From the NCBI RefSeq assembly GCF_023516455.1, contig NZ_JAMGBA010000002.1:334501-398500 (forward strand): a DNA stretch of 64,000 bases, in the 5' to 3' direction. The stretch is from Sphingomonas caseinilytica. Its GTDB lineage: Bacteria > Pseudomonadota > Alphaproteobacteria > Sphingomonadales > Sphingomonadaceae. The notes under the pieces are model-generated. The model worked only from the letters and a program-made list of their open reading frames with translations. It was not told where the DNA came from and made no database searches. Made by a program: the position numbers and the translations under genes. Within the stretch, counting starts at the first letter, position 1, and each line of letters opens with the position of its first letter. Shown here in pieces: positions 1 through 64,000 of this stretch.

Positions 1-1736
<1,736 letters not shown>

Positions 1737-1770
1737 GGAACCGGCACATGCGGCGCGGGTTGGCAGGACG

Positions 1771-2541
1771 ATGACCACCGTCCCGACCATCACCGTCGCC
1801 AGCTATAATATGCGCAAGGCGATCGGGACCGACCGGCGACGGCGGCCCGACCGGGTTCTGCATGTACTTCAGGAAATCGACGCCGACGTCGTCGCGCTAC
1901 AGGAAGCCGACAAAAGGATCGGCGGGCGCGGCGCAGCGGTTCCACATGAGCTGATCGACGACCATGGCCTGTACAAGCCGGTGCCATTCCGGGTTCGCCA
2001 CCGGCGGACGCTGGAAGGACTGCCGGGCGGCAAGCACGCCGAGCGGCTGCTCAAGATCAACACGCGCAATTTGGGCTGGCATGGCAATGCGCTGCTGGTG
2101 AAGCGCCATGTCGAGATCATGGACGTCGCGGCACTGGAACTGCCGACCCTAGAGCCGCGTGGAGCTGTCATGGCCGAGCTGCTCATCGGTGACCGGCCAG
2201 TGAGGGTCGTGGGCATGCACCTCGACCTTTCCGGCCTATGGCGTCGGCGGCAGATGCGGGCGATCCTCGAGGCCATTCAGGTGCGGCCGCAAAAAATGCC
2301 GACCATCCTGATGGGCGACACCAATGAATGGCGCGATGCGGGGGCATGCCTCAAGGAGTTGAACGGCAGCTATCGCGTGGCGCCCTGCGGCCCGAGCTTC
2401 CATTCTCGCCGGCCGATCGCGGCACTCGACCGTATCATCGTCGACCAGAGCCTCGCGATCGAAGCCGCCGGAGTTCATGCCAGCGTGGAAGCGCGCCGGG
2501 CCAGCGACCATCTGCCGATCTGGGCAAGAGTAGCGCTGTAG
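1771..2541 (+). CDS. Endonuclease/exonuclease/phosphatase family protein
   Basis: This 256-residue protein has the fold of the EEP superfamily, metal-dependent phosphodiesterases that include nucleases and lipid phosphatases. Visible hallmarks are VASYNMRKAIG near the N-terminus, VVALQEAD with the metal-binding glutamate, MGDTNEWRD with the Asp/Asn pair, and the C-terminal SDHLPIWA with the catalytic Asp-His. I chose the ATG at 1771 because a purine-rich GGCAGG lies just upstream and the motif begins soon after; the frame is open further upstream but overlaps gyrB. No signal peptide is seen, so it is probably cytoplasmic. The substrate cannot be deduced. It converges on rpoN across a short palindromic repeat. 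Confidence 0.85.
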   Translation: MTTVPTITVASYNMRKAIGTDRRRRPDRVLHVLQEIDADVVALQEADKRIGGRGAAVPHELIDDHGLYKPVPFRVRHRRTLEGLPGGKHAERLLKINTRNLGWHGNALLVKRHVEIMDVAALELPTLEPRGAVMAELLIGDRPVRVVGMHLDLSGLWRRRQMRAILEAIQVRPQKMPTILMGDTNEWRDAGACLKELNGSYRVAPCGPSFHSRRPIAALDRIIVDQSLAIEAAGVHASVEARRASDHLPIWARVAL

Positions 2542-2547
2542 GAAGCT

Positions 2548-2614
2548 GTCATTGCGAGGAGCCGCAGGCGACGTGGCAATCCAGGATGGATTGCTTCGCT
2601 TTGCTCGCAATGAC
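2548..2614. repeat. Interspersed palindromic repeat between convergent genes
   Basis: The arms GTCATTGCGAG (2548-2558) and CTCGCAATGAC (2604-2614) are perfect inverted repeats, and a second nested pair, GCAATCCA and TGGATTGC, lies inside. An RNA or single strand could fold into a long hairpin. The core 'cattgcgag...gcaatcca...tggattgc...ctcgcaatg' matches a palindromic repeat that I know from many bacterial genomes, usually in several copies between genes. Only one copy is in this window. It lies between the stop of the EEP gene and the stop of rpoN, where it could also act as a transcription barrier. Confidence 0.75.
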
Positions 2615-2621
2615 GGAACAA

Positions 2622-4082
2622 CTAGCCCGCCACCATCTTTCGCTGCCGGCGGCGCTGGATCGACGAGCCAATCCCCATTGCCTCGCGGTATTTGACGACA
2701 GTCCGGCGGGCGACATCCATGCCGCGATCCTTGAGCATTCCGGCGATCGCATCGTCGCTGAGAATGTCTGATTCGCTGTCGATCAGCGCCTTGATAGCCG
2801 CCTTGACTGCCTCCGCCGCGGCGCCCTCCCCTCCTTCCGAAGCGACGCCGGAGCCGAAGAAATATTTGAGTTCGAGCATGCCCCGGTCGCAGGCCAGATA
2901 TTTGTTGGAAGTAACCCGGCTGACGGTCGATTCATGCATTTCGATCGCCTCGGCTACCTTGGCGAGGGTGAGTGGCTTGAGCGCCGAAACACCCTGTTCG
3001 AAGAAGCCCTGCTGCTGCTTCACGATTTCGGTTGCGACCTTGACGATCGTCCTCGCGCGCTGGTCGAGGGCCTTCACCAGCCAATTGGCCTCGGCCATGC
3101 ATTCGGTGAGCCATGCCTTCGACTTCTTGTCCTGTGGGCCGGCCTTCAATTCGGCATAGTAGCGGCGGTTGACGAGTACCTTGGGCAGCGCAGCGGTATT
3201 AAGCTCGACCAGCCAGCCGCCCCTGGATTTACGCACGAACACGTCGGGCGTGATGGCTTCGGGTTCCTTGGTGACGAAACGGCATCCAGGCTTGGGGTCA
3301 TAGGCCCGAAGTTCCCGCACCATGTCGGCAAGGTCTTCCTCGTCGACTCCGCAGATCCGGCGGAGGTCCGCCATCCGCCCCTTGGCAAGAAGGTCGAGGT
3401 TGGCAATCAGCCGGGCCATTGCAGGATCATAGCGGTCAGCGGCTTTGGCCTGCAGCGCGATGCATTCCTCGAGGCTTCGGGCGGCGACGCCGGGAGGATC
3501 TAGCGACTGGACAAGTTCAAGTGCTTGTTCCGCTTCCTCCAGCCTCGCTTCGCATTCTTCCGCGATGAGGCGGAGTTGCGTTTCGAGATAACCGGTTTCC
3601 TCCAGCTCATGGACGATGGCCTCGGCGATCCGTCCGATGGTTCCGCCTGTGCCCTGCAATTGCGCGAGGAGATGCTCCGCCAATCCGGTCTCGCCGCCTT
3701 CAAGCCGATCGAAGTCGAACGCGTCTTCCGATCCCAAACCGCTGCCGACGTCCACGAAGCTGTCGACCTCCAGCGCCGCTTCACGCCAGTCCATGTCGAC
3801 CGGGCTGTCGTCCGCGCCGCCAAGCTTGGCGATCAGCTCGTCGGATCCGGTCGGATCGGTGGCTTCGTCGCCGAATTCTGAATCCTGGCGAACGATGACC
3901 GCCTCGCCTGCTGCCCCTTCACCTGGCCGCGCCTCGAGCAGCGGATTCTTCGCCAGTTCCTCGGCGATAACGGCTTCGATTTCGAGATTGGACAGCGCGA
4001 GCAGCTTGATCGCCTGCTGCAGCTGCTGGGTCATCACCAGCTGCTGCGAAACGCGAAGGTCGATACGCGGGCCGAGCCCCAT
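2622..4082 (-). CDS. rpoN: RNA polymerase sigma-54 factor
   Basis: Sigma-54 directs RNA polymerase to -24/-12 promoters that need an AAA+ activator. The 486-residue protein starts with the glutamine-rich activator-interaction region (QQLVMTQQLQQAIKLL near residue 15), has an acidic region II up to about residue 130, a core-binding domain, an HTH region (HESTVSRVTSNKYLA) and the RpoN box ARRTVVKYREAMGI at about residues 458-471, which reads the -24 element. It is the last gene of an rnd-lptC-lptA-lptB-rpoN run, 18 bases after lptB. In many proteobacteria hpf and ptsN follow rpoN directly; here they are 35 kb away at 38921-40030. Confidence 0.97.
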   Translation of the reverse strand: MGLGPRIDLRVSQQLVMTQQLQQAIKLLALSNLEIEAVIAEELAKNPLLEARPGEGAAGEAVIVRQDSEFGDEATDPTGSDELIAKLGGADDSPVDMDWREAALEVDSFVDVGSGLGSEDAFDFDRLEGGETGLAEHLLAQLQGTGGTIGRIAEAIVHELEETGYLETQLRLIAEECEARLEEAEQALELVQSLDPPGVAARSLEECIALQAKAADRYDPAMARLIANLDLLAKGRMADLRRICGVDEEDLADMVRELRAYDPKPGCRFVTKEPEAITPDVFVRKSRGGWLVELNTAALPKVLVNRRYYAELKAGPQDKKSKAWLTECMAEANWLVKALDQRARTIVKVATEIVKQQQGFFEQGVSALKPLTLAKVAEAIEMHESTVSRVTSNKYLACDRGMLELKYFFGSGVASEGGEGAAAEAVKAAIKALIDSESDILSDDAIAGMLKDRGMDVARRTVVKYREAMGIGSSIQRRRQRKMVAG

Positions 4083-4100
4083 GGCCGTTACATCTCCGCG

Positions 4101-4874
4101 CTAGAGCGCAAAACTTTCGCCCAGATAGAGCCGCCGGACATTCTCGTCGGCGACCAACGCCTGGGGGGTGCCTTCGAACAGCACCTGGCCGTCATAGATG
4201 ATGCAGGCCCGGTCGACGATGTCGAGCGTCTCGCGGACATTATGGTCGGTGATGAGAACGCCGATGTCGCGCTTCTTCAATTCGCAGACGAGGTCGCGGA
4301 TGTCGGCGATGGAGATGGGGTCGATGCCGGCGAACGGTTCGTCGAGCAGCATGATCGACGGCTCGGCCGCCAGCGACCGGGCGATCTCGCAGCGGCGGCG
4401 CTCGCCTCCGGACAAGGCCATCGCCGGGGAATCGCGCAAATGGGTGAGGCCGAATTCCTGAAGCAGTTTTTCGAGGCGCGCGGCACGGGCAACATCATCA
4501 GGCTCGGCGACCTCAAGGACCGACCTGATATTCTGTTCGACTGTAAGGCCGCGGAAGATGGAGGTTTCCTGCGGCAGATAGCCAAGGCCAAGGATTGCCC
4601 GGCGATACATTGGCAGATGGGTGATATCCCGGCCGTCCAGGTAGATCCGCCCCGCGTCGGGCCGGACCAGACCCATCACCGAATAGAAGCTGGTGGTCTT
4701 GCCCGCGCCATTGGGACCGAGCAGGCCGACGACTTCGCCCCGCTCGACATGCAGCGACACGTCGTGGAGGACGGCGCGCTTGTCATAGCTTTTGGCGATC
4801 GAGCGCACTTCGAGGCCCCGCACCGGAGCGCCGAGGCTGCCCAGCTGGCTATCGATCAGTGCGGCCTCGTTCAT
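4101..4874 (-). CDS. lptB: LPS export ABC transporter ATP-binding protein
   Basis: LptB is the cytoplasmic ATPase of the LptB2FG complex that extracts lipopolysaccharide from the inner membrane and pushes it along the Lpt bridge. The 257-residue protein shows Walker A GPNGAGKTT (residues 53-61), the signature LSGGERRR (from 154), Walker B IMLLDEPFAGID (from 174) and the switch histidine in ITDHNVRETL (H211). The length is slightly above the family norm because of about 20 extra N-terminal residues before LEVRSIAKSY. It starts 2 bases after lptA ends, so the genes are co-transcribed and probably translationally coupled. Confidence 0.96.
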   Translation of the reverse strand: MNEAALIDSQLGSLGAPVRGLEVRSIAKSYDKRAVLHDVSLHVERGEVVGLLGPNGAGKTTSFYSVMGLVRPDAGRIYLDGRDITHLPMYRRAILGLGYLPQETSIFRGLTVEQNIRSVLEVAEPDDVARAARLEKLLQEFGLTHLRDSPAMALSGGERRRCEIARSLAAEPSIMLLDEPFAGIDPISIADIRDLVCELKKRDIGVLITDHNVRETLDIVDRACIIYDGQVLFEGTPQALVADENVRRLYLGESFAL

Positions 4875-4876
4875 GA

Positions 4877-5422
4877 TTAGCTGCCGCCACGGCGCGGCAC
4901 CGTGAAACGCCCGGTGACACGGCCTCCGCCGTCCTGGTTCACGCCGCGCAAACCGCCGTCCATGACCGCACGGCCGCTGTCGAGGTCGATCGTCAGCCGC
5001 CCGCCGCTCAGATAGGAACCGCCCCGTTCCAGCCGGACATTGCCGACCATGGTGATCAGTCCGTCCTCCAGGTCGTAGACCGCGAAATCCCCTTTGGCCG
5101 TCTCGCTTGGGGAGGTCACGGTCACCCCGCCGCTGGCGTCGATGCGGTTGATGTCTATCCCGTTCTGGTTCGCATAGGCGAGCGTCAACCGCGCGGTACG
5201 CAGCGTAAGACTTCCCTGGCGAACGATCACATTGCCGGCGAAGATCGCCCGGTCGACCCGGTCCTGCGCCTCGGCCCGATCAGCCGAAAGGTCGATCGGC
5301 GCCTTGCTGTCGTGGCCCTTGAGCGCCGAGATGTTGTTCTGCGCCGAAGCCAGCCCCGCCCCAAGGGACATGGCGGCAAGGGCAGCGAGCGCGATCATCG
5401 GCCTCATTCTCATAAGCCTCAT
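4877..5422 (-). CDS. lptA: LPS transport periplasmic protein LptA (OstA-like)
   Basis: LptA forms the periplasmic bridge that carries LPS between LptC and the outer-membrane LptDE. The 181-residue protein has an N-terminal signal peptide (hydrophobic run IALAALAAMSLGAG, probable cleavage after ASA). Repeated beta-strand phrases follow, such as FAGNVIVRQGSLTLR and MVGNVRLERGGSYLSG, typical of the OstA/LptA jellyroll. The start overlaps the end of lptC by an ATGA. Position between lptC and lptB supports the call. The C-terminus is short and Arg/Gly-rich. Confidence 0.93.
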   Translation of the reverse strand: MRLMRMRPMIALAALAAMSLGAGLASAQNNISALKGHDSKAPIDLSADRAEAQDRVDRAIFAGNVIVRQGSLTLRTARLTLAYANQNGIDINRIDASGGVTVTSPSETAKGDFAVYDLEDGLITMVGNVRLERGGSYLSGGRLTIDLDSGRAVMDGGLRGVNQDGGGRVTGRFTVPRRGGS

Positions 5423-6057
5423 CTGACCGCCCCCTGTTCAATTTTCAAGCGCACGCCGCCGTCCAGGCTCACGGTTCTTTCGTCGAGATCGGCCTTGAGA
5501 CTGCCCGCCTGGAACTGGCCGAGGGGCATATGGCCGCTGACCGGACCGCTCGATTGCATCATCCTGCTATCGAAATTGACCGTCACGTCGCGCGTCGCGA
5601 GCCGATAGCCGTCGGGTGCGACGACTTGGATCGGGCCATTCACGCGAACGATTTCCTGTTCAAGATCATATTGTCCACGAAGCGCGGCGATGCTGAGCGG
5701 ACCGCGCGCCATGTTCAGCCGTGCGCGCATGCCCTGGATCGTGACGATCGGCACGTTGCTTGATTGCTGGACCGCGCTGTCCGCGACGATCAGGAACTTC
5801 TGCCCCTTATTATCCTCACCGGAATATTGCGCCTTCTCGACCCGCATCCGCTCGCGAGCCTGCTCCACCTCATTCTTGTCGAGGATGAAGCTGACGTCGC
5901 CGCGCTGCTCGAACGGAGAGATGGCCAGCATGATCACCAGGCCTACGATCAGCGCGGGCAGGCCATATTTGACCACGCGCACGACCGCATCGTGCCGGCT
6001 GCCCGGTTCGGCCCAATGACGCTTGACCGCCTGCTTCCGGTCGGCAGCTTCAGACAT
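5419..6057 (-). CDS. lptC: LPS export system protein LptC
   Basis: LptC is a bitopic inner-membrane protein that receives LPS from LptBFG and hands it to LptA. The 212-residue protein has a basic cytoplasmic head, one membrane helix at about residues 31-47 (YGLPALIVGLVIMLAI) and a periplasmic beta-rich domain with the alternating pattern of the LptA/LptC family (for example VTIQGMRARLNMARGPL). It ends four bases inside lptA and begins two bases after the upstream RNase D-like gene. Sequence conservation of LptC is low, so the call leans on topology plus the lptC-lptA-lptB order. Confidence 0.9.
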   Translation of the reverse strand: MSEAADRKQAVKRHWAEPGSRHDAVVRVVKYGLPALIVGLVIMLAISPFEQRGDVSFILDKNEVEQARERMRVEKAQYSGEDNKGQKFLIVADSAVQQSSNVPIVTIQGMRARLNMARGPLSIAALRGQYDLEQEIVRVNGPIQVVAPDGYRLATRDVTVNFDSRMMQSSGPVSGHMPLGQFQAGSLKADLDERTVSLDGGVRLKIEQGAVR

Positions 6058-6059
6058 GA

Positions 6060-6686
6060 TCAGCCGTCATGTGCAAAAATATCCACGTCGGCCCAACCGG
6101 CGAGGTCGAGCAGGGCCCGCGCGGGAATGAAGTCGAAACAGGCTTCGGCAAGCTCCACCCGATTCTCGCGAGCCAAGCGAACGTCGAGCTGTTCCTTCAA
6201 CCGGTGCAGGTAGCGAACGTCGCTGGCGGCATATTCGCGCTGCGCATCGTTGATTTCCGCGGCTCCCCAGTCGCTGGTCTGCTGCTGTTTCGAAAGGTCC
6301 GTGCCCAACAATTCCTTGACCAGGTCCTTCAGGCCGTGCCGGTCGGTATAGGTGCGGATGAGGCGCGATGCCGTGCGGGTGCAATAGAGCGGCGCGGCGA
6401 TGATTCCGAGATAGGCGCGCATGATCGCCACGTCGAACCGGGCGAAGTGATAGAGCTTCAGCCGGTCGGCGTCGGCCAGCAGCGCCTTTAGGTTGGGCGC
6501 GTTATAATCGCTCTCGGGTCCGAAGCGCACCAGATGCTCGTCGCCCGATCCGTCGCTGAGCTGAACGAGACAAAGCCGGTCGCGGCCAGGTATCAGACCC
6601 ATGGCTTCGGTATCGACCGCAATCGCCGCGTCCGCCGCAAAAAGGTCAATCGAAGGAATATCTTCTTCGTGGAAATGGATCGCCAT
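6060..6686 (-). CDS. RNase D-like 3'-5' exoribonuclease
   Basis: This 208-residue protein is a DEDDy exonuclease domain without the HRDC domains of full-length RNase D. The three Exo motifs are visible: AVDTEAMGL (Exo I), YHFARFDVAIM (Exo II) and YAASDVRYL (Exo III with the catalytic Tyr and Asp). I chose the ATG at 6686, which starts MAIHFHEEDIP; a longer open frame upstream lacks homology-like content. Short RNase D proteins of this length are common in alphaproteobacteria and act in RNA 3' trimming. It is the first gene of the leftward lptCAB-rpoN run and diverges from the cold-shock gene at 6933. Confidence 0.9.
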   Translation of the reverse strand: MAIHFHEEDIPSIDLFAADAAIAVDTEAMGLIPGRDRLCLVQLSDGSGDEHLVRFGPESDYNAPNLKALLADADRLKLYHFARFDVAIMRAYLGIIAAPLYCTRTASRLIRTYTDRHGLKDLVKELLGTDLSKQQQTSDWGAAEINDAQREYAASDVRYLHRLKEQLDVRLARENRVELAEACFDFIPARALLDLAGWADVDIFAHDG

Positions 6687-6932
6687 GATGGTCCCAATAT
6701 TATAGGCCGGGACAGCCTGAACAGGCAGTGACGGCCGCTGCTTATCATTCCCTCTAGTCTCAGCAGGGGGGCGCTTGCCAGCCCTTAACCATGGAGTCTC
6801 TAGGAGAGCCGCCATTTTTCCTGTAGAGACGGCTCCGTGCGCGCAGATCGATTCTGTGCGTTCGGCCGGTTGCGCCTATGGCCCAGCGCGTTGGTTTTAA
6901 AGATTACGGGGCACAAGAGAGTTTGGAATTCC

Positions 6933-7748
6933 ATGGGTTTCGATCGAGGGCGTAAGGGTGACCGCGGTGGTCGCGGCCGTGACAAGCGCGACAGTTTCGG
7001 TGGAGATGAAAGCAGCAGCTTCGGCGGTGGCTTCGGTGATCGCGGTGGCTTCGGCGACCGTGGCGGCTTCGGCGATCGTGGCGGCTTCGGTGGCGGCGGC
7101 GGCGGTGGATACCGTGGCGGCGGCGGCGGCGGCTTCGGCGGCGGCGGCGGCGGCGGTGGTTTCCGCGGCGGCGGCGGTGGCGGCGGCTTTCGTGGTGGCG
7201 GCGGTGGCGGTGGCGGAATGCCCCCCCAGGTCGTCGGCGAAGGCAAGGGCGTCGTAAAGTTCTTCAACCCGCAAAAGGGTTTCGGCTTCATTGTTCGTGA
7301 CGATGGCGGCGAGGATGTGTTCGTTCACATCTCGGCAGTCGAGCAGGCCGGCCTGACCGACCTCGCCGACGGACAGCCGCTGGACTTCACGCTCGTCGAT
7401 CGCGGCGGACGCATTTCGGCGACCGACCTCAAGATCGAAGGCGAACCGATGGAAGTCGTCCGCTCCTCCGCGCCGCGCGAAGGCGGCCGTGAAGGCGGCG
7501 GTTTCGGCGGCGGGCCGCAGCGCCAGCTGACCGGCGAGAAGGCCCAGGGCACCGTCAAGTTCTTCAATGCAATGAAGGGCTTCGGCTTCATCAGCCGCGA
7601 CGATGGCCAGCCGGACGCATTCGTCCATATTTCGGCGGTCGAGCGCGCCGGCCTGCCCACGATCAACGAGGGCGACCGGTTCGAATTCGACATCGAGGTC
7701 GATCGGCGCGGCAAGTACGCGGCCGTGAACCTTCAGCCGCTGAGCTAA
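6933..7748 (+). CDS. Cold-shock protein with Gly/Arg-rich N-terminus and two cold-shock domains
   Basis: The 271-residue protein combines about 95 residues of low-complexity Gly/Arg/Phe sequence (runs of GGFGDR and GGGGGFRGG units) with two cold-shock domains. The first has VVKFFNPQKGFGFI and DVFVHISAV, the second TVKFFNAMKGFGFI and AFVHISAV; these are the RNP1 and RNP2 nucleic-acid-binding motifs. A linker with another Gly-rich patch joins them. Usual bacterial Csp proteins are about 70 residues, one domain and no RGG region. A role as RNA chaperone is inferred. The ATG at 6933 is chosen because the Gly-rich region starts right after it. A strong terminator follows. Confidence 0.9.
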   Translation: MGFDRGRKGDRGGRGRDKRDSFGGDESSSFGGGFGDRGGFGDRGGFGDRGGFGGGGGGGYRGGGGGGFGGGGGGGGFRGGGGGGGFRGGGGGGGGMPPQVVGEGKGVVKFFNPQKGFGFIVRDDGGEDVFVHISAVEQAGLTDLADGQPLDFTLVDRGGRISATDLKIEGEPMEVVRSSAPREGGREGGGFGGGPQRQLTGEKAQGTVKFFNAMKGFGFISRDDGQPDAFVHISAVERAGLPTINEGDRFEFDIEVDRRGKYAAVNLQPLS

Positions 7749-7771
7749 TTCCGCTTACAAGAGCGGGGACG

Positions 7772-7806
7772 AAAGGCCCGTCCGGAGCGATCCGGGCGGG
7801 CCTTTT
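7772..7806 (+). terminator. Intrinsic terminator of the cold-shock gene
   Basis: A 15 bp near-perfect GC-rich stem (AAAGGCCCGTCCGGA with TCCGGGCGGGCCTTT, one mismatch) closes on a GCGA loop and runs into TTTT. On the opposite strand the hairpin is followed by TTT, so it may also stop transcription from the convergent DNA ligase gene. Confidence 0.85.
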
Positions 7807-7812
7807 CGTTGG

Positions 7813-9396
7813 TCAGGTTGCCATGGCCAGTAGCGTTTCGATCCTGTCGGCTTCATGCGGCGGCTTGTCGGTCCGGATACGACTGACCCGCGGAAAGCGC
7901 ATCGCGAGCCCGGACTTGTGGCGGTTCGACTTGTGGATCGAGTCAAAGGCCACCTCGAGCACCAGGCTGCGGTCCAGTTCGCGGACCGGGCCGAAGCGAT
8001 TGACCGTATGTTGGCGGACATAACGGTCGAGCCATTTCAGTTCCTCGTCGGTGAAGCCGAAATAGGCCTTGCCCACCGGCAGCAGCTCGCCGCCCTCTGA
8101 CCAGCATCCAAACGTATAGTCGCTGTAGTAGCTGGACCGCTTCCCCGAGCCGCGCTGAGCGTACATCAGGACGCAGTCGGCGGTCAGCGGATCGCGCTTC
8201 CATTTGTACCAAAGACCCGACCGGCGCCCCGCCACATATGGAGAATCGCGCCGCTTCAGCATGATCCCCTCGACCCCCTCGTCGCGCGCGGCGATGCGCA
8301 GTTCTTCCAGCTGCTCGAAACGGTCGGCAGCGATTAGCTCCGACAGGTCGAACCGGTGGGGGTCCAGGCGGGGCATAAACGCTTCCAGCCGCTCCCTGCG
8401 GTCTGACCATGGGAGAGACCGCACGTCTTCCGGGCCGTCGAACAAAATGTCGTAGAGGCGCACGAACGCCGGAAACTGGTCCCGCATCTTCGCGCTGACG
8501 CTTTTGCGGCCGAGCCTCTGCTGGAGTGCGTTGAAGCTGGCTGCGGCTCCGCCTTGAGCCTCGCCGCGAACCAGCAGTTCCCCGTCGAGCACGGCGGTTG
8601 CCGCAAAGGCCGACGCAATGTCGGGAAAGCTGCCCGAAATGTCGTCGCCGGTCCGGCTATAGAGCCGGGTTTCGCCGCCGGCATGGACCAGCTGGATGCG
8701 GATCCCGTCCCATTTCCATTCCGCCGCATAGTCGTCGAGCGAAACGCGTGTTTCCTCCAGCGGGTGGGCCAGCATGAAGGGGCGAAACAGCGGTACGTCC
8801 TTGGCTGTCGGTTGAGGGCCGCGGCCTTCGCCCCAGGCGAACAGCTCATGATAAGGCGGTTTCAGGCCGTGCCAGACCTCTTCGACGGCATCGACGTCTA
8901 GCCCGAAGGCATCGGCCAGCGCCTGCTTGGCGAGCCGGGCGGAAATGCCGACGCGCAAGGCCCCCGTCGCCAGCTTCAAGAGCGCGAATCGGCCCGATGC
9001 ATCGAGATGATCGAGCATTTCGCCAAGCACTCGAGGTGCGTCCGAGCGACTGACCAGCCGCAACTGCTCAATGACGTTAGAAAGGCGCAAGGTGCCGTCG
9101 TCGATCTCGCAAGTTTCGCCGTCCCCGCTCGACCAAAGTAGCGACACGGTCTCGGCCATGTCACCGACATAGTCTCGGCTCATGTACAGCAGGACGGGAT
9201 CGACCCGTTCCTCCGCCATGGCACGAACCTGCGCCGGTTTGACCGCCGGGATATCGAGCGTGCCGGTCAAAGCAGCGAGTGCGATGCCGCGATCGGGATC
9301 GGGCGTTTGCCTAAGATAATCGCCGATCAGCTTCAGCTTCGAATTCCGCGATCTCGTATAGACCAGGTCATCCAGGAGCTGGGAAAAGGCGCGCAT
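7813..9396 (-). CDS. ATP-dependent DNA ligase (alphaproteobacterial repair type)
   Basis: The 527-residue protein is an ATP-dependent ligase rather than the NAD-dependent replicative LigA. The nucleotidyl-transfer motif EWKWDGIRIQ (around residue 230) supplies the adenylated lysine; ELLVRGE, EGIMLKR and WYKWKRDPLT are the later adenylation-domain motifs, and an OB-fold domain ends the protein. The N-terminal 200 residues form the helical DNA-binding domain seen in this family. Relatives are annotated as DNA-damage-response ligases and often sit with a metallo-beta-lactamase exonuclease, PdeM and an Lhr-like helicase. None of those partners is next to it here. The upstream neighbour at 9433-9759 points the same way. 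Confidence 0.92.
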   Translation of the reverse strand: MRAFSQLLDDLVYTRSRNSKLKLIGDYLRQTPDPDRGIALAALTGTLDIPAVKPAQVRAMAEERVDPVLLYMSRDYVGDMAETVSLLWSSGDGETCEIDDGTLRLSNVIEQLRLVSRSDAPRVLGEMLDHLDASGRFALLKLATGALRVGISARLAKQALADAFGLDVDAVEEVWHGLKPPYHELFAWGEGRGPQPTAKDVPLFRPFMLAHPLEETRVSLDDYAAEWKWDGIRIQLVHAGGETRLYSRTGDDISGSFPDIASAFAATAVLDGELLVRGEAQGGAAASFNALQQRLGRKSVSAKMRDQFPAFVRLYDILFDGPEDVRSLPWSDRRERLEAFMPRLDPHRFDLSELIAADRFEQLEELRIAARDEGVEGIMLKRRDSPYVAGRRSGLWYKWKRDPLTADCVLMYAQRGSGKRSSYYSDYTFGCWSEGGELLPVGKAYFGFTDEELKWLDRYVRQHTVNRFGPVRELDRSLVLEVAFDSIHKSNRHKSGLAMRFPRVSRIRTDKPPHEADRIETLLAMAT

Positions 9397-9432
9397 GGTC
9401 CCGCGATAATGCGCGAAACCGGGCGAAAGTGC

Positions 9433-9759
9433 CTAGTGCAGGCGGACGGCGAGGGCGGCGAGGATCGATTCGCGGTCGTGAGCGGCGTCCTCGCTCATCA
9501 ACGCCTCTTCCATATGTTCGAGGCAGGCGCGGGTCGCGGCGACATGGCCAGGCATCAAGGCGTGGTGAGCGCCATAGTCCGCCAGGCCTTCCAGCGCCGA
9601 CATTCCATGCTCTGCGGCCATGGTTCGGATGGCCTCCATCTTGGCGCAGATGTCGATCGGCTTCAGCCGAGCGACACGGTCTTCGATCTCGGCAATGCGC
9701 GCGCCGATACGAGAGCGGACGATATTGAGCGAATCGCCAATGATGTTCTGGCCAGCCAT
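9433..9759 (-). CDS. Conserved-looking hypothetical protein upstream of the ligase
   Basis: I do not recognise this 108-residue protein. It is alpha-helical in appearance, starting MAGQNIIGDSLNIVRSRIG and containing heptad-like stretches (IGARIAEIEDRVARL), with no signal peptide or membrane segment. The ATG at 9759 is preferred because a good GGAGA Shine-Dalgarno sequence lies 7 bases upstream; the frame is open further (to 9864) but without a comparable site. It ends 36 bases before the ligase gene on the same strand, so the two may be co-transcribed. A link to DNA repair would be only inference from position. Confidence 0.6.
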   Translation of the reverse strand: MAGQNIIGDSLNIVRSRIGARIAEIEDRVARLKPIDICAKMEAIRTMAAEHGMSALEGLADYGAHHALMPGHVAATRACLEHMEEALMSEDAAHDRESILAALAVRLH

Positions 9760-9838
9760 GACTGATTCTCCGTTCACCCGGAAAAGCTCGCCGAAAATGG
9801 TTAACGGGGCGTCAAAGGGCGGCGCGGACCCCTTTTGC

Positions 9839-9867
9839 TTGACAGAATCGGCCATGGTCGCCATGGA
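9839..9867 (+). promoter_or_regulatory. Possible sigma-70 promoter for rpmG
   Basis: A perfect TTGACA (9839-9844) stands about 87 bases before the rpmG start. The segment 17 bases downstream, CATGGA, is a poor -10. Highly expressed ribosomal genes in this group can have strong -35 and weak -10 elements, so the site is only a candidate. Confidence 0.3.
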
Positions 9868-9930
9868 GCCGCGGTTCGGGCGGCGCCTGTTGGCCCGCCT
9901 TCATTTTTTTAGCGCAACAGGATTTTCGCG

Positions 9931-10098
9931 ATGGCCAAGCCGGCAACCGTCAAGATTAAGCTCGTCAGCACGGCTGACACGGGCTTTTTCTATGTGACCA
10001 AGAAGAACCCGCGCAACCAGACCGAGAAGATGTCGTTCCGCAAGTACGACCCGGTCGCGCGCAAGCATGTCGAGTTCAAGGAAGCCAAGATCAAGTAA
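9931..10098 (+). CDS. rpmG: 50S ribosomal protein L33
   Basis: This 55-residue protein reads [13 protein letters not shown] at its start and includes the family block [11 protein letters not shown] followed by [18 protein letters not shown]. It is the cysteine-free L33 type usual in alphaproteobacteria; L33 binds near the E site of the large subunit. An AACAGGA sequence gives a ribosome site upstream of the ATG. It is a single-gene unit: an intrinsic terminator begins 30 bases after the stop, and the upstream gene points the other way. Confidence 0.96.
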
Positions 10099-10127
10099 CC
10101 GCCAACGCGGTCTTGCCAGGCTTTACT

Positions 10128-10169
10128 ATTGGGGCGGTTCCGCTGGTCGGGGCCGCCCCAATGCTTTTG
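10128..10169 (+). terminator. Intrinsic terminator after rpmG
   Basis: The arms ATTGGGGCGG (10128-10137) and CCGCCCCAAT (10153-10162) are perfect inverted repeats of 10 bp followed by GCTTTTGG. The loop of 15 bases is rather large, but the strength of the stem and the T run favour termination. Confidence 0.75.
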
Positions 10170-10189
10170 GGGCAAGGGAGGCCGCGCCC

Positions 10190-10219
10190 TTAACGTCGCA
10201 AAGCCTTTAACGTCGCAAA
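10190..10219. repeat. Tandem 13-bp direct repeat in the rpmG-tRNA gap
   Basis: TTAACGTCGCAAA occurs at 10190-10202 and again, exactly, at 10207-10219, a 17-base period. The rest of the 326-base gap between rpmG and the tRNA (10099-10424) holds the rpmG terminator and no gene that I can support. A role as a protein-binding site, or simple duplication, are both open. Confidence 0.55.
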
Positions 10220-10424
10220 AGTCTCAAGGTGCGGCGCCAATTCGTGCGACCTTAGTGACCTTATGCCCGCTGATGTCCTGGTTGATTCTCGGCTGCGAGG
10301 AATGTCGCCCCTCTGCTGCGCTTCGGGCGCTCCCGATTTCGCCATGCCCTAGATTGATTAGGTATTTGTCGCCCCGTCTGCGACAGGCGCTCCATGCTCG
10401 CCAGTCCCCCGGACTGGCTGCGCG

Positions 10425-10499
10425 TGGAGCGGGCGAAGGGATTCGAACCCTCGACCCCAACCTTGGCAAGGTTGTGCTCTACCCCTGAGCTACGCCCGC
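10425..10499 (-). tRNA. tRNA-Gly (anticodon GCC)
   Basis: Read on the minus strand, the 75-base gene has a perfect 7 bp acceptor stem (GCGGGCG with CGCCCGC), a D arm GCTCAGGGGTAGAGC, an anticodon stem CAACC/GGTTG around the loop TTGCCAA, and a T arm with TTCGAAT. The anticodon GCC reads GGC and GGU codons for glycine, which are heavily used in this genome. The CCA tail is encoded (TGG at 10425-10427 on the plus strand). Confidence 0.97.
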
Positions 10500-10655
10500 T
10501 CGAATGGCGGACCGGAAGGATGTCCCGGTCGGGTGATGCGGGCGCCTAGCAACTCAACTGGGGGCGCGCAACCCCCTGTTGCCCGCGCTGGGCGTGGTCT
10601 TGCCCGCTTTGAGTGCTAAGCCCATATGCGGCTTCCACTGGCGAAGGAGTGAGGC

Positions 10656-11561
10656 GTGGCGACACTGGGCATGACCGAGGCTGAACGCGCGTCGATCGAG
10701 CGTTTCCAGCACGACGTCATCGAACCGTCGATGTCCAGCCTCGTGATCCTCGATTTCTGGGCGGACTGGTGCGGGCCCTGCAAGCAGTTCGCCCCGGTGC
10801 TGGAGAAGGTCGCAGCGGACTATGCCGACAAGGGCGTCGTGCTGGCCAAGATCGACATCGAACAGGACAAGCTGATCGCATCGCAGTTCCGCATCCAGTC
10901 GATCCCGACCGTTTATGCGCTGTTTCAGGGCCAGCCGGTCGCCGACCTCACCAATTACCGCACCGAAGGCCAGCTGAAGCGGGTCATCGACCAGCTTCTC
11001 GGTCAGCTACCCGTTCAAGGGGCTGCGCAGGACCTCGCCGCGCAGATCGAGCCACTGATCGCCATGGTCGAAGAGATACTAAGGGAGGGTGACGGGCCGC
11101 GCGCCGAATCGATCTTTTCCCAGATCCGGGAGATGGATCCGGACAATCCCGCGGTCATTGGCGGGCTCGCCCGGGCGATGATCGCCAGCGACAGGAAAGA
11201 CGAAGCGCGCGCGCTGCTCGATTCGGTCGGCGAAGAGACGGCGAAGCACCCCGCGATCGCCCGCGCGAGGGCCGCACTGGAAGTAGCAGCGGCACCGGTG
11301 GCCGATGTTTCGGCCGAGGAAGCCCGGCTGGCCGCGAATCCCGACGATCATGAAGCTCGCTTCGCCATCGCCCAGGCGCGCCTTGCGTCCGGCGACCGCG
11401 ATCGGGCCGCGGACGAGCTGTTGGAGATCATCGCCCGCGACAAGGAATGGAATGAGGGGGCGGCCCGGCAGCGCTTCCTGCAGCTGCTGGAGGCCGCGGG
11501 CCTCGAGGATCCTTGGGCGCGCGGCCAGCGGCGCCGACTGTCGGCGCTGCTGTTCACATGA
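10656..11561 (+). CDS. Thioredoxin-domain/TPR co-chaperone (YbbN/CnoX-like)
   Basis: The 301-residue protein has an N-terminal thioredoxin domain with the motif WADWCGPCKQFAPV (C39, C42) and the cis-proline segment QSIPTVYALF, then tetratricopeptide-like helices (two repeats, around residues 120-290) with repeated ARAxLxSG patterns. This is the layout of YbbN/CnoX, a holdase that protects proteins from oxidation and hands them to GroEL. Unlike E. coli CnoX, the CGPC motif here is intact. The GTG start has AAGGAG 6 bases upstream. The stop overlaps the next gene's start by ATGA. Confidence 0.92.
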   Translation: MATLGMTEAERASIERFQHDVIEPSMSSLVILDFWADWCGPCKQFAPVLEKVAADYADKGVVLAKIDIEQDKLIASQFRIQSIPTVYALFQGQPVADLTNYRTEGQLKRVIDQLLGQLPVQGAAQDLAAQIEPLIAMVEEILREGDGPRAESIFSQIREMDPDNPAVIGGLARAMIASDRKDEARALLDSVGEETAKHPAIARARAALEVAAAPVADVSAEEARLAANPDDHEARFAIAQARLASGDRDRAADELLEIIARDKEWNEGAARQRFLQLLEAAGLEDPWARGQRRRLSALLFT

Positions 11562-12190
11562 TGGGCTCCAAACCCGCGCGCATTCCGCTGTTCCCGTTGG
11601 CGGGAGCGATTCTCCTGCCTCGCGCGCAGCTGCCGCTGCATATTTTCGAACCGCGTTACCGCGAGATGGTTCGCGACGCGCTGGCTGGACCCGGCCGCAT
11701 CGGAATGATCCAGCCGTCGGGTGCGGGCGATCCGCCGCCCCTATTCCATACCGGCTGCGTTGGGGAAATCGTCGGCGCCGAGGAGCTCGACGATGGGCGG
11801 TTCAACATCGTGCTGCACGGATCGAACCGGTTCCGGCTGATCGCCGAACGTGACCTTGGCACGTCCTACCGGCAGGCGGATGTCGACCTGGCTGCCTACG
11901 ATGACGAGGAGCCGGAGCCGCTGAGCCTCATCCAGCGTGCGGATGTCGAGCGCGAAGCGCGCCGGTTCGGCGATGCACTGGGGCTGGCGGTCGACTGGTC
12001 AGCCGTCGGCCAGCTCGATGATGAGATGCTGGTCAACGCCATCGCCCAGGTGGCGCCATTCGATGTGGGAGCAAAGCAGGCACTGCTCGAAGAGCCGACA
12101 CTGGCCGGACGGGCCGATCTGGTCGTCCAGCTGATGCAGTTCCAGCGCCTTGCGCCGGGCGGAGCCGATGTGGGGCAGACGCTTCAATAA
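11558..12190 (+). CDS. Lon N-terminal (substrate-binding) domain protein
   Basis: This 210-residue protein is a free-standing Lon substrate-binding (LonN, PUA-like) domain without ATPase or protease parts. The opening ARIPLFPLAGAILLPRAQLP and HIFEPRYREMV are the diagnostic block, followed by GRIGMIQP and GCVGEIVGAEELDDGRF. Such proteins are common in alphaproteobacteria downstream of the thioredoxin/TPR gene, as here, where starts and stops overlap by four bases. The job is unknown; a role in protein quality control with its neighbour is inferred. Confidence 0.9.
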   Translation: MMGSKPARIPLFPLAGAILLPRAQLPLHIFEPRYREMVRDALAGPGRIGMIQPSGAGDPPPLFHTGCVGEIVGAEELDDGRFNIVLHGSNRFRLIAERDLGTSYRQADVDLAAYDDEEPEPLSLIQRADVEREARRFGDALGLAVDWSAVGQLDDEMLVNAIAQVAPFDVGAKQALLEEPTLAGRADLVVQLMQFQRLAPGGADVGQTLQ

Positions 12191-12291
12191 TTCCTCTCTC
12201 CTTTAGGGGAGGGGTAAGGGGTGGGGCTCATTCACTTCCCCCGCCCCTTCACCGCTTCGCGGCTCTTCCCCGCCCCTGAAAGGGGCCGGGA
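12191..12291. repeat. GC-rich palindromic intergenic element
   Basis: The 101 bases between two convergent stops contain CTCTCC-TTTA-GGGGAG (a short hairpin), a purine-rich tract GGGGTAAGGGGTGGGG and the opposite pyrimidine-rich tract CCCCGCCCC, with CGCTTCGCGG and CCCCTGAAAGGGG hairpins. The complementarity of the two tracts allows a larger fold. This composition is like multicopy intergenic repeats in many sphingomonad genomes, but only this copy is visible. It may end transcription from both sides. Confidence 0.45.
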
Positions 12292-13509
12292 TTAGATCGG
12301 CAGGCCTCTCAACAGCAGCGGCAAGTCGCCGCTGGTGCCGCGCGCTTCGGCCATCAGCCGATCCTTCACCGGGCCGATGCGATTGATGAGACCCATTCCG
12401 AAACGGCGGACCTTTGACGCGGTCTGGCCGGGAATGCCGTAGATGCGCGTGAGGCTGTCGGTGGCGAGGCTGACCATGAAGGTGTCGAGGCTGCGCCAGC
12501 GCTGATAACGGGTCAGCAGCTGCTGGTCGCCGAGATCGAGGCCGAGCCTTGCCCCTTCAACCAGTACCTGGGCCAGCGCCGCCGCATCGCGATATCCGAC
12601 ATTGACACCCTGCCCCGCAATCGGATGCATGCCGTGCGCGGCATCGCCGACCAGCGCCATCCGGTGATCGGTGATCCGAGCCGCATGGTGGAAACCGAGC
12701 GGATAGGTCGACCGCGGCGCCAGCAATCCGATCTTGCCCAAGAAGCCGCCCATCGCGGCCTCGGCTTCCGCGGCGAAATCATCGTCGCTCAGCGACAGGA
12801 AGCCGGGCGCATCCTCACCCTTCACCGACCAGACGATGGCGGACCGGTGCCCGCCTTCATCATCAGTCATCGGCAGCAGCGCGAACGGCCCGTCGGGATA
12901 GAAAATTTCATAGGCGACATGATCGTGCGGCCGTTCGTGACGAAGCGTCGAAACGATCGCGCTATGGTCATATTTCCAGCGGGCGCAGCGAATTCCGGCG
13001 GCCTCACGCATCGGCGAATTGCGCCCCTCAGCGGCGATCAGCAGCGGCGAGCCGACGACGCGGCCATCCTCGAGCCGAACGGTCACGCCATGTTCGCTGC
13101 GCTCGACCGATGCCGGCTTGGCCTGCCACATCAGCCAGATGTTCTTGCCCGCTTCGGCCCGCGCCAGAAGGGCGGCGCGCAGGTGGCGGTTCTCATGCAT
13201 CCAACCAAGCGGTTCCTCGTCATCGCCCGGATCGAAGGCCAGCCCGCCCGGATCCAGCCCATCGGCAACCTCGATCCGGCGGATCGGGCAACCGGGTTCC
13301 GGGAAATGGTCGCTGATCCCGATCGTGTCGAACATGCGCTTCGACGAAGAGGAAACCGCGCTGGTCCGGCCGTCGAATGCCTGGGTCATGCGCCCTGCGG
13401 GATTGGCCGGATCGATGACGATCGCGCTGAGACCGCTGGAGTCCAGCGCCGCAGCAAGCGCCAGTCCGACCAGGCCTCCGCCCAGGATGATCACGTCCGC
13501 CCGATCCAT
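12292..13509 (-). CDS. UbiH/UbiF-family FAD-dependent hydroxylase
   Basis: The 405-residue protein is a class A flavoprotein monooxygenase of the ubiquinone-biosynthesis type. It begins with the dinucleotide-binding fold VIILGGGLVGLALAAALDSSG, has the UbiH-family block GRTSAVSSSS near residue 50, a middle DG-type motif (LLIAAEGRNSPMR), and the FAD-ribityl motif ALVGDAAHGMHPIAGQGVN around residue 280. It would add a hydroxyl to the ubiquinone ring with NADPH and O2 at the inner membrane. Which ring position it acts on (UbiH, UbiF, UbiI or a broad-range UbiL/UbiM) cannot be told from the sequence. It diverges from ftsK. Confidence 0.92.
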   Translation of the reverse strand: MDRADVIILGGGLVGLALAAALDSSGLSAIVIDPANPAGRMTQAFDGRTSAVSSSSKRMFDTIGISDHFPEPGCPIRRIEVADGLDPGGLAFDPGDDEEPLGWMHENRHLRAALLARAEAGKNIWLMWQAKPASVERSEHGVTVRLEDGRVVGSPLLIAAEGRNSPMREAAGIRCARWKYDHSAIVSTLRHERPHDHVAYEIFYPDGPFALLPMTDDEGGHRSAIVWSVKGEDAPGFLSLSDDDFAAEAEAAMGGFLGKIGLLAPRSTYPLGFHHAARITDHRMALVGDAAHGMHPIAGQGVNVGYRDAAALAQVLVEGARLGLDLGDQQLLTRYQRWRSLDTFMVSLATDSLTRIYGIPGQTASKVRRFGMGLINRIGPVKDRLMAEARGTSGDLPLLLRGLPI

Positions 13510-13609
13510 GGCACATCACTAGTCGTCGCATCCGCGAGATGGAAGCCTTGCCCCCGAGTCCGGCGAAAGGCACAATGGAGGAAGTAACAAGGCCGGGGGA
13601 AGTGACGTC

Positions 13610-15949
13610 ATGGCGACTGCCGCGCAGCGCGCGCAGAAGAAGGATCTTGGGCCGGACTGGCGAGAGACGCTGGCGGCTTCGATCCGTGGGTTCGTGCGCA
13701 AGACGTTCGGCCTGGCCTTGATCGGCCTGTCGGTGGCGCTTGCGGTCGCGCTCGTCACCCATTCCAGCACCGATCCCAGCTTGTCGACCGCTGCGGGCGG
13801 GCCGCCGACCAATTGGCTTGGAGCATTCGGCGCCTATTCCAGCGATGCCCTGCTGTTCCTTTTCGGCCCGGCATCGGCGCTGTTCCTGCCGCTCGTCGCG
13901 CTGGCCGGCCTTCGCCTTGTTCGCGGGGTCGATACCGGCCCGGTTCGCCGCGCCATGCTGGTGGCGGCAATTGGCGTGACGCTGATCGGCGTCGCGCTCG
14001 GCCTATACGCCGGCTCCGCTGTTTCCGGCCTTCCGGCAGGCTATGGCGGGGCGCTGGGCCTGGCCGGAGCCTATGGCGTCGATGCGGCGGTGAAGCTGAT
14101 CGGCAATCCATCGATCGAGGGACCGCTGCGGCTTTCGCTAATGGCCATCCTCGCCCTCGCCGGCCTGGTGGTCGGCTGGCTGGCGCTGGGCATCCGGCCG
14201 GAAGAGAAGCAATGGGCCGCCGACCGATTCCGGCGTGATCCGGCAGCGCCGTTGCCGAGGCCTCGCAGGACTCGCGAAGAACTGTCGGGCGACGAGGAGG
14301 GGGTCGCCGCCCCGCCCCGGTCCCGTCCTGCCGTCGCGGTTGCCGATCCGGCCAAGCCGATCGCGCCGGCCGCCAAGGCCAATCCGAAGAAGGGCAAGGG
14401 AAGCGCGCCGGGACAGGCGAGTCTGGCGCTTGGCGACAATTACCAGCTTCCGTCGATCGAGCTGCTAACCGCAGCACCGGAGAAGTCGAAGGGCCAGATC
14501 GACCGGGCAGGTCTGGAGCGCAACGCAAGGCTTCTCGAAAGCGTGCTCGAGGATTTCCACGTCCGCGGCGACATCGTCGAGGTGCGGCCTGGGCCGGTGG
14601 TCACCATGTATGAACTGGAACCGGCGAGCGGCATCAAGGCCAGCCGTGTGATCCAGCTGGCCGACGACATTGCGCGCAACATGTCGGCCCTGTCGGCGCG
14701 CGTCGCCACCATTCCCGGCCGAAGCGTGATCGGGATCGAGCTGCCCAACCAGAAGCGCGAGACGGTTTCCTTGAGTGAGCTCATCGGAAGCCAGGCGTTC
14801 GAGGACCAGAACATGGCCCTGCCGCTGATCCTGGGGAAGAATATCTCCGGCGATCCGGTCATCGCCGACCTGGCGCCGATGCCCCATTTGCTGGTGGCCG
14901 GCACCACCGGTTCGGGCAAGTCGGTCGGCCTCAACTGCATGATCCTGTCGCTGCTGTACCGGATGAGCCCCGACGAATGCCGGCTGATCATGATCGATCC
15001 GAAGATGCTGGAACTCAGCATCTACGACGACATCCCGCATCTGCTGGCACCGGTCGTGACCGAGCCGGGCAAGGCGATCCGAGCATTGAAATGGACCGTC
15101 GAGCAGATGGAAGAGCGCTACCGGATGATGGCTAGCCTCGGCGTCCGCCAGCTTGCCAGCTTCAACCAGAAGGTGCGCGACGCGAAGGCCAAGGGCTCGC
15201 GGCTCGGCCGGCGGGTGCAGACCGGTTACGACGCCGACACCGGCCAGCCCGTCTATGAGACGGAAGAGCTGGAATATGAGGTGCTGCCGCAGATCGTGGT
15301 GGTGGTCGACGAGCTTGCCGACCTGATGATGACCGCGGGCAAGGAGGTCGAGTTCCTGATCCAGCGGCTGGCGCAGAAGGCACGGGCCGCCGGCATCCAC
15401 CTGATCATGGCCACCCAGCGGCCATCGGTCGACGTCATCACCGGCGTCATCAAAGCCAATCTTCCGACCCGGATCAGCTTCCAGGTGACCAGCAAGATCG
15501 ACAGTCGCACGATCCTTGGCGAACAGGGCGCCGAGCAGCTGCTGGGCAAGGGCGACATGCTCTACATGCCGGGCGGAAAGCAGATCATCCGCGTGCACGG
15601 GCCATTCGTTTCGGACGAGGAAGTGCGCCTGGTTGCCGAGCATTGGCGCAGGCAGGGCGTTCCCGACTATATCCAGGCGGTCACCGAGGAGCCCGAGGAC
15701 GGCGGCTATCTGTTCGATGGCCAGCCGGTCGGCGACGACGATCCGGAGACCCAACTCTATCGCAAGGCGATCCAGATCGTCGCTGAAAGCCAGAAGGCGT
15801 CGACCAGCTATCTGCAGCGCCAGCTGCGCGTCGGCTACAACAGCGCGGCGAGGCTGATCGAGCGGATGGAGAAGGACGGACTGGTCGGCCAGCCGGACCA
15901 TGTCGGGCGGCGCGAGGTGTTGATCGACACCGACGGGCATCCGATCTAG
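13610..15949 (+). CDS. ftsK: DNA translocase FtsK
   Basis: FtsK is a septum-anchored ATPase that pumps DNA and helps resolve chromosome dimers at division. The 779-residue protein has four or five membrane helices in the first 200 residues, a short linker rich in Pro/Ala/Lys, the FtsK alpha and beta motor domains with Walker A GTTGSGKSVGLN (around residue 431) and Walker B VVVVDELADLMM, and the C-terminal winged-helix gamma domain (STSYLQRQLRVGYNSAARL) that reads KOPS. The linker is short compared with E. coli FtsK (1329 residues), which is normal in alphaproteobacteria. It is followed by lolA and xth in the usual sphingomonad order. Confidence 0.97.
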   Translation: MATAAQRAQKKDLGPDWRETLAASIRGFVRKTFGLALIGLSVALAVALVTHSSTDPSLSTAAGGPPTNWLGAFGAYSSDALLFLFGPASALFLPLVALAGLRLVRGVDTGPVRRAMLVAAIGVTLIGVALGLYAGSAVSGLPAGYGGALGLAGAYGVDAAVKLIGNPSIEGPLRLSLMAILALAGLVVGWLALGIRPEEKQWAADRFRRDPAAPLPRPRRTREELSGDEEGVAAPPRSRPAVAVADPAKPIAPAAKANPKKGKGSAPGQASLALGDNYQLPSIELLTAAPEKSKGQIDRAGLERNARLLESVLEDFHVRGDIVEVRPGPVVTMYELEPASGIKASRVIQLADDIARNMSALSARVATIPGRSVIGIELPNQKRETVSLSELIGSQAFEDQNMALPLILGKNISGDPVIADLAPMPHLLVAGTTGSGKSVGLNCMILSLLYRMSPDECRLIMIDPKMLELSIYDDIPHLLAPVVTEPGKAIRALKWTVEQMEERYRMMASLGVRQLASFNQKVRDAKAKGSRLGRRVQTGYDADTGQPVYETEELEYEVLPQIVVVVDELADLMMTAGKEVEFLIQRLAQKARAAGIHLIMATQRPSVDVITGVIKANLPTRISFQVTSKIDSRTILGEQGAEQLLGKGDMLYMPGGKQIIRVHGPFVSDEEVRLVAEHWRRQGVPDYIQAVTEEPEDGGYLFDGQPVGDDDPETQLYRKAIQIVAESQKASTSYLQRQLRVGYNSAARLIERMEKDGLVGQPDHVGRREVLIDTDGHPI

Positions 15950-16030
15950 CTGAACGAAACGGAACCTCGGGGTTCAGGACGCATTCAAACCCCAAACGCC
16001 ATATCGGGCGCAAATTTCGGGAGTTTTGTA

Positions 16031-16651
16031 ATGAATTTTGTCAGCAATTTCGCGCGTGCGCTGGTTCCGGTTGCGATTGTCGCGACCGCCGCCGCTGCGC
16101 CGGCTGCAACTTCGGGAGAGCTGAAGGCGGTCGAATCCAGCCTTGCGGCGACCCAGTCGATGACCGCCAATTTCCTGCAGACCGACGGCAAGAACCGGCA
16201 GATGGCGGGCACGCTCAGCCTGAAGCGGCCCGGCAAGATCCGCTTCGCCTATGGCGGCGGGGTCAACATGCTGCTGGTTGCGAACGGGTCGACCTTGAAC
16301 TTCATCGACTATGACGTCGGACAGAAGTCGAGCTGGCCGATCGCCAAGTCACCCCTCGCCGTCCTGTTGGCCCCTAATCCGGACCTCGGCAGGATCGCGC
16401 GGATCATTCCGAGCGAGCATAAGAATGTCGTCGTCGTTCGCGCCCGCGACGCCCGGCGTCCGGAGTTCGGAACACTGATCCTGGCGTTCCAGCGCGACGG
16501 GTCCGCGCCCGGCGGCCTGAAGCTGGAAGGCTGGACGGCAATCGATGCGCAGAACAAGCGGACGACGGTCCGCCTGTCGAACCAGCGCTACAACGTCGGC
16601 GTTCCGGACAGCGCCTTCACCTTTGCCGAACCGAAACGGAAAAAAGCGTAG
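16031..16651 (+). CDS. lolA: Outer-membrane lipoprotein carrier protein LolA
   Basis: LolA shuttles lipoproteins across the periplasm from LolCDE to the outer membrane. The 206-residue protein has a signal peptide (ALVPVAIVATAAAAPAA) and the LolA-type half-barrel with MTANFLQTDGKNRQMAGTLSLKRPGKIRFAY near the N-terminus, the region that forms the lipid-binding groove. The tail is basic (KRKKA). Position right after ftsK agrees with other alphaproteobacteria. The gene is followed by 236 bases of structured non-coding sequence before xth. Confidence 0.9.
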   Translation: MNFVSNFARALVPVAIVATAAAAPAATSGELKAVESSLAATQSMTANFLQTDGKNRQMAGTLSLKRPGKIRFAYGGGVNMLLVANGSTLNFIDYDVGQKSSWPIAKSPLAVLLAPNPDLGRIARIIPSEHKNVVVVRARDARRPEFGTLILAFQRDGSAPGGLKLEGWTAIDAQNKRTTVRLSNQRYNVGVPDSAFTFAEPKRKKA

Positions 16652-16699
16652 CAAAGTGCAACTGTTCAGGTTGGCGACAGCTTTCCCAATATATACATT

Positions 16700-16815
16700 A
16701 CACTAGATCGTTGCATCGCCGGGGTTTCCCCCTGTTACCCGGGTTAGGTAGCGATCGCCTTGCGTGACAACGCTTGGTCGGCCCTTGCTCCATGCCCCCG
16801 GAGCAAGGGCCTTTT
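16700..16815 (+). ncRNA. Candidate small RNA or long leader between lolA and xth
   Basis: The gene-free stretch carries a possible promoter (TTGGCG at 16671, 17 bases, TACATT at 16694) and ends in a strong intrinsic terminator at 16780-16815. Between them the sequence can form smaller hairpins, for example CCGGG...CCCGG and GCGT-GACA-ACGC. A transcript of about 115 nt would result. No known RNA family was recognised. It could equally be a leader of xth with early termination. Confidence 0.3.
16780..16815 (+). terminator. Strong intrinsic terminator upstream of xth
   Basis: GGCCCTTGCTCC (16780-16791) and GGAGCAAGGGCC (16800-16811) form a perfect 12 bp stem with an 8-base loop, followed by TTTT. 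Its right arm overlaps the left arm of the next hairpin (16806-16850), so the two structures exclude each other. Confidence 0.8.
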
Positions 16816-16850
16816 GCTTGGCAGCCGGGGGCTGCCATGCAAAAGGCCCT
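16806..16850 (+). promoter_or_regulatory. Near-perfect 21-bp hairpin overlapping the terminator
   Basis: Bases 16806-16826 pair with 16830-16850 at 20 of 21 positions around a GGG loop. The left arm shares 16806-16811 with the terminator stem and also covers the terminator's T run. A third small hairpin, CCTTGAA/TTCAAGG at 16851-16870, follows at once. Together they form an attenuator-like array in front of xth; regulation is inferred from structure only. Confidence 0.5.
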
Positions 16851-16887
16851 CCTTGAACCTTTATTCAAGGCCACAGACATACCGCCC

Positions 16888-17679
16888 GTGACCAAGCTCA
16901 AGATCGCATCCTGGAACATCAATTCGGTGCGCGCTCGCGCGCCCATCGTCGAACGCTTCCTCGACGAGGAGCAGCCGGACATCCTCTGCCTCCAGGAAAC
17001 CAAGGCGATGGACAATGTCTTTCCGGCCGAGCTGTTTCATTCGCGCGGCTATGTCCATCACGAGCTCAACGGGCAGAAGATGCACCATGGCGTCGCGATC
17101 CTCAGCCGGTTGAAACTGCAGGATTCGGGCCGCCATGATTGGCAAGACAATGGCGAGGCACGGCATGTCGGTGCCCGTCTCGACTGCGGAATCCGGCTGG
17201 AGAATGTCTATATCCCCGCCGGCGGCGATGTTCCCGACCGGACGGTGAATCCCAAGTTCGGCCAGAAGCTGGACTTCATCGAGCGGATGACACGCTGGTC
17301 CGAAAAGTTGGCTGAGCCGACTTTGATCGTCGGCGATTTCAACATCGCGCCGCTGGAATGCGATGTCTGGAACCACAAAGCCCTGCTCGACGTCGTCAGC
17401 CATACCCCGATCGAGGTCGAGACGCTGGAGCGGCTGCAGCAGGCTCACGACTGGGTCGATATGGGCCGCAAGTTCATCCCCGCGCCGGAACGCTGCTTCA
17501 CATGGTGGAGCTATCGCGCGCAGGATTGGGCGGCGAGCGACCGCGGACGCCGGCTCGACCATATGTGGTGCTCGCCGAGCCTCGCACCCCAGGCGACCGC
17601 GCATCGGGTCCTTGAGCCTTGCCGCGGCTGGGAGCGGCCTTCAGACCATGTGCCCTTGATCCTGGAGCTCGACGTTTGA
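16888..17679 (+). CDS. xth: Exodeoxyribonuclease III (AP endonuclease)
   Basis: ExoIII cleaves abasic sites and removes 3' blocks in base-excision repair. The 263-residue protein has LKIASWNINSVRAR at the N-terminus, ILCLQETKAMD with the metal-binding glutamate, a DFNIAPLECDVWN block with the catalytic Asp/Asn, and the C-terminal SDHVPLILEL with Asp-His. I start at the GTG at 16888, next to the conserved KIASWN. An in-frame ATG at 16837 lies inside the hairpin array and would add 17 residues with no family match; the ribosome site at 16888 is weak, so the start is uncertain. The stop overlaps ribA by four bases. Confidence 0.92.
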   Translation: MTKLKIASWNINSVRARAPIVERFLDEEQPDILCLQETKAMDNVFPAELFHSRGYVHHELNGQKMHHGVAILSRLKLQDSGRHDWQDNGEARHVGARLDCGIRLENVYIPAGGDVPDRTVNPKFGQKLDFIERMTRWSEKLAEPTLIVGDFNIAPLECDVWNHKALLDVVSHTPIEVETLERLQQAHDWVDMGRKFIPAPERCFTWWSYRAQDWAASDRGRRLDHMWCSPSLAPQATAHRVLEPCRGWERPSDHVPLILELDV

Positions 17680-18722
17680 GCGACGCCCCGGCTCTCGATC
17701 GCGCGATTGCCGCATTGAGGGCTGGCCGCACGGTCCGCGTCGGTGGCCTCACCATCCTTTCGGTCGAGACGGGTACGCAGGCGATCCTCGACCTCATCGA
17801 TCCCAAGGGCAATGCGCCGTTGTTGCTGAGCGGGCCCCGCGCCATGGCACTGGGCCTCGGCAATGCCCACGACGCCGCCGGCGAAACGGCACCGGTGGAG
17901 GTCCGGCATTGCGATTGGCTCGATCGAGAGGCCGCCCGCGCGCTTGCTGACCCGTCCCGCGATTTCGACCGGGGGCCGATCGGTCCGCTCAACGCAATTC
18001 CGGTCGAAAGGCCCGACTGCGCCAAGGCGGCGCTAACCCTTGCGCGGCTGGCGGGCCTGCTTCCGGCATTATGGCTGGTCGAGGACGAGCCGGTCGTTGC
18101 GATCGAAACATCGGCCGTCGCGGAAGCGGCGTATGCCAAGTCCGCGACGATCGTTGCCAGGGCGAAGCTGCCGATCGACGACCTGCCCCCCAGCCAGATG
18201 GTCGCCTTCCGCGACCCGGCGAGCGGGGAGGAGCATGTCGCGCTGGTGGTGGGTGCCTTCGGCGGACAGCCGCCTCTTGTCCGGTTGCACAGCGAATGCC
18301 TGACCGGCGATGTGTTCGGCAGCCTCAAATGCGATTGCGGTCCCCAGCTCAAGGAGGCGCTGCATATTATCGGCGCATCTGGTGGAGGCATCCTCCTTTA
18401 CTTGCGCCAGGAAGGGCGCGGGATCGGCCTCGCCAACAAGCTGCGCGCCTATGCCCTGCAGGATCGCGGCCTTGATACAGTCGATGCCAACCGAAGACTT
18501 GGCTTTGCCGACGACGAGCGGGGCTATGGCATGGCAGCCGCAATGCTGAGGGCATTGGGCATCGATGCCGTTAGGGTGCTGACCAACAATCCGGCCAAGG
18601 TTGCCGGGTTGGAACGGGAAGGCATCAGAGTGGTGGAGCGGGTCGCGCACCATATGCCGACCAACCCGCACAACGCCGACTATATCGCCACCAAGAAGAA
18701 GCGCAGCGGACACCTCGACTAG
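17676..18722 (+). CDS. ribA: GTP cyclohydrolase II
   Basis: GTP cyclohydrolase II opens GTP in the first step of riboflavin synthesis. In the 348-residue protein the catalytic domain is in the C-terminal half: SECLTGDVFGSLKCDCGPQ carries the three zinc-binding cysteines, and LRQEGRGIGLANKLRAYALQ carries the phosphate-binding arginines. The first 150 residues are a RibB-like but degenerate domain without the DHBP-synthase acidic motif, as in many alphaproteobacterial RibA proteins. The likely start is TTG at 17676, overlapping the xth stop (TTGA). No FMN riboswitch is present. It converges on the yggS-like gene 39 bases away. Confidence 0.93.
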   Translation: MSDAPALDRAIAALRAGRTVRVGGLTILSVETGTQAILDLIDPKGNAPLLLSGPRAMALGLGNAHDAAGETAPVEVRHCDWLDREAARALADPSRDFDRGPIGPLNAIPVERPDCAKAALTLARLAGLLPALWLVEDEPVVAIETSAVAEAAYAKSATIVARAKLPIDDLPPSQMVAFRDPASGEEHVALVVGAFGGQPPLVRLHSECLTGDVFGSLKCDCGPQLKEALHIIGASGGGILLYLRQEGRGIGLANKLRAYALQDRGLDTVDANRRLGFADDERGYGMAAAMLRALGIDAVRVLTNNPAKVAGLEREGIRVVERVAHHMPTNPHNADYIATKKKRSGHLD

Positions 18723-18761
18723 CTTTCAGTGCTCGCCATGCCCCCAGCATGGCTGCGCTCT

Positions 18762-19418
18762 TCAATCCTCGAATAGTGCTGATCCTATGCGGACCGCCGT
18801 CGCGCCCAGCATGACCGCAGTTGGATAGTCCGCCGACATGCCCATGCTGAGACCGCCGACGCCATGACGTCGTGCCAACTCCGCCAGAAGCGCGAAATAG
18901 GGCCCGGCCTGCTGGCCTAGCGGCGGCATGGTCATCAATCCTTCCAGCCGAAGGGTCGAGGCGCGGACCCGATCGAGGAAATCCGGCAGCTCCTCGATTG
19001 AAACGCCGCCTTTCTGGTCTTCGCCGCCGATGTTCACCTGGACATAAACGCCGGGCGTGCGGCCGGTCTTTTCCGCCGCCGCGACCAGGGCCGCGAGCAG
19101 CGATGGGCGATCGAGCGAATGAATCAGGTCGAACTGCCGAACCGCATCCTCCGCCTTGTTGGATTGCAACTGCCCGATCATGTGCAATTTGAGGCCGGGG
19201 TGGGTTGCCCGGAGGTTCGGCCATTTCTCGGCGGCTTCGGCGACCCGATTCTCGGCAAAGTCGGTGACCCCCGCAGCAATGAGCGGTTCGACCTCCGCCA
19301 GGCTTCGCTGCTTGGTGACAGCGATCAACGTTACGTCGGCAGGGTCGCGCTTCGCCGACTTCGCGGCGCGCGCGATATCGTCGCGAACACGAGACAGACG
19401 GGTTGCGGTTTCGGTCAT
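18762..19418 (-). CDS. YggS-family pyridoxal phosphate homeostasis protein
   Basis: This 218-residue TIM-barrel protein binds PLP and maintains its cellular balance (PLPBP family, no known enzyme activity). LIAVTKQRSLAEVEPLIAAG carries the PLP lysine, FAENRVAEAAEKW and HMIGQLQSNK are the family's conserved blocks, and LSMGMSADYPTAVMLGATAVRIGSALF forms the phosphate-binding end. Length and motif order are normal. It diverges from the gene at 19441 with only 22 bases between, which contain CGCTAT-AGGA-ATAGCG, an inverted repeat at 19425-19440. Confidence 0.94.
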   Translation of the reverse strand: MTETATRLSRVRDDIARAAKSAKRDPADVTLIAVTKQRSLAEVEPLIAAGVTDFAENRVAEAAEKWPNLRATHPGLKLHMIGQLQSNKAEDAVRQFDLIHSLDRPSLLAALVAAAEKTGRTPGVYVQVNIGGEDQKGGVSIEELPDFLDRVRASTLRLEGLMTMPPLGQQAGPYFALLAELARRHGVGGLSMGMSADYPTAVMLGATAVRIGSALFED

Positions 19419-19440
19419 GCCCCGCGCTATAGGAATAGCG

Positions 19441-20001
19441 ATGGCAGCGAACCAGCCCTCTTGGCCTCGCGAATGGCTGATGACGGACGAGCGAATTGGG
19501 GAACATCTGTGGGAGGCGATCGATCGGCTGCCCGAAGGTGCCGGCGTCGTCTTTCGCCACTATGCCACTCCAAAGGCCCAGCGAGCGGCGCTTGCGCATC
19601 AGGTTGCGGAGCGTTGCTTGGAGCGCGGCCTTATCCTGGGGATTGCCCAAGATGTTGCACTGGCCAGCTCGTTGAACGCAGCGCTTGTTCACAATGCGGA
19701 TGGCGATCCGGCGGGATTGCCGACGTCGCGCTCAGCGCATTCGGTGGAAGAGGCGCGGTTTGCGATCGAGGCTGGAGCGGCCCTTATCTTTCTCTCGCCG
19801 CTGTTCACGACCCGGTCCCATCCGGGGAGAGAATCATTGTCTCACGAGCTTGCGCGACGGATCGTCGTCGCCTGTCCCGTGCCGGTGATCGCGCTTGGAG
19901 GAATGAATCGGGCGCGGTTCGAGGAACTCAGCTCGGATGGATTCTATGGTTGGGCGGGGATTGATGCGTGGTTGGAAGAGGGGCGGGCCGTCACGGAGTA
20001 A
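19441..20001 (+). CDS. Thiamine phosphate synthase family protein
   Basis: The 186-residue protein belongs to the ThiE/TenI TIM-barrel family. LMTDERIGEHLWEAIDRLP resembles the N-terminal YLITD type motif, GAALIFLSPLFTTRSHPGRE is the active-site loop with its LSPLF-T-SHPG core, and VPVIALGGMN is the phosphate-binding loop. ThiE joins the pyrimidine and thiazole halves of thiamine; TenI relatives only aromatise the thiazole. This short protein lacks parts of the N-terminal substrate loop of ThiE, so I give no gene symbol. No thi genes and no TPP riboswitch are near. Confidence 0.75.
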   Translation: MAANQPSWPREWLMTDERIGEHLWEAIDRLPEGAGVVFRHYATPKAQRAALAHQVAERCLERGLILGIAQDVALASSLNAALVHNADGDPAGLPTSRSAHSVEEARFAIEAGAALIFLSPLFTTRSHPGRESLSHELARRIVVACPVPVIALGGMNRARFEELSSDGFYGWAGIDAWLEEGRAVTE

Positions 20002-20011
20002 ATCCGTGACG
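19989..20011 (+). terminator. Hairpin over the stop of the ThiE-like gene
   Basis: CGTCACGGA (19989-19997) and TCCGTGACG (20003-20011) are perfect 9 bp arms around a GTAAA loop that contains the TAA stop. There is no T tract, so it may stabilise the mRNA 3' end rather than end transcription by itself. Confidence 0.4.
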
Positions 20012-20028
20012 TCAGTCGCTGCTTCGCG

Positions 20029-20044
20029 CGCTGGCCGGCCAGCG
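20029..20044. other. Perfect 16-bp palindrome CGCTGGCCGGCCAGCG
   Basis: The sequence is self-complementary over 16 bases and lies in the 105-base gap between two convergent genes. The remainder of the gap is GC-rich with small CGCTTCGCG-type hairpins and no gene. It could be a binding site or part of a larger terminator structure. Confidence 0.45.
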
Positions 20045-20106
20045 TCAGGTCTTCGCGCTGCTCCGGCGACGCTTCGCGTCGGCGTCGCTACGCTCGCTGA
20101 CTTGGC

Positions 20107-20805
20107 TTAGAACCGAACGGCCGTACCGACGTAGACAGCCTTGCTGTCGCGATGATCCTCGGCCAGCGCCGGAATCTCGTCGCGCTCGATCTTGTAACGA
20201 ACGCCGCCGGTCAGCGCGATATTGCGGCTGATATTGTAGGAACCGCCGAGATCGACCGACATGCTGTCCGGACGGGCAAGGTTCGCGATGCGGCTGTCGT
20301 TACGCTCGCCGCCGACCGCTACGCGACCGGTGAATTTCTTGAGGTTGTAGCTGACCCCGACGATCGCCGTTTCGCGCGTTCCGATCACCGGATCCGGGCT
20401 GCTGGTGCGACCGACATCGCCCGAAACGCCGAAGCGCTTCCAGCCGACTGCCACGCCGAGATCATATTGCGCCGGCGCTAGGCTGCTGATCGGCGAAGCC
20501 ACGGCAACCTCGACCGGGCGTGCCGGAGTCGCCGGTCCGCGTGCACGAACCGCGACTCGGACCTGCGACGGACGGCCCTTGGCGGCCGCCGGCGTGAATT
20601 TGAAATCGCTGCCCGCTGATGCATTTCGGCCACCGAAAATGGCAGCTAACCGCGGATCTGCGCCGGCCGGCGTGAATCCGGAAATCTTGTCGAAACTCAA
20701 TGAGATGACAGGCGGGCGCTGCTTCGCGGCAGCGGCCAATCCGATGGCTGGCGTCAAGACGAGCGCCGACGCTGCGAGCAGTAACGCCGCGCGTCCCGAT
20801 GTCAT
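20107..20805 (-). CDS. Putative outer-membrane beta-barrel protein
   Basis: The 232-residue protein has a signal peptide (AALLLAASALVLTPAIGLAAAA) and alternates polar and hydrophobic residues in its second half (YDLGVAVGWKRFGVSGDVG, VGVSYNLKKFTGRVAVGGE, YNISRNIALTGGVRYKIE). It ends in TAVRF, with the terminal Phe used by the BAM complex. This is the pattern of small porin-like proteins of sphingomonads; I do not recognise a named family. I prefer the ATG at 20805 (signal peptide begins at once) over an upstream frame to 20880. Its promoter region is rich in GANTC sites. Confidence 0.7.
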   Translation of the reverse strand: MTSGRAALLLAASALVLTPAIGLAAAAKQRPPVISLSFDKISGFTPAGADPRLAAIFGGRNASAGSDFKFTPAAAKGRPSQVRVAVRARGPATPARPVEVAVASPISSLAPAQYDLGVAVGWKRFGVSGDVGRTSSPDPVIGTRETAIVGVSYNLKKFTGRVAVGGERNDSRIANLARPDSMSVDLGGSYNISRNIALTGGVRYKIERDEIPALAEDHRDSKAVYVGTAVRF

Positions 20806-20832
20806 GGCCACCCTGTTGAACACGAGTAAACA

Positions 20833-20968
20833 GACTCCCGTTGAGTCTCGGATATAAGCCTTCCAAACTGACTCTTCCATGACTCAATTCGATTCGAGCA
20901 ACGGCTGTGGCATGGAGTCCACAAGAGTGTCCCGAGGCGGGCCAAGATTCTCGCGCTTGCCGAGAATC
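20833..20968. promoter_or_regulatory. Cluster of eight GANTC methylation sites in a divergent promoter
   Basis: GANTC sites begin at 20833, 20843, 20870, 20881, 20891, 20915, 20946 and 20964, eight in 136 bases where about 0.5 are expected by chance. GATTCTCG (20946-20953) and CGAGAATC (20961-20968) also form an 8 bp inverted repeat. GANTC is the target of the alphaproteobacterial cell-cycle methylase CcrM, and GcrA reads methylated GANTC promoters. The interval serves an outer-membrane protein gene leftwards and DUF3576-leuS rightwards. Confidence 0.6.
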
Positions 20969-20984
20969 GACCAGCATCTATAAC
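20957..20984 (+). promoter_or_regulatory. Candidate promoter of DUF3576-leuS-lptE-holA
   Basis: TTGCCG (20957-20962), 16 bases, then TATAAC (20979-20984) resemble -35 and -10 boxes. The -35 overlaps the right arm of the GATTCTCG/CGAGAATC inverted repeat and the last GANTC site, so binding or methylation there could affect initiation. Confidence 0.4.
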
Positions 20985-21016
20985 GCCCTTTGAAAGACCT
21001 TCGCGAAGAGAGAACC

Positions 21017-21451
21017 ATGTCCCGCTTCACGCTTCCCCTTGTTGCCTTGATTGTCGTCGGAACCGTTGCTTCCGGCTGTTCGAAGAACCGGGATATCCCG
21101 ACCGAACTCGCTCCATCGCGAATGACGCAGATCGGCGTCAACAGCTACCTGTGGCGGGCGGCGGTCGACACGCTTTCCTTCGCACCGCTGGTGACAGCCG
21201 ATTCCAACGGGGGCGTCATCGTCACCGACTGGTACGTCAATCCGACGACGCCTACCGAGCGCGTGAAGCTCACTGTTTCGATCATCGACCAGGACCTGCG
21301 CGCCGACGCGCTGAAGGTCGCTGCCAGCCGCCAGGTCAACCAGGGCGGTGTCTGGGTCGATGCACCGGTCGCCGCTGCGACCGTCCAGAAGCTTGAGGAC
21401 ATCATCCTCACCCGCGCCCGCGACCTTCGCCGTACGACCGTCGGCGGGTAA
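21017..21451 (+). CDS. DUF3576 lipoprotein
   Basis: This 144-residue protein belongs to DUF3576, found in alphaproteobacteria next to leuS. An N-terminal hydrophobic stretch ends in VASGC (lipobox), so it is probably a lipoprotein. The conserved body reads IGVNSYLWRAAVDTLSF, PLVTADSNGGVIVTDWY and a C-terminal VQKLEDIILTRARDLR. I start at the ATG at 21017, which gives a normal signal peptide and has AGAGAGA upstream. Function is unknown; co-transcription with lptE suggests an envelope role, which is inference. It lies 12 bases before leuS. Confidence 0.87.
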   Translation: MSRFTLPLVALIVVGTVASGCSKNRDIPTELAPSRMTQIGVNSYLWRAAVDTLSFAPLVTADSNGGVIVTDWYVNPTTPTERVKLTVSIIDQDLRADALKVAASRQVNQGGVWVDAPVAAATVQKLEDIILTRARDLRRTTVGG

Positions 21452-21463
21452 GGCTATCGCACA

Positions 21464-23986
21464 GTGACAGACCGCTTCGACCCGGCGGTTGCCGACCGGC
21501 GCTGGCAGCAGCGCTGGGAGGAAGCGCAAAGTTTTCGTGCCGACAGCAATTCGCCGAAGCCCAAATCCTATGTCCTCGAGATGTTTCCCTATCCTTCGGG
21601 ACGCATCCACATGGGGCATGTCCGCAACTATACGATGGGCGACGTGCTTGCCCGCTTCCGTCGGATGCAGGGCTTCGAGGTGCTTCATCCGATGGGCTGG
21701 GACGCCTTCGGGATGCCGGCCGAAAATGCGGCGATGGAGAAGAAGGTCCATCCCGGCGCCTGGACCCGTGAGAATATCGCGACCATGCGCCGGCAGCTGC
21801 AGCGCATCGGCTTTGCGCTCGACTGGAGCCGCGAACTCGCTACCTGCGAGCCTGACTACTACGGCCATGAACAGGCGCTGTTCCTGGACCTGATGGAAGC
21901 CGGCCTCGTCACCCGCAAGGAGAGCGAGGTCAATTGGGACCCGGTCGACATGACCGTGCTTGCCAACGAACAGGTGATCGACGGGCGCGGCTGGCGTTCC
22001 GGCGCTGTCGTCGAGCGCAAGAAGCTCTCCCAATGGTTCCTGAAGATCACCGATTTCGCCGAGGAGCTGCTGGACGGCCTCGGGTCGCTGGACAATTGGC
22101 CCGACAAGGTCCGCCTGATGCAGGAAAACTGGATCGGGAAGAGCCAAGGCCTGCAGTTCTGCTTCCGGCTGGCGACCAGCATGCCCGGCGGCACCTGCGA
22201 CATTGAAGTGTTCACGACCCGGCCCGACACGATTTTTGGGGCGAGCTTCGTCGCAATCTCGCCAGGTCATCCGATTGCCGAGGAACTGGCGGCCGGCCGG
22301 CCTGAAGTCGCGGAGTTCATCGCCAGGGCTCGTGCTGGCGGGACCAGCGCAGCGGAGATCGAAACGGCCGAAAAGCTGGGCTTCGACACCGGACTGGAGG
22401 TCGTTCACCCGTTCGACGACAATTGGCGTCTCCCGGTCTGGATCGCCAACTTCGTGCTGATGGATTACGGTACCGGCGCTCTCTACGGCGTACCCGGCCA
22501 CGACATTCGCGACTATGAGTTCGCACGCAAATATCGGCTGCCTGTGCTTCGTGTCGTTGCCGATACAACCGCCGGCGCATCAGCCCCTGTAACGGAAGCG
22601 GACACGGCGCCGGGCGTTGCTGTCAATTCGCGATTCCTCGACGGCATGCCAACCAGTGATGCGACGGCTGAGGTCATCCGCCGCGCTGAAACGGCCGGTT
22701 GGGGCACAGGTAAGACCCAGTATCGCCTTCGTGACTGGGGCGTATCTCGCCAGCGCTATTGGGGGACGCCGATCCCCGTCATCCATTGCGATTCATGCGG
22801 GCCGGTCGGCGTTCCACGCGACCAACTGCCCGTTGTCCTGCCGGACGACGTAAGCTTCGATATTCCGGGCAATCCACTCGATCGCCATCCGACCTGGTCA
22901 AAGGTGGACTGCCCGAGCTGCGGCGGTCCGGCGCGCCGCGAGACGGATACGCTGGATACGTTCGTTGATTCCTCCTGGTACTTCATCCGGTTCGCAAGCC
23001 AGCCCGGCAACCAGCCGTTCGACCGCGCGGAGGCGGAGAAATGGCTTCCCGTCGGCCAATATATCGGCGGCGTGGAGCATGCGATTCTTCATCTGCTTTA
23101 TGCACGGTTCTGGACTCGCGCCCTCGAGCGGATGGGCAAGCTGTCGGTCAAGGAACCGTTCGAAGGCCTGTTCACCCAGGGCATGGTGACGCACGAAACC
23201 TATGAGAGCGCGGACGGGCGCTGGCTCAATCCCGACGAGATCGAGATTCGAGAAGGTGGGGTGCTGGTGGAGCGCGCCACCGGGGCTAACGTCCGCCGCG
23301 GGCGCGTCGAGAAGATGTCCAAATCGAAGAAGAATACGGTCGACCCGGAGCCGATCCTCGATCGGTACGGCGCGGATGCGGTTCGCTGGTTCATGCTGTC
23401 CGATTCTCCGCCCGAGCGCGATCTCGAATGGTCGGAAGGCGGGATCGAAGGCGCGGCGCGGTTCGTCCAGCGCGTTTGGCGTCTCGCCCAATCGCCGACC
23501 GGAAACGAAGGCGAGGACAAGGCTCTTGCCCGAAAGGTGCATCGGACCGTTGCCGCCGTCGGCGAGGCGATCGAAGGCCTGCAGTTCAACAAGTCGGTGG
23601 CCGCGCTTTACGAGCTGACCAGCGCGATCGAGCGGGCGCAGCCGTCGGCAAGCCGCGACGAAGCTATTCGCACGCTGCTGTTGCTGGTTGCGCCAGGCGC
23701 TCCGCACCTTGCGGAGGAAGCCTGGGCCAGCCGTAGCGAGGACGGAATGATCGCGGATGCCGGGTGGCCTTCCTTTGATCCGGCGATGCTCATCGACGAC
23801 GAGGTAACGATTGCCGTGCAGGTGAATGGGAAGCTTCGCGATACGTTGGTTGCACCGCGCGGTACCAGCCGCGAGGATGCCGAGGCATTGGCGCTCGCAC
23901 TGCCGAAGATCCAGGCGCAGCTCGGCGGGAACGATCCGCGCAAGGTGATTGTGGTTCCGGACCGGTTGGTGAATATCGTCGCATGA
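21464..23986 (+). CDS. leuS: Leucyl-tRNA synthetase
   Basis: LeuS charges tRNA-Leu with leucine. The 840-residue class I synthetase shows the HIGH motif as HMGH in [15 protein letters not shown], the editing domain (residues about 220-415, with the TTRPDT threonine-rich peptide), a zinc-like insert ([23 protein letters not shown]) and the [10 protein letters not shown] signature around residue 620. The anticodon-binding helical domain and the C-terminal tail follow. It begins with GTG 12 bases after DUF3576 and overlaps lptE by an ATGA. Confidence 0.98.
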
Positions 23987-24474
23987 CGCGCGGCCTCGCC
24001 CTTGCCCTTTGCCTGCTCCTCGCAGCTTGTGGGCTAAGACCGATGTATGCCGGCGGTTCGTCGGGCGGTGTCGCTGCCGGACTTGGAACGGTCCAGGTTG
24101 CACCCATTCCGGAGCGGGCCGGCTGGCTGGTCCGCAATGCACTGGTGGACAAGCTCGGTGGCGAAGCGGGCAATCCCGCCTATCGGCTCGAAGTCGATCT
24201 CGATGATGACCTGACCGCCTTTGGCATCCGCGGAGACTCGGCGGTAACTCGGGAGCGGAGGACATTGCGGGCACGCTACCGCCTCGTCGATCTCAAGACC
24301 GGGGAAGTTGTCCTGGATGCCACGGCCGGTTCGGATGCCGGCATCGATATCGTCAGTTCGGAATATGCGACGGTCGCTGCCGAGCAAACCGCGCAGGAGA
24401 GGCTGGCAGGAGTCGTGGCCGACCAGATGGTGGCGAGGCTGGCCTTGTTCATGAGCCGGGCCAAGCCGCAATGA
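23983..24474 (+). CDS. lptE: LPS assembly lipoprotein LptE
   Basis: LptE is the outer-membrane lipoprotein that plugs the LptD barrel at the end of the LPS export route. The 163-residue protein has a lipobox at residues 13-16 (LAAC), then the GLRPMYAGG motif typical of LptE, and beta-strand rich sequence ([20 protein letters not shown]). It overlaps leuS and holA by four bases each; leuS-lptE-holA is the common order. The lptCAB genes lie 18 kb away. Confidence 0.92.
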
Positions 24475-25490
24475 AGATCCCCAAGGGCGGCCTGGCGCAA
24501 GCGCTGGACCGGCCCGACCAGGACGTTCGCTTCTACCTGTTTCACGGTGCGGACGAGGCCGGATCGCGAGGCCTTGCGGAGCGGCTTTTGAAGGGACTCG
24601 GTGCGGAGAAGTCTCCGTTAACCGGCCAGGCCGTCAAAGCCGATCCCGCGATGCTTGCCGACGAGGCTGGCGCCATTTCTCTGTTCGGTGGAAAGCGGGC
24701 CATCTGGGTCGAGCCTGCCGGTGACGAAATTGCCGAGGGGGTGACGGCCCTGTTCGAGCTGCCCGCCTCGGAAAGCCCGGTGATTGCTGTCGCCGGTACG
24801 CTGCGGAAGACGTCCGCGCTGTTGAAGCTTGCCGAGGCCCATTCGGCCGCCCTCTCGCACATCGGCTATGTGCCCGAGGGGCGGGACCTGGAGCGGCTTG
24901 TGGTCGACCTTGGCCGGGATGTCGGGCTGCGGGTCACGCCGGAACTGGCGCAGCGTGTCGCATCTGCCTCGGGTGGGAATCAGGCGGTTGCGCTACAGGA
25001 ACTATCCAAGTTCGCCCTCTATCTCGGAGCGGAAAGAGAGAATCCCAAGGAGTTGGATCCGGAAACGGTAGACCTGCTTGGCGCCGATTGCGCGGAGGCC
25101 GACCTGATGCGGCTCGGCGATTTGGCGCTGTTGGGACGGATGAGGGAGTTGCTCGACGAGTTGGGGCGGCTTCCGCACGGAAGTTCGGAAGCCATTCCCG
25201 TGCTTCGGGCCCTGCAGCGGCGCTTGCTGATGCTGGCTCCGCTTCGCTCCCGGATCGAGCGCGGAGACAGCGTTGACGGTGTCATGACGTCAATGGGTAA
25301 GGCATTGTTCTGGAAGGATAAGCCGTTGATCCAGCGACTACTTTCGACCTGGTCGTCGGAGCGGCTTGCGGAGGCGGCATCCCGGGTTGCCCAGCTCGAG
25401 CGACAGATCATGCTCCGTCCGCTTGCGGACGACGCTGCACTGGGGGAAACGTTGGTGACCCTGGCGCGAGCGGCGGGCCGGGGGCGCTAG
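24471..25490 (+). CDS. holA: DNA polymerase III subunit delta
   Basis: The delta subunit opens the beta clamp within the clamp loader. The 339-residue protein starts [30 protein letters not shown], the usual HolA opening, and continues with an AAA+-like domain lacking a Walker A, an LKLAEAHSAALSHIGYVPE middle and a C-terminal helical collar domain (VLRALQRRLLMLAPLRSRIE). It is fused by overlap to lptE and converges with parB, sharing the last four bases (CTAG). Confidence 0.94.
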   Translation: MKIPKGGLAQALDRPDQDVRFYLFHGADEAGSRGLAERLLKGLGAEKSPLTGQAVKADPAMLADEAGAISLFGGKRAIWVEPAGDEIAEGVTALFELPASESPVIAVAGTLRKTSALLKLAEAHSAALSHIGYVPEGRDLERLVVDLGRDVGLRVTPELAQRVASASGGNQAVALQELSKFALYLGAERENPKELDPETVDLLGADCAEADLMRLGDLALLGRMRELLDELGRLPHGSSEAIPVLRALQRRLLMLAPLRSRIERGDSVDGVMTSMGKALFWKDKPLIQRLLSTWSSERLAEAASRVAQLERQIMLRPLADDAALGETLVTLARAAGRGR

Positions 25491-26368
25491 ATCTGTTCGC
25501 CGGAAAGCCGCTGGCAGATAAGGTCCAGCTGATCGAGCGTGCTGTAGTGAACGCTGACGTTGCCGCCACCCTTGCCATGGCTGACCTTGACCCGGAGACC
25601 GAGCAAATCGCCCAACTGGCGTTCCAGCGCCTCCAAATCTGCATCGACGGCACGGCGCGCCGTCCGTTCTGAAGCTCTTCCGATGTCATGGCCTGGCCCA
25701 GGCCGAACTTTTTTCGCCAGATGCTCAGCCTGACGGACCGACAGATCGCCCTCGACGATCTCGTTGGCGAGTTCCTCCGGATTCGGGGAGGTCAGGATAG
25801 CTCTTGCGTGCCCCATGCTGATATCGCCTCGCATGAGCATTAAGCGTACCGAATCGGGCAGATCGAGGAGCCGCAGCAAGTTGGCTACATGGCTGCGGGA
25901 TTTGCCCACCAGCTTGCCGACCACTTCCTGGCTATGGCCGTAGCGATCCATCAGTTGCCGAAAGGCTGTCGCTTCCTCAATGGCATTCAGGTCTTCGCGC
26001 TGAATATTCTCGATAATTGCAACTTCAGCGCTGGATTCTTCGTCAAAATCCCGAATAATTGCTGGAATTTCATGAAGTTGCGCCTTCTGCGCAGCGCGCC
26101 AGCGTCGCTCACCGGCAACCAGCTCGAAACCATCTTCCACTGCGCGCACAATGATGGGTTGAAGCACGCCGCGTTCAGCAATGGACGCTGCGAGCTCCTC
26201 GATCGGTCCTTCATCAAAAACTTGTCGAGGTTGTGAAGGATTGGGACGGATACGCGCGATCTCGATCGTTCTCACGCCGCCTCCGGCGACTGAATCCGAA
26301 CGGGGAACGGGCGGCGCTTCGCCGATCAGCGCGCTGAGACCCCTCCCCAGCCCCGTTGCCTTCTTCAT
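25487..26368 (-). CDS. parB: Chromosome-partitioning protein ParB
   Basis: ParB loads at parS sites and spreads as a CTP-dependent clamp to form the centromere complex. The 293-residue protein has the N-terminal ParA-stimulating peptide (GLGRGLSALIG), the CTPase core with RIRPNPSQPRQVF and the GERRWRAA motif, the HTH KLVGKSRSHVANLLRLLDLP that reads parS, and a C-terminal dimerisation domain. The start overlaps the parA stop by ATGA. Two parS-like sites are nearby, at 27711 and 29631. Confidence 0.97.
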   Translation of the reverse strand: MKKATGLGRGLSALIGEAPPVPRSDSVAGGGVRTIEIARIRPNPSQPRQVFDEGPIEELAASIAERGVLQPIIVRAVEDGFELVAGERRWRAAQKAQLHEIPAIIRDFDEESSAEVAIIENIQREDLNAIEEATAFRQLMDRYGHSQEVVGKLVGKSRSHVANLLRLLDLPDSVRLMLMRGDISMGHARAILTSPNPEELANEIVEGDLSVRQAEHLAKKVRPGPGHDIGRASERTARRAVDADLEALERQLGDLLGLRVKVSHGKGGGNVSVHYSTLDQLDLICQRLSGEQI

Positions 26369-27150
26369 GCAGCCTCCGCCGTCGGCTGCGGCAGCCGCGC
26401 CATGATTTCCCTGGCGAGGCGAACATAAGCCTCTGAGCCCGGGCATTTGAGATCGTAGATGAGCGCCGGCAGGCCGTGGCTCGGTGCCTCTGACAGGCGG
26501 ACGTTGCGAGGAACGACGGTTTCGAACACCGATGTGCCCAGGCAGGCGCGCACATCTTCGGCAACCTGCTGCGAAAGATTGTTGCGGCGATCGAACATGG
26601 TCAGTGCAACGCCAAGGATCGAAAGCTGCGGATTGTAGGCTAGCCGGATCCGCTCGACCGTCTGCAGCAACTGGCTCAGCCCCTCGAGGGCAAAGAATTC
26701 GCACTGCAGCGGCACCAGCAGCTGACGTGAAGCGACCAGCGCGTTAACCGTCAGCAAGCCGAGAGATGGCGGGCAATCGAGGAGGCAGATGTCCCAGCGT
26801 CCCACGGGAGTTTCATCGAATGCCTGGGCCAGGCGATGCGTCCGGTCTTCCATCCCGACCATTTCGACTTCTGCGCCGGAAAGGTCGACAGTGGCAGGCA
26901 GAATGTCGAGGCGCGGGACCTTGGTCGCGATAGCGGCTTGGGCAACGGTCGCTTCACCCATCAGCACGTCATAAGTGGACAGCTCGCGGGCAGCGCGGCC
27001 TACGCCGAGCCCCGTGGAAGCATTCCCTTGGGGATCCAGGTCGACGAGCAGGACGCGCCAGCCGATGGCCGCAAGGGCGGTCGCCAGGTTGATGGCAGTC
27101 GTGGTCTTGCCCACTCCGCCTTTTTGATTGGCGACTGCGACACGAATCAT
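26365..27150 (-). CDS. parA: Chromosome-partitioning ATPase ParA
   Basis: ParA is the Walker-type ATPase that moves ParB-parS complexes to the cell poles. The 261-residue protein has the deviant Walker A KGGVGKTT (residues 10-17), the DLDPQGNAS motif and CLLDCPPSLG around residue 125 with the catalytic Asp. It lacks the N-terminal DNA-binding extension of plasmid ParA proteins, so it is the short chromosomal type. It overlaps rsmG by four bases on one side and parB on the other. Confidence 0.97.
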   Translation of the reverse strand: MIRVAVANQKGGVGKTTTAINLATALAAIGWRVLLVDLDPQGNASTGLGVGRAARELSTYDVLMGEATVAQAAIATKVPRLDILPATVDLSGAEVEMVGMEDRTHRLAQAFDETPVGRWDICLLDCPPSLGLLTVNALVASRQLLVPLQCEFFALEGLSQLLQTVERIRLAYNPQLSILGVALTMFDRRNNLSQQVAEDVRACLGTSVFETVVPRNVRLSEAPSHGLPALIYDLKCPGSEAYVRLAREIMARLPQPTAEAA

Positions 27151-27788
27151 CGCTTCCCCCTCCGCTGGACATGATCGGCGACAACTATTGCCGATGCCGG
27201 GTGCGTCCGGCTCGGAACCAGACGAAAGCTACCCTGCCATGAGCCACGCGCTTCTACCAGTTCCGATTGCGCCTTTTCGCCTTTCGGAAGGACCCATTTC
27301 GTGTCGCTGTGGGCCAGATGACACGCCATGCCGAAAAGCTTGTCGAGCCGGGCGACAGCGCGAGCCGTGATGAAATCGAATTTCCCTTCCAGGCGCTCCA
27401 CCTTGCACTCCGCAATATTCACATAGTCGAGGCGCAATGCGGCGACCGCGCGGCGAAGGAAATCGGCCCTGAGCTTCCGCGGCTCATTCAGGGTCATCGG
27501 GCGGCCGCCGAGTATGGCAATGACTAGCCCGGGCAACCCTGGCCCGGAGCCAATGTCGCACCAACTCCCTTGCCCCTCGGCAAGCCCCAGAAGCTGGGCG
27601 CCATCGACGATGTGCCGGGTCCACAGTTCGGGGATGCTGGCCGCCGCTACTAGATTTTGGCTCTGATTTTCCTCGACGAGCATCGCAGCAAAGCTGTCGA
27701 GCTGCTCCAATGTTTCACGTGAAACACTTTCGCGACGCGGGTCGGGCAAGCATGACAGGACTGCGTCCCACCGTGACGCGTCGGTCAT
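27147..27788 (-). CDS. rsmG: 16S rRNA (guanine-527-N7) methyltransferase
   Basis: RsmG methylates G527 of 16S rRNA with SAM. The 213-residue protein has [18 protein letters not shown], the SAM-binding motif I, the [10 protein letters not shown] block before it, and [16 protein letters not shown] as a further conserved region. The genes mnmG-rsmG-parA-parB form a tightly overlapping leftward run typical of origin-proximal DNA. A perfect parS site lies in its coding sequence near the 5' end, where it encodes residues around SRETLEQ. Confidence 0.95.
27711..27726. promoter_or_regulatory. parS: Perfect parS centromere site
   Basis: TGTTTCACGTGAAACA is the 16 bp palindromic ParB-binding consensus with no mismatch. 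It is inside rsmG, near the 5' end, about 1.3 kb from parB and about 8.2 kb from the proposed oriC. ParB loading here would mark this region for segregation. Confidence 0.93.
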
Positions 27789-29587
27789 GCGGCCGCACGA
27801 ACCAGGGCAAAATGTAGCGCGGAAAGCGCCGCCGGCGTCACACCAGACACTCTCGACGCCTGATCTAGATCAGCGGGGCCAGCAACCTCCAGCCGCTCCC
27901 TCATCTCGTTGGAGAGACCAGGCACGACGCCGAAATTAAAATCCGCCGGGATGGACAGCCCCCTGTCCCTCGTTCGGGAAGCCAACTCATTTCGTGCGCG
28001 CTCCAGATAGGGAGCGTAAATTGCATCGTCGATGGCGCCGTTGGCCGCATCGCTCTGGGGCATTCGTGCGCGAACGGCGACTAGGGCATCATCCCGCCGC
28101 GCCCATTCGGCCAATGGACGACGTGCCACATCGCTCACTCCGACATCCGTCCCTGTTACCGCTTCCTTGAGGTGAAGCTCCGCTTCCGACTTGGCTTGAA
28201 GATAAGTTTCGACGCGCTGCTTCTGGTCCGCGCCGAGGATGCCCAGATCCAAGGCCATTGGGCCCAGACGCGACACCGCGTTGTCTGCACGCAAGTAGAG
28301 GCGATATTCCGAACGCGCAGTCAGCATACGATAGGGCTCGCTCACGCCTTGAAGGGTCAAGTCGTCGACCATCACACCGGTATAGCTGGTGCCTCGGTCG
28401 AACCGGGCCACTGCGAGGTTCAAGGCGACGGCGGCCGCGTTCAAGCCGGCAACTAGTCCCTGAGCCGCAGCCTCCTCATATCCGGTTGTGCCGTTAATTT
28501 GGCCCGCCAGGAAAAGGCCCGCAACATCGCGATGCTGCAGGGTTGGTTCCAGCCGTCGTGGATCGGCATAGGCATACTCAACCGCATATCCCGGCTGGAC
28601 AATCTCGGCCCGTTCCATGCCCTCAATGCTTCGAACCAGGTCGAGCTGAACATCGGTCGGCAGGGACGTAGAAATGCCGTTGGGATATACCAGGGTTGTG
28701 CCCAGACCTTCCGGCTCCAGGAAAATCTGATGACCGTCACGATCGCCGAAGCGATGCACCTTGTCCTCTATCGACGGGCAATAGCGCGGCCCCCGGCCCT
28801 CGATCGCACCGGCAAACAATGGCGAACGCCCTAGACCGGCTCGAATGACGTCATGACTTCGTTCATTGGTCCGAGTGATGGCGCAGCTCAGCTGGGGTTG
28901 CTGAGCTGGATTTGGCGCAAGAGCCATGGTCCAGGCCGTGCCGTCGCTTGGCTGGGCAGCTGTCCGCGACCAATCGATCGTCCGCCCATCAATCCTTGGC
29001 GGCGTTCCCGTCTTAAGCCTTGTACTTGCGAGACCAAGCTCTTTCACCTGCGCGGCCAGGCTACCGGCCGACTGACCGCCCAGCCGTCCACCAGCCCAAC
29101 GCTCCTCCCCTCGAAACATCACTGCCCCAAGGAAAGTGCCGGTAGTAAGAACTACGGCGCTCGATTGAATGGGCGTCCCACAAGCCAATGTTACACCGCG
29201 CACGGCGTTCCCAGACATAATGAGCGAAGCAACCTCGCCTTCGATCACCTCGACACCGGCTTCGGCCACTAACTTTTGCACGACGCGCCGGTAGAGGCTG
29301 CGATCAGCCTGGACGCGCGGCCCCCGAACGGCGCTTCCCTTGCTGGCATTGAGCATTCGCCGGTGAATCGCGGCGCGATCTGCCGCAATGGCCATGATCC
29401 CGCCGAGCGCATCCACTTCCCTGACCAGATGACCCTTCCCGACGCCGCCGATCGAAGGGTTGCAGCTCATCTGGCCAAGATCGTCGGCGCGAAATGTCAC
29501 CAGCGCGACGCGCGCGCCACGGCGCGCCGCAGCACATGCTGCTTCGCATCCGGCGTGTCCGCCACCGATGACCAGGACGTCAAACAT
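27785..29587 (-). CDS. mnmG: tRNA uridine 5-carboxymethylaminomethyl modification enzyme MnmG
   Basis: MnmG (GidA), with MnmE, makes the cmnm5U34 modification of some tRNA wobble bases using FAD and a methylene donor. The 600-residue protein has the FAD fold [19 protein letters not shown] at the start, [24 protein letters not shown] in the family-specific region, and [14 protein letters not shown]; its C-terminal helical domain binds MnmE. I start at the ATG at 29587; an upstream in-frame extension (MFHVERC...) includes the parS sequence and is not typical of MnmG. Its partner mnmE lies upstream in the same operon. Confidence 0.96.
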
Positions 29588-29630
29588 TGATGCGCCCATA
29601 CATGGCGGAGCCGCGCCCTTCAACGAGCAG

Positions 29631-29646
29631 CGTTCCACGTGAAACA
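29631..29646. promoter_or_regulatory. Near-perfect parS site between mnmE and mnmG
   Basis: CGTTCCACGTGAAACA matches the parS consensus TGTTTCACGTGAAACA at 14 of 16 bases, with changes at positions 1 and 5. It sits in the 68-base gap between mnmG and mnmE. With the perfect copy at 27711 it would be a second ParB loading site. Confidence 0.8.
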
Positions 29647-29655
29647 CTTCCAGGC

Positions 29656-30936
29656 CTATTTGCCCAGGCAGAAGCGCCCGAATAATGCGTCAAGCAGGTC
29701 TTCAACCCCTGCACGCCCGGAAATTCGATCAACCGCCAAGCGGGCGTTACGAAGCTCCTCAGCAACAAGAACGGGGTCATCCAATTGTGCGCCACGCTGG
29801 AGCGCTTCTTGTGCCTCCGCGAGCAAATCATGCTGTCGACGGTCCAAGGTCAGCTCGTCCGCCTTAGGGAGGAGAGCACCTGCGCGACCGACCAAGGCTT
29901 GCATTAATTCGGTAAGCCCCGCGCCCGACACAGCGGAAACCGCCATCCCTTCGCCGGCCATACCCAGATCTGACTTTGCAGCTATCCGAATCAAATCGGG
30001 ATGTTCGATGGGATCCTCTGCTCCCAACCACAGCAATATGTCAGCCCGCTCCGCCTCTTCCTTGGCCCGGCCGACCCCGATCGCCTCAACGACATCGTGC
30101 GATTCCCGAAGTCCCGCCGTGTCGACGAGCACGAACGGGATTCCGTCGATTGCGATCGGGACTTCGATGACGTCCCGCGTGGTTCCCGCGATGTGCGTGA
30201 CGATCGCCTTCTCGCTTTGGGCCAAGGCATTGACAAGGCTAGACTTTCCAGCGTTCGGTGGGCCCGCCACCACGACCCTGATTCCGTCGCGGAGGGGTTC
30301 AACACGGGGAGCATCGACGAGCTCGGTCAGATCTGCCGCAAGCCGTTCGATCGGATGCTTCAGGTCTGGCGCCGAACCTCCGTCATCTTCGTCGGAATAG
30401 TCGATTGCGACTTCCGCCTGGGCCGAGAGCGCCAGCAATTGATCGCGCCATCCGTCCAGCCGCTTGCGAAGTGCGCCGCCTGCCCTAGCGATGGCAGAAC
30501 GCCGCTGAAGCTCCGTTTCCGCCATCAGCAGTTCGGAAAGCCCCTCGGCCTCTGTCAGGTCGATCCGCCCATTGGCCAAGGCGCGCCGGGTGAACTCGCC
30601 CGGCTCCGCAACCCGGAGCCCGGGACAGGAAAGAAGCGCGCCGGTCAGCGCATCGACCGTAGCTCGACCTCCATGACATTGATATTCAACGATATTCTCT
30701 CCGGTTGCGCTGTCAGGAGCATCAAACCGGAGGAGCAATGCCTCGTCGATCAAGGACCCGTCGCGAGGATCGATGAGCCGCCGGAGAGATGCCTGCCGCT
30801 GGTCTGGAAGTTTCCCAGCCAGTCGCGCTGCTGCTTCAAGCGCGGCAGGTCCACTGGTTCGAACGACGGCGATGGCGGCAGGCGGGCGTCCGCTGGACAG
30901 CGCGACGATCGTATCGCCGCTCGCCCTGCTCATCAT
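29656..30936 (-). CDS. mnmE: tRNA modification GTPase MnmE
   Basis: MnmE (TrmE) is the GTPase partner of MnmG. The 426-residue protein has an N-terminal folate-binding domain ([33 protein letters not shown]), a helical domain, an inserted G domain with [20 protein letters not shown] (G1), [10 protein letters not shown] (G2) and DTAGLRES (G3), and it ends in the essential C-terminal motif FCLGK. It overlaps the terC-like gene at 30933 by ATGA, which means it is transcribed in the same run as the rho-terC genes. Confidence 0.97.
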
Positions 30937-31715
30937 CCCCCGAACAGCCGGCCGAGACCCACGTGGGGGTCGACCCAGCCTTCATAGAGCATCTTGACCG
31001 AAACATAGACGATCACCGCGAGGCCCAGATAAGCGATCCAACGGAAGCGCTCGATATATTTGGCGATGATGTTGGCAGCGACACCCATCAGCGCGACGGC
31101 GAAGATCAATCCAACGATCAGGATGCCGGGATGCTCGCGGGCCGCGCCGGCGACGGCGAGGACGTTATCGAGGCTCATGCTGACGTCGGCGATGGCAACC
31201 GCCCAGGCCGCCCGTGTGAAGCTCTTGGCGGGCTTCAGGCCCGAATGCTCGTCACCATAAACTTCAGGGGATCCATGGCTCTCGCCGGCATGGCGCAGGT
31301 CGCGCCACATGCGCCAGGAAACCCAGAGAAGGAGCAGGCCGCCGACCAGGATAAGGCCGATGATCTGCATCAGTTGCGTGACGATGAGGGCGAACAGGAT
31401 GCGCAGCACCAGAGCAGCCATCACGCCGATGAAGATGACCTTCTTGCGCTGCTCAGCCGGAAGGCCGGCGGCCAGCGCGCCAACGACGATCGCATTGTCG
31501 CCGGCAAGAACGAGGTCGATCATCAGCACCTGGATGAAGGCGGCAAATGCCGACGGCTCGGTGATGTTCGAGAAATCCTTGACGATCGAGGCCCAGATGT
31601 CGGCTGGCGTGCCGAACCCGGCCGCCACGGCTGCAAGGCTGACGAGCAAAAGATTGATCACTTCAAACCCCTGTTCCTGCGGAACCATCTCGGCAGACGC
31701 AAAGCTCATCGACAT
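30933..31715 (-). CDS. TerC-family integral membrane protein (copy 2)
   Basis: This 260-residue membrane protein of the TerC family has about seven helices. The signature acidic motifs are IDLVLAGDNAIVVGALAAGLP (helix 2 region) and VAIADVSMSLDNVLAVAGAARE (second motif), with asparagine and aspartate thought to coordinate metal; several TerC relatives export manganese. It is a paralogue of the neighbouring gene at 31722-32387, with 6 bases between them, and overlaps mnmE. It has an extra N-terminal segment of about 35 residues. Ion specificity is unknown. Confidence 0.88.
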   Translation of the reverse strand: MSMSFASAEMVPQEQGFEVINLLLVSLAAVAAGFGTPADIWASIVKDFSNITEPSAFAAFIQVLMIDLVLAGDNAIVVGALAAGLPAEQRKKVIFIGVMAALVLRILFALIVTQLMQIIGLILVGGLLLLWVSWRMWRDLRHAGESHGSPEVYGDEHSGLKPAKSFTRAAWAVAIADVSMSLDNVLAVAGAAREHPGILIVGLIFAVALMGVAANIIAKYIERFRWIAYLGLAVIVYVSVKMLYEGWVDPHVGLGRLFGG

Positions 31716-31721
31716 CCCGGA

Positions 31722-32387
31722 TTACCCAAGCTGGAGTGCGGTTCGAAGGCCTAGCACATGATCGCCGCCAACCCATCCCTCGTAGATCATGTTGAGGGAA
31801 ACGTAGAGGATGACCGCAAGGCCGATGTAATTGATCCAATGGTGCCGCTGGATCAGGCGAGCCACATAATTCGCGGCAAAACCCATGAACAGGACGGAGA
31901 AGGTTAGGCCGATGACCAGCAGTGCCGGATTTTCGCGCGCGATCGAGGCAACCAGCAGGACATTGTCCAGGCTCATGCTGAGATCGGCGATCGCAATCTG
32001 GATCGCGGCCTGAAGGAAGGTCTTGGTTGGGGGCGGTCCCTCGACGCTCTCCGTCTCCGGATCGTCGGCCACCACCACCTTGGCCGGATGAAGCTCCTGC
32101 CACATGTTGTATGCAACCCAAAGCAGCAGGAGGCCGCCGGCGAAAACCAGGCCGGTGATCTGCAGCAGCTTGGTCGCAAGCACCGCGAAGGTGATGAGGA
32201 AGGCCAGCGCCATGCCGACGCCAAGCATCAACACACGGCGGCGGTCGCGCTCCGGAAGGCCAGACGCCAGCGATCCCATGATGACGACATTGTCCCCAGC
32301 CATGGTCAGGTCGCCGACGATGATCTGCCCGAGCTTTGCCAGCCCCGTGGTCGTGAAGACAGCTGAGAAGTTGAGGCTGGCGAGCAC
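31722..32387 (-). CDS. TerC-family integral membrane protein (copy 1)
   Basis: This 221-residue protein is the shorter TerC paralogue. It repeats the family motifs VGDLTMAGDNVVIMGSLASG and IAIADLSMSLDNVLLVASIARE, with six or seven hydrophobic helices between (ALAFLITFAVLATKLL, LVFAGGLLLLWVAY). The two copies share the same layout and the ending LAVILYVSLNMIYEGW against LAVIVYVSVKMLYEGW, so they come from a gene duplication. The start is GTG at 32387, 24 bases downstream of the rho stop. Confidence 0.87.
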   Translation of the reverse strand: MLASLNFSAVFTTTGLAKLGQIIVGDLTMAGDNVVIMGSLASGLPERDRRRVLMLGVGMALAFLITFAVLATKLLQITGLVFAGGLLLLWVAYNMWQELHPAKVVVADDPETESVEGPPPTKTFLQAAIQIAIADLSMSLDNVLLVASIARENPALLVIGLTFSVLFMGFAANYVARLIQRHHWINYIGLAVILYVSLNMIYEGWVGGDHVLGLRTALQLG

Positions 32388-32411
32388 GGGGGGCTGAACG
32401 TCTGTCGGCGA

Positions 32412-33668
32412 CTACTGGTTCATCGAAGCGAAGAAATCCTCGTTCGACTTGGCGTCCTTCATCTTGTCTAGCAGGAACTGCATCGCATCGACGGTACCCA
32501 TCTGCATCAAGATGCGGCGAAGCACCCACATCTTCGACAGGACGGCCTGGTCGACCAGCAGCTCTTCCTTGCGCGTACCGGACTTGCCGACGTCGAGCGA
32601 CGGGAAGATGCGCTTGTCGGAGACCTTGCGGTCGAGGACGATTTCGCTGTTGCCGGTACCCTTGAACTCTTCGAAAATGACTTCGTCCATCTTCGAACCG
32701 GTGTCGATCAGAGCGGTGGCGATGATGGAAAGCGAGCCGCCTTCCTCGATGTTGCGCGCTGCACCGAAGAAGCGCTTCGGCCGCTGAAGCGCGTTGGCGT
32801 CGACGCCGCCGGTCAGCACCTTGCCCGACGAAGGAACGACCGTGTTGTAGGCGCGGCCCAGGCGGGTGATGGAGTCGAGGAGGATGACGACATCCTTCTT
32901 GTGCTCAACCAGGCGCTTGGCCTTTTCGATCACCATTTCGGCGACCTGGACGTGACGCGAGGCCGGCTCGTCAAAGGTCGAGCTGATCACTTCGCCGTTC
33001 ACGCTGCGCTGCATGTCGGTGACTTCTTCCGGCCGCTCGTCGATCAGAAGGACGATCAGGAAAACTTCCGGATTATTGTCGGTGATCGCGCGGGCGATGT
33101 TCTGCAGCAGCACGGTCTTGCCGGTCCGCGGCGGAGCAACGATCAGTGCGCGCTGGCCCTTGCCGAGCGGCGAGACGATGTCGATCACGCGGGCGCTCTT
33201 GTCCTTGATGGTCGGATCGAGCGTGTCGAGCTTCAGCTTCTCGTCGGGATAGAGCGGTGTGAGGTTGTCGAAGTTGACCCGGTGACGCACGGCGTCCGGA
33301 TCGTCGTAGTTGATCTGGTTGACCTTGGTCAGCGCGAAATAACGTTCGCCATCCTTGGGGGCCCGGATCTCGCCTTCGACCGTATCGCCCGTACGAAGAC
33401 CGAAGCGGCGGACGACGTTGGGCGCGACGTAAATATCGTCGGGGCCGGCGAGGTAATTGGCCTCGGGCGAACGGAGGAAGCCGAAACCGTCGTTCAGCAC
33501 TTCGATCGTGCCTTGTCCGTTGATTTCGGCGCCGCTTTCCGCGCGCACCTTGAGGATGGAGAACATCAGGTCCTGCTTGCGCATCGTCGATGCGCCTTCG
33601 ATCCCCATCTCCTCAGCCTGTGCGACGAGGTCGGCGGGGGTTTTTTTCTTCAGGTCCTTGAGATGCAT
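32412..33668 (-). CDS. rho: Transcription termination factor Rho
   Basis: Rho is the hexameric RNA-dependent ATPase that ends transcription. The 418-residue protein has the N-terminal helix bundle ([20 protein letters not shown]), the RNA-binding OB fold with the RNP-like [13 protein letters not shown], the Walker A APPRTGKT (with LIVAP before it), Walker [16 protein letters not shown], and the Q-/R-loop region ([21 protein letters not shown]) shared with all Rho proteins. The length is typical. A 128-base leader (33669-33796) separates it from the upstream gene; Rho usually autoregulates from such leaders. Confidence 0.98.
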
Positions 33669-33796
33669 TTAGAGTGTCTTTCGAACGAAAATCAGATTGG
33701 AATGTCTACGCCCGCGGCAGGACGCCGCGAAAGGGATGGGACCGCACCGGCATGAGCTAGGAGAGTCGGGCGATGCAGCCGTCTTGGCTGACGGCG
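33669..33796 (-). promoter_or_regulatory. Leader region of rho
   Basis: The 128 bases before the rho start hold no gene. They contain a G/C-rich CGCCCGCGGCAGGACGCCG block and AT-rich bases close to the start (ACGAAAATCAGATTGG on the plus strand). A promoter is expected here because the upstream gene ends at 33797 in the same direction, but I cannot point to convincing -35/-10 boxes. Confidence 0.3.
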
Positions 33797-34342
33797 TTAA
33801 GATTGGCCCTTGTCCAAGTCAATATGGGGAGGAACCAGGATGCGGACAAGAAGCGCCACCAGCAAGGCGGGCGCAATCAGCCAAATCAGCTCGGAGAGCA
33901 GGACCAGCGGCAGCTTGCCGTTCTCGAACCCGCGCAGGAGAATCGGCGAGACCTCGATCGGCCGGAATGGCGCGAACAATCGCTCGTCCGATATCGGCCA
34001 CCAGAGGGCGATGCCCTTGCCGCCGTCGGTCAACATGTCGGTCAGGCCATGCGAAAGAGCCGACAGGAACAGGCACGGCAGGCTGACTTGCCAGCGGTAA
34101 CGGCCCGCCAACAAGGCGCCGCCGAAGATTGCAATCAGGGCTGCCGCGGCAATCGAATGGCTGATTCCGCGATGACCAAGCAGAGATTCAGAAGAAATGC
34201 CGAACGCCCGGCCCGCAACGTCCAGGTCGGGAATGACCGCCGCGACGGCGCAGGCGATCACCAGCCCGCGTGAACTACGTCCCCTACCGACCGCCATCGC
34301 TGCAATCACCGGCAGTGCGGCATGGGTCAGGACGGTCGGCAC
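33797..34342 (-). CDS. DUF457 (YdjM-like) membrane-bound metal-dependent hydrolase
   Basis: The 181-residue membrane protein belongs to the DUF457/YdjM family of presumed metal-dependent hydrolases. MPTVLTHAALPVIAAM opens with the conserved His, IPDLDVAGRAFG and LGHRGISHSIAAAALIAI carry the family's Asp/His motifs, and LSALSHGLTDMLTDGGKG has another. Four to five helices are visible. The start is GTG at 34342, just 4 bases after the hemJ stop, so it is coupled to hemJ-hemE. E. coli YdjM is SOS-regulated; I see no LexA box here. Confidence 0.85.
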   Translation of the reverse strand: MPTVLTHAALPVIAAMAVGRGRSSRGLVIACAVAAVIPDLDVAGRAFGISSESLLGHRGISHSIAAAALIAIFGGALLAGRYRWQVSLPCLFLSALSHGLTDMLTDGGKGIALWWPISDERLFAPFRPIEVSPILLRGFENGKLPLVLLSELIWLIAPALLVALLVRILVPPHIDLDKGQS

Positions 34343-34346
34343 TTTG

Positions 34347-34808
34347 CTAGAAGGGCTTAACGATCACGAAGACGACGATGAAGGCGGTGAGGATGCCCGG
34401 CAATTCGTTCATCAGCCGCAGCTTCTTGTCCTCGAGCTCGCGATGCCCGCCGGCCAGTTTCTTGCCATATGCGCCGATCCAGCCCTGATAACCGGTCAGG
34501 ATGACGACGAGCAGCAGTTTGGCCGTGAACCACAGCTGGCCAAAGACATTGAGATGTACCGCCAGCATCAAGCCGAGCACCCAGACGATCAGCATCGCCG
34601 GAGTCAGGATGATGGTCCGTGCCTTGTCCTCCCGCTCGATCCAGGCGCGGTCCTCGGCGGATCCGGGCGTCGTCGCCTGGTGGTGGATATAATAGCGCGG
34701 AACGATAAACAGTCCGGCGATCCAGAAGATGACGAAAGTGACGTGAGCCGCCTTCACCCACAGGTAGGCCGCGCCCAGAAATCCCTGATACTCTGACAGG
34801 AACGACAT
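34347..34808 (-). CDS. hemJ: HemJ-type protoporphyrinogen IX oxidase
   Basis: HemJ oxidises protoporphyrinogen IX to protoporphyrin in bacteria lacking HemG/HemY. The 153-residue protein has four membrane helices. The first block, WVKAAHVTFVIFWIAGLFIVP, contains the essential His of the family, and the PRYYIHHQ segment another; the loop EREDKARTIILTPAMLIVW and KLRLMNELPGILTAFIVVF complete the pattern. It overlaps the hemE stop (TGATG), and pairing with hemE supports the haem role. The CopD-family name for this fold is the only alternative. Confidence 0.88.
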   Translation of the reverse strand: MSFLSEYQGFLGAAYLWVKAAHVTFVIFWIAGLFIVPRYYIHHQATTPGSAEDRAWIEREDKARTIILTPAMLIVWVLGLMLAVHLNVFGQLWFTAKLLLVVILTGYQGWIGAYGKKLAGGHRELEDKKLRLMNELPGILTAFIVVFVIVKPF

Positions 34809-35857
34809 CAATCCCCCTGGCGCTTCACCAGCGCAACCAGCTGTTCGACATTGGCGATTGGGGTGGTCTGCTGGATCCCATGGCCCAGGTTGAAGATGTG
34901 GGGCCGGTCGGCAAATGCGTCAAGGATTCGACGCGTCGCCGAGTTTAGTGCCTCGCCACCCGCGATCAACGCCAGTGGATCGAGATTGCCCTGCACAGGC
35001 AGGCCAGCCGGAAGTTCCCTCGCCGCCCAGGCGGGATCGACCGTCTCATCGATTCCGACCGCATCCACGCCAGTTTCATCGGCATAGGCGCGAAGTTTAC
35101 CGCCGGCGCCCTTTGGAAAGCCGATGATCGGCGTTTCCGGATGGCGGCGCCTCAGTTCGCTGACGATCCAGGCCGTGCGGCGGATGACCAGATTCTCGAA
35201 CTGCGCCGGTGACAGGCTTCCGGACCAGCTGTCGAACAGCTGGACAGCGTCGACGCCGGCTTCGATCTGGCCCGACAGATAGTCGACCGTGATCCGCGAC
35301 ACGATGTCGAGAATGGAATCCATCTTGGCGGGATCGAGATAGGCAAGCTGGCGGGCCTCGGCCTGTTCGCGGCTGCCCTGCCCGGCAATCATGTAGGTGG
35401 CGACCGTCCATGGCGACCCGGCAAAGCCCAGGAAAGTCGTCTGGGGCGACAACTCAGCCTTAACCCGCCTCACCGTTTCATAAATGGGATCGAGGCGCTC
35501 CAGGGCCGGTTCAAGGTCGTCCAGGCGTGCATCGCATAGCGGTGGAGCAAGCCTTGGACCTTCACCCACGACGAAGGTCAGATCCATGCCCATCGCGTGC
35601 GGGACGACGAGAATGTCGGAAAAGAGGATGGCGCCATCGAACGGAAACCGCCGGAGCGGTTGCAGCGTGATCTCCGCCGCGGTCTCCGGATCATAGGCCA
35701 TGTCGAGGAATCCGCCCTTCTTCGCCCGGAGTTCGCGATACTCGGGCAAATAGCGGCCGGCCTGACGCATCAGCCACATGGGCGGGGGATCGCGACGCTC
35801 ACCGCGAAGCACGGCTAGCAAAGGCTTGTCGACGGATACGGGAACGGGCGAGGCCAC
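34808..35857 (-). CDS. hemE: Uroporphyrinogen decarboxylase
   Basis: HemE removes four carboxylates from uroporphyrinogen III to give coproporphyrinogen III. The 349-residue TIM-barrel protein opens with LLAVLRGERRDPPPMWLMRQAGRYLPEYRE, holding the substrate-binding Arg pair, then PFDGAILFSDILVVPHAMGMDLTF with the catalytic Asp, and ends NLGHGIQQTTPIANV with the conserved His. The start is GTG at 35857 with AAGGGAGAATAGAGG upstream. It faces oriC; the presence of hemE next to the replication origin is a known alphaproteobacterial arrangement, best described in Caulobacter. Confidence 0.97.
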   Translation of the reverse strand: MASPVPVSVDKPLLAVLRGERRDPPPMWLMRQAGRYLPEYRELRAKKGGFLDMAYDPETAAEITLQPLRRFPFDGAILFSDILVVPHAMGMDLTFVVGEGPRLAPPLCDARLDDLEPALERLDPIYETVRRVKAELSPQTTFLGFAGSPWTVATYMIAGQGSREQAEARQLAYLDPAKMDSILDIVSRITVDYLSGQIEAGVDAVQLFDSWSGSLSPAQFENLVIRRTAWIVSELRRRHPETPIIGFPKGAGGKLRAYADETGVDAVGIDETVDPAWAARELPAGLPVQGNLDPLALIAGGEALNSATRRILDAFADRPHIFNLGHGIQQTTPIANVEQLVALVKRQGD

Positions 35858-36019
35858 CCTCTATTCTCCCTTATATATAAGATAAGTAGATTGATGATGA
35901 TGATGGGGCGTTGGCAGCGGGATTTAAGGGAGCCTCCCAGCTTTGCCAACAGGTCGCGATTCGGCGCGAATCGTGGGCTTTTGGCGAGTCGCCCCCAGTC
36001 ACTCCCATGATTCACAGTC

Positions 36020-36028
36020 TGTGGATGA
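36020..36028 (-). promoter_or_regulatory. DnaA box (one mismatch)
   Basis: On the minus strand the sequence is TCATCCACA, one base from TTATCCACA. A weaker copy, CCATCCACA, is at 36040-36048 (two mismatches). Both lie among the GANTC sites. Confidence 0.65.
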
Positions 36029-36131
36029 TGATTTTCCCCTGTGGATGGAGTCCTGAATCCGCCGACAGGGCAAAATGGCGAATCCCGGCCATTGGGTCAT
36101 CCCCGACTTCGCGCTAGGAGATCAGGGAGAC

Positions 36132-36140
36132 TTTTCCACA
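36132..36140 (+). promoter_or_regulatory. DnaA box (one mismatch)
   Basis: TTTTCCACA on the plus strand differs from TTATCCACA at one base. It stands 21 bases before the maf start codon, so it closes the origin region on the right. Confidence 0.65.
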
Positions 36141-36160
36141 GACTTCTCCACCGGAGCGCT

Positions 36161-36742
36161 ATGTCGTTGATATTGGCCAGCAACAGCCAAATTCGAAGGG
36201 CGATGCTTGAGCAGGCGGGTCTCGAGTTCGAGGTCCGCTCGCCTGAATTTGATGAGGAGGAGGTTAAGCGTGCCTTCGAAGGCGACAGCGAAATCCTTGC
36301 CCGGACATTGGCGGCGGGCAAGGCCGCGTCGCTCGCGGCGAATTCCGGCGATTGGGTCATCGGAAGCGACAGCACGGTGACGGTTGACGGCGTTCGCTAT
36401 TCCAAACCAGGCGATCGGGATGAGGCCGCTACCCATCTTCGTTCCTTTTCAGGGCGCACAATGCTGCTTTCCAGCGCCGTTGCACTGGCCAGGAAGGGCA
36501 ATGTGGAATGGGTTCATACCGAAACGGCGAAGCTGCACTGGCGATCGCTGAGCGAGCAGTTCATCAATGCCTATCTGGACCAGGAATGGCCGGAGGTCAG
36601 CTATTGCGTGGGCGTATTCCGGATGGAGGGACGCGGTGTGACTTTGTTCGATCGTGTCGAGGGTAGCCACTTCACAATCCTTGGAATGCCGCTCCTTCCA
36701 CTTCTTGGAGCCCTGCGCGATCGCGGGCAGATGCCGTCATGA
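36161..36742 (+). CDS. maf: Maf-family nucleotide pyrophosphatase
   Basis: Maf proteins hydrolyse non-canonical nucleoside triphosphates and can slow septum formation. The 193-residue protein has the conserved opening LILASNSQIRRAMLEQAGLEFEVRSPEFDEE, DWVIGSDSTVTVDG (the catalytic aspartate block) and YCVGVFRMEG. I chose the ATG at 36161, with CCGGAG upstream, because the reading frame before it lies in the origin region. It starts the rightward origin-proximal operon maf-aroE-coaE-dnaQ, with 4-base overlaps. Caulobacter and Rickettsia also have hemE next to an oriC-bordering gene. Confidence 0.92.
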   Translation: MSLILASNSQIRRAMLEQAGLEFEVRSPEFDEEEVKRAFEGDSEILARTLAAGKAASLAANSGDWVIGSDSTVTVDGVRYSKPGDRDEAATHLRSFSGRTMLLSSAVALARKGNVEWVHTETAKLHWRSLSEQFINAYLDQEWPEVSYCVGVFRMEGRGVTLFDRVEGSHFTILGMPLLPLLGALRDRGQMPS

Positions 36743-37557
36743 CGTCAAAACCCTATGCCGAAGTGATTGGCGATCCGATCGTGCAGAGCCTGTCGCCGAC
36801 CATTCACGGATTTTGGCTTGAAGCTCTCGGGATCGACGCCAGCTACGGCCGTCGCCAGGTAAGCCGCGCCGACTTCCCGGCCTATCTGGAAGAACGGCGA
36901 GCCGACACGAACTGGCGCGGATCCAACGTCACCATGCCGCTTAAGCTCGATGCGGCCGCGATGGCCGACGAAGTCACCGATCGCGCCGTCGCGGCCGGCG
37001 CCGCCAACGTACTGATGATGCGCGAAAGCCGGCTGGCGGCTGCCAACACCGATGTCGGCGCAATCGCGATCCTGCTCACTCGCCTCTACGAATCCAAGGC
37101 GCGAATGGGCAGCGTTACCTTGCTCGGTAACGGTGGCGCCGCCAGGGCCGCGCTGGTTGCGCTCAAGCTGGTCGGCATATCCGCGGTTCGAATCCAGGCG
37201 CGGGATCTTTCCGAGGCTGTAAAGCTTGCGGTCGAGTTCGGATTGGAGGTCGAACCTGCTCTCTTCACTGCTCCAATTGCAACTGACGGCCTGATCAATG
37301 CAACGCCGCTCGGGATGCCCGGTCGCGATTGTCTCAACTGTGAACTGAATCGGATGCCACCCGACGGATGGGTGATGGACATGGTCACCGATCCGCCGGT
37401 CACGCCGCTCATAGCGGCAGCGCGCGAACAAGGACTAAAGACGGCGGGCGGCCTCGACATGCTGGTCGAACAGGCAGCAACCAGCTTCAAACTGTTCTTC
37501 GATGCCGATGCGCCGCGTGACCGCGACGAGCAACTCTGGCAATTACTGAAGCGATGA
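36739..37557 (+). CDS. aroE: Shikimate dehydrogenase
   Basis: AroE reduces 3-dehydroshikimate to shikimate with NADPH in aromatic amino acid synthesis. The 272-residue protein opens YAEVIGDPIVQSLSPTIHGFWLEALGID, has the NVTMPLKLDA catalytic lysine motif (K in MPLK), the Asp-bearing ANTDVGAIAI and the NADP-binding VTLLGNGGAARAALVALKLVG. It overlaps both maf and coaE by ATGA. Members of this group differ from E. coli AroE mainly in length. Confidence 0.95.
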   Translation: MTSKPYAEVIGDPIVQSLSPTIHGFWLEALGIDASYGRRQVSRADFPAYLEERRADTNWRGSNVTMPLKLDAAAMADEVTDRAVAAGAANVLMMRESRLAAANTDVGAIAILLTRLYESKARMGSVTLLGNGGAARAALVALKLVGISAVRIQARDLSEAVKLAVEFGLEVEPALFTAPIATDGLINATPLGMPGRDCLNCELNRMPPDGWVMDMVTDPPVTPLIAAAREQGLKTAGGLDMLVEQAATSFKLFFDADAPRDRDEQLWQLLKR

Positions 37558-38147
37558 TCACCCTCGCGCTCACCGGTTCGATCGGCATGGGGAAATCGAC
37601 TGTCGCGGCGATGTTCGCAGACGAAGCTATTCCAATTTTCGATGCCGACGCGGTCGTCCGCCAACTGCAGGGTCAGGGCGGACGCCTGGTGCCGCAGATC
37701 GAAGCCCGTTTTCCCAATACGACTCGCGATGGAGCGGTCGATCGCGATGCACTTTCGGCAGCCGTGCTTGGGAATCGCGACGAATTGGCTGCGCTTGAGG
37801 CCATCGTCCATCCGGCCGTTCATCATGAGCGCACCCGATTCATCGTCGAGCATGGCGATTCGCCGGCGCTTCTGTTCGACATCCCACTCTTGTTCGAAAC
37901 GGGCGGCGCCGAGGCCTTCGACAAGGTGATCGTCGTTTCCGCCGGTGAAAAGCTTCAGCGGGAGAGAGTCCTCGCCCGGCCGGGCATGACTCGGGAGAAG
38001 TTCGAGCAAATTCTGGGTCGGCAAATGCCGGACGCGGAAAAGCGCGCCCGCGCGGACTTTATCGTCGATACTTCCGGCAGTCTGGATGAAACCCGCGCCC
38101 AGGTGCGCCATATCCTAGCTTGTCTCGGCCTCAAGACGGGTGTTTAA
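37554..38147 (+). CDS. coaE: Dephospho-CoA kinase
   Basis: CoaE phosphorylates dephospho-CoA in the last step of CoA synthesis. The 197-residue protein has the P-loop GSIGMGKSTVAAMF, the acidic IFDADAVVRQL block, and IPLLFETGGAEAFDKVIVVSAG before the lid region (LARPGMTREKFEQIL). The length is normal. It overlaps aroE by ATGA and its stop is 7 bases before the dnaQ start. Confidence 0.95.
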   Translation: MITLALTGSIGMGKSTVAAMFADEAIPIFDADAVVRQLQGQGGRLVPQIEARFPNTTRDGAVDRDALSAAVLGNRDELAALEAIVHPAVHHERTRFIVEHGDSPALLFDIPLLFETGGAEAFDKVIVVSAGEKLQRERVLARPGMTREKFEQILGRQMPDAEKRARADFIVDTSGSLDETRAQVRHILACLGLKTGV

Positions 38148-38154
38148 GGAAGCC

Positions 38155-38874
38155 ATGCGTGAAATCGTCTTCGACACGGAGACCACGGGACTCTCTCCCG
38201 CGGCCGGCGACCGCATGGTCGAAATCGGATGTATCGAAATGGTCGGCCGGGTCGAGACGGGCCGGCACTTCCATTGCTACTTCAATCCCGAACGCTCGAT
38301 GCCGAGCGAGGCCGAGGCGGTCCATGGTCTCAGCGACATCTTCCTGTCCGACAAGCCGCGCTTCGCCGACAAGGCCGAAGAGCTGCTGGAGTTTATCGGC
38401 GATGCGCCGCTCGTCGCTCACAACGCCAGCTTCGACTTCGGATTCCTGAACAACGAACTTGAGCGCTGCGGCCGCGGCAATGTCTGCATGACCCGAATGG
38501 TCGACACGCTGGTGCTGGCCCGGTCGCGTCATCCAGGCGCAAAACATAGCCTGGATGCGCTTTGCACACGCTACGGCGTCGACCGTTCGCAGCGCGTGAA
38601 GCATGGCGCATTGCTCGATGCGCAGCTGCTGGCGCAGGTCTATATCGAGCTGACCGGCGGACGGCAGATCGGCCTTGGACTGGTCGCAGAAGCACCTAGC
38701 AGCGTGACGATTTCAGTGACGAATTTGGGACCGGCGACGGGCGCCGTCCGGGAAGCGCGGCCACATGCCGCAACGCCGGAAGAACTAGCCCGACATCGGA
38801 CTTTTGTGGCGAAGATCGCCAATCCCTTGTGGGACCGCTTTATCGATCCCACTTCGGAACGCGGCGCTGCCTAA
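38155..38874 (+). CDS. dnaQ: DNA polymerase III subunit epsilon (proofreading exonuclease)
   Basis: The epsilon subunit provides the 3'-5' proofreading activity of the replicative polymerase. The 239-residue protein has VFDTETTGL (Exo I), HNASFDFGFLNNEL (Exo II) and HGALLDAQLLAQVYIEL (Exo III His/Asp). It is the DnaQ family of DEDDh enzymes. I start at the ATG at 38155 because AAGGA stands 4 bases upstream; an in-frame GTG at 38140 would add five residues and overlap coaE. A role in replication next to oriC fits well. The C-terminal tail after residue 180 binds the polymerase subunit. Confidence 0.95.
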   Translation: MREIVFDTETTGLSPAAGDRMVEIGCIEMVGRVETGRHFHCYFNPERSMPSEAEAVHGLSDIFLSDKPRFADKAEELLEFIGDAPLVAHNASFDFGFLNNELERCGRGNVCMTRMVDTLVLARSRHPGAKHSLDALCTRYGVDRSQRVKHGALLDAQLLAQVYIELTGGRQIGLGLVAEAPSSVTISVTNLGPATGAVREARPHAATPEELARHRTFVAKIANPLWDRFIDPTSERGAA

Positions 38875-38920
38875 CACCGTTGGGCGTCAAGCGCCGCGAT
38901 GAGATGAAAGGAGAGCCAGC

Positions 38921-39490
38921 ATGGATATTCGGGTCGCAGGTCATCAGGTCGATACCGGCGAGGCGCTCCGTTCCCATGTCTCCGATCGGCTGTCGGCCAT
39001 TGCCGACCGCTATTTTTCTAGGGCTGTCGCGGCCAATGTGACGTTTGGACGCGGTCCCTACGAGGATTTCACCTGCGACATCGTCGCCCCGGTCAATCAG
39101 GGCGTTGTCCTGAAGTCCTCCAATCGCGCCAACGATGCGCACATCGCCTTCGACGGCGCCGCGGACAAGATCGAGAAACAGCTCAAGCGCTATATGGATC
39201 GTCTGCGCGAGCGTCGCAGCGAGGCGGATGGCGCCGGCGTCCCGCAGGATGCCGCCTACACGGTGTTCGCGGCCCCCGCCGACGAAGAGGAACCGATTCC
39301 GCCCGCGCCGCCGATCGTCGCCGAAACGCGGGTCGACATCCCGGATGCAAGCGTATCGGATGCGGTGATGATGCTCGACCTCAGGAACACGACGGCGCTG
39401 ATGTTCCGCAACTCGAAGAGCGGCGAATTCAACATGGTCTATCGCCGGGACGATGGAACGATCGGCTGGGTCGAACCGTCTGCCAAGTGA
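38921..39490 (+). CDS. hpf: Long ribosome hibernation-promoting factor
   Basis: HPF dimerises 70S ribosomes into inactive 100S particles in stationary phase. The 189-residue protein is the long form: an N-terminal ribosome-binding domain (VAGHQVDTGEALRSHVSDRLSAIADRY) joined by an acidic/Pro linker to a C-terminal dimerisation domain (DAVMMLDLRNTTALMFRNSKSGEFNMVYRRDDGTIG). A strong AAAGGAGAG precedes the ATG. It is separated from rpoN (2622-4082), with which it is paired in many proteobacteria, but it still has ptsN behind it. Confidence 0.94.
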   Translation: MDIRVAGHQVDTGEALRSHVSDRLSAIADRYFSRAVAANVTFGRGPYEDFTCDIVAPVNQGVVLKSSNRANDAHIAFDGAADKIEKQLKRYMDRLRERRSEADGAGVPQDAAYTVFAAPADEEEPIPPAPPIVAETRVDIPDASVSDAVMMLDLRNTTALMFRNSKSGEFNMVYRRDDGTIGWVEPSAK

Positions 39491-39565
39491 CAAAGACCGT
39501 TTCGCTCGGCTAACGGCGTTGCCGAAGTTGGCGCGTATATGCGTGGCCCGTGAAAGTATCAGTGA

Positions 39566-40030
39566 ATGCAGCTTGCCCAGTTCCTCGATTTCGAAGCGAT
39601 CCGCATTGACCTGGCGACAGGAAACAAGCGCCAGTTGTTGAACCAGCTGGCGCAGATCGCCGGGGCTCGCCTGTCGATCGATCCATCGAAGATCGCCGAT
39701 TCGATCGGTGAGCGCGAACGGCTTGGGTCGACCGGTTTCGGCGGAGGTGTCGCGATCCCGCACGGCAAGCTGCCTGGCCTGGAACGAGTCTATGCGCTGG
39801 TTGCCCGCCTTGCCTCGCCGATGGATTACAAGGCTGTCGATGGCCAGCCGGTCGACCTCGTGTTCCTGCTGCTATCTCCGCCCGACGCTGGGGCCGAGCA
39901 TTTGAAGGCGCTGGCGGCAGTCAGCCGCTTGGTGCGCCATGCCGGAATCGTCGAGAAGCTGCGCGGAGCGCGCAGCCGGGACGCGATGGCCGCCGTCTTG
40001 ATGGGCGCAGAGGAACGCGATGCCGCCTGA
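39566..40030 (+). CDS. ptsN: PTS nitrogen regulatory protein EIIA(Ntr)
   Basis: PtsN is the IIA-type phosphocarrier of the nitrogen PTS, which regulates nitrogen, potassium and envelope metabolism without transporting sugar. The 154-residue protein has the GVAIPHGKLPGL block with the phosphorylatable histidine, and a second conserved stretch SERERLGSTGF before it. Its start is 75 bases after hpf. No EI(Ntr) or NPr gene is near. Its stop lies inside the next gene, overlapping by 11 bases. Confidence 0.93.
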   Translation: MQLAQFLDFEAIRIDLATGNKRQLLNQLAQIAGARLSIDPSKIADSIGERERLGSTGFGGGVAIPHGKLPGLERVYALVARLASPMDYKAVDGQPVDLVFLLLSPPDAGAEHLKALAAVSRLVRHAGIVEKLRGARSRDAMAAVLMGAEERDAA

Positions 40031-40493
40031 GGCGGTCGACCTTCGACCGACCGGAGAAGAAGCGCATCTGCGGGCGCTTGAATCTCTTTATGATTCGGCA
40101 CCGATCAATCAGCTTTTCCGGTCGAAACTCGTTCTTCCCGATGCTGGCCGAAGCGAGATAAGGTTCGCGGTCTCGGACGAAAGCTTTCACGCGGCCGGGG
40201 CGGCCCATGGAACGCTGTATTTCAAGATGCTGGACGATGCGGCTTTCTATGCAGCCAACGGCCTGGTCAGCGACCGTTTCCTTTTGACGACGGCCTTCAA
40301 CCTTCACTTCACCAAGCCGATGCGTTCGGGCGAAGCGCGGGCCGAGGGCCGCTGGATATCCGGCAAGCGAAGGGTGTTCGTCGCTGAAGCGCGAATCGTC
40401 GATTCCGAAGGCGAGGAATGCGCACGCGGCACCGGGACGTTCATGCGCTCGCACATCTCCCTCTCCAGCCTCGACGGATATCGCACGCGTTGA
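40020..40493 (+). CDS. PaaI-type hotdog thioesterase
   Basis: The 157-residue protein has a hotdog fold of the PaaI family. HAAGAAHGTLYFKMLDDAAFYAAN is the helix-and-turn region and FLLTTAFNLHFTKPM with the EARAEGRWI strand are the later hotdog core. Such enzymes cleave acyl-CoA thioesters, but the substrate is unknown. It overlaps ptsN by 11 bases and its stop overlaps the next start by TGATG, so a translationally coupled ptsN-thioesterase-DUF1491 group is likely. Confidence 0.85.
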   Translation: MPPEAVDLRPTGEEAHLRALESLYDSAPINQLFRSKLVLPDAGRSEIRFAVSDESFHAAGAAHGTLYFKMLDDAAFYAANGLVSDRFLLTTAFNLHFTKPMRSGEARAEGRWISGKRRVFVAEARIVDSEGEECARGTGTFMRSHISLSSLDGYRTR

Positions 40494-40834
40494 TGGCCGA
40501 GCGGTTGCCCGCGCATCTCGAAGCGGCCGGCTTTATCCGCCAGGCGGAGGCCGAAGGCGGCTTCGGTACGATCATCAAGCGCGGGGACGCTGACCGCGGG
40601 GCGCTGATCCTGTTGATCGCCAGTAGGGGCCAACACCAGGCCTGCCTCGAGAGGGCGCTTGGCCCCGACGGAATTTATGGTTGGCAAAGGTCCGGTCCGC
40701 CGGTCGGCGCCGACAGCCAAAGTTTGGCGGATTGGAGCGAAAAACGGCTCCGGTTTGATGAAGATTCATGGTTAATTGAACTGGACATCCCGGACCCGCA
40801 ACGACTCATCGTGGAAATGGGCGCTAAAGGTTGA
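40493..40834 (+). CDS. DUF1491 family protein
   Basis: This 113-residue protein matches the DUF1491 family of alphaproteobacteria. The body reads RLPAHLEAAGFIRQAEAEGG, FGTIIKRGDADRGALILLIASRG and a C-terminal WLIELDIPDPQRLIVEMG. The chosen ATG at 40493 overlaps the preceding stop. No signal peptide or membrane segment is seen. Its function is unknown. Confidence 0.85.
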   Translation: MAERLPAHLEAAGFIRQAEAEGGFGTIIKRGDADRGALILLIASRGQHQACLERALGPDGIYGWQRSGPPVGADSQSLADWSEKRLRFDEDSWLIELDIPDPQRLIVEMGAKG

Positions 40835-41004
40835 CCCCCCGGAACCAATCCGAAATCACGGCCCCGGAGTTAAACGCGGGGGGTATCCGCATATCGGCGA
40901 TGTAGGCCGAACTAGATACCACGCAGTCGGGGAACCACCCTCGGCGATGCTGACTTGAGGTCGGCTCGCCAACGGGCCGGTTCACCGCCCAAGTAACGGT
41001 TTGC

Positions 41005-41634
41005 ATGTTCGTGTCGCTTCGTACCGCCTTCATGGTGATCGCCGCTTTGACCGGTTCGTCGGTCGCTCCGGCCCAGGTAACCCCTGCAACGGAACCGCTG
41101 ATCTCTGAAGGCCCGGTTCCGGCTTCCATGAAAGTGATTCCGCTCCCGGCAGCGGAAGCTCCGGATCCTCTCTCGCCACTGGGCGAAGAGGTCGTACAGC
41201 CGGAAGATACCATCGACCCGCAAGCAACCTTGGCCGAAGCCGTGGCCAGCATGCGCAGCTCCGATCCCGGCAGCCGTGAACTGGAATGCCTTGCGGTCGG
41301 CATCTATTACGAGGCGAAGAGCGAGAGCCTGAAGGGCCAGCTGGCCGTCGGCCACGTCATCGCCAACCGCGCCGAATCCGGCCGGTTCCCGTCCAGCTAT
41401 TGCGGCGTGCTGTTCCAGCGCAGCCAGTTCAGCTTCATTCGCGGACGCTCGCTGCCGTCCGTCCCGCGCGCCAGCCAGGATTGGCAGGATGCAGTGGCGA
41501 TCGCCAAGATCGTCGACCAGGAACTTCAACCTTCGCCGATGGGCAAGGCGCTGTTCTTCCACGCGCGCCGGGTCTCGCCGGGCTGGCGTCTGACTCGCGT
41601 CGGCACGCTCGGCAATCACGTTTTCTACCGCTGA
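41005..41634 (+). CDS. SleB-type cell wall hydrolase
   Basis: The 209-residue protein has an N-terminal signal peptide (AFMVIAALTGSSVAPAQ), a spacer of about 80 residues and a C-terminal SleB hydrolase domain. ECLAVGIYYEAKSESLKGQLAVGHVIANRA carries the catalytic glutamate region and GQLAV block, and GKALFFHARRVSPGW is the distal motif. SleB proteins cut glycan strands of peptidoglycan (lytic transglycosylase fold). A non-spore-former would use it for wall turnover. It stands alone between non-coding stretches of 170 and 105 bases. Confidence 0.9.
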   Translation: MFVSLRTAFMVIAALTGSSVAPAQVTPATEPLISEGPVPASMKVIPLPAAEAPDPLSPLGEEVVQPEDTIDPQATLAEAVASMRSSDPGSRELECLAVGIYYEAKSESLKGQLAVGHVIANRAESGRFPSSYCGVLFQRSQFSFIRGRSLPSVPRASQDWQDAVAIAKIVDQELQPSPMGKALFFHARRVSPGWRLTRVGTLGNHVFYR

Positions 41635-41656
41635 TCGTCGTCGTTCCTGACTAAGG

Positions 41657-41676
41657 GGCCGCCTTTGCTGGCGGCC
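41657..41676 (+). terminator. Weak hairpin after the SleB-type gene
   Basis: GGCCGCC (41657-41663) and GGCGGCC (41670-41676) form a 7 bp stem with a TTTGCT loop. There is no T run after it (CTCAAAGG), so termination may need Rho. Confidence 0.35.
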
Positions 41677-41739
41677 TCAAAGGGGTACTCGCCAAACTCC
41701 CAGATTGGCTGCGTGCCCCTTTTGTTCTAACAGTCGGTG

Positions 41740-42225
41740 ATGGCTTCGAGTCCGATTCCCGATTGTTTTGTCGATGGCCCGCCGATCGCAGCGGAGGTCG
41801 CGCGGGGCGTTACCCGGCTGTTTTGCAGGCATGACCTGTTCGCAATGTGCGAAGTGCCGCTGCCGAATGGACGGCGCGCAGACCTGATGGCGATCGGGCC
41901 GAAAGGCGAGCTGACCATCGTTGAGATCAAGGTCAGCCGCGCGGATCTTTTGTCGGACCAGAAATGGACGGACTATCTCGATTATTGCGATCGTTTCTTC
42001 TGGGCGGTGCCGCAGCTGCTGGCGCCGATTCTGGAGGACGCGCGCTTCCTGCCGGATCATGCCGGATTGCTGGTCGCCGACCGTTATGATGCCGCGGTCA
42101 TGCGCGAGCCGTCGACCAGGCCGCTCGCACCTGCACGACGGAAGGCGGAAACACTCAGATTCGCGCGCCGCGCCGCACGCCGGTTGTCGGCGCAGATCGA
42201 CCCGTCGCTCGGCGACAGCTTCTAG
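41740..42225 (+). CDS. mmcB: MmcB family DNA repair protein
   Basis: The 161-residue protein belongs to the MmcB family, identified in Caulobacter as an SOS gene needed for mitomycin C resistance. DLMAIGPKGELTIVEIKVSRADLLSDQKWTDYLDYCDRFF has a PD-(D/E)xK-like core (D and E-x-K), which suggests a nuclease. I take the ATG at 41740; a GTG one codon upstream is possible. The promoter region shows only a half LexA site (GTTC at 41725), so SOS control cannot be confirmed. The stop is shared with the convergent ankyrin gene through one CTAG. Confidence 0.88.
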   Translation: MASSPIPDCFVDGPPIAAEVARGVTRLFCRHDLFAMCEVPLPNGRRADLMAIGPKGELTIVEIKVSRADLLSDQKWTDYLDYCDRFFWAVPQLLAPILEDARFLPDHAGLLVADRYDAAVMREPSTRPLAPARRKAETLRFARRAARRLSAQIDPSLGDSF

Positions 42226-42839
42226 TTGATCTTGGGGCCGGTGACGGCCTTCTTGCCCGCCGGCTTGATGGTTTCGATCAGCTTCAGCAGTTGCGGGTTA
42301 CGCGTATCGCGCTTGGCATAATCGCGCGGCGTATAGCCGGTGACATGATCGCCCTTGTCGGGGTTGGCGCCCGCTTTCAGCAATTGCTCGACCATTCTCG
42401 GCTGCCGTTGCTGCACCGCGACCGCAAGCGCTGTTTCCCCGCGGCGATTGACCCCGTCGATCCTCGCTCCGCGCCGAATCAGCTGGGCGGCCGCTTCCTC
42501 GAACCCAATCTCCGCGGCAATGGTCAACGGTATGTCGCCCTTGCCGTCGGCGATGTTGGGATCGGCGCCTCGGGTCAGCAAGAAACCGACCCAGTCCAGT
42601 TCGCGCTTGCGAAGGACGATGTTGAGCGGGGTTTCACCGCTATATCCGCGATAGTTGACGACACGGGCTCCGGGCTGGCCGGCAAGTTCGACTGCCTTGT
42701 TGGCATCATCGTCCTTGATCGCCTTCAGGAAGGCTTCGCCGTCCGACGCGTTGAGGCCCAGTCCTTGCGCGAAAATCGGTGCCGGCGATGCGGCGAGCGA
42801 CAGGGCGATGATCGCTGCCAGGCTTCTCTTCAACGTCAC
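42222..42839 (-). CDS. Secreted ankyrin-repeat protein
   Basis: The 205-residue protein has a signal peptide ([20 protein letters not shown]) and then four ankyrin repeats, read from phrases such as [86 protein letters not shown] and [10 protein letters not shown]. It is expected in the periplasm and would bind proteins there. The start is GTG at 42839 with GGGAAGAAAAGA upstream; it lies in the divergent promoter region with the YcgN gene. Partner unknown. Confidence 0.83.
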
Positions 42840-42894
42840 TCTTTTCTTCCCTGTCTTGATCTCATTGCCTTGGGCGACCAAGGCTGACCGCGGA

Positions 42895-43332
42895 ATGAAT
42901 AGCGCAAAACCCTTTTGGGAAAAGCCTTTGTCGTCGCTCGATCGCGGCGAGTGGGAAGCTCTGTGTGACGGCTGCGGCCGCTGCTGCCTGCACAAGCTCG
43001 AGGATGAGGATACCGGCGAGCTGTTCCCGACCAATGTCGCTTGCAAATTGCTCGACCGGCGAATGGGGCAGTGCACCGACTATCCCAATCGCAAGAAGCT
43101 GGTGTCGGATTGCGTGAAGCTGGATCCGCACAAGCTGGATGAGCTGGAATGGCTTCCGGCAACCTGTGCTTACCGTCTCCGGTATGAAGGCAAGCCCCTC
43201 TTCGATTGGCACTATTTGATTTCGGGTAGCCGGGAGACGGTGCATGAGGCCGGCCAGTCGACCCGGGGCTGGACGATCAGCGAGGTCGATGCCGGGGACC
43301 TTGAATGGCACCTCGTTGATAAGCCTCTTTAG
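42895..43332 (+). CDS. YcgN (UPF0260) family cysteine-cluster protein
   Basis: The 145-residue protein is of the UPF0260/YcgN family, with the sequence [35 protein letters not shown] and further cysteines ([27 protein letters not shown]). The repeated cysteines suggest metal or iron-sulphur binding, but the role is unknown. I chose the ATG at 42895 because the conserved region starts right after it. The next gene overlaps its end by about 44 bases under the favoured start. Confidence 0.87.
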
Positions 43333-44038
43333 CAAGGGATCGGAAACACTGAACCTGCCCGGACTCGCCTGGCCGGTCGAGCTTCGCCCCCACCCCCGCG
43401 CACGGTCGGTTCGTCTTCGGCTCGATGAAGGGCGCAGTAGATTGCTTTTGACCTATCCCCGAAAGATGAGCCGACGGGCCGCGCTCGATTGGGCCAGCAA
43501 GCAATCGGATTGGGTCGACGCGCAGCTTACAAAGATCCAGCCTGCCGAGCCGTTCATCCCTGGTGTGACCATAGCGGTCGAAGGCACCCCGGTCCGGTTG
43601 CACTGGGACGCCACCCTGCCCAGGACGCCTCGACTGGCCGACGGGGTGTTGAGCTGCGGCGGTCCCGCAGATTCATTTGCGGGAAGGATAGAGCGCTTCC
43701 TGCGTGACCTGGCCCGCAGCCGGCTCAGCGACGCTTCCGCCGATGCGGCGCGCCGGGCCGGGGTTTCGATCCGATCGGTGTCGGTAGGCGATGCCGCAAG
43801 CAGATGGGGCAGTTGCTCGGCCAACGGCGCGCTCCGTTACAGCTGGCGGATCATCCTTGCGCCGCCGCATCTCCTGAATTGGCTAGTGGCGCACGAAGTC
43901 GCGCATCGTCGCCACATGAACCACGGCCCCGAATTCCGGGCGCTAGAGGCGGAGCTCTACGGCGCCAATGTCGCATCGGCGCGGGCGGAGTTGCGCTCAC
44001 TAGGGCCTAGGCTGAAGCGGATCGGTCGGCTGCTCTGA
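43289..44038 (+). CDS. YgjP-type metallopeptidase (M48-like, zinc)
   Basis: The protein of about 249 residues is of the YgjP/DUF45 zinc-metallopeptidase family. [19 protein letters not shown] has the HExxH zinc site and the third ligand region; the N-terminal [32 protein letters not shown] and [29 protein letters not shown] with the WGSC block are the other family features. The start is uncertain: the ATG at 43289 overlaps the upstream gene by 44 bases, and a TTG at 43316 is a good alternative. The end overlaps the convergent PBP gene by 39 bases. Confidence 0.8.
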
Positions 44039-46105
44039 CGGCTGGCGCGGCGGCTGGTTTCGGACCGGCGGCACCTGCTGTGGTTGAGGCTGGGGGACCT
44101 GTTGGCCCGGTTGAGGCCGATTGTCTGGATTGCGGCGCAACACCTCATCCAGCCATTGCTGGTCGACCTGCTCCGTTCCCGGTTGGGGCGCCAGCGGGTC
44201 CACCGGCTGATTGGGCAGTGGATTGCCGTCGGCATCCACCAGCGGCTCGGAATCGACATAGTTCATGCCCCATGCCTCTTCGTCCGGTTCAAGCTGCCAG
44301 TCCGGCATTGGGGCCTGGGTTTCGAACTGCTCGACCGGGCGCTTGGCGACGGCGACTTTCATGAATTCGGCGAAGGCACGGGCAGGGGCCGTGCCGCCCT
44401 GAAGGCCTGCGACCCTCTTGGCATCGTCGCGGCCCATCCACACGCCAGTGGTGATGCCGCTGGAAAAGCCGACGAACCAGCCGTCCTTGTTGGATGAGGT
44501 GGTGCCGGTCTTGCCGGCGACGGGCCGGCCGATCTGAGCGGCGCGGCCGGTGCCTGACAGGACCGCCGACTGGAGCAGGTCGGTCATCCCCGCCGCGACC
44601 CAGGGCGCGACCAGCACGCGCTGTTCTTCGGCCTGGTGCTGGTACAGCAGTTGCCCGTCCGCCGTGACAACTTTTCGAACGGCATAGGGAACGACGCCAA
44701 TCCCGCGATTCTGAACCGAGGCGAATGCCCGTGTCATGTCGATCAAGCGAACGTCGCTGGTGCCAAGCACCATCGAGGGGAAGGTCGAGATGTTGCCGGA
44801 TATGCCGAACCGGTGAGCCATCGAGGCAATGGTCCCGAAGCCGATCGATTCGCCGATCTTGGCGCTGACCGTGTTGATCGACCGCGCGAATGCCTCGCGC
44901 AGGGTCACCGGCCCAAGGTGGGTGCGGGTCGAGTTCCGCGGAGTCCAGCCGTCGATGGTCACCGGTTCGTCGACGATCGTGTCGCTTGGCTTCAATCCGG
45001 ATTCGAGCGCGGACAGATAGACGAACAGCTTGAAGGCGGACCCCGGCTGTCGTTCGGCCTGCGTCGCTCGATTGTAGATGGAATCAACATAGTCGCGGCC
45101 GCCGACCATCGCCTTCACCGCGCCGTCGCGGTCGAGCGCAACCAGTGCTCCTTGCGCGCCTGCCGGCGTAAATCCGTTGATTGCGCTGTCGGCCGCGGCC
45201 TGCATGCCCGGATCCAGCGTGGTGAACACATCGATCGGCTCGCTGGTCTCGTCGATCAGCATGTCGAGCTGCGGCAGGGCCCAGTCGGTGAAATATCGAA
45301 CACTGTTCTGCTTCGGTGCGGGCTGGACCTTGATGTCGGCAGGATCGACCCCGACTGCCAGGCCCGGAGCCAGGAATCCATTCTCGACCATGGAATTGAG
45401 GACAACCCCGGCGCGGCCTCGCGCGGCCTCGACGTCGGCGGTCGGCGAATAGTTGGATGGAGCCTTGACCAGGCCGGCGATGATCGCCGCCTCGCCGAGG
45501 CCCAGCCGCTCCGCGCCATGGCCGAAGAAGGTCCGGCTGGCCGCGTCGATGCCATAGGCCCCGCCGCCGAAATAGACGCGATTGAGATAAAGCTCGAGGA
45601 TCTGGTCCTTGGAGAATTTCCGTTCCAGGGCTAGCGCCAGCACGCCTTCCTTGACCTTGCGGCCGAAGGTCCGGCTGTTGGTAAGGAAGATGTTGCGGGC
45701 CAGCTGCTGCGTGATCGTCGATCCGCCCTGCTTCCACCGGCCGCTTTCCAGCCGCACCTTGAAGGATCGGGCAACGCCGATCGGATCGACGCCCGGATGG
45801 CTGCGGAAGCGCTTGTCCTCGACCGCAATCATGGCCGCCCGCATCGTCGGCGGGATCTCGTCATAGCCGAGCCAGCGGCCGAAGCTCGGCCCCAACGACA
45901 CCAGCAACGTCCCGTCGGCGGCACGGACCCGAACCATCTGGCCAAGGTCGGAACGCCGGCGAAGTTGGTCGTAATCGGGAAGGGAGGCGACCGCGACGGC
46001 AACCGCCACGACCAGGCCGATCAGGCCCACAAGAGCGATGCCGCCGCCCCATTTCAGGGCGGATATGAAGATTCCCTTTGCGCGGGAGGGGTTGGAACCA
46101 GCCAT
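44000..46105 (-). CDS. Class A penicillin-binding protein (PBP1A type)
   Basis: The 701-residue protein is a bifunctional murein synthase: one N-terminal membrane helix (FISALKWGGGIALVGLIGLVVAVAVAVA region), a GT51 glycosyltransferase domain with EDKRFRSHPGVDP and QLARNIFLTNSRTFGRK, and a transpeptidase domain with SAFKLF (S-x-x-K), SIN and KTGTTSSNKDGWFVGF. It ends with a long Pro/Gln tail (PQPGQQVPQPQPQQVPP). I take the ATG at 46105; a TTG 13 codons upstream is possible. The inverted repeat TAGGGAT-GA-ATCCCTA (46106-46121) directly precedes the start. Confidence 0.93.
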   Translation of the reverse strand: MAGSNPSRAKGIFISALKWGGGIALVGLIGLVVAVAVAVASLPDYDQLRRRSDLGQMVRVRAADGTLLVSLGPSFGRWLGYDEIPPTMRAAMIAVEDKRFRSHPGVDPIGVARSFKVRLESGRWKQGGSTITQQLARNIFLTNSRTFGRKVKEGVLALALERKFSKDQILELYLNRVYFGGGAYGIDAASRTFFGHGAERLGLGEAAIIAGLVKAPSNYSPTADVEAARGRAGVVLNSMVENGFLAPGLAVGVDPADIKVQPAPKQNSVRYFTDWALPQLDMLIDETSEPIDVFTTLDPGMQAAADSAINGFTPAGAQGALVALDRDGAVKAMVGGRDYVDSIYNRATQAERQPGSAFKLFVYLSALESGLKPSDTIVDEPVTIDGWTPRNSTRTHLGPVTLREAFARSINTVSAKIGESIGFGTIASMAHRFGISGNISTFPSMVLGTSDVRLIDMTRAFASVQNRGIGVVPYAVRKVVTADGQLLYQHQAEEQRVLVAPWVAAGMTDLLQSAVLSGTGRAAQIGRPVAGKTGTTSSNKDGWFVGFSSGITTGVWMGRDDAKRVAGLQGGTAPARAFAEFMKVAVAKRPVEQFETQAPMPDWQLEPDEEAWGMNYVDSEPLVDADGNPLPNQPVDPLAPQPGTEQVDQQWLDEVLRRNPDNRPQPGQQVPQPQPQQVPPVRNQPPRQPSEQPTDPLQPRP

Positions 46106-46121
46106 TAGGGATGAATCCCTA
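46106..46121. promoter_or_regulatory. Inverted repeat directly before the PBP start codon
   Basis: TAGGGAT and ATCCCTA (7 bp arms, 2-base spacer) lie at 46106-46121, touching the PBP start codon. In the PBP mRNA the same bases form a 6 bp hairpin (TAGGGA-TTCA-TCCCTA) that would hold the AGGGA ribosome site. It also contains one GANTC. It may be a protein operator or an RBS-masking hairpin. Confidence 0.45.
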
Positions 46122-46245
46122 TTGGGTAAGATTGATCCCGACAAGCGCGCCGCTCGAAACCCTCACACAAGTCGGCGCAAGTTCAATGCGCATGATGAAG
46201 TTGATGTTAACCTTGTTTCAACGCTGTACTCATAGCGTAGCGCTC

Positions 46246-46776
46246 ATGTTGGGCCGTTGCCCCCTGTTAGCCATCCTCGCGCTAGCCGCGTCTGGATTTG
46301 CCACGCCTGCCTTGACGCAGGACGTGCAGGCGCCTTGTCGCCTCTGCGACCTGGCCGCCAATGCCATGGACGACAAACCCGCCGCACCGATCAGTCTCGA
46401 TGTCGAAGCTTCGCTGGACTTCGACCGGTTGATTCTCGCCGGTGCGGGGTCCGGATCGGCCGAGCTCGGCCCGGACGGCTCCCGTATTGCCAGTGGCACA
46501 GTGACCGCAATCAGCGCTCGGGCGATGCTCGGCGAAGTCGTCATTCGCGGCGAACCCGGCCGAACGGTCCGTGTCGACCTGCCACGGAACATCGAACTTT
46601 GGGGTTTCAACGGCGGAACGATCCAAATCGATTCGATTCGCTCGGACTTGCCAGCGATGCCGCGGCTCGATTCGAACGGGAAGCTCAGCTTCCGGTTGGG
46701 CGGCATTGTTCGCGTGTCAGGCGACGCCGACGGGCAGTTCCGCGGCGACCTTCGGATCGACGTCGAGTATCTCTGA
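46246..46776 (+). CDS. DUF4402 domain secreted protein (minor fibre subunit candidate)
   Basis: The 176-residue protein has a signal peptide (LLAILALAASGFATPALTQ) and a DUF4402-type beta domain: LDVEASLDFDRLILAGAGSGSAELGPDGSRIASG resembles the start of the family, and the protein ends GDLRIDVEYL. The extended region after the signal peptide has a CRLCDL pair of cysteines. It lies two genes before the PapD-like chaperone and the usher-like protein, so a role as a surface subunit is inferred. The chosen ATG at 46246 gives a clean signal peptide; ATGs at 46195 and 46198 are possible with a longer n-region. Confidence 0.75.
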   Translation: MLGRCPLLAILALAASGFATPALTQDVQAPCRLCDLAANAMDDKPAAPISLDVEASLDFDRLILAGAGSGSAELGPDGSRIASGTVTAISARAMLGEVVIRGEPGRTVRVDLPRNIELWGFNGGTIQIDSIRSDLPAMPRLDSNGKLSFRLGGIVRVSGDADGQFRGDLRIDVEYL

Positions 46777-46938
46777 GCGTCGTCTGAAGATTCCAATCCG
46801 AACCGGAGCAATTCTTAACGCTACGGAAACCATATCGTTGAGCAAAACCGTAAGTGGGCAAGGTTAATAGGAGCATCACGGATGGGCGGCTTTGGCTCGA
46901 CCAACCGCCAATTTTCGGACCAAGTGGGGAATATAGTC

Positions 46939-47445
46939 ATGATCAAGATCGTTCGTCTGGCGGCGCTTGCTGCCGTTGCTACCGCTGCCGCGACGCCGGC
47001 GGGCGCCCAGGTTTCCGCCAATCCGCCGGCACGGGCGCATGTCAATGTCACCAAGCCGCTGATCCTCGAAGCGGAAGAAGACCTGCAGTTCGGCTCTGTT
47101 GCCGTTTACGGTCCAGGCACGATCACCGTGCCTGCGGACAATAGCGCGCCGACATGCGGCCCGGTAGCGGAAATGACCTGCGACTTCACTGGTGCGCAGC
47201 GCGCTGAATATACGGTTCGGGGTGCCAACAATGCGATTGTGACCGTCAATGTGACGCCTTCGACGCTTGACGGGCTCGTGAGCGGCGACACCGTGGCTTT
47301 CCGGCCGCTTGCTCAAGCAACGCTGCAGCTGAACAACTCCGGCTCGGCCGGCACGACGCTCTATGTCGGCGGCGAAGTCGATGTTGACGAAACCACGGCC
47401 GAAGACAGCTATTCGGGCGACATCGAAGTTACCGTTGAATATTAA
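46939..47445 (+). CDS. DUF4402 domain secreted protein (main fibre subunit candidate)
   Basis: The 168-residue protein has a textbook signal peptide (IVRLAALAAVATAAATPAGAQ) and a DUF4402 domain with AHVNVTKPLILEAEEDLQFGSVA as the opening and the end GDIEVTVEY. A GPVAEMTCDF segment has one cysteine, with another in APTCGP, so a disulphide may link them. GGGGA stands upstream of the ATG at 46939; an alternative ATG at 46882 also has AGGAG and would give a 19-residue extension. It is followed by a strong terminator, suggesting that subunit mRNA is made in excess over the chaperone and usher. Confidence 0.82.
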   Translation: MIKIVRLAALAAVATAAATPAGAQVSANPPARAHVNVTKPLILEAEEDLQFGSVAVYGPGTITVPADNSAPTCGPVAEMTCDFTGAQRAEYTVRGANNAIVTVNVTPSTLDGLVSGDTVAFRPLAQATLQLNNSGSAGTTLYVGGEVDVDETTAEDSYSGDIEVTVEY

Positions 47446-47476
47446 TCGCTGACCGGACGTTCCTCGGAACGAAGGA

Positions 47477-47507
47477 AGGGCTGCCGAGCGATCGGCGGCC
47501 CTTTTTT
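47477..47507 (+). terminator. Intrinsic terminator between the subunit and chaperone genes
   Basis: AGGGCTGCCGA (47477-47487) and TCGGCGGCCCT (47492-47502) form an 11 bp stem with one T-G pair around a GCGA loop, followed by six T residues. In chaperone-usher operons a similar element uncouples abundant subunit transcripts from scarce assembly proteins. Confidence 0.8.
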
Positions 47508-47529
47508 CATGTGCGGATTATCGCACATG
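47508..47529. promoter_or_regulatory. Perfect 8-bp inverted repeat after the terminator
   Basis: CATGTGCG (47508-47515) and CGCACATG (47522-47529) with a GATTAT spacer form a palindromic site immediately after the terminator T run and 60 bases before the chaperone start. It could be an operator for a chaperone-usher promoter in this interval. Confidence 0.45.
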
Positions 47530-47563
47530 GTTAGCTGATTAATAACCATTTTAGACCAAACCT

Positions 47564-47583
47564 CCTCCGAACCATTTCGGAGG
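47564..47583 (+). promoter_or_regulatory. Hairpin that traps the chaperone Shine-Dalgarno sequence
   Basis: CCTCCGAA (47564-47571) pairs perfectly with TTCGGAGG (47576-47583) over a CCAT tetraloop. The right arm contains the GGAGG ribosome site for the ATG at 47590. Opening this 8 bp stem would be needed for translation, so temperature, a protein or RNA could control chaperone and usher expression. Confidence 0.6.
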
Positions 47584-47589
47584 AAATTC

Positions 47590-48414
47590 ATGTCTCGCAT
47601 TTCGCTCGGCACGGCCGCCAGAATCGCGCTCGTCGCTCCGGCTGTCATCGTCGCCAATCCTGCCCAAGCCGGAATGGGCGATCTGCTCGTCGCGCCGACC
47701 CGGGTCGTGCTCAACGGCAGTCGCGGGACAGAGGTTATCCTCAACAATATCGGCGATGGCGTCGCCACATACCGCATTTCCGCCGAGCTTCGGCGAATGA
47801 CTCCGGACGGCAAGCTGGTCGATGTCGAGCTTCCCAATGACAAGGAGAAGGCTGCGCAGGGAATGGTGCTTTACGCACCGCGCAAGGTGACCCTTCCACC
47901 GAATCAGCCGCAGGCGATCCGCCTGTCGGCTCGCGCTCCGGAAGGACTTCCGGACGGCGAATATCGGGTGCACATGCTGTTCCGCGCTATTCCCGCACCG
48001 CAACCGGCGGCGGCACCGCTGAAAAAGGCCGAGGGCGTCTCGTTTCAGCTTCGACCGATTTACGGAGTCACCATCCCAGTCATCGTTCGCCTGGGCAATC
48101 TGGAAGCCAAGGCGGCGCTCAGCAATGTCCACAAGGTGAGCGAGGACGGCAAGCCGGCGATCGCCGTCGACATCAGCCGGACCGGAAGCCGTTCGACCTT
48201 CGGCGAAGTTCGCGTTCTGAAAGCCGGCGTCGAAAAGCCCATCGCGATGGTTAGCGGCGTCGCCGTTTATACGGAGATCGGACAGCGTACGCTGAAGCTC
48301 CCGGTCGATCCGACGTTGACCGCCTACGCCACCGGTCAGGTTACCGTCCAATATGTCGAGCCGACCGACACCGGTCCGGTCACCCTCGCCGAAACCAGCG
48401 CGGTCCTGAATTAA
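47590..48414 (+). CDS. Periplasmic pilus chaperone (PapD-like)
   Basis: The 274-residue protein has a signal peptide (IALVAPAVIVANPAQA) and two immunoglobulin-like domains of the fimbrial chaperone family. The opening LLVAPTRVVLNGSRGTEVILNNIGDGVATYRIS has the conserved Arg and Asn region, PPNQPQAIRLSA marks the first domain's end, and PIYGVTIPVIVRLG is the interdomain FG region. Chaperones of this kind donate a strand to unfolded subunits and deliver them to the usher. The GGAGG site is inside a hairpin. The DUF4402 proteins upstream are the likely clients. Confidence 0.88.
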   Translation: MSRISLGTAARIALVAPAVIVANPAQAGMGDLLVAPTRVVLNGSRGTEVILNNIGDGVATYRISAELRRMTPDGKLVDVELPNDKEKAAQGMVLYAPRKVTLPPNQPQAIRLSARAPEGLPDGEYRVHMLFRAIPAPQPAAAPLKKAEGVSFQLRPIYGVTIPVIVRLGNLEAKAALSNVHKVSEDGKPAIAVDISRTGSRSTFGEVRVLKAGVEKPIAMVSGVAVYTEIGQRTLKLPVDPTLTAYATGQVTVQYVEPTDTGPVTLAETSAVLN

Positions 48415-48447
48415 GGCCCGGCGGCAGGCGAGGTCGGAGAGCCGATT

Positions 48448-51180
48448 TTGATGCAGCGGCCAACCCGCTGGATGAGCCGTGCCTTCGCGCACGCGGCGCT
48501 GGCCTTGGCCGGCGCCGTTGCTGCATGGGCGGCCTCGCCGGTGGGAACGGCCTGGACGGCCGATCCGGACGAACAGTTCCTGCTCGACGTCAATATCCGG
48601 CAGCTGCGCCTGGGCGATGGAGTTCGCGCCTATCAGACGCCGGAAGGCACCTGCGTCGTCTTCGGCGATTTCCTGACTGCGCTCGACCTGCCGATGAAGA
48701 TCGACCTGGGAACCAAGCGGGCATCTGGCTGGGCGTTCAAGGAAGAACATAAGATTGACATCGACCTTGCGGCTGGTGTCGCGCGCTTTTCCGGCGGCGA
48801 GGAAAGGCTCGCCGACGGTGTCGTGCGCGAAACGCCGGAAGGCTGGTGCGTCGATTCGGCAGCGCTCAGCCGCTGGTTCAGCCTTGGGGTGAAGGCGTCG
48901 ACCGGCGGGTCGCTTCTGATTCTCGAATCCGAAGACAAGCTTCCCGTCGAACTGGCGATCGAGCGCGAAAATCGCGCCGCGCGGATAAAGCCTGCTGCAA
49001 TGCCCTTGGACGGACTTCCGCAGGTTCGCCTGCCATATCGCTTGTGGCGCGCTCCGGCGCTCGATTTCGTGGTGAGCGCTGGCGTCACCTATGATGCCAA
49101 GTCCGGAGCGCGGGTCGACCGCCAGGCCTCGGTCATGGCGGCCGGCGAAATCGCCAAGCTTTCCTACGACGCCATGCTTGCAACTGACGGCCAAGGAAAG
49201 CCGAACTCCTTGCGCGTCCGTGCCTATCGGTCCGATCCGGAGGGCGGGTTGCTTGGGCCGCTAAATGCGACCCACTTCGCCGTCGGCGAAGTGCAAGGCC
49301 AGCATAGCAGGCTGCTATACTCGAACAGCGGGCGCGGTGCGGAAGTTACCAATCGTCCCCTGTTCAACCCGGTCGCCTTCGATCGCACGCGTTTCGAAGG
49401 CGATCTTCCATCCGGATGGGACGCGGAGCTTTATCGCAACGGAGAATTAATTGCATTTAGCCGTTCGACCGGATCGCAGCGCTATGCATTTGAAGACGTG
49501 CCGCTGCTCTACGGCGACAATCGGTTCGAAATCGTCACTTATGGCCCGCAGGGACAGCAGCGAAGCCGCTTGGAGTATCTAAACGTCGGGCAGGAACAGG
49601 TGCCGCCTGGCCAAACCTGGTACTGGGCGGGCATCAATCAGCCCGGCAAGGATATGCTGACCGGAATTGTTGACCGCGACGATGGAGGTGGCTCGGATCA
49701 TCTGCCCGGCGATTTCAGCCGGCCGGATCTTCAGGCCGCCGTTCAGGTGGAACATGGTCTCAGCAAGCGAACGTCGGTCGGCATGCTGGCCACGATGCTG
49801 CTTGCGGGCAATGAGAAGCTGACCTTTGTCGAAGGATCGGTGCGCCAGGCAGTAGGGTCCGCCCTTGTAGAGGCGGCGGTCGCTCGCGAAGCCAAAGGCG
49901 GGATGGCAGGCCGGATCCAGGCGGTCGGCCAAATCGGCGCCTCCAGCATTAGCGCTGATGCGCTGATCGCGGAGGATTTCATCATCAACGGCAAGCGCGA
50001 ACTGCGCTATCGCGACGCCCGTCTATCTCTCGATTCTCCGCTCAACATCGGCAGGCAGCAATTCTCGGCCCATGCCGACATGCGCTATATCGAACGAGGG
50101 AATTTGAAGTCGCTCAACGCCGCCGGGCGTTTGTCCACCAATTTCAATGGGTTCAACCTGGCGACCCAGGTCGACTGGCAAAATTGGATGGGCCCAAGCC
50201 GGTCCAATAAAGACCGAATTGAAGTTGGGCTGATCGGATCCGGTCGAATACGCAATGTCAGGCTTCGAGGTAAGGCCGCGTGGGAGTTTGGCGCGCGCAG
50301 TCGATTAAGGGTAGCAGAGCTCAGCGCCTATTGGTCGGCTTCCGATAAGGCGGATTGGGAAGCCGCCATCGGGTATGACGCCGAAATGGGTCGCGGTCGT
50401 GCGCGGCTGTCGCACGTGCGGCAATTCAGTAGCCTGGCCGCCGCGGCTTCGGTCGAAGCAGGGACGGACGGAAGTATTGCCGCAGGCCTGAACCTCAACT
50501 TCTCGCTCGACTCCTCACGCGGCGGATTCAAGCTCAGCAACCAGCGCCTGGCGACGACCGGAACCGTCGAAGCGCGCGTCTATCGCGATGTTAACGACAA
50601 TGGGGTGCGGGATGGTTCGGAACCGTGGGAAGCAGGTGCCCTGATCACCACCGGACAGCGCGTTTCGGACGAGGAAACAGATAAAAGCGGGACCGTTCGC
50701 GTTGGCGGGTTGCAGCCCTTCCAAGCGATCGCGGTTGGAATCGACACGTCGAGCCTATCCGATCCGACACTGACGCCGAGGAAGGCGCTGCAGGTAGTTG
50801 TCCCGCGCCCGGGTGTCGCCGCTCAGCTGGAAATTGGCCTGGTCGGCGCCGGCGATGTCGAAGGTGTGCTGGTCAAGGATGACGGAAGCGGGTTCGAAGG
50901 GCTGGACATCGAGGTCGTCAACGCAGCCGGCAAGGTCATCGGCACGGCGCGAAGCGACTATGACGGCTTCTTCCTGTTCGAGCGACTTGCCTACGGCAGC
51001 TATTCGTTCCGGCTGGCCCGAGACTCTGCCGAAGCGGCCAGGGTCGAGCGCGCCATCGATGCGAGCGCAGAAATAAGTCCGGATAGGACCGTTATTCGCC
51101 TCGGTGCGATCCGCGTCCATAAATTGGCGCAGCTCGCATCCGCAGGTGGCGGCAATTCCTCCTTGGGCAGCCCTCATTAA
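48448..51180 (+). CDS. Usher-like outer-membrane protein with carboxypeptidase-regulatory-like C-terminal domains
   Basis: The 910-residue protein has a signal peptide (ALALAGAVAAWAASPVGTAWTA) and beta-rich sequence across most of its length. LFNPVAFDRTRFEGDLPSGW and the ELYRNGELIAF phrase (about residue 330) resemble fibrial ushers' plug and barrel strands, and repeated GIDVQ-like strands follow. From about residue 700 two carboxypeptidase-regulatory/SdrB-like domains appear; RDVNDNGVRDGSEPWEAG matches the calcium-binding DxNDNGxxD type. It probably forms a large barrel that secretes and assembles DUF4402 subunits. Canonical PapC lacks these added domains. The function is inferred from neighbours. 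Confidence 0.75.
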   Translation: MMQRPTRWMSRAFAHAALALAGAVAAWAASPVGTAWTADPDEQFLLDVNIRQLRLGDGVRAYQTPEGTCVVFGDFLTALDLPMKIDLGTKRASGWAFKEEHKIDIDLAAGVARFSGGEERLADGVVRETPEGWCVDSAALSRWFSLGVKASTGGSLLILESEDKLPVELAIERENRAARIKPAAMPLDGLPQVRLPYRLWRAPALDFVVSAGVTYDAKSGARVDRQASVMAAGEIAKLSYDAMLATDGQGKPNSLRVRAYRSDPEGGLLGPLNATHFAVGEVQGQHSRLLYSNSGRGAEVTNRPLFNPVAFDRTRFEGDLPSGWDAELYRNGELIAFSRSTGSQRYAFEDVPLLYGDNRFEIVTYGPQGQQRSRLEYLNVGQEQVPPGQTWYWAGINQPGKDMLTGIVDRDDGGGSDHLPGDFSRPDLQAAVQVEHGLSKRTSVGMLATMLLAGNEKLTFVEGSVRQAVGSALVEAAVAREAKGGMAGRIQAVGQIGASSISADALIAEDFIINGKRELRYRDARLSLDSPLNIGRQQFSAHADMRYIERGNLKSLNAAGRLSTNFNGFNLATQVDWQNWMGPSRSNKDRIEVGLIGSGRIRNVRLRGKAAWEFGARSRLRVAELSAYWSASDKADWEAAIGYDAEMGRGRARLSHVRQFSSLAAAASVEAGTDGSIAAGLNLNFSLDSSRGGFKLSNQRLATTGTVEARVYRDVNDNGVRDGSEPWEAGALITTGQRVSDEETDKSGTVRVGGLQPFQAIAVGIDTSSLSDPTLTPRKALQVVVPRPGVAAQLEIGLVGAGDVEGVLVKDDGSGFEGLDIEVVNAAGKVIGTARSDYDGFFLFERLAYGSYSFRLARDSAEAARVERAIDASAEISPDRTVIRLGAIRVHKLAQLASAGGGNSSLGSPH

Positions 51181-51184
51181 CCAT

Positions 51185-51206
51185 AAAGTCGTGCGAGACG
51201 ACTTTT
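51185..51206 (+). terminator. Intrinsic terminator after the usher-like gene
   Basis: AAAGTCGT (51185-51192) and ACGACTTT (51198-51205) form an 8 bp perfect stem around GCGAG, followed by T. It closes the chaperone-usher unit 5 bases after the stop. Confidence 0.7.
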
Positions 51207-51287
51207 GGGTTTGCGGCATAAAGCCTAGGAATTTCAGAGATATGAGCATGAAAACATGCAATTCCCGGATTGCATTGGTTTTCATGC

Positions 51288-51375
51288 TGGTGCGGTCGAG
51301 AAGACTCGAACTTCCACGGGCTTTCGCCCACAACGACCTCAACGTTGCGCGTCTACCAGTTCCGCCACGACCGCA
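51288..51375 (-). tRNA. tRNA-Leu (anticodon GAG)
   Basis: On the minus strand the 88-base gene has a 7 bp acceptor stem (GCGGTCG with CGACCGC), a D arm with GGCGGAACTGGTAGACGC, an anticodon stem CAACG/CGTTG around TTGAGGT, the long class II variable arm (TGGGCGAAAGCCCGT) and a T arm with TTCGAGT. The GAG anticodon reads CUC and CUU. The CCA tail is encoded (TGG at 51288-51290 on the plus strand). Confidence 0.97.
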
Positions 51376-51386
51376 CTCGTGAAAAA

Positions 51387-51408
51387 GCAGCGCTGGGCTC
51401 AGCGCTGC
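51387..51408. other. Inverted repeat upstream of tRNA-Leu
   Basis: GCAGCGCT and AGCGCTGC (8 bp arms) lie 12 bases upstream of the tRNA-Leu 5' end on the minus strand, within the 157-base gap to the next gene. The pair may belong to the tRNA promoter region. No other gene is in the gap. Confidence 0.4.
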
Positions 51409-51532
51409 CCTGGGTAGGGCGCGGCCTCTAGCAAAGCAAAACCATGGTTGCAACGCCTCATGCTGCGCGGGCGATTGGTCCATTTTGAAACATTGGTAAA
51501 CAAGACGCTAACCATGGGGCACGCATCAGGAT

Positions 51533-51799
51533 ATGACGTGCTTCATGCTAGGACCGCTCGCCCTTCTCATGGCCTCGGCCGCATCCGCTTCGGCTGGTCC
51601 GCAGGCCGATGAGCGTTCCTCATCCTTTCAGCCTTCAGCGAGCGTGACCGCGCAGGCGACCGCTACCATCCGGGTGATTTCCGGTGTTCGCTTCGGGGCC
51701 GACCATCTCGACCACGACAGTCTGGGGACCAGGCGGAAGGCGCAGCTTACTGATTCCGCGGGCAACGCTCGCGACGCAGAATTGCTGGAATTTCAATAA
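51533..51799 (+). CDS. Small secreted hypothetical protein
   Basis: The 88-residue protein has a signal peptide (LGPLALLMASAASASAGPQ) and a short polar body with SASVTAQATATIRVISGVRFG. I do not recognise the family; similar small proteins with alternating A/V beta-like strands are common in sphingomonads. Translation starts at ATG 51533, though an ATG at 51545 is also possible, and the ribosome site is weak. It converges on the zinc-ribbon gene with 11 bases between. A role in envelope assembly is speculative. Confidence 0.55.
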   Translation: MTCFMLGPLALLMASAASASAGPQADERSSSFQPSASVTAQATATIRVISGVRFGADHLDHDSLGTRRKAQLTDSAGNARDAELLEFQ

Positions 51800-51810
51800 G
51801 TTAGGTGGAT

Positions 51811-52737
51811 TTATCCACCAAGGGTAACCGTCAGCTCGTCGCCTCCGGTAGGAACGTCGACTTCAGCGCTGTTGAAGCTGGCGCTGGTGCGCGGGGCGAG
51901 TGCCCGGGCGGGCGGCGGTATGGTCCAGCGATGAACTACTCGCTTGCTCTGCTTGTCGCGCAACTCGGCAATGATCGGCGGTACCGTCTGCTCCCGGTCG
52001 GTCGGATTGATCACGCGGCCGCTGATCGCCACCAGCTCATTCCCGCTTTGCAGTGCCTGGCGGTCGCTGGTGGTGATCATCAGCTGCAATGGGGTCGATC
52101 CGGCCTGTGCAAGGCCCGCCCGTGCCTTCCATTCCGGCGGCGCGAAGAACCAGAAGGCCGCCGCCGCGGCAACGACCAGAACCAATAAGCCGAGGATCAG
52201 GCCCCAGCGACGGGGCGACCGCCCACCCTCATCCTCAATGGGCGCGTAGGCTGCGAAATCATCTTCCTGGGTCTCTGCGACGGGTTCTGGCTCGGGCGCG
52301 GACAAGGGCACGGAGCCCTCGTCAGACGGCGACGCGCGCCATTCATCGGCGATCGCCGGAGCTTCCTCCATTGCCACTTCGTCGGGCCCCGCCGGCTCGG
52401 CGAGCGCGATGGTAGATTCCGCCGGTTCCGGCGAAACCGTGCCCCATGGAGATTCTTCTCCTTCGCTCGAAGCCGGCTGAGGCTCGGCGGCGATCGTTCC
52501 TTGCGCGGCCTCGGATTCAGGAACTTCGGCAACGGGTTGCTCGAACTGGTCGGACGCGGGCTCTGGCGGGCCGCCGAAGTCGACCATGCCGTCGCTTTCC
52601 GGCTCCCCCGTCGATGGGTCGGGGTCCTGGTGCCAACTATGCTTGCACGACGCGCAGCGCACCTGGCGGCCGCCTGGCGGGATGGCGCCATCCTTGACGA
52701 CATATTTGGTGTCGCATGCGGGGCAGGTGAGGATCAT
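51811..52737 (-). CDS. Zinc-ribbon membrane protein (MJ0042-type finger, DUF3426-like)
   Basis: The 308-residue protein opens with a zinc ribbon, LTCPACDTKYVVKDGAIPPGGRQVRCASCKHSW (two CxxC pairs), followed by an acidic Pro/Glu-rich stretch of about 120 residues, one membrane helix (LILGLLVLVVAAAAAFWFFA) and a soluble beta-rich C-terminal domain (TSASFNSAEVDVPTGGDELTV). This is the layout of the MJ0042/TIGR02098 proteins of alphaproteobacteria. I start at the ATG at 52737, just before the finger. It diverges from ftsE, so it may be transcribed in a cell-division context, but the function is unknown. Confidence 0.8.
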   Translation of the reverse strand: MILTCPACDTKYVVKDGAIPPGGRQVRCASCKHSWHQDPDPSTGEPESDGMVDFGGPPEPASDQFEQPVAEVPESEAAQGTIAAEPQPASSEGEESPWGTVSPEPAESTIALAEPAGPDEVAMEEAPAIADEWRASPSDEGSVPLSAPEPEPVAETQEDDFAAYAPIEDEGGRSPRRWGLILGLLVLVVAAAAAFWFFAPPEWKARAGLAQAGSTPLQLMITTSDRQALQSGNELVAISGRVINPTDREQTVPPIIAELRDKQSKRVVHRWTIPPPARALAPRTSASFNSAEVDVPTGGDELTVTLGG

Positions 52738-52860
52738 TCGGGTCGGAGCCTCCCGGAAGCAGTTAACGGACTTAAGCAGCAATGGTCATGCCTTGGCAAG
52801 GCGGCCTGCGCCGTGCCACACCTGTAAGGGGTCGAAACCCGTGGGGGCAGGGAGCGAAGA

Positions 52861-53583
52861 TTGACGGGGACTATCGTCGAATTCGACCGGGTAGGTTTGC
52901 GCTACGGAACGGGCGCCGAGGTATTGCGCGACCTCGACTTCCGCTTGAACGAAGGCGGCTTCTATTTTCTCACCGGCCCGTCGGGCGCCGGCAAGACGTC
53001 GCTTTTGAAGCTTCTCTACCTTGCCCAGCGGCCGACGCGCGGGCGGATGTCGCTGTTCGGTGACGAGCTCAGCCAAGCTTCGCGCGAGGCGCTTCCGGCC
53101 TATCGCCGGCGCATCGGGGTCGTCTTCCAGGATTTCCGGCTGGTCAGGCACTTGTCGGCATTCGACAATGTCGCCCTCCCGCTGCGCATTTCCGGTAGAT
53201 CGGAGGAAGAGATCGAAGGTCCGGTGCGCGAAATGCTCGCCTGGGTCGGACTTGCCGATCGCGCCAGCGCCCGCCCGCCGACCTTGTCGGGCGGAGAGCA
53301 GCAGCGGGTGGCGATCGCCCGTGCCGTGATCGCCCATCCCGATCTCATCATCGCGGACGAACCGACGGGCAACGTCGATGCGGCCATGGCCGAACGCATC
53401 CTCCACCTGCTCACCGCCATGAACCGGCTGGGGACGACAGTCATCGTTGCGACCCACGACGTCGGCCTGATCGCGGCAACACCAGGCGCTCAGCTCATCC
53501 GGCTGGAAAAAGGCGTGCTGGTCGATCCAACCGGGGCGCTGAAGCATCCGCCGGCCATGCCCAGGGCGGGAAGGCCACTGTGA
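52861..53583 (+). CDS. ftsE: Cell-division ATP-binding protein FtsE
   Basis: FtsE is the ATPase of the FtsEX complex, which couples constriction to peptidoglycan hydrolases. The 240-residue protein has Walker A GPSGAGKTSLLK, signature LSGGEQQRVAIARA, Walker B LIIADEPTGNVD and the switch histidine in ATHDVGLIA. It starts with TTG at 52861 (GGGAGCGAAGA upstream). It overlaps ftsX by four bases. It is slightly longer than the family norm at the C-terminus. Confidence 0.95.
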   Translation: MTGTIVEFDRVGLRYGTGAEVLRDLDFRLNEGGFYFLTGPSGAGKTSLLKLLYLAQRPTRGRMSLFGDELSQASREALPAYRRRIGVVFQDFRLVRHLSAFDNVALPLRISGRSEEEIEGPVREMLAWVGLADRASARPPTLSGGEQQRVAIARAVIAHPDLIIADEPTGNVDAAMAERILHLLTAMNRLGTTVIVATHDVGLIAATPGAQLIRLEKGVLVDPTGALKHPPAMPRAGRPL

Positions 53584-54446
53584 ACCAGATGTTCGCAACC
53601 GACGCTGAGAAGCGGCTTATCCCGTCGAGCGGAATGCGAGGCCCCGTCCCGCTGCTGATTGCGATCATGACCTTCGTCATCGTCGTCGTTGCCGCCGCCG
53701 GCCTCGCGCTTTCCAATACATCGTCGGTGGTGAAGGCCGGCGTCGAGAATCGCTACTCGATCCAGATCGCCGACGGTTCCGCGAAAGCTCCGGCGGCAAT
53801 AGCGGCGGCACGCAAGATCCCGGAGATCACGCGGGTCGAACAAGTCGCGCCGGAGGATCTGCGCCGAACCCTGGAACGGTGGCTTGGCCCATCGGCGAGC
53901 GAAGCCGACCTGCCGATGCCGGCCATTATCGATGTCGACCTTCGCACCGGCAGCGATGCAGCCAGGGCCAAGCAATCGATCGAGGCCGCCGTCCCGGGCG
54001 CGCGCTTCATCGCCCATCGCACCAGCCTCGAGCCGCTGCTGAACGCGCTTCGGGGTCTAACCCTGCTTGCATTGGGATTGGTCTTGCTGATCGCGCTGGC
54101 GAGTGCGGCAGCGATCGTGCTCGCGGCTCGCGGCGCGCTCGATACGCATCGTGGAACCATCGATGTCATGCACGGTATCGGAGCCGAAGATCAGCAGCTT
54201 GTCCGGCTGTTCGTCCGGCAGATCGCGATCGACGCACTTTCGGGCGGAGTGGCCGGCGCGGCCGCCGCTGGCCTCGTCATCGCCCTGATTGTCGGCGGTG
54301 CCGGCTACGCCACCCTGCTGTCGGGTTCACCCCCGCTCGACTGGAATGACGCGCTGCTTCTGTTGCTCCTTCCGATTGCGATTGCGCTGCTGGCGACACA
54401 GGTTGCAAGGGGCGCGCTGATGCGGGCATTGCGCGAGCGCTTATGA
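53580..54446 (+). CDS. ftsX: Cell-division protein FtsX
   Basis: FtsX is the membrane subunit that FtsE drives to activate septal amidases. The 288-residue protein has a cytoplasmic N-terminus, four helices (IAIMTFVIVVVAAAGLALS; LTLLALGLVLLIALASAAAIVLAA; GAAAAGLVIALIVGGAGYATLL; ALLLLLLPIAIALLATQV) and a periplasmic domain between the first two. It begins with GTG at 53580, overlapping ftsE, and ends overlapping ydcF. The second helix is followed by the conserved THRGTIDVMHGIGA. Confidence 0.92.
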   Translation: MNQMFATDAEKRLIPSSGMRGPVPLLIAIMTFVIVVVAAAGLALSNTSSVVKAGVENRYSIQIADGSAKAPAAIAAARKIPEITRVEQVAPEDLRRTLERWLGPSASEADLPMPAIIDVDLRTGSDAARAKQSIEAAVPGARFIAHRTSLEPLLNALRGLTLLALGLVLLIALASAAAIVLAARGALDTHRGTIDVMHGIGAEDQQLVRLFVRQIAIDALSGGVAGAAAAGLVIALIVGGAGYATLLSGSPPLDWNDALLLLLLPIAIALLATQVARGALMRALRERL

Positions 54447-54979
54447 TTGCCCGCTTCCTCGCCTTTCTAATGGTGCTTTACGCCCTCGGCTTCGCCCTGT
54501 TCGCTGTCACCCTGGGCACGCCCGCCGCTGCCGACACGCCGAAGGTAGACGCGATTGTCGTCATTACCGGCGGTAAGGGCCGGATCGAACATGCGGCCAG
54601 CCTGCTCGCCGACGGCAAGGGCAAGCGCCTTCTGATTGCCGGCGCCGATCCTTCGGTGCGCAAGGTGGACCTGGTCCGTCGCCTCGGCGGCAAGGAAAAG
54701 CTGTTCGACTGCTGCGTCGACCTCGGCTCGGAATCGGTCGATACGCGGTCCAATGCGGAAGAAGCCAATCGCTGGCTGGAGCGACGGAAGTATCGCAGCA
54801 TCCGGCTGGTGACGAGCGACTGGCACATGCGGCGGGCTCGCTACGAGTTCAATCGGCAGCTAGACGCGAATATCAAGATCATCCCTGATGCCGTTAAGAC
54901 AGAGCCCAATTTCATGACCCTGTTCGCCGAATATAACAAATATCTGCTTCGGCGGCTCAGCGTCTGGCTGGACATCTGA
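54443..54979 (+). CDS. YdcF-family (DUF218) membrane protein
   Basis: The 178-residue protein begins with one helix (ARFLAFLMVLYALGFALFAVTLG) and continues with the DUF218 fold: VDAIVVITGGKGRIEHAASLL, LIAGADPSVRKVDLVRRL, and SNAEEANRWLERRKYRSIRLVTSDWHMRRARYEF. This family has roles in envelope biogenesis (ElyC, SanA). The conserved SDWHMRRA motif is intact. It overlaps ftsX by four bases, and its last base is shared with plsC, so all four genes from ftsE to plsC form one operon. Confidence 0.87.
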   Translation: MIARFLAFLMVLYALGFALFAVTLGTPAAADTPKVDAIVVITGGKGRIEHAASLLADGKGKRLLIAGADPSVRKVDLVRRLGGKEKLFDCCVDLGSESVDTRSNAEEANRWLERRKYRSIRLVTSDWHMRRARYEFNRQLDANIKIIPDAVKTEPNFMTLFAEYNKYLLRRLSVWLDI

Positions 54980-55659
54980 TGACCTGGCTCCGTTCGCTGC
55001 TGTTCGCGCTGCTCTTCTACCCGGGCACGCTGATTTATGTCCTGACGGTGATTGCCGTCGCGCCGATCGGGGATCGGCCCGTGCAAGCGGTCGTCCATGC
55101 CTGGTCGGCCTTCCACCACTGGCTGGTCCGGAACATCGTCGGCATCCGCATGGAGTGGGACGGCGAGATTCCGGACGGCGCCTATCTCATCGCGGTAAAG
55201 CATCAATCGATGATGGAAGCGGTCGACACGCTTCACTTCGCCAATACGCCGGTCGTGGTGATGAAGCGGGAGCTTACCGTCATCCCCTTGTTCGGCTGGG
55301 TGACGCGACGTTACGGAGTGATCGGCGTCGATCGCGATGCCGGGGCGAGCGCGCTTCGAGCGATGATGGCCGAGGCGAAGGCGGCGATCGCCGGCGGCCG
55401 GCCTGTCCTCATTTTCCCGGAGGGGACGCGCGTTGCCCATGGCGAATCCCCGCCGCTGCAGCCGGGCTTTGCCGGTCTTTACCGGGCGCTAGGCCTGCCT
55501 GTCGTGCCCGTCGCGCATGACGTTGGCCGGCTGTGGCACAAGGGCTTTTTGAAGCGGTCGGGAACGGTTCACTTCAAGGTTGGGGAAGTTATCCCTGCCG
55601 GTCTGAAGCGCGACGAAATCGAGCGTCGCGTGCATGAAGCCATCAATGCCCTCAACTAG
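54979..55659 (+). CDS. plsC: 1-acyl-sn-glycerol-3-phosphate acyltransferase
   Basis: PlsC adds the second acyl chain in phospholipid synthesis. The 226-residue protein has a membrane helix at the N-terminus (LLFALLFYPGTLIYVLTVI), the AVKHQSMMEA catalytic motif, a FPEGTR block (VLIFPEGTRVAHG) and VPVAHDVGRLWHKGFL. The active-site box is HX4E (HQSMME) in place of HX4D, a variant I know from alphaproteobacterial PlsC proteins. The ATG shares a base with the ydcF stop, and its stop shares one CTAG with the convergent pheT gene. Confidence 0.92.
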   Translation: MTWLRSLLFALLFYPGTLIYVLTVIAVAPIGDRPVQAVVHAWSAFHHWLVRNIVGIRMEWDGEIPDGAYLIAVKHQSMMEAVDTLHFANTPVVVMKRELTVIPLFGWVTRRYGVIGVDRDAGASALRAMMAEAKAAIAGGRPVLIFPEGTRVAHGESPPLQPGFAGLYRALGLPVVPVAHDVGRLWHKGFLKRSGTVHFKVGEVIPAGLKRDEIERRVHEAINALN

Positions 55660-58007
55660 GACCGAAGGCTCGCACCCAGTTTCTCCGCCGCCGCGACAAC
55701 CTTCTTCGACACTTCGGTGATCTCCGCGTCGGTGAAGCTCTTCTCGCCGGGCTGCAACGTGATCTCAACCGCAAGGCTGAGGCCCTGCTCGCCCTCATAG
55801 CGATCGAACAGCCGCGCACAGGTGATCAGCGCCTTGTCGGCACCGCGGATCGCACGGACCAGATTGTCGGCGGCCAGGTCAGCCGGAACCATGAACGCGA
55901 AATCCCGGGTGATGGCTTGCAGCAGGGGCGGCGAATAGGCCGTCCTTGCCCGCTCGGTCGCACGCGACGCCGGGATTGCATCGAGGTAGATTTCCGCCGC
56001 GACCGTGCCGGTCGGCAGGTCCAGCGCCTTGGCGACGCGCGGGTGAAGCTCGCCAAAGGCGGCAAGAATGTTCTTGCCCAGCCCAAGCGTTGCCGACCGG
56101 CCCGGGTGCCAGGTTTCGCCAGCGCCCATGGTGAGCTGCAGGTTGGCGGTTGGCGCTCCGGCCGCGTCGAGCAAGGCCAGCACCTCTGCCTTGGCGTCGA
56201 ACGGGTCGAACCCGCGGGCCTTGCCGTCCTGCCAGTTGCGCGGTGTCCGGTCGCCGGCCAGCAGGATGCCGACCGTCGGCCGCTCGGCATCCGCAAGATA
56301 ACGCCGTCCGACTTCGAACAGGCGGATGCTGGTCGCGCCGCGATCCGCGTTGCGCCGAACGGCTGTCGCAAGACCCGGCATCAGCGACGGGCGCATATGC
56401 TTCATTTCCTCGCTGATCGGGTTCGCAAGGACATGCGGCGCACCACCGAACAGCGCCGCCTCTTCGGCGCCGATGAAGCTCCAGGTAACGGCCTCGTCGA
56501 GGCCACGGGCGGCGGCGGCGCGGCGAACCCGGCGCTCGATCATCTGGCTGCGGGTTGCGGTCGGCCGGGCCACGCCCTCGGCGCGCGGCAGGGGGGCGGC
56601 AGGAATCGCGTCATATCCGATGATCCGGGTCACTTCCTCGACCAGGTCGGCAGTGCCCTCGATGTCGCGGCGCCAGCTCGGGACGATTGCGTCGCTGCCT
56701 TCGATACGGAATCCGAGCCGCTCCAGGATCTTCTGCTGCTCGTCGACCGGGACTTCGATGCCACCAAGCGCAGCAGTCCGGTTCGGATCAAAACGCACGC
56801 GCCGCGGCTCGACCGGCGGCTCGCCTGCACGGGTCAATCGGCTGGCCTCGCCCCCGCAAATGTCGAGGATATGACCGGTAAGGATCGCCAGCCCGTCGTC
56901 GAGGAAGGCCGGATCGACTCCACGCTCAAAGCGGCTGCGCGCATCGCTGGTCAGCTGCAGCTTCTGCCCCGTCCGCGCGATATTGTCTGGCGTGAAATAG
57001 GCGATCTCGAGGAGCGTTTCGGTAGTCGTCTCGCTGACCCCCGAATGCTCGCCGCCCATGATCCCGCCAATGTCGTGGACCTGGGCGTCGTCGGCGATCA
57101 CGGTCATCGTGCCGTCGAGCTCATATTCCTTTTCGTTGAGCGCCAGCACCTTCTCGCCATCCTTGGCGCGGCGGGCACTGACGGCGCCCCGTAGCTCGCG
57201 AAGGTCATAGGCGTGCGCCGGCCGGCCAACGTCCAGCATTACATAGTTGGTGATGTCGACCAGTGCTGAAATCGGCCGCTGGCCCGCGGCTTTCAACCGC
57301 TGCTGCATCCAGTCCGGTGAGGCGCCATTAGTAAGCCCGCGTACGGTCCGGCCGTAGAATGCCGGGCATCCTTCCGGATCGTCGATGCGGATCTCGACCG
57401 GGTTGTCGAAGCTTCCCTCGATCGCCGGAATGTTGAGCGGTTTCAGTTTTCCGAGACCGGCCGCCGCGAGGTCGCGCGCGATGCCGCGAACGCCCATGCA
57501 ATCCTGCCGGTTCGGGGTGATGGCAACGTCGAACACTGCGTCGTCCAGCCCGGCAAAATCGGCGAAGCTGGCTCCAACGGGCGCATCGGCGGGAAGCTCG
57601 ATAATCCCGTCATGATCTTCGCCCAGCTGCAGTTCGCGCGCGGAGCACATCATACCGTTGCTTTCGACGCCGCGGATCGCCGCCTTCTTCAACGTGAAGT
57701 CGCTGCCCGGAACATATGTGCCCGGCCCCCCGAACACGCCGACCAGACCGGCCCGCGCATTGGGTGCGCCGCAAACGACCTGCAGCGCTTCGCCGTCGCC
57801 ACTGTCGACGGTCAGCACCTGCAGCTTGTCGGCCTGCGGATGACGTTCCGCCGTAATGACGCGAGCAACCCGAAACGGGCGCAAGGCCTCGGCGGGGTTG
57901 TGGACGCCTTCGACCTCCAGCCCGATGCGGGTCAGCGTTTCAGCGACGGTGAGGGCATCCGCCTCGGTATCGAGATGGTCCTTCAGCCAGGACAGGGTGA
58001 ACTTCAT
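55656..58007 (-). CDS. pheT: Phenylalanyl-tRNA synthetase beta subunit
   Basis: The beta subunit supplies editing and tRNA binding for the (alpha-beta)2 enzyme. The 783-residue protein has an N-terminal tRNA-binding (EMAP) domain ([36 protein letters not shown]), B3/B4 editing domains with [15 protein letters not shown], the B5 domain and C-terminal FDX-ACB domain ([23 protein letters not shown]). I chose the ATG at 58007; the frame stays open upstream but without family sequence. The start overlaps the pheS stop by ATGA. Confidence 0.95.
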
Positions 58008-59080
58008 GCGCCGACTCCCCCGCTGAGCGTGGGTACGTCGAGGAAGCGGAACCCGTAATGCTTCATCCAGCGAAGGTCGCCGTCGAAGAATGCGCGCAAA
58101 TCGTCCATCCCATATTTGAGCATCGCCAGCCGATCGACGCCGGTGCCGAACGCGAAACCCTGCCATTCGTCAGGATCCAGGCCGCAGGCGGCGATCACCT
58201 TGGGGTGGACCATCCCGCTGCCGAGGACCTCCATCCAGCCTTCCGATCCGCCGACGACGCGGCGGCCCTTTTCCATCGACCAGCCGACATCGACCTCGGC
58301 CGACGGTTCGGTGAAGGGGAAGTAGCTAGGACGCATCCGAAGCACGACGTCATCGCGTTCGAAGAAGGCCTTGAGGAAGGTCTCCAAGGTCCATTTGAGG
58401 TGGCCGAGCGTGATCGCCTTGTCGATCACCAGCCCCTCGATCTGGTGGAACATCGGCGTGTGCGTCGCGTCGCTGTCCGATCGATAGACGCGGCCCGGCG
58501 CGATGATCCGGATCGGGGGCTGCTTCTTCTGCATCGTCCGGATCTGGACCGGCGATGTGTGGGTGCGCAGGACCATCGGCGCGCCGTCCTCGCCCTTCTC
58601 ATCCATGTAGAAAGTGTCCTGCATCGCTCGGGCAGGATGCGTCTCGGGAATGTTGAGCGCGGAGAAGTTGTGCCAGTCGTCCTCGATCTCCGGCCCCTCC
58701 GCGACCGAGAAGCCAAGGTCGGCGAAAATCTCGGTGAGTTCGTCCATCACCTGGCTGACCGGGTGGATCGAACCGCGGGGCGCTTCGGCGGACGGCAGCG
58801 ACAGGTCGAGCCGCTCGGTTGCCAGCCGCCGCTCCAGCTCGGCGCCTTCCAGCGCAGCCTTCTTCGCGGCGATCGCATCCGTCACCGCTTCGCGAAGCGA
58901 GTGGATCTTCGGCGCCTCGGCAGTGCGCGTGTCCGCATCCATCTTGCCCAGCGATTTCAGCAACTGGGTGATCTCCCCAGACTTGCCGAGTGCGGCGACC
59001 CGCACGCCGTCAAGCGCGGCAAGATCGGCGGCGGCGGCGATTTCCTGGTCGAAACGGGCCTGGAGCTGCTGGACGGACAC
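58004..59080 (-). CDS. pheS: Phenylalanyl-tRNA synthetase alpha subunit
   Basis: The alpha subunit is the catalytic part of the enzyme. The 358-residue protein has an N-terminal coiled coil that grips tRNA (residues 1-85), motif 1 [20 protein letters not shown], the Phe-binding [20 protein letters not shown] region (motif 2 with Arg) and [22 protein letters not shown] (motif 3). The likely start is GTG at 59080, with AAGGAA 6 bases upstream; frames further upstream lack family sequence. It overlaps pheT by four bases. Confidence 0.95.
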
Positions 59081-59151
59081 GTGAAGTTCCTTGGGATTAA
59101 ACGTCGGCGGGCTTAAGCAGGATATGGGGGGCAAGCGCAAGGAGTAGCGCC

Positions 59152-60069
59152 ATGAGCGATGGCTGGCCGGCCTTTGATGTTGAACGCGATTCCCCGACCT
59201 TCGCCTTGCTCCATCTCGCCAGCCAGATGCTCGGCAAGCTGCGCGTCGCCCATGCCCCATGGGCCAACCATGGCTGGCACGTCACTTTGGCGCCGGTGGC
59301 CGAGGGGCTGGTCATGCCGCCGATCGCGGCGGGCGGAAGGCGGTTCGAACTGGTGCTCGACCTGTGCGCCCATGCCATCGTGCTCCGGACCAGCTCGGGA
59401 TCGCGCGATGCGATTCCGCTGGAAGGCACTAGCGTTTCCGGCATTCACAGCGCCCTGATCGCGATGCTCGACCGGAACGGCCTTCCGTCCAATTTCAACG
59501 GCCGCCCGAGCGAATTGCCGGACGCCCTTCCCTTTGCCGAGGATGAAGCTCCGCGCGGCTACAATCAGGATTCCGCCGAGCGGCTCCGCGATGCGCTCGC
59601 ACGGGTCGTGCCGGTGTTCGAACGCTTCCGCGCGGGCTTCCTCGGCAAGGCTAGCCCGGTCCATTTCTTCTGGGGCAGCTTCGACCTGGCGGTAACGCGC
59701 TTTTCGGGCCGGGAGGCGCCGCAGCATCCCGGAGGGATTCCAGGGCTGCCCGACCGGATCACCCGCGAGGCCTATAGCCATGAAGAATCGAGCGCCGGCT
59801 TCTGGCCGGGCGGCGTTACCGCCGCGGATCCTATCTTCTACAGCTATGCCTATCCGGAGCCGAAAGGCTTCCGCACCGCTGCGGTCGATCCGGCAGCCGC
59901 GAGGTTCGACGAGACGCTTGGCGAATATGTGCTGCCCTATGACGATGTGCGGCGCTCGGCCAATCCCGAGGCGGAGCTGATGGCTTTCCTCCAGTCCAGC
60001 TACGATGTGGCCGCCAATTTGCTCCATTGGGACCGGGATGCGCTGGAGCGGGAAGTCGCCGCGCCCTAG
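59152..60069 (+). CDS. DUF5996 family protein
   Basis: The 305-residue protein matches the DUF5996 family. The sequence opens [44 protein letters not shown], and middle motifs [28 protein letters not shown] and [30 protein letters not shown] are very conserved-looking with many aromatic residues. No signal peptide is seen. Function is unknown. It converges with the scfR-like gene through one shared CTAG. Confidence 0.85.
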
Positions 60070-61469
60070 CTGACGAACGGAAAGGGCGAGATCGTCTTTT
60101 TCGTCCGGTCGACCGCAAGCATCCGACCCGCAGGCGGGGTCGCGCGATAAGCGCAATCGATCCGTGGACAGATTGCGCAGGCGGGGCCGACCGGCGTGAC
60201 CGGCGCCTTTTCCAGATCGTAGACGTCGGCGCAGCTGAGCTTGTGCGCGTGCCGGATGTCGCAGCCCAGCCCGATCGCCAGCAGGCTCGCGCCCAGCTCC
60301 GTCTTGATCGGCCGATCGATGGTCCGCGACACGGTGAAGTAGCGGTGGCCGTCCGGCGTCTCGATCAGCTGCGTGACCGCCTGCCCCGCCGTCTGGAACG
60401 CCGTGTGCAGATTCCATCGCGGGCACGTTCCGCCGAAGCGGGAGAAGGGGAAGTTCTCACCGGCGTATCGCTTGCTGATGTTCCCCGCCGGGTCGACCCG
60501 AAGCATGAAGAAGGGCACGCCGCGCGCGCCGGGGCGATTGAGCGTGGTCAGGCGGTGCGCCACCTGTTCGACATTGGCTCCATACTCCCCGCACAGCCGA
60601 TCGATCGAGTAGCGATACTGCTCGGCGCTGGCGAGGAAGCGGCCATAGGGCATCATGATCGCGCCGGCCGCATAATTGGCGAGGCTCATGTGCAGCAGCT
60701 GGCGAACGCCTTCGTCCGGCGGCGCGGCCTCGGCCACGATTTTGTCGAGCACGTCAGCGAATTCGATCAGCGCCAATTGATAGGCGAGCGCGAAGGTCCG
60801 GTTTTCGGGCCGCAGCTGCGACGAGATCAGGAATTGCCGCCGGTCGGCATCGTAGAGTTGGCTGACATTGCCGAGCTCCGCCTGCGGAACGACGCGCGCG
60901 GCAATACCCCAGGCTTCCTTCAGCCGGCGCCGCATCGGCTCCGACATGGACAGCGGATCGCTTAGCGCGCCGCCCAATGTCTCGGCTGCTGCTTCAAGGT
61001 CGGGATAATGGTTGCGATGCTGCTGGATATAATCGCGGACCCAATTCTCCGGCGTCACCACCGACCGAACGTCGCCAGCGTTCGCAATCTCCGGGTTGCG
61101 GGCGGCTTCCTTCAACGCGGTATAGAGCCGCGCGATGGCATCGGCGACGGCTGGCGCATTGTTGGCAAGCTCGACCAGCTCGTAGCGCGGCACGCCGAGA
61201 TCGCTGAGCAGGACATCGGAGAATATCTCGGCCAGCGCGTCAGGCCCGGTCTTCGCACTACCGCCATTGGCCGCGAAGCTGCGGACATCCACCTCATATT
61301 GCTCCGCCAGCTTCAAAAGCAGCGCGGCCGTCACGGGCCGCTGGTTGCGCTCCAGATGGTTGAGGTAGCTCGGACTAATCGCAAGGCTCAGCGCCATGTC
61401 GGTCTGCGACATTTGATGATCGCGGCGGAGGCGGCGGAGGCGGTGGCCAAGGAACAGCTTGCTGGACAT
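60066..61469 (-). CDS. ScfR-type (short-chain fatty acyl) transcriptional regulator
   Basis: The 467-residue protein has an N-terminal XRE helix-turn-helix (QTDMALSLAISPSYLNHLERNQRPVTAALLLKLAEQYEVD), a middle IrrE/ImmA-like domain and a C-terminal sensing domain with a cysteine cluster (CAICPRIDCAYRATPPAGR). It is the layout of RamB/PrpC-operon regulators, which sense short-chain acyl-CoA and control propionate and glyoxylate genes. Its divergent position next to aceA supports regulation of the glyoxylate shunt. The palindrome TCACAA-N6-TTGTGA in between is a plausible binding site. Confidence 0.85.
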   Translation of the reverse strand: MSSKLFLGHRLRRLRRDHQMSQTDMALSLAISPSYLNHLERNQRPVTAALLLKLAEQYEVDVRSFAANGGSAKTGPDALAEIFSDVLLSDLGVPRYELVELANNAPAVADAIARLYTALKEAARNPEIANAGDVRSVVTPENWVRDYIQQHRNHYPDLEAAAETLGGALSDPLSMSEPMRRRLKEAWGIAARVVPQAELGNVSQLYDADRRQFLISSQLRPENRTFALAYQLALIEFADVLDKIVAEAAPPDEGVRQLLHMSLANYAAGAIMMPYGRFLASAEQYRYSIDRLCGEYGANVEQVAHRLTTLNRPGARGVPFFMLRVDPAGNISKRYAGENFPFSRFGGTCPRWNLHTAFQTAGQAVTQLIETPDGHRYFTVSRTIDRPIKTELGASLLAIGLGCDIRHAHKLSCADVYDLEKAPVTPVGPACAICPRIDCAYRATPPAGRMLAVDRTKKTISPFPFVS

Positions 61470-61499
61470 TTCCGAAGGTCTGTCAATTTCGCCCAGGGA

Positions 61500-61517
61500 T
61501 CACAAGTCAAGTTGTGA
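61500..61517. promoter_or_regulatory. Candidate operator between scfR and aceA
   Basis: TCACAA (61500-61505) and TTGTGA (61512-61517) are perfect inverted arms with a GTCAAG spacer, placed in the 136-base gap between the divergent regulator and aceA. An XRE dimer could bind here and control both promoters. It is the only clear symmetric site in this gap. Whether ScfR binds it is inferred. Confidence 0.55.
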
Positions 61518-61605
61518 CAATTCGACGCTTTTTGCCGGTGCCTCTCGGTAGCGACCTGTGTTTCTCATCCATGCATGACCTGGGTTCGCCCGCTGGAGAG
61601 ATGGC

Positions 61606-62880
61606 ATGACAAGTTTTGACCAATGCGTGATTGCACCCCCCGGACGCTTCGACGGGATCGAACGCCCCTATTCGCCCGAGGATGTGCTTCGGCTTCGCGG
61701 ATCGGTTCCGATCGAGCATAGCCTGGCCCGGCGCGGCGCGCTGAAGCTGTGGGAATTGCTGAAGCGGGACGAGCCCATCCGGGCGCTGGGCGCCGTCACC
61801 GGCAACCAGGCAATGCAGATGGTGCGCGCAGGATTGCAGGCAATCTATCTCTCCGGCTGGCAGGCGGCGGCCGACGCCAACACCGCCGGCGCCATGTATC
61901 CCGACCAATCGCTCTATCCGGCCAACACGGGCCCTGAACTGGCCCGCCGCATCAATCGGAGCCTGCAACGCGCCGACCAGATCGAACATTCGGAAGGCGG
62001 CGTTCAGCGCGATTGGTTCGCGCCGATCGTCGCCGATGCCGAGGCCGGCTTCGGCGGCCCCCTCAACTGCTTCGAGATCATGAAAAGCTACATCGAGGCG
62101 GGCGTCGCCGGGGTTCATTTCGAGGATCAGCTCGCATCCGAAAAGAAATGCGGCCATTTGGGCGGCAAGGTGCTGATCCCCACCCAGGCCGCGATCCGAA
62201 ACCTCGACGCGGCGCGGCTGGCGGCGGATGTCTCCGGCGTTCCGACCATCCTCGTCGCGCGGACCGATGCGGAGAGCGCGCGGCTGATCACTAGCGATGT
62301 CGACGAACGCGACCGACGCTTCCTGACCGGCGAGCGAACGCAAGAAGGCTTCTTCCGGCTGAAGGAAGGGTCCGGCCTCGATCATTGCATCGCGCGCGGC
62401 CTCGCCTTTGCGCCGCATGCCGACCTTCTCTGGTGGGAAACCAGCCATCCCGACCTGAACGATGCCCGGATCTTCGCCGAGGCAGTGCACAAGCAATATC
62501 CGGGCAAGCTGCTGGCCTATAATTGCTCGCCCAGCTTCAACTGGAAGGCCAAGCTGGACGAAGCGACGATCGCCAAGTTCCAGCGCGAACTCGGCGCGAT
62601 GGGCTACAAGTTCCAGTTCGTCACCCTCGCCGGCTTCCACAGCCTCAACCATGGCATGTTCGAGCTTGCGTCCGGCTATCGCGATCGCGGCATGACCGCT
62701 TACTCCGAGCTTCAGCAGGCCGAGTTCGACAGCGAAGCAGCCGGCTACACCGCGACCCGCCACCAGCGGGAAGTCGGCACTGGCTATTTCGACGCGATCG
62801 CCACCGCCATTTCGGCCGGCCAGGCGTCGACCACCGCACTCGGCGATTCCACCGAGGCGGCGCAGTTCGCCCACGCTTAG
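61606..62880 (+). CDS. aceA: Isocitrate lyase
   Basis: AceA splits isocitrate into succinate and glyoxylate in the glyoxylate shunt, needed for growth on acetate or fatty acids. The 424-residue protein has the catalytic cysteine motif [15 protein letters not shown] (C182), [12 protein letters not shown], the metal-binding DAEAGFGG and the conserved [12 protein letters not shown] segment. GGAGAG precedes the ATG by 5 bases. It is followed by DUF4170 and aceB in one probable operon. It diverges from a ScfR-type regulator. Confidence 0.97.
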
Positions 62881-62891
62881 GGAGACAGACG

Positions 62892-63089
62892 ATGACGACA
62901 CGCTATTGGGTTCTCGGCGGCGAATATCGGAACTGCCGCTTCGATGAGGTCGTGCCCGGAACCGAGGAAATCTCGGGGCCCTTCCACGATCTCCATCGCG
63001 CCCGGACCGAATGGACCCGCCTCACCTTCCGCGACCGGCTTGGCGCCACTACACGCTATGTAATCACCCAGGAGGCGATGCGCGGATGA
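62892..63089 (+). CDS. DUF4170 protein
   Basis: The 65-residue protein reads MTTRYWVLGGEYRNCRFDEV and ends TRYVITQEAMRG, matching DUF4170, small alphaproteobacterial proteins of unknown function. GGAGAC upstream is the ribosome site. The stop overlaps the aceB start by ATGA. Its conserved place between aceA and aceB suggests a link with the glyoxylate shunt. Confidence 0.85.
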   Translation: MTTRYWVLGGEYRNCRFDEVVPGTEEISGPFHDLHRARTEWTRLTFRDRLGATTRYVITQEAMRG

Positions 63090-64000
63090 GCAATGTTCTC
63101 GATCGGCCGGTGGCGGTTGCTTCCCATTCCCCGCTGCCCGGTGCCGACGAAATCCTGACGGACGGTGCGCTTGGCTTTATCGCGGAGCTTCACGAACGGT
63201 TCGATGACCGGCGGAAACAGCTGCTGGCTGACCGGATCGAGCGGCAGAAGCGGTTCGATCGCGGAGAGCTTCCCGATTTCCCGCCAGAAACGGCGCACAT
63301 CCGCGAGTCAGATTGGAGAATCGGATCGATTCCGGCCGATCTTCAGGACCGCCAGGTCGAGATCACCGGGCCGACCAATGCCAAGATGGTCATCAACGCG
63401 CTCAACAGCGGCGCGAAGGTCTTCATGGCCGATTTCGAGGATGCGACCGCGCCCACCTGGGACGAGCTGATCCGGGGCCAGATCAACCTCAGGAACCGCT
63501 GGCTCGGCAGGCTCCGCTTCACCGACCCCGCCACGGGCAAAGACTATGCCATCGGCCCGAATCCGGCGGTGCTGATCGTCCGTCCGCGCGGTTGGCACCT
63601 CATCGAACGCCATGTCACGGTTCGGGGCGAACCGGTCTCGGGCGCCTTGTTCGATTTCGGGCTCTATGTCTGGAATTGCGCAAAGGCCGCGCTCGAGGCC
63701 GGTTCAGGACCCTATTTCTACCTTCCCAAACTCGAAAGCCGGTTTGAGGCCGCACTTTGGAGCGACGTATTCGAGTTCACAGAGGAGTGGCTCGGCCTCG
63801 ACCGTGGGACGATCAAGGTAACCGTGCTGATCGAAACGCTACCGGCAGCGTTCGAGATGGACGAGATCCTTTACGAACTGCGGGAAAATATCGTCGGCCT
63901 CAACTGCGGCCGATGGGATTATATCTTCTCCTATATCAAACGCCTCGGCCGCTCTCCCGACCGGATCACGCCCGACCGGTCCGCGATGACAATGGATAAG
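63086..64000 (+). CDS. aceB: Malate synthase A (3' end outside window)
   Basis: Malate synthase condenses glyoxylate with acetyl-CoA to malate. The frame is open to the window edge and covers about 305 residues of an enzyme of about 530. The motifs VFMADFEDATAPTWDELIRGQ (metal ligands), LIVRPRGWHL (glyoxylate-binding Arg) and LNCGRWDYIFSYIKRL are the malate synthase A pattern, unlike the longer GlcB form. The start overlaps the DUF4170 stop by ATGA, with GGAGG 10 bases upstream. Both shunt enzymes are thus expressed together. Confidence 0.95.
   Translation, partial: MSNVLDRPVAVASHSPLPGADEILTDGALGFIAELHERFDDRRKQLLADRIERQKRFDRGELPDFPPETAHIRESDWRIGSIPADLQDRQVEITGPTNAKMVINALNSGAKVFMADFEDATAPTWDELIRGQINLRNRWLGRLRFTDPATGKDYAIGPNPAVLIVRPRGWHLIERHVTVRGEPVSGALFDFGLYVWNCAKAALEAGSGPYFYLPKLESRFEAALWSDVFEFTEEWLGLDRGTIKVTVLIETLPAAFEMDEILYELRENIVGLNCGRWDYIFSYIKRLGRSPDRITPDRSAMTMDK

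Follow-up and report, generated by a model that had tools for sequence, protein, structure and literature searches.

The chromosomal replication origins described closest to the locus analysed here lie beside the gene hemE. In Sphingopyxis granuli TFA the predicted oriC is at hemE, the same has been predicted for most Sphingomonadaceae in DoriC, and these origins are described as having conserved DnaA boxes and an unwinding element (PMC4741004). A similar hemE-side origin has been described for Novosphingobium PP1Y (PMC4059872). In Sphingomonadales the proximity of dnaA to the origin is not conserved, and the same report describes ctrA as dispensable in Sphingomonas melonis (PMC8116508). In Caulobacter, the origin is reported to contain GANTC motifs, and the methyltransferase gene ccrM is most probably itself under the influence of methylation (PMC3973325), while CcrM is, according to a review, not required for initiation (PMC6090056). 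Similarly, ori1 of Agrobacterium is reported to respond little to CcrM depletion or excess (PMC11514494).

The stretch of DNA that we analysed (64,000 nucleotides, C2:334501-398500, henceforth the window) comes from a genome of 2,778,408 bases in six contigs. Positions without a contig name are those of the window; motif clusters were counted in 1.2 Mb of the genome and contig C2 was scanned over 940 kb. Between the divergent genes hemE and maf there is an intergenic gap (C2:370.4-370.7 kb), which a first-pass annotation of the sequence had proposed to be the replication origin. We consider it very probable that this gap is indeed the chromosomal oriC, on the strength of a strand switch of octamers, the GC skew of a relative, conservation across the genus and the published hemE origins (PMC4741004). 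The frame of the locus is the following.

34808..35857, minus strand: hemE (PF01208)
35858..36160, no strand: candidate oriC, the gap between hemE (minus) and maf (plus), from position, octamer switch and conservation
36161..36742, plus strand: maf (PF02545)
25487..27150, minus strand: parB and parA, overlapping frames from profile matches, the start of parB being provisional
27711..27726, no strand: parS, a perfect match to what we take to be the consensus
29631..29646, no strand: parS-like site, two mismatches to the same presumed consensus

To the left of the gap the minus strand carries, over ~10.4 kb down to 25487, hemE, a ydjM-like gene, rho, two terC-family frames, mnmE, mnmG, rsmG, parA and parB. 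To the right, over ~6.1 kb up to 42225, the plus strand carries maf, aroE, coaE, a dnaQ-like gene, genes for an S30AE-type factor, EIIA, a thioesterase, DUF1491 and a cell-wall hydrolase, and an mmcB-like gene. These lengths agree with the divergence of about 10 kb and 6 kb first noted, and the maf-aroE-coaE-dnaQ and parABS neighbours invoked at that stage are present in the order of known origins. As in hemE-type origins, the gap is an intergenic region bounded by hemE inside a conserved gene cluster, with the PF01208 and PF02545 genes on its flanks.

A hemE-type origin is also expected to coincide with a switch in strand composition. For this we used GGGNAGGG, which we take to be a KOPS-like octamer, both in name and in motif. 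With the arms split at the gap there are 71 copies on the leading and 20 on the lagging strand, and GGGCAGGG ranks first among the 8615 octamers scored in this manner, a count and a ranking that both presuppose the gap as the arm boundary. A free scan of the 138 octamer sites in 940 kb of C2 placed the switch at 378.1-378.9 kb, with a support interval (1.92 log units) of C2:364-385 kb that includes the gap (370.4 kb). The gap is one site short of the optimum, which falls 8 kb further right. The opposite switch, from plus to minus, falls at C1:322.5-334.4 kb (322518-334399, among the first 100 places listed), and this is the probable terminus region. Joining the end of C1 to the start of C2 and placing the four small contigs on the other arm, a contig order that we infer, gives arms of ~1.38 and 1.40 Mb.

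GC skew gave a different picture in the genome itself. Its cumulative curve (47 stretches, 940 kb) is weak and noisy, and its minimum, near C2:220 kb, is 150 kb away from the gap. The first-pass annotation had named a skew minimum elsewhere as grounds for abandoning its proposal, and on this check the minimum is indeed near 220 kb and not 370 kb. We count this against the origin reading, together with the 8 kb by which the octamer optimum misses the gap. Given that the skew of the own genome is weak and noisy, more weight was given to the octamers and to a congener assembled in one contig (G025, HemE 87% identical). There all 9 stretches sampled between 220 kb and 1.12 Mb have negative skew and all 11 of the remaining ones have positive skew; hemE, at 1.194 Mb, is in the unsampled interval in which the sign changes. 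Octamers near hemE were too few per stretch to place a switch in this relative. The switch in strand composition is therefore seen with the octamers (364-385 kb) and with the G025 skew, and not with the own-genome GC skew. This places the origin of the genome by sequence evidence that is independent of gene order.

We searched 37 genomes of the genus (the own genome included) and obtained loci from 30. One of them (L111) was excluded as a contig end truncates its locus, which left 29 usable loci, the own one and 28 others; L004 duplicates L108, the locus of a congener, in the gap. The gap is conserved in all 29. In 19 genomes that were paired by hand, 54 columns at least 90% conserved were found in the gap, compared with 21 in the 300 bp that precede the DUF3576 gene. 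Two records (L041 and L047) are titled Bacillus sp. and Microvirga sp., yet their hemE and origin are sphingomonad-like and the titles are probably wrong. The elements within the gap are listed below.

35871..35893, no strand: AT-rich stretch including TTATATATAA (35871-35880), from the sequence, AT-rich at the same place in aligned relatives
35893..35906, plus strand: GATGATGATGATGG, a three-base repeat loosely resembling DnaA-trios, where the genus strand is almost without C
35909..35917, minus strand: CGTTGGCAG, degenerate, at the alignment position of DnaA boxes in other Sphingomonadales (TGTGGATAC, for example)
35924..35932, plus strand: TTAAGGGAG, degenerate, aligned with TTATTCACA or TTATGCACA of L010, L013 and L020
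35943..35951, plus strand: TTGCCAACA, an invariant element (29 of 29 usable genus loci)
35958..36084, no strand: seven GANTC (CcrM) sites, from a motif count, at 35958, 35968, 35986, 36009, 36048, 36055 and 36080
36008..36016, plus strand: weak DnaA box TGATTCACA, which shares bases with the GANTC at 36009 and corresponds to exact boxes in aligned relatives
36020..36028, minus strand: DnaA box TCATCCACA, one mismatch
36040..36048, minus strand: DnaA-like box CCATCCACA (given also as TGTGGATGG), two mismatches
36092..36117, plus strand: conserved pair TTGGGTCATCCC and GCGCTAG, from the alignment, GCGCTA being among the longest conserved runs
36132..36140, plus strand: DnaA box TTTTCCACA, one mismatch and conserved better than any other box

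The DnaA-box-like sites at 36020 and 36132 had been singled out from the outset, with a weaker one at 36040, and all three were recovered with one, one and two mismatches, respectively. Boxes with at most one mismatch number five in the 64-kb window for 4.1 expected, so there is no window-wide excess. The pair at 36020 and 36132 is, though, the only one less than 200 bp apart among the 61 such boxes of 1.2 Mb. No exact consensus box was found in the gap; the three in 1.2 Mb are all single and all elsewhere, and this too we count against the origin reading. The box cluster expected of a hemE-type origin consists here of two one-mismatch boxes and weaker ones, none of them exact. On the maf side, a box with at most one mismatch is found at the place of 36132 in 28 of the 29 usable genus loci (L099 being the one without it), and the column aligned to the 36040 box reads largely GTGGA across the genus. 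Exact boxes align with the 36008 site in relatives such as L010 and L017, and boxes matching the 35909 position are found in L036, L043, L051 and L059. By these alignments, seen among the aligned loci listed, the sites at 35909 and 35924 appear to be decayed counterparts of DnaA boxes in other Sphingomonadales.

An AT-rich palindrome reported at 35870 corresponds to TTATATATAA, located at 35871-35880. The whole AT-rich stretch (35871-35893), found at the same place among the aligned loci listed, is a probable DNA unwinding element, and at the level of sequence it provides the AT-rich region that hemE-type origins have. The three-base repeat at 35893-35906 resembles DnaA-trios loosely. The letters of GATGATGATGATGG differ from the published 3'-GAT-5' trio consensus (PMC8287927), and the three-base periodicity of G in the genus alignment is weak, being equalled by 58 of 2000 column permutations. 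An inverted repeat (TTGGCA...TGCCAA, ~35911-35950) is found in the own genome and close relatives; its left arm is lost in the wider alignment and we make no claim for it.

The claim of seven GANTC sites between 35958 and 36084, where about 0.5 would be expected, held on recounting. The span is 127 bp, for which the window rate (173 sites per 64 kb) predicts ~0.34 sites and dinucleotide shuffles (350 sites in the window) ~0.7. In 2000 uniform placements of the 173 sites, the densest 127-bp stretch reached seven only once. Across the 29 usable genus loci the gap has a mean of 5.2 GANTC per 300 bp, with extremes of 2 and 9, and the whole loci, gap included, have a mean of 0.9. The values are 4.1 and 0.8 in the 59 of 80 named loci that were chosen as sphingomonad-like by rank and title, two of which are titled as other genera. 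The sites at 35986 and 36009 occupy conserved columns of the genus alignment. Among congeners the number of GANTC in the gap is kept and their positions shift. Around the site at 35986 there is an extended palindrome, GGCGAGTCGCC (35984-35994), and CGANTCG is widely kept there in the genus alignment.

Clusters of at least seven GANTC in 150 bp are found at three places in 1.2 Mb: the gap, the DUF3576/leuS promoter and the region upstream of ccrM. The second of these, overlooked in the first-pass annotation, is denser than the gap, with eight GANTC in 136 bp (20833-20968). It is located in a divergent promoter region, with a porin-like gene of the minus strand on one side and the operon DUF3576 lipoprotein-leuS-lptE on the other. 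In 24 genus loci, 2 to 8 GANTC (mean ~4.0) are present in the 300 bp preceding DUF3576, counted from the match start and not from the start codon. Such a density could mark this cluster as the origin itself, just as the usual arrangement in many other bacteria, with the origin beside dnaA, could point to the surroundings of that gene. We regard either location as extremely improbable. The DUF3576/leuS cluster has no DnaA box closer than two mismatches to the consensus, its upstream region is the less conserved one (21 versus 54 columns) and its position (C2:355.4 kb) is outside the 364-385 kb octamer interval, 3.3 log units worse than the gap. As for dnaA, it is on another contig than the gap (C1:673290-673769), in all 14 one-contig genomes of the genus it is separated from hemE by 0.68-1.28 Mb (lengths rounded), and in G025 (370 kb) it sits within one skew arm. 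This common zero point of coordinates is hence ~1 Mb from the origin in the genus. One deposited sequence (G024) starts at dnaA, and its coordinate 1 is accordingly not the origin.

The third cluster, seven GANTC at C1:167008-167156 (L195), is upstream of the gene for a CcrM-type methyltransferase. At least five GANTC are present within 450 bp of the catalytic motif codon in 27 of 30 genus loci, often at approximately -343, -334, -314, -294, -264, -206 and -195. Two of the 30 loci are cut by contig ends and one has no frame; in the alignment, which comprises 22 of the remaining 27, runs of TTGAGTC and GACTCAA are conserved. The CGANTCG flanks in the gap differ from these TTGAGTC flanks of the ccrM promoter. 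The conserved array suggests that ccrM may be regulated by its own methylation, and from the Caulobacter precedent the presence of GANTC at both the origin and the methyltransferase gene is known in kind (PMC3973325).

With two promoters equally dense, we rejected GANTC density as a sufficient marker of an origin, and these promoters count against the origin reading as well. They also invite the idea that the cluster in the gap marks nothing more than a divergent, methylation-sensitive promoter serving hemE and maf, the origin being elsewhere nearby. This fits with the promoter-like conserved pair that precedes maf (TTGGGTCATCCC and GCGCTAG, possibly the promoter of the maf operon). Nonetheless, DnaA boxes and the AT-rich stretch are conserved in the genus together with the GANTC cluster, the octamer switch and the G025 skew turn fall at the gap, and hemE-side origins have been published for the family (PMC4741004). 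A gap that is a promoter and nothing else is consequently very unlikely in our judgement; promoter and origin are in any case compatible with each other.

A distinct matter is what the GANTC sites do in a gap that is oriC. The genome encodes DnaA, a CcrM-type (RAMA) methyltransferase and GcrA, so that a CcrM-type gene and dense GANTC, the combination proper to a CcrM-methylated origin, are found together, and CcrM or GcrA would presumably act at the gap. That the sites are without any role in replication, their density reflecting selection for promoter regulation or the tolerance of non-coding DNA, is a possibility that we take seriously without preferring it. Intergenic DNA of alphaproteobacteria is enriched in GANTC (PMC8067484, PMC8116508), and the shifting positions at constant number point the same way. 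The published data from Caulobacter and Agrobacterium argue against a strict need for methylation at DnaA-dependent origins (PMC6090056, PMC11514494). On the other hand, no usable genus locus is without the enrichment (2 to 9 per 300 bp), and with three clusters of this density in 1.2 Mb, tolerance of non-coding DNA alone is insufficient.

The gap also contains the invariant element TTGCCAACA, probably a protein-binding site. Among the 80 named loci it is exact in 21 and appears as ATGCCAACA in 9 more, in sphingomonad-type loci; in the same set it is absent as such from Erythrobacter-titled loci, and absent at the usual place from Hyphomicrobiales-type loci. Its nine letters occur 14 times in 1.2 Mb of the own genome and are therefore not origin-specific alone, whereas TTTGCCAACAG occurs there a single time, in the gap. 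A literature search with the letters of TTGCCAACA and 'oric' returned no bacterial origin among the matches listed. With this element, a compact list of conserved origin elements is now available.

We scanned too for CtrA and IHF sites, using TTAA-N7-TTAA for the former and an IHF consensus, both of which we take to be the accepted motifs. Allowing up to one mismatch, we found no CtrA motif in the gap and a match in one of the 29 genus loci (L097); the exact IHF consensus had no match in the 29 loci, a scan that degenerate sites could escape. Neither the several CtrA sites nor the IHF site of a Caulobacter-type Cori were thus detected in the gap, which fits the dispensability of ctrA in Sphingomonas melonis (PMC8116508).

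From these elements and the standard model (DnaA binding, AT-rich opening and bidirectional replication) we infer how the gap may work; the proteins bound, the place of opening and any influence of methylation are all part of this proposal. DnaA-ATP would bind the strongest remaining boxes (36132 and 36020) and cooperatively occupy the weaker ones, namely those at 36008 and 36040 and, around 35909 and 35924, the degenerate ones. The DnaA filament would then extend towards hemE and open the AT-rich stretch at 35871-35893, where the helicase would be loaded, while a protein bound to TTGCCAACA would assist or restrain the initiation complex. Forks would leave leftward through hemE-rho-mnmEG-parAB and rightward through maf-aroE-coaE-dnaQ, to meet near C1:328 kb. 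As the GANTC sites are potential CcrM targets, and if CcrM is timed as in Caulobacter, the origin would become hemimethylated on firing and probably stay so until CcrM is synthesised late in the cycle. Rather than being a requirement for firing, this state may modulate re-initiation or the transcription of hemE and maf. It is conceivable, if rather unlikely, that the Sphingomonadaceae origin lacks control by CtrA of the Caulobacter type and is governed instead by a protein on the invariant (T/A)TGCCAACA and by GANTC hemimethylation, in a small circuit linking the three places densest in GANTC: the origin, the DNA upstream of ccrM and the promoter of DUF3576/leuS. The question raised is whether methylation gates a CcrM-dense origin that has no Caulobacter-type CtrA sites.

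How does this candidate origin compare with those already described? With the origins of Wolbachia and other Rickettsiales it shares the hemE boundary and the DnaA boxes, and GC skew is unreliable there as well; unlike the gap, those origins are partly defined by CtrA and IHF sites (PMC1914354). Cori of Caulobacter crescentus is, like the gap, beside hemE, as the first-pass annotation had stated, and both have an AT-rich region, DnaA boxes and several GANTC (PMC1914354, PMC3973325). Cori differs in having five CtrA sites, one IHF site and a COG1806 gene as boundary, against no such CtrA or IHF motif and a maf boundary here (PMC1914354); the remote dnaA sets the gap further apart from it. The resemblance to the predicted origins of Sphingopyxis granuli TFA and other Sphingomonadaceae is in the hemE side, gene order, several DnaA boxes and putative unwinding element, the boxes of the gap being weaker than those of the Sphingopyxis loci L015, L016 and L024. 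The portions of these descriptions available to us mention neither GANTC nor TTGCCAACA (PMC4741004, PMC4059872). Already published are, then, hemE-side origins in Sphingomonadaceae (PMC4741004) and GANTC in the origin of Caulobacter (PMC3973325). Less expected, as judged from the sequences compared, appear to be a gap without Caulobacter-type CtrA and IHF motifs, the invariant TTGCCAACA within it and the rigid GANTC array upstream of ccrM.
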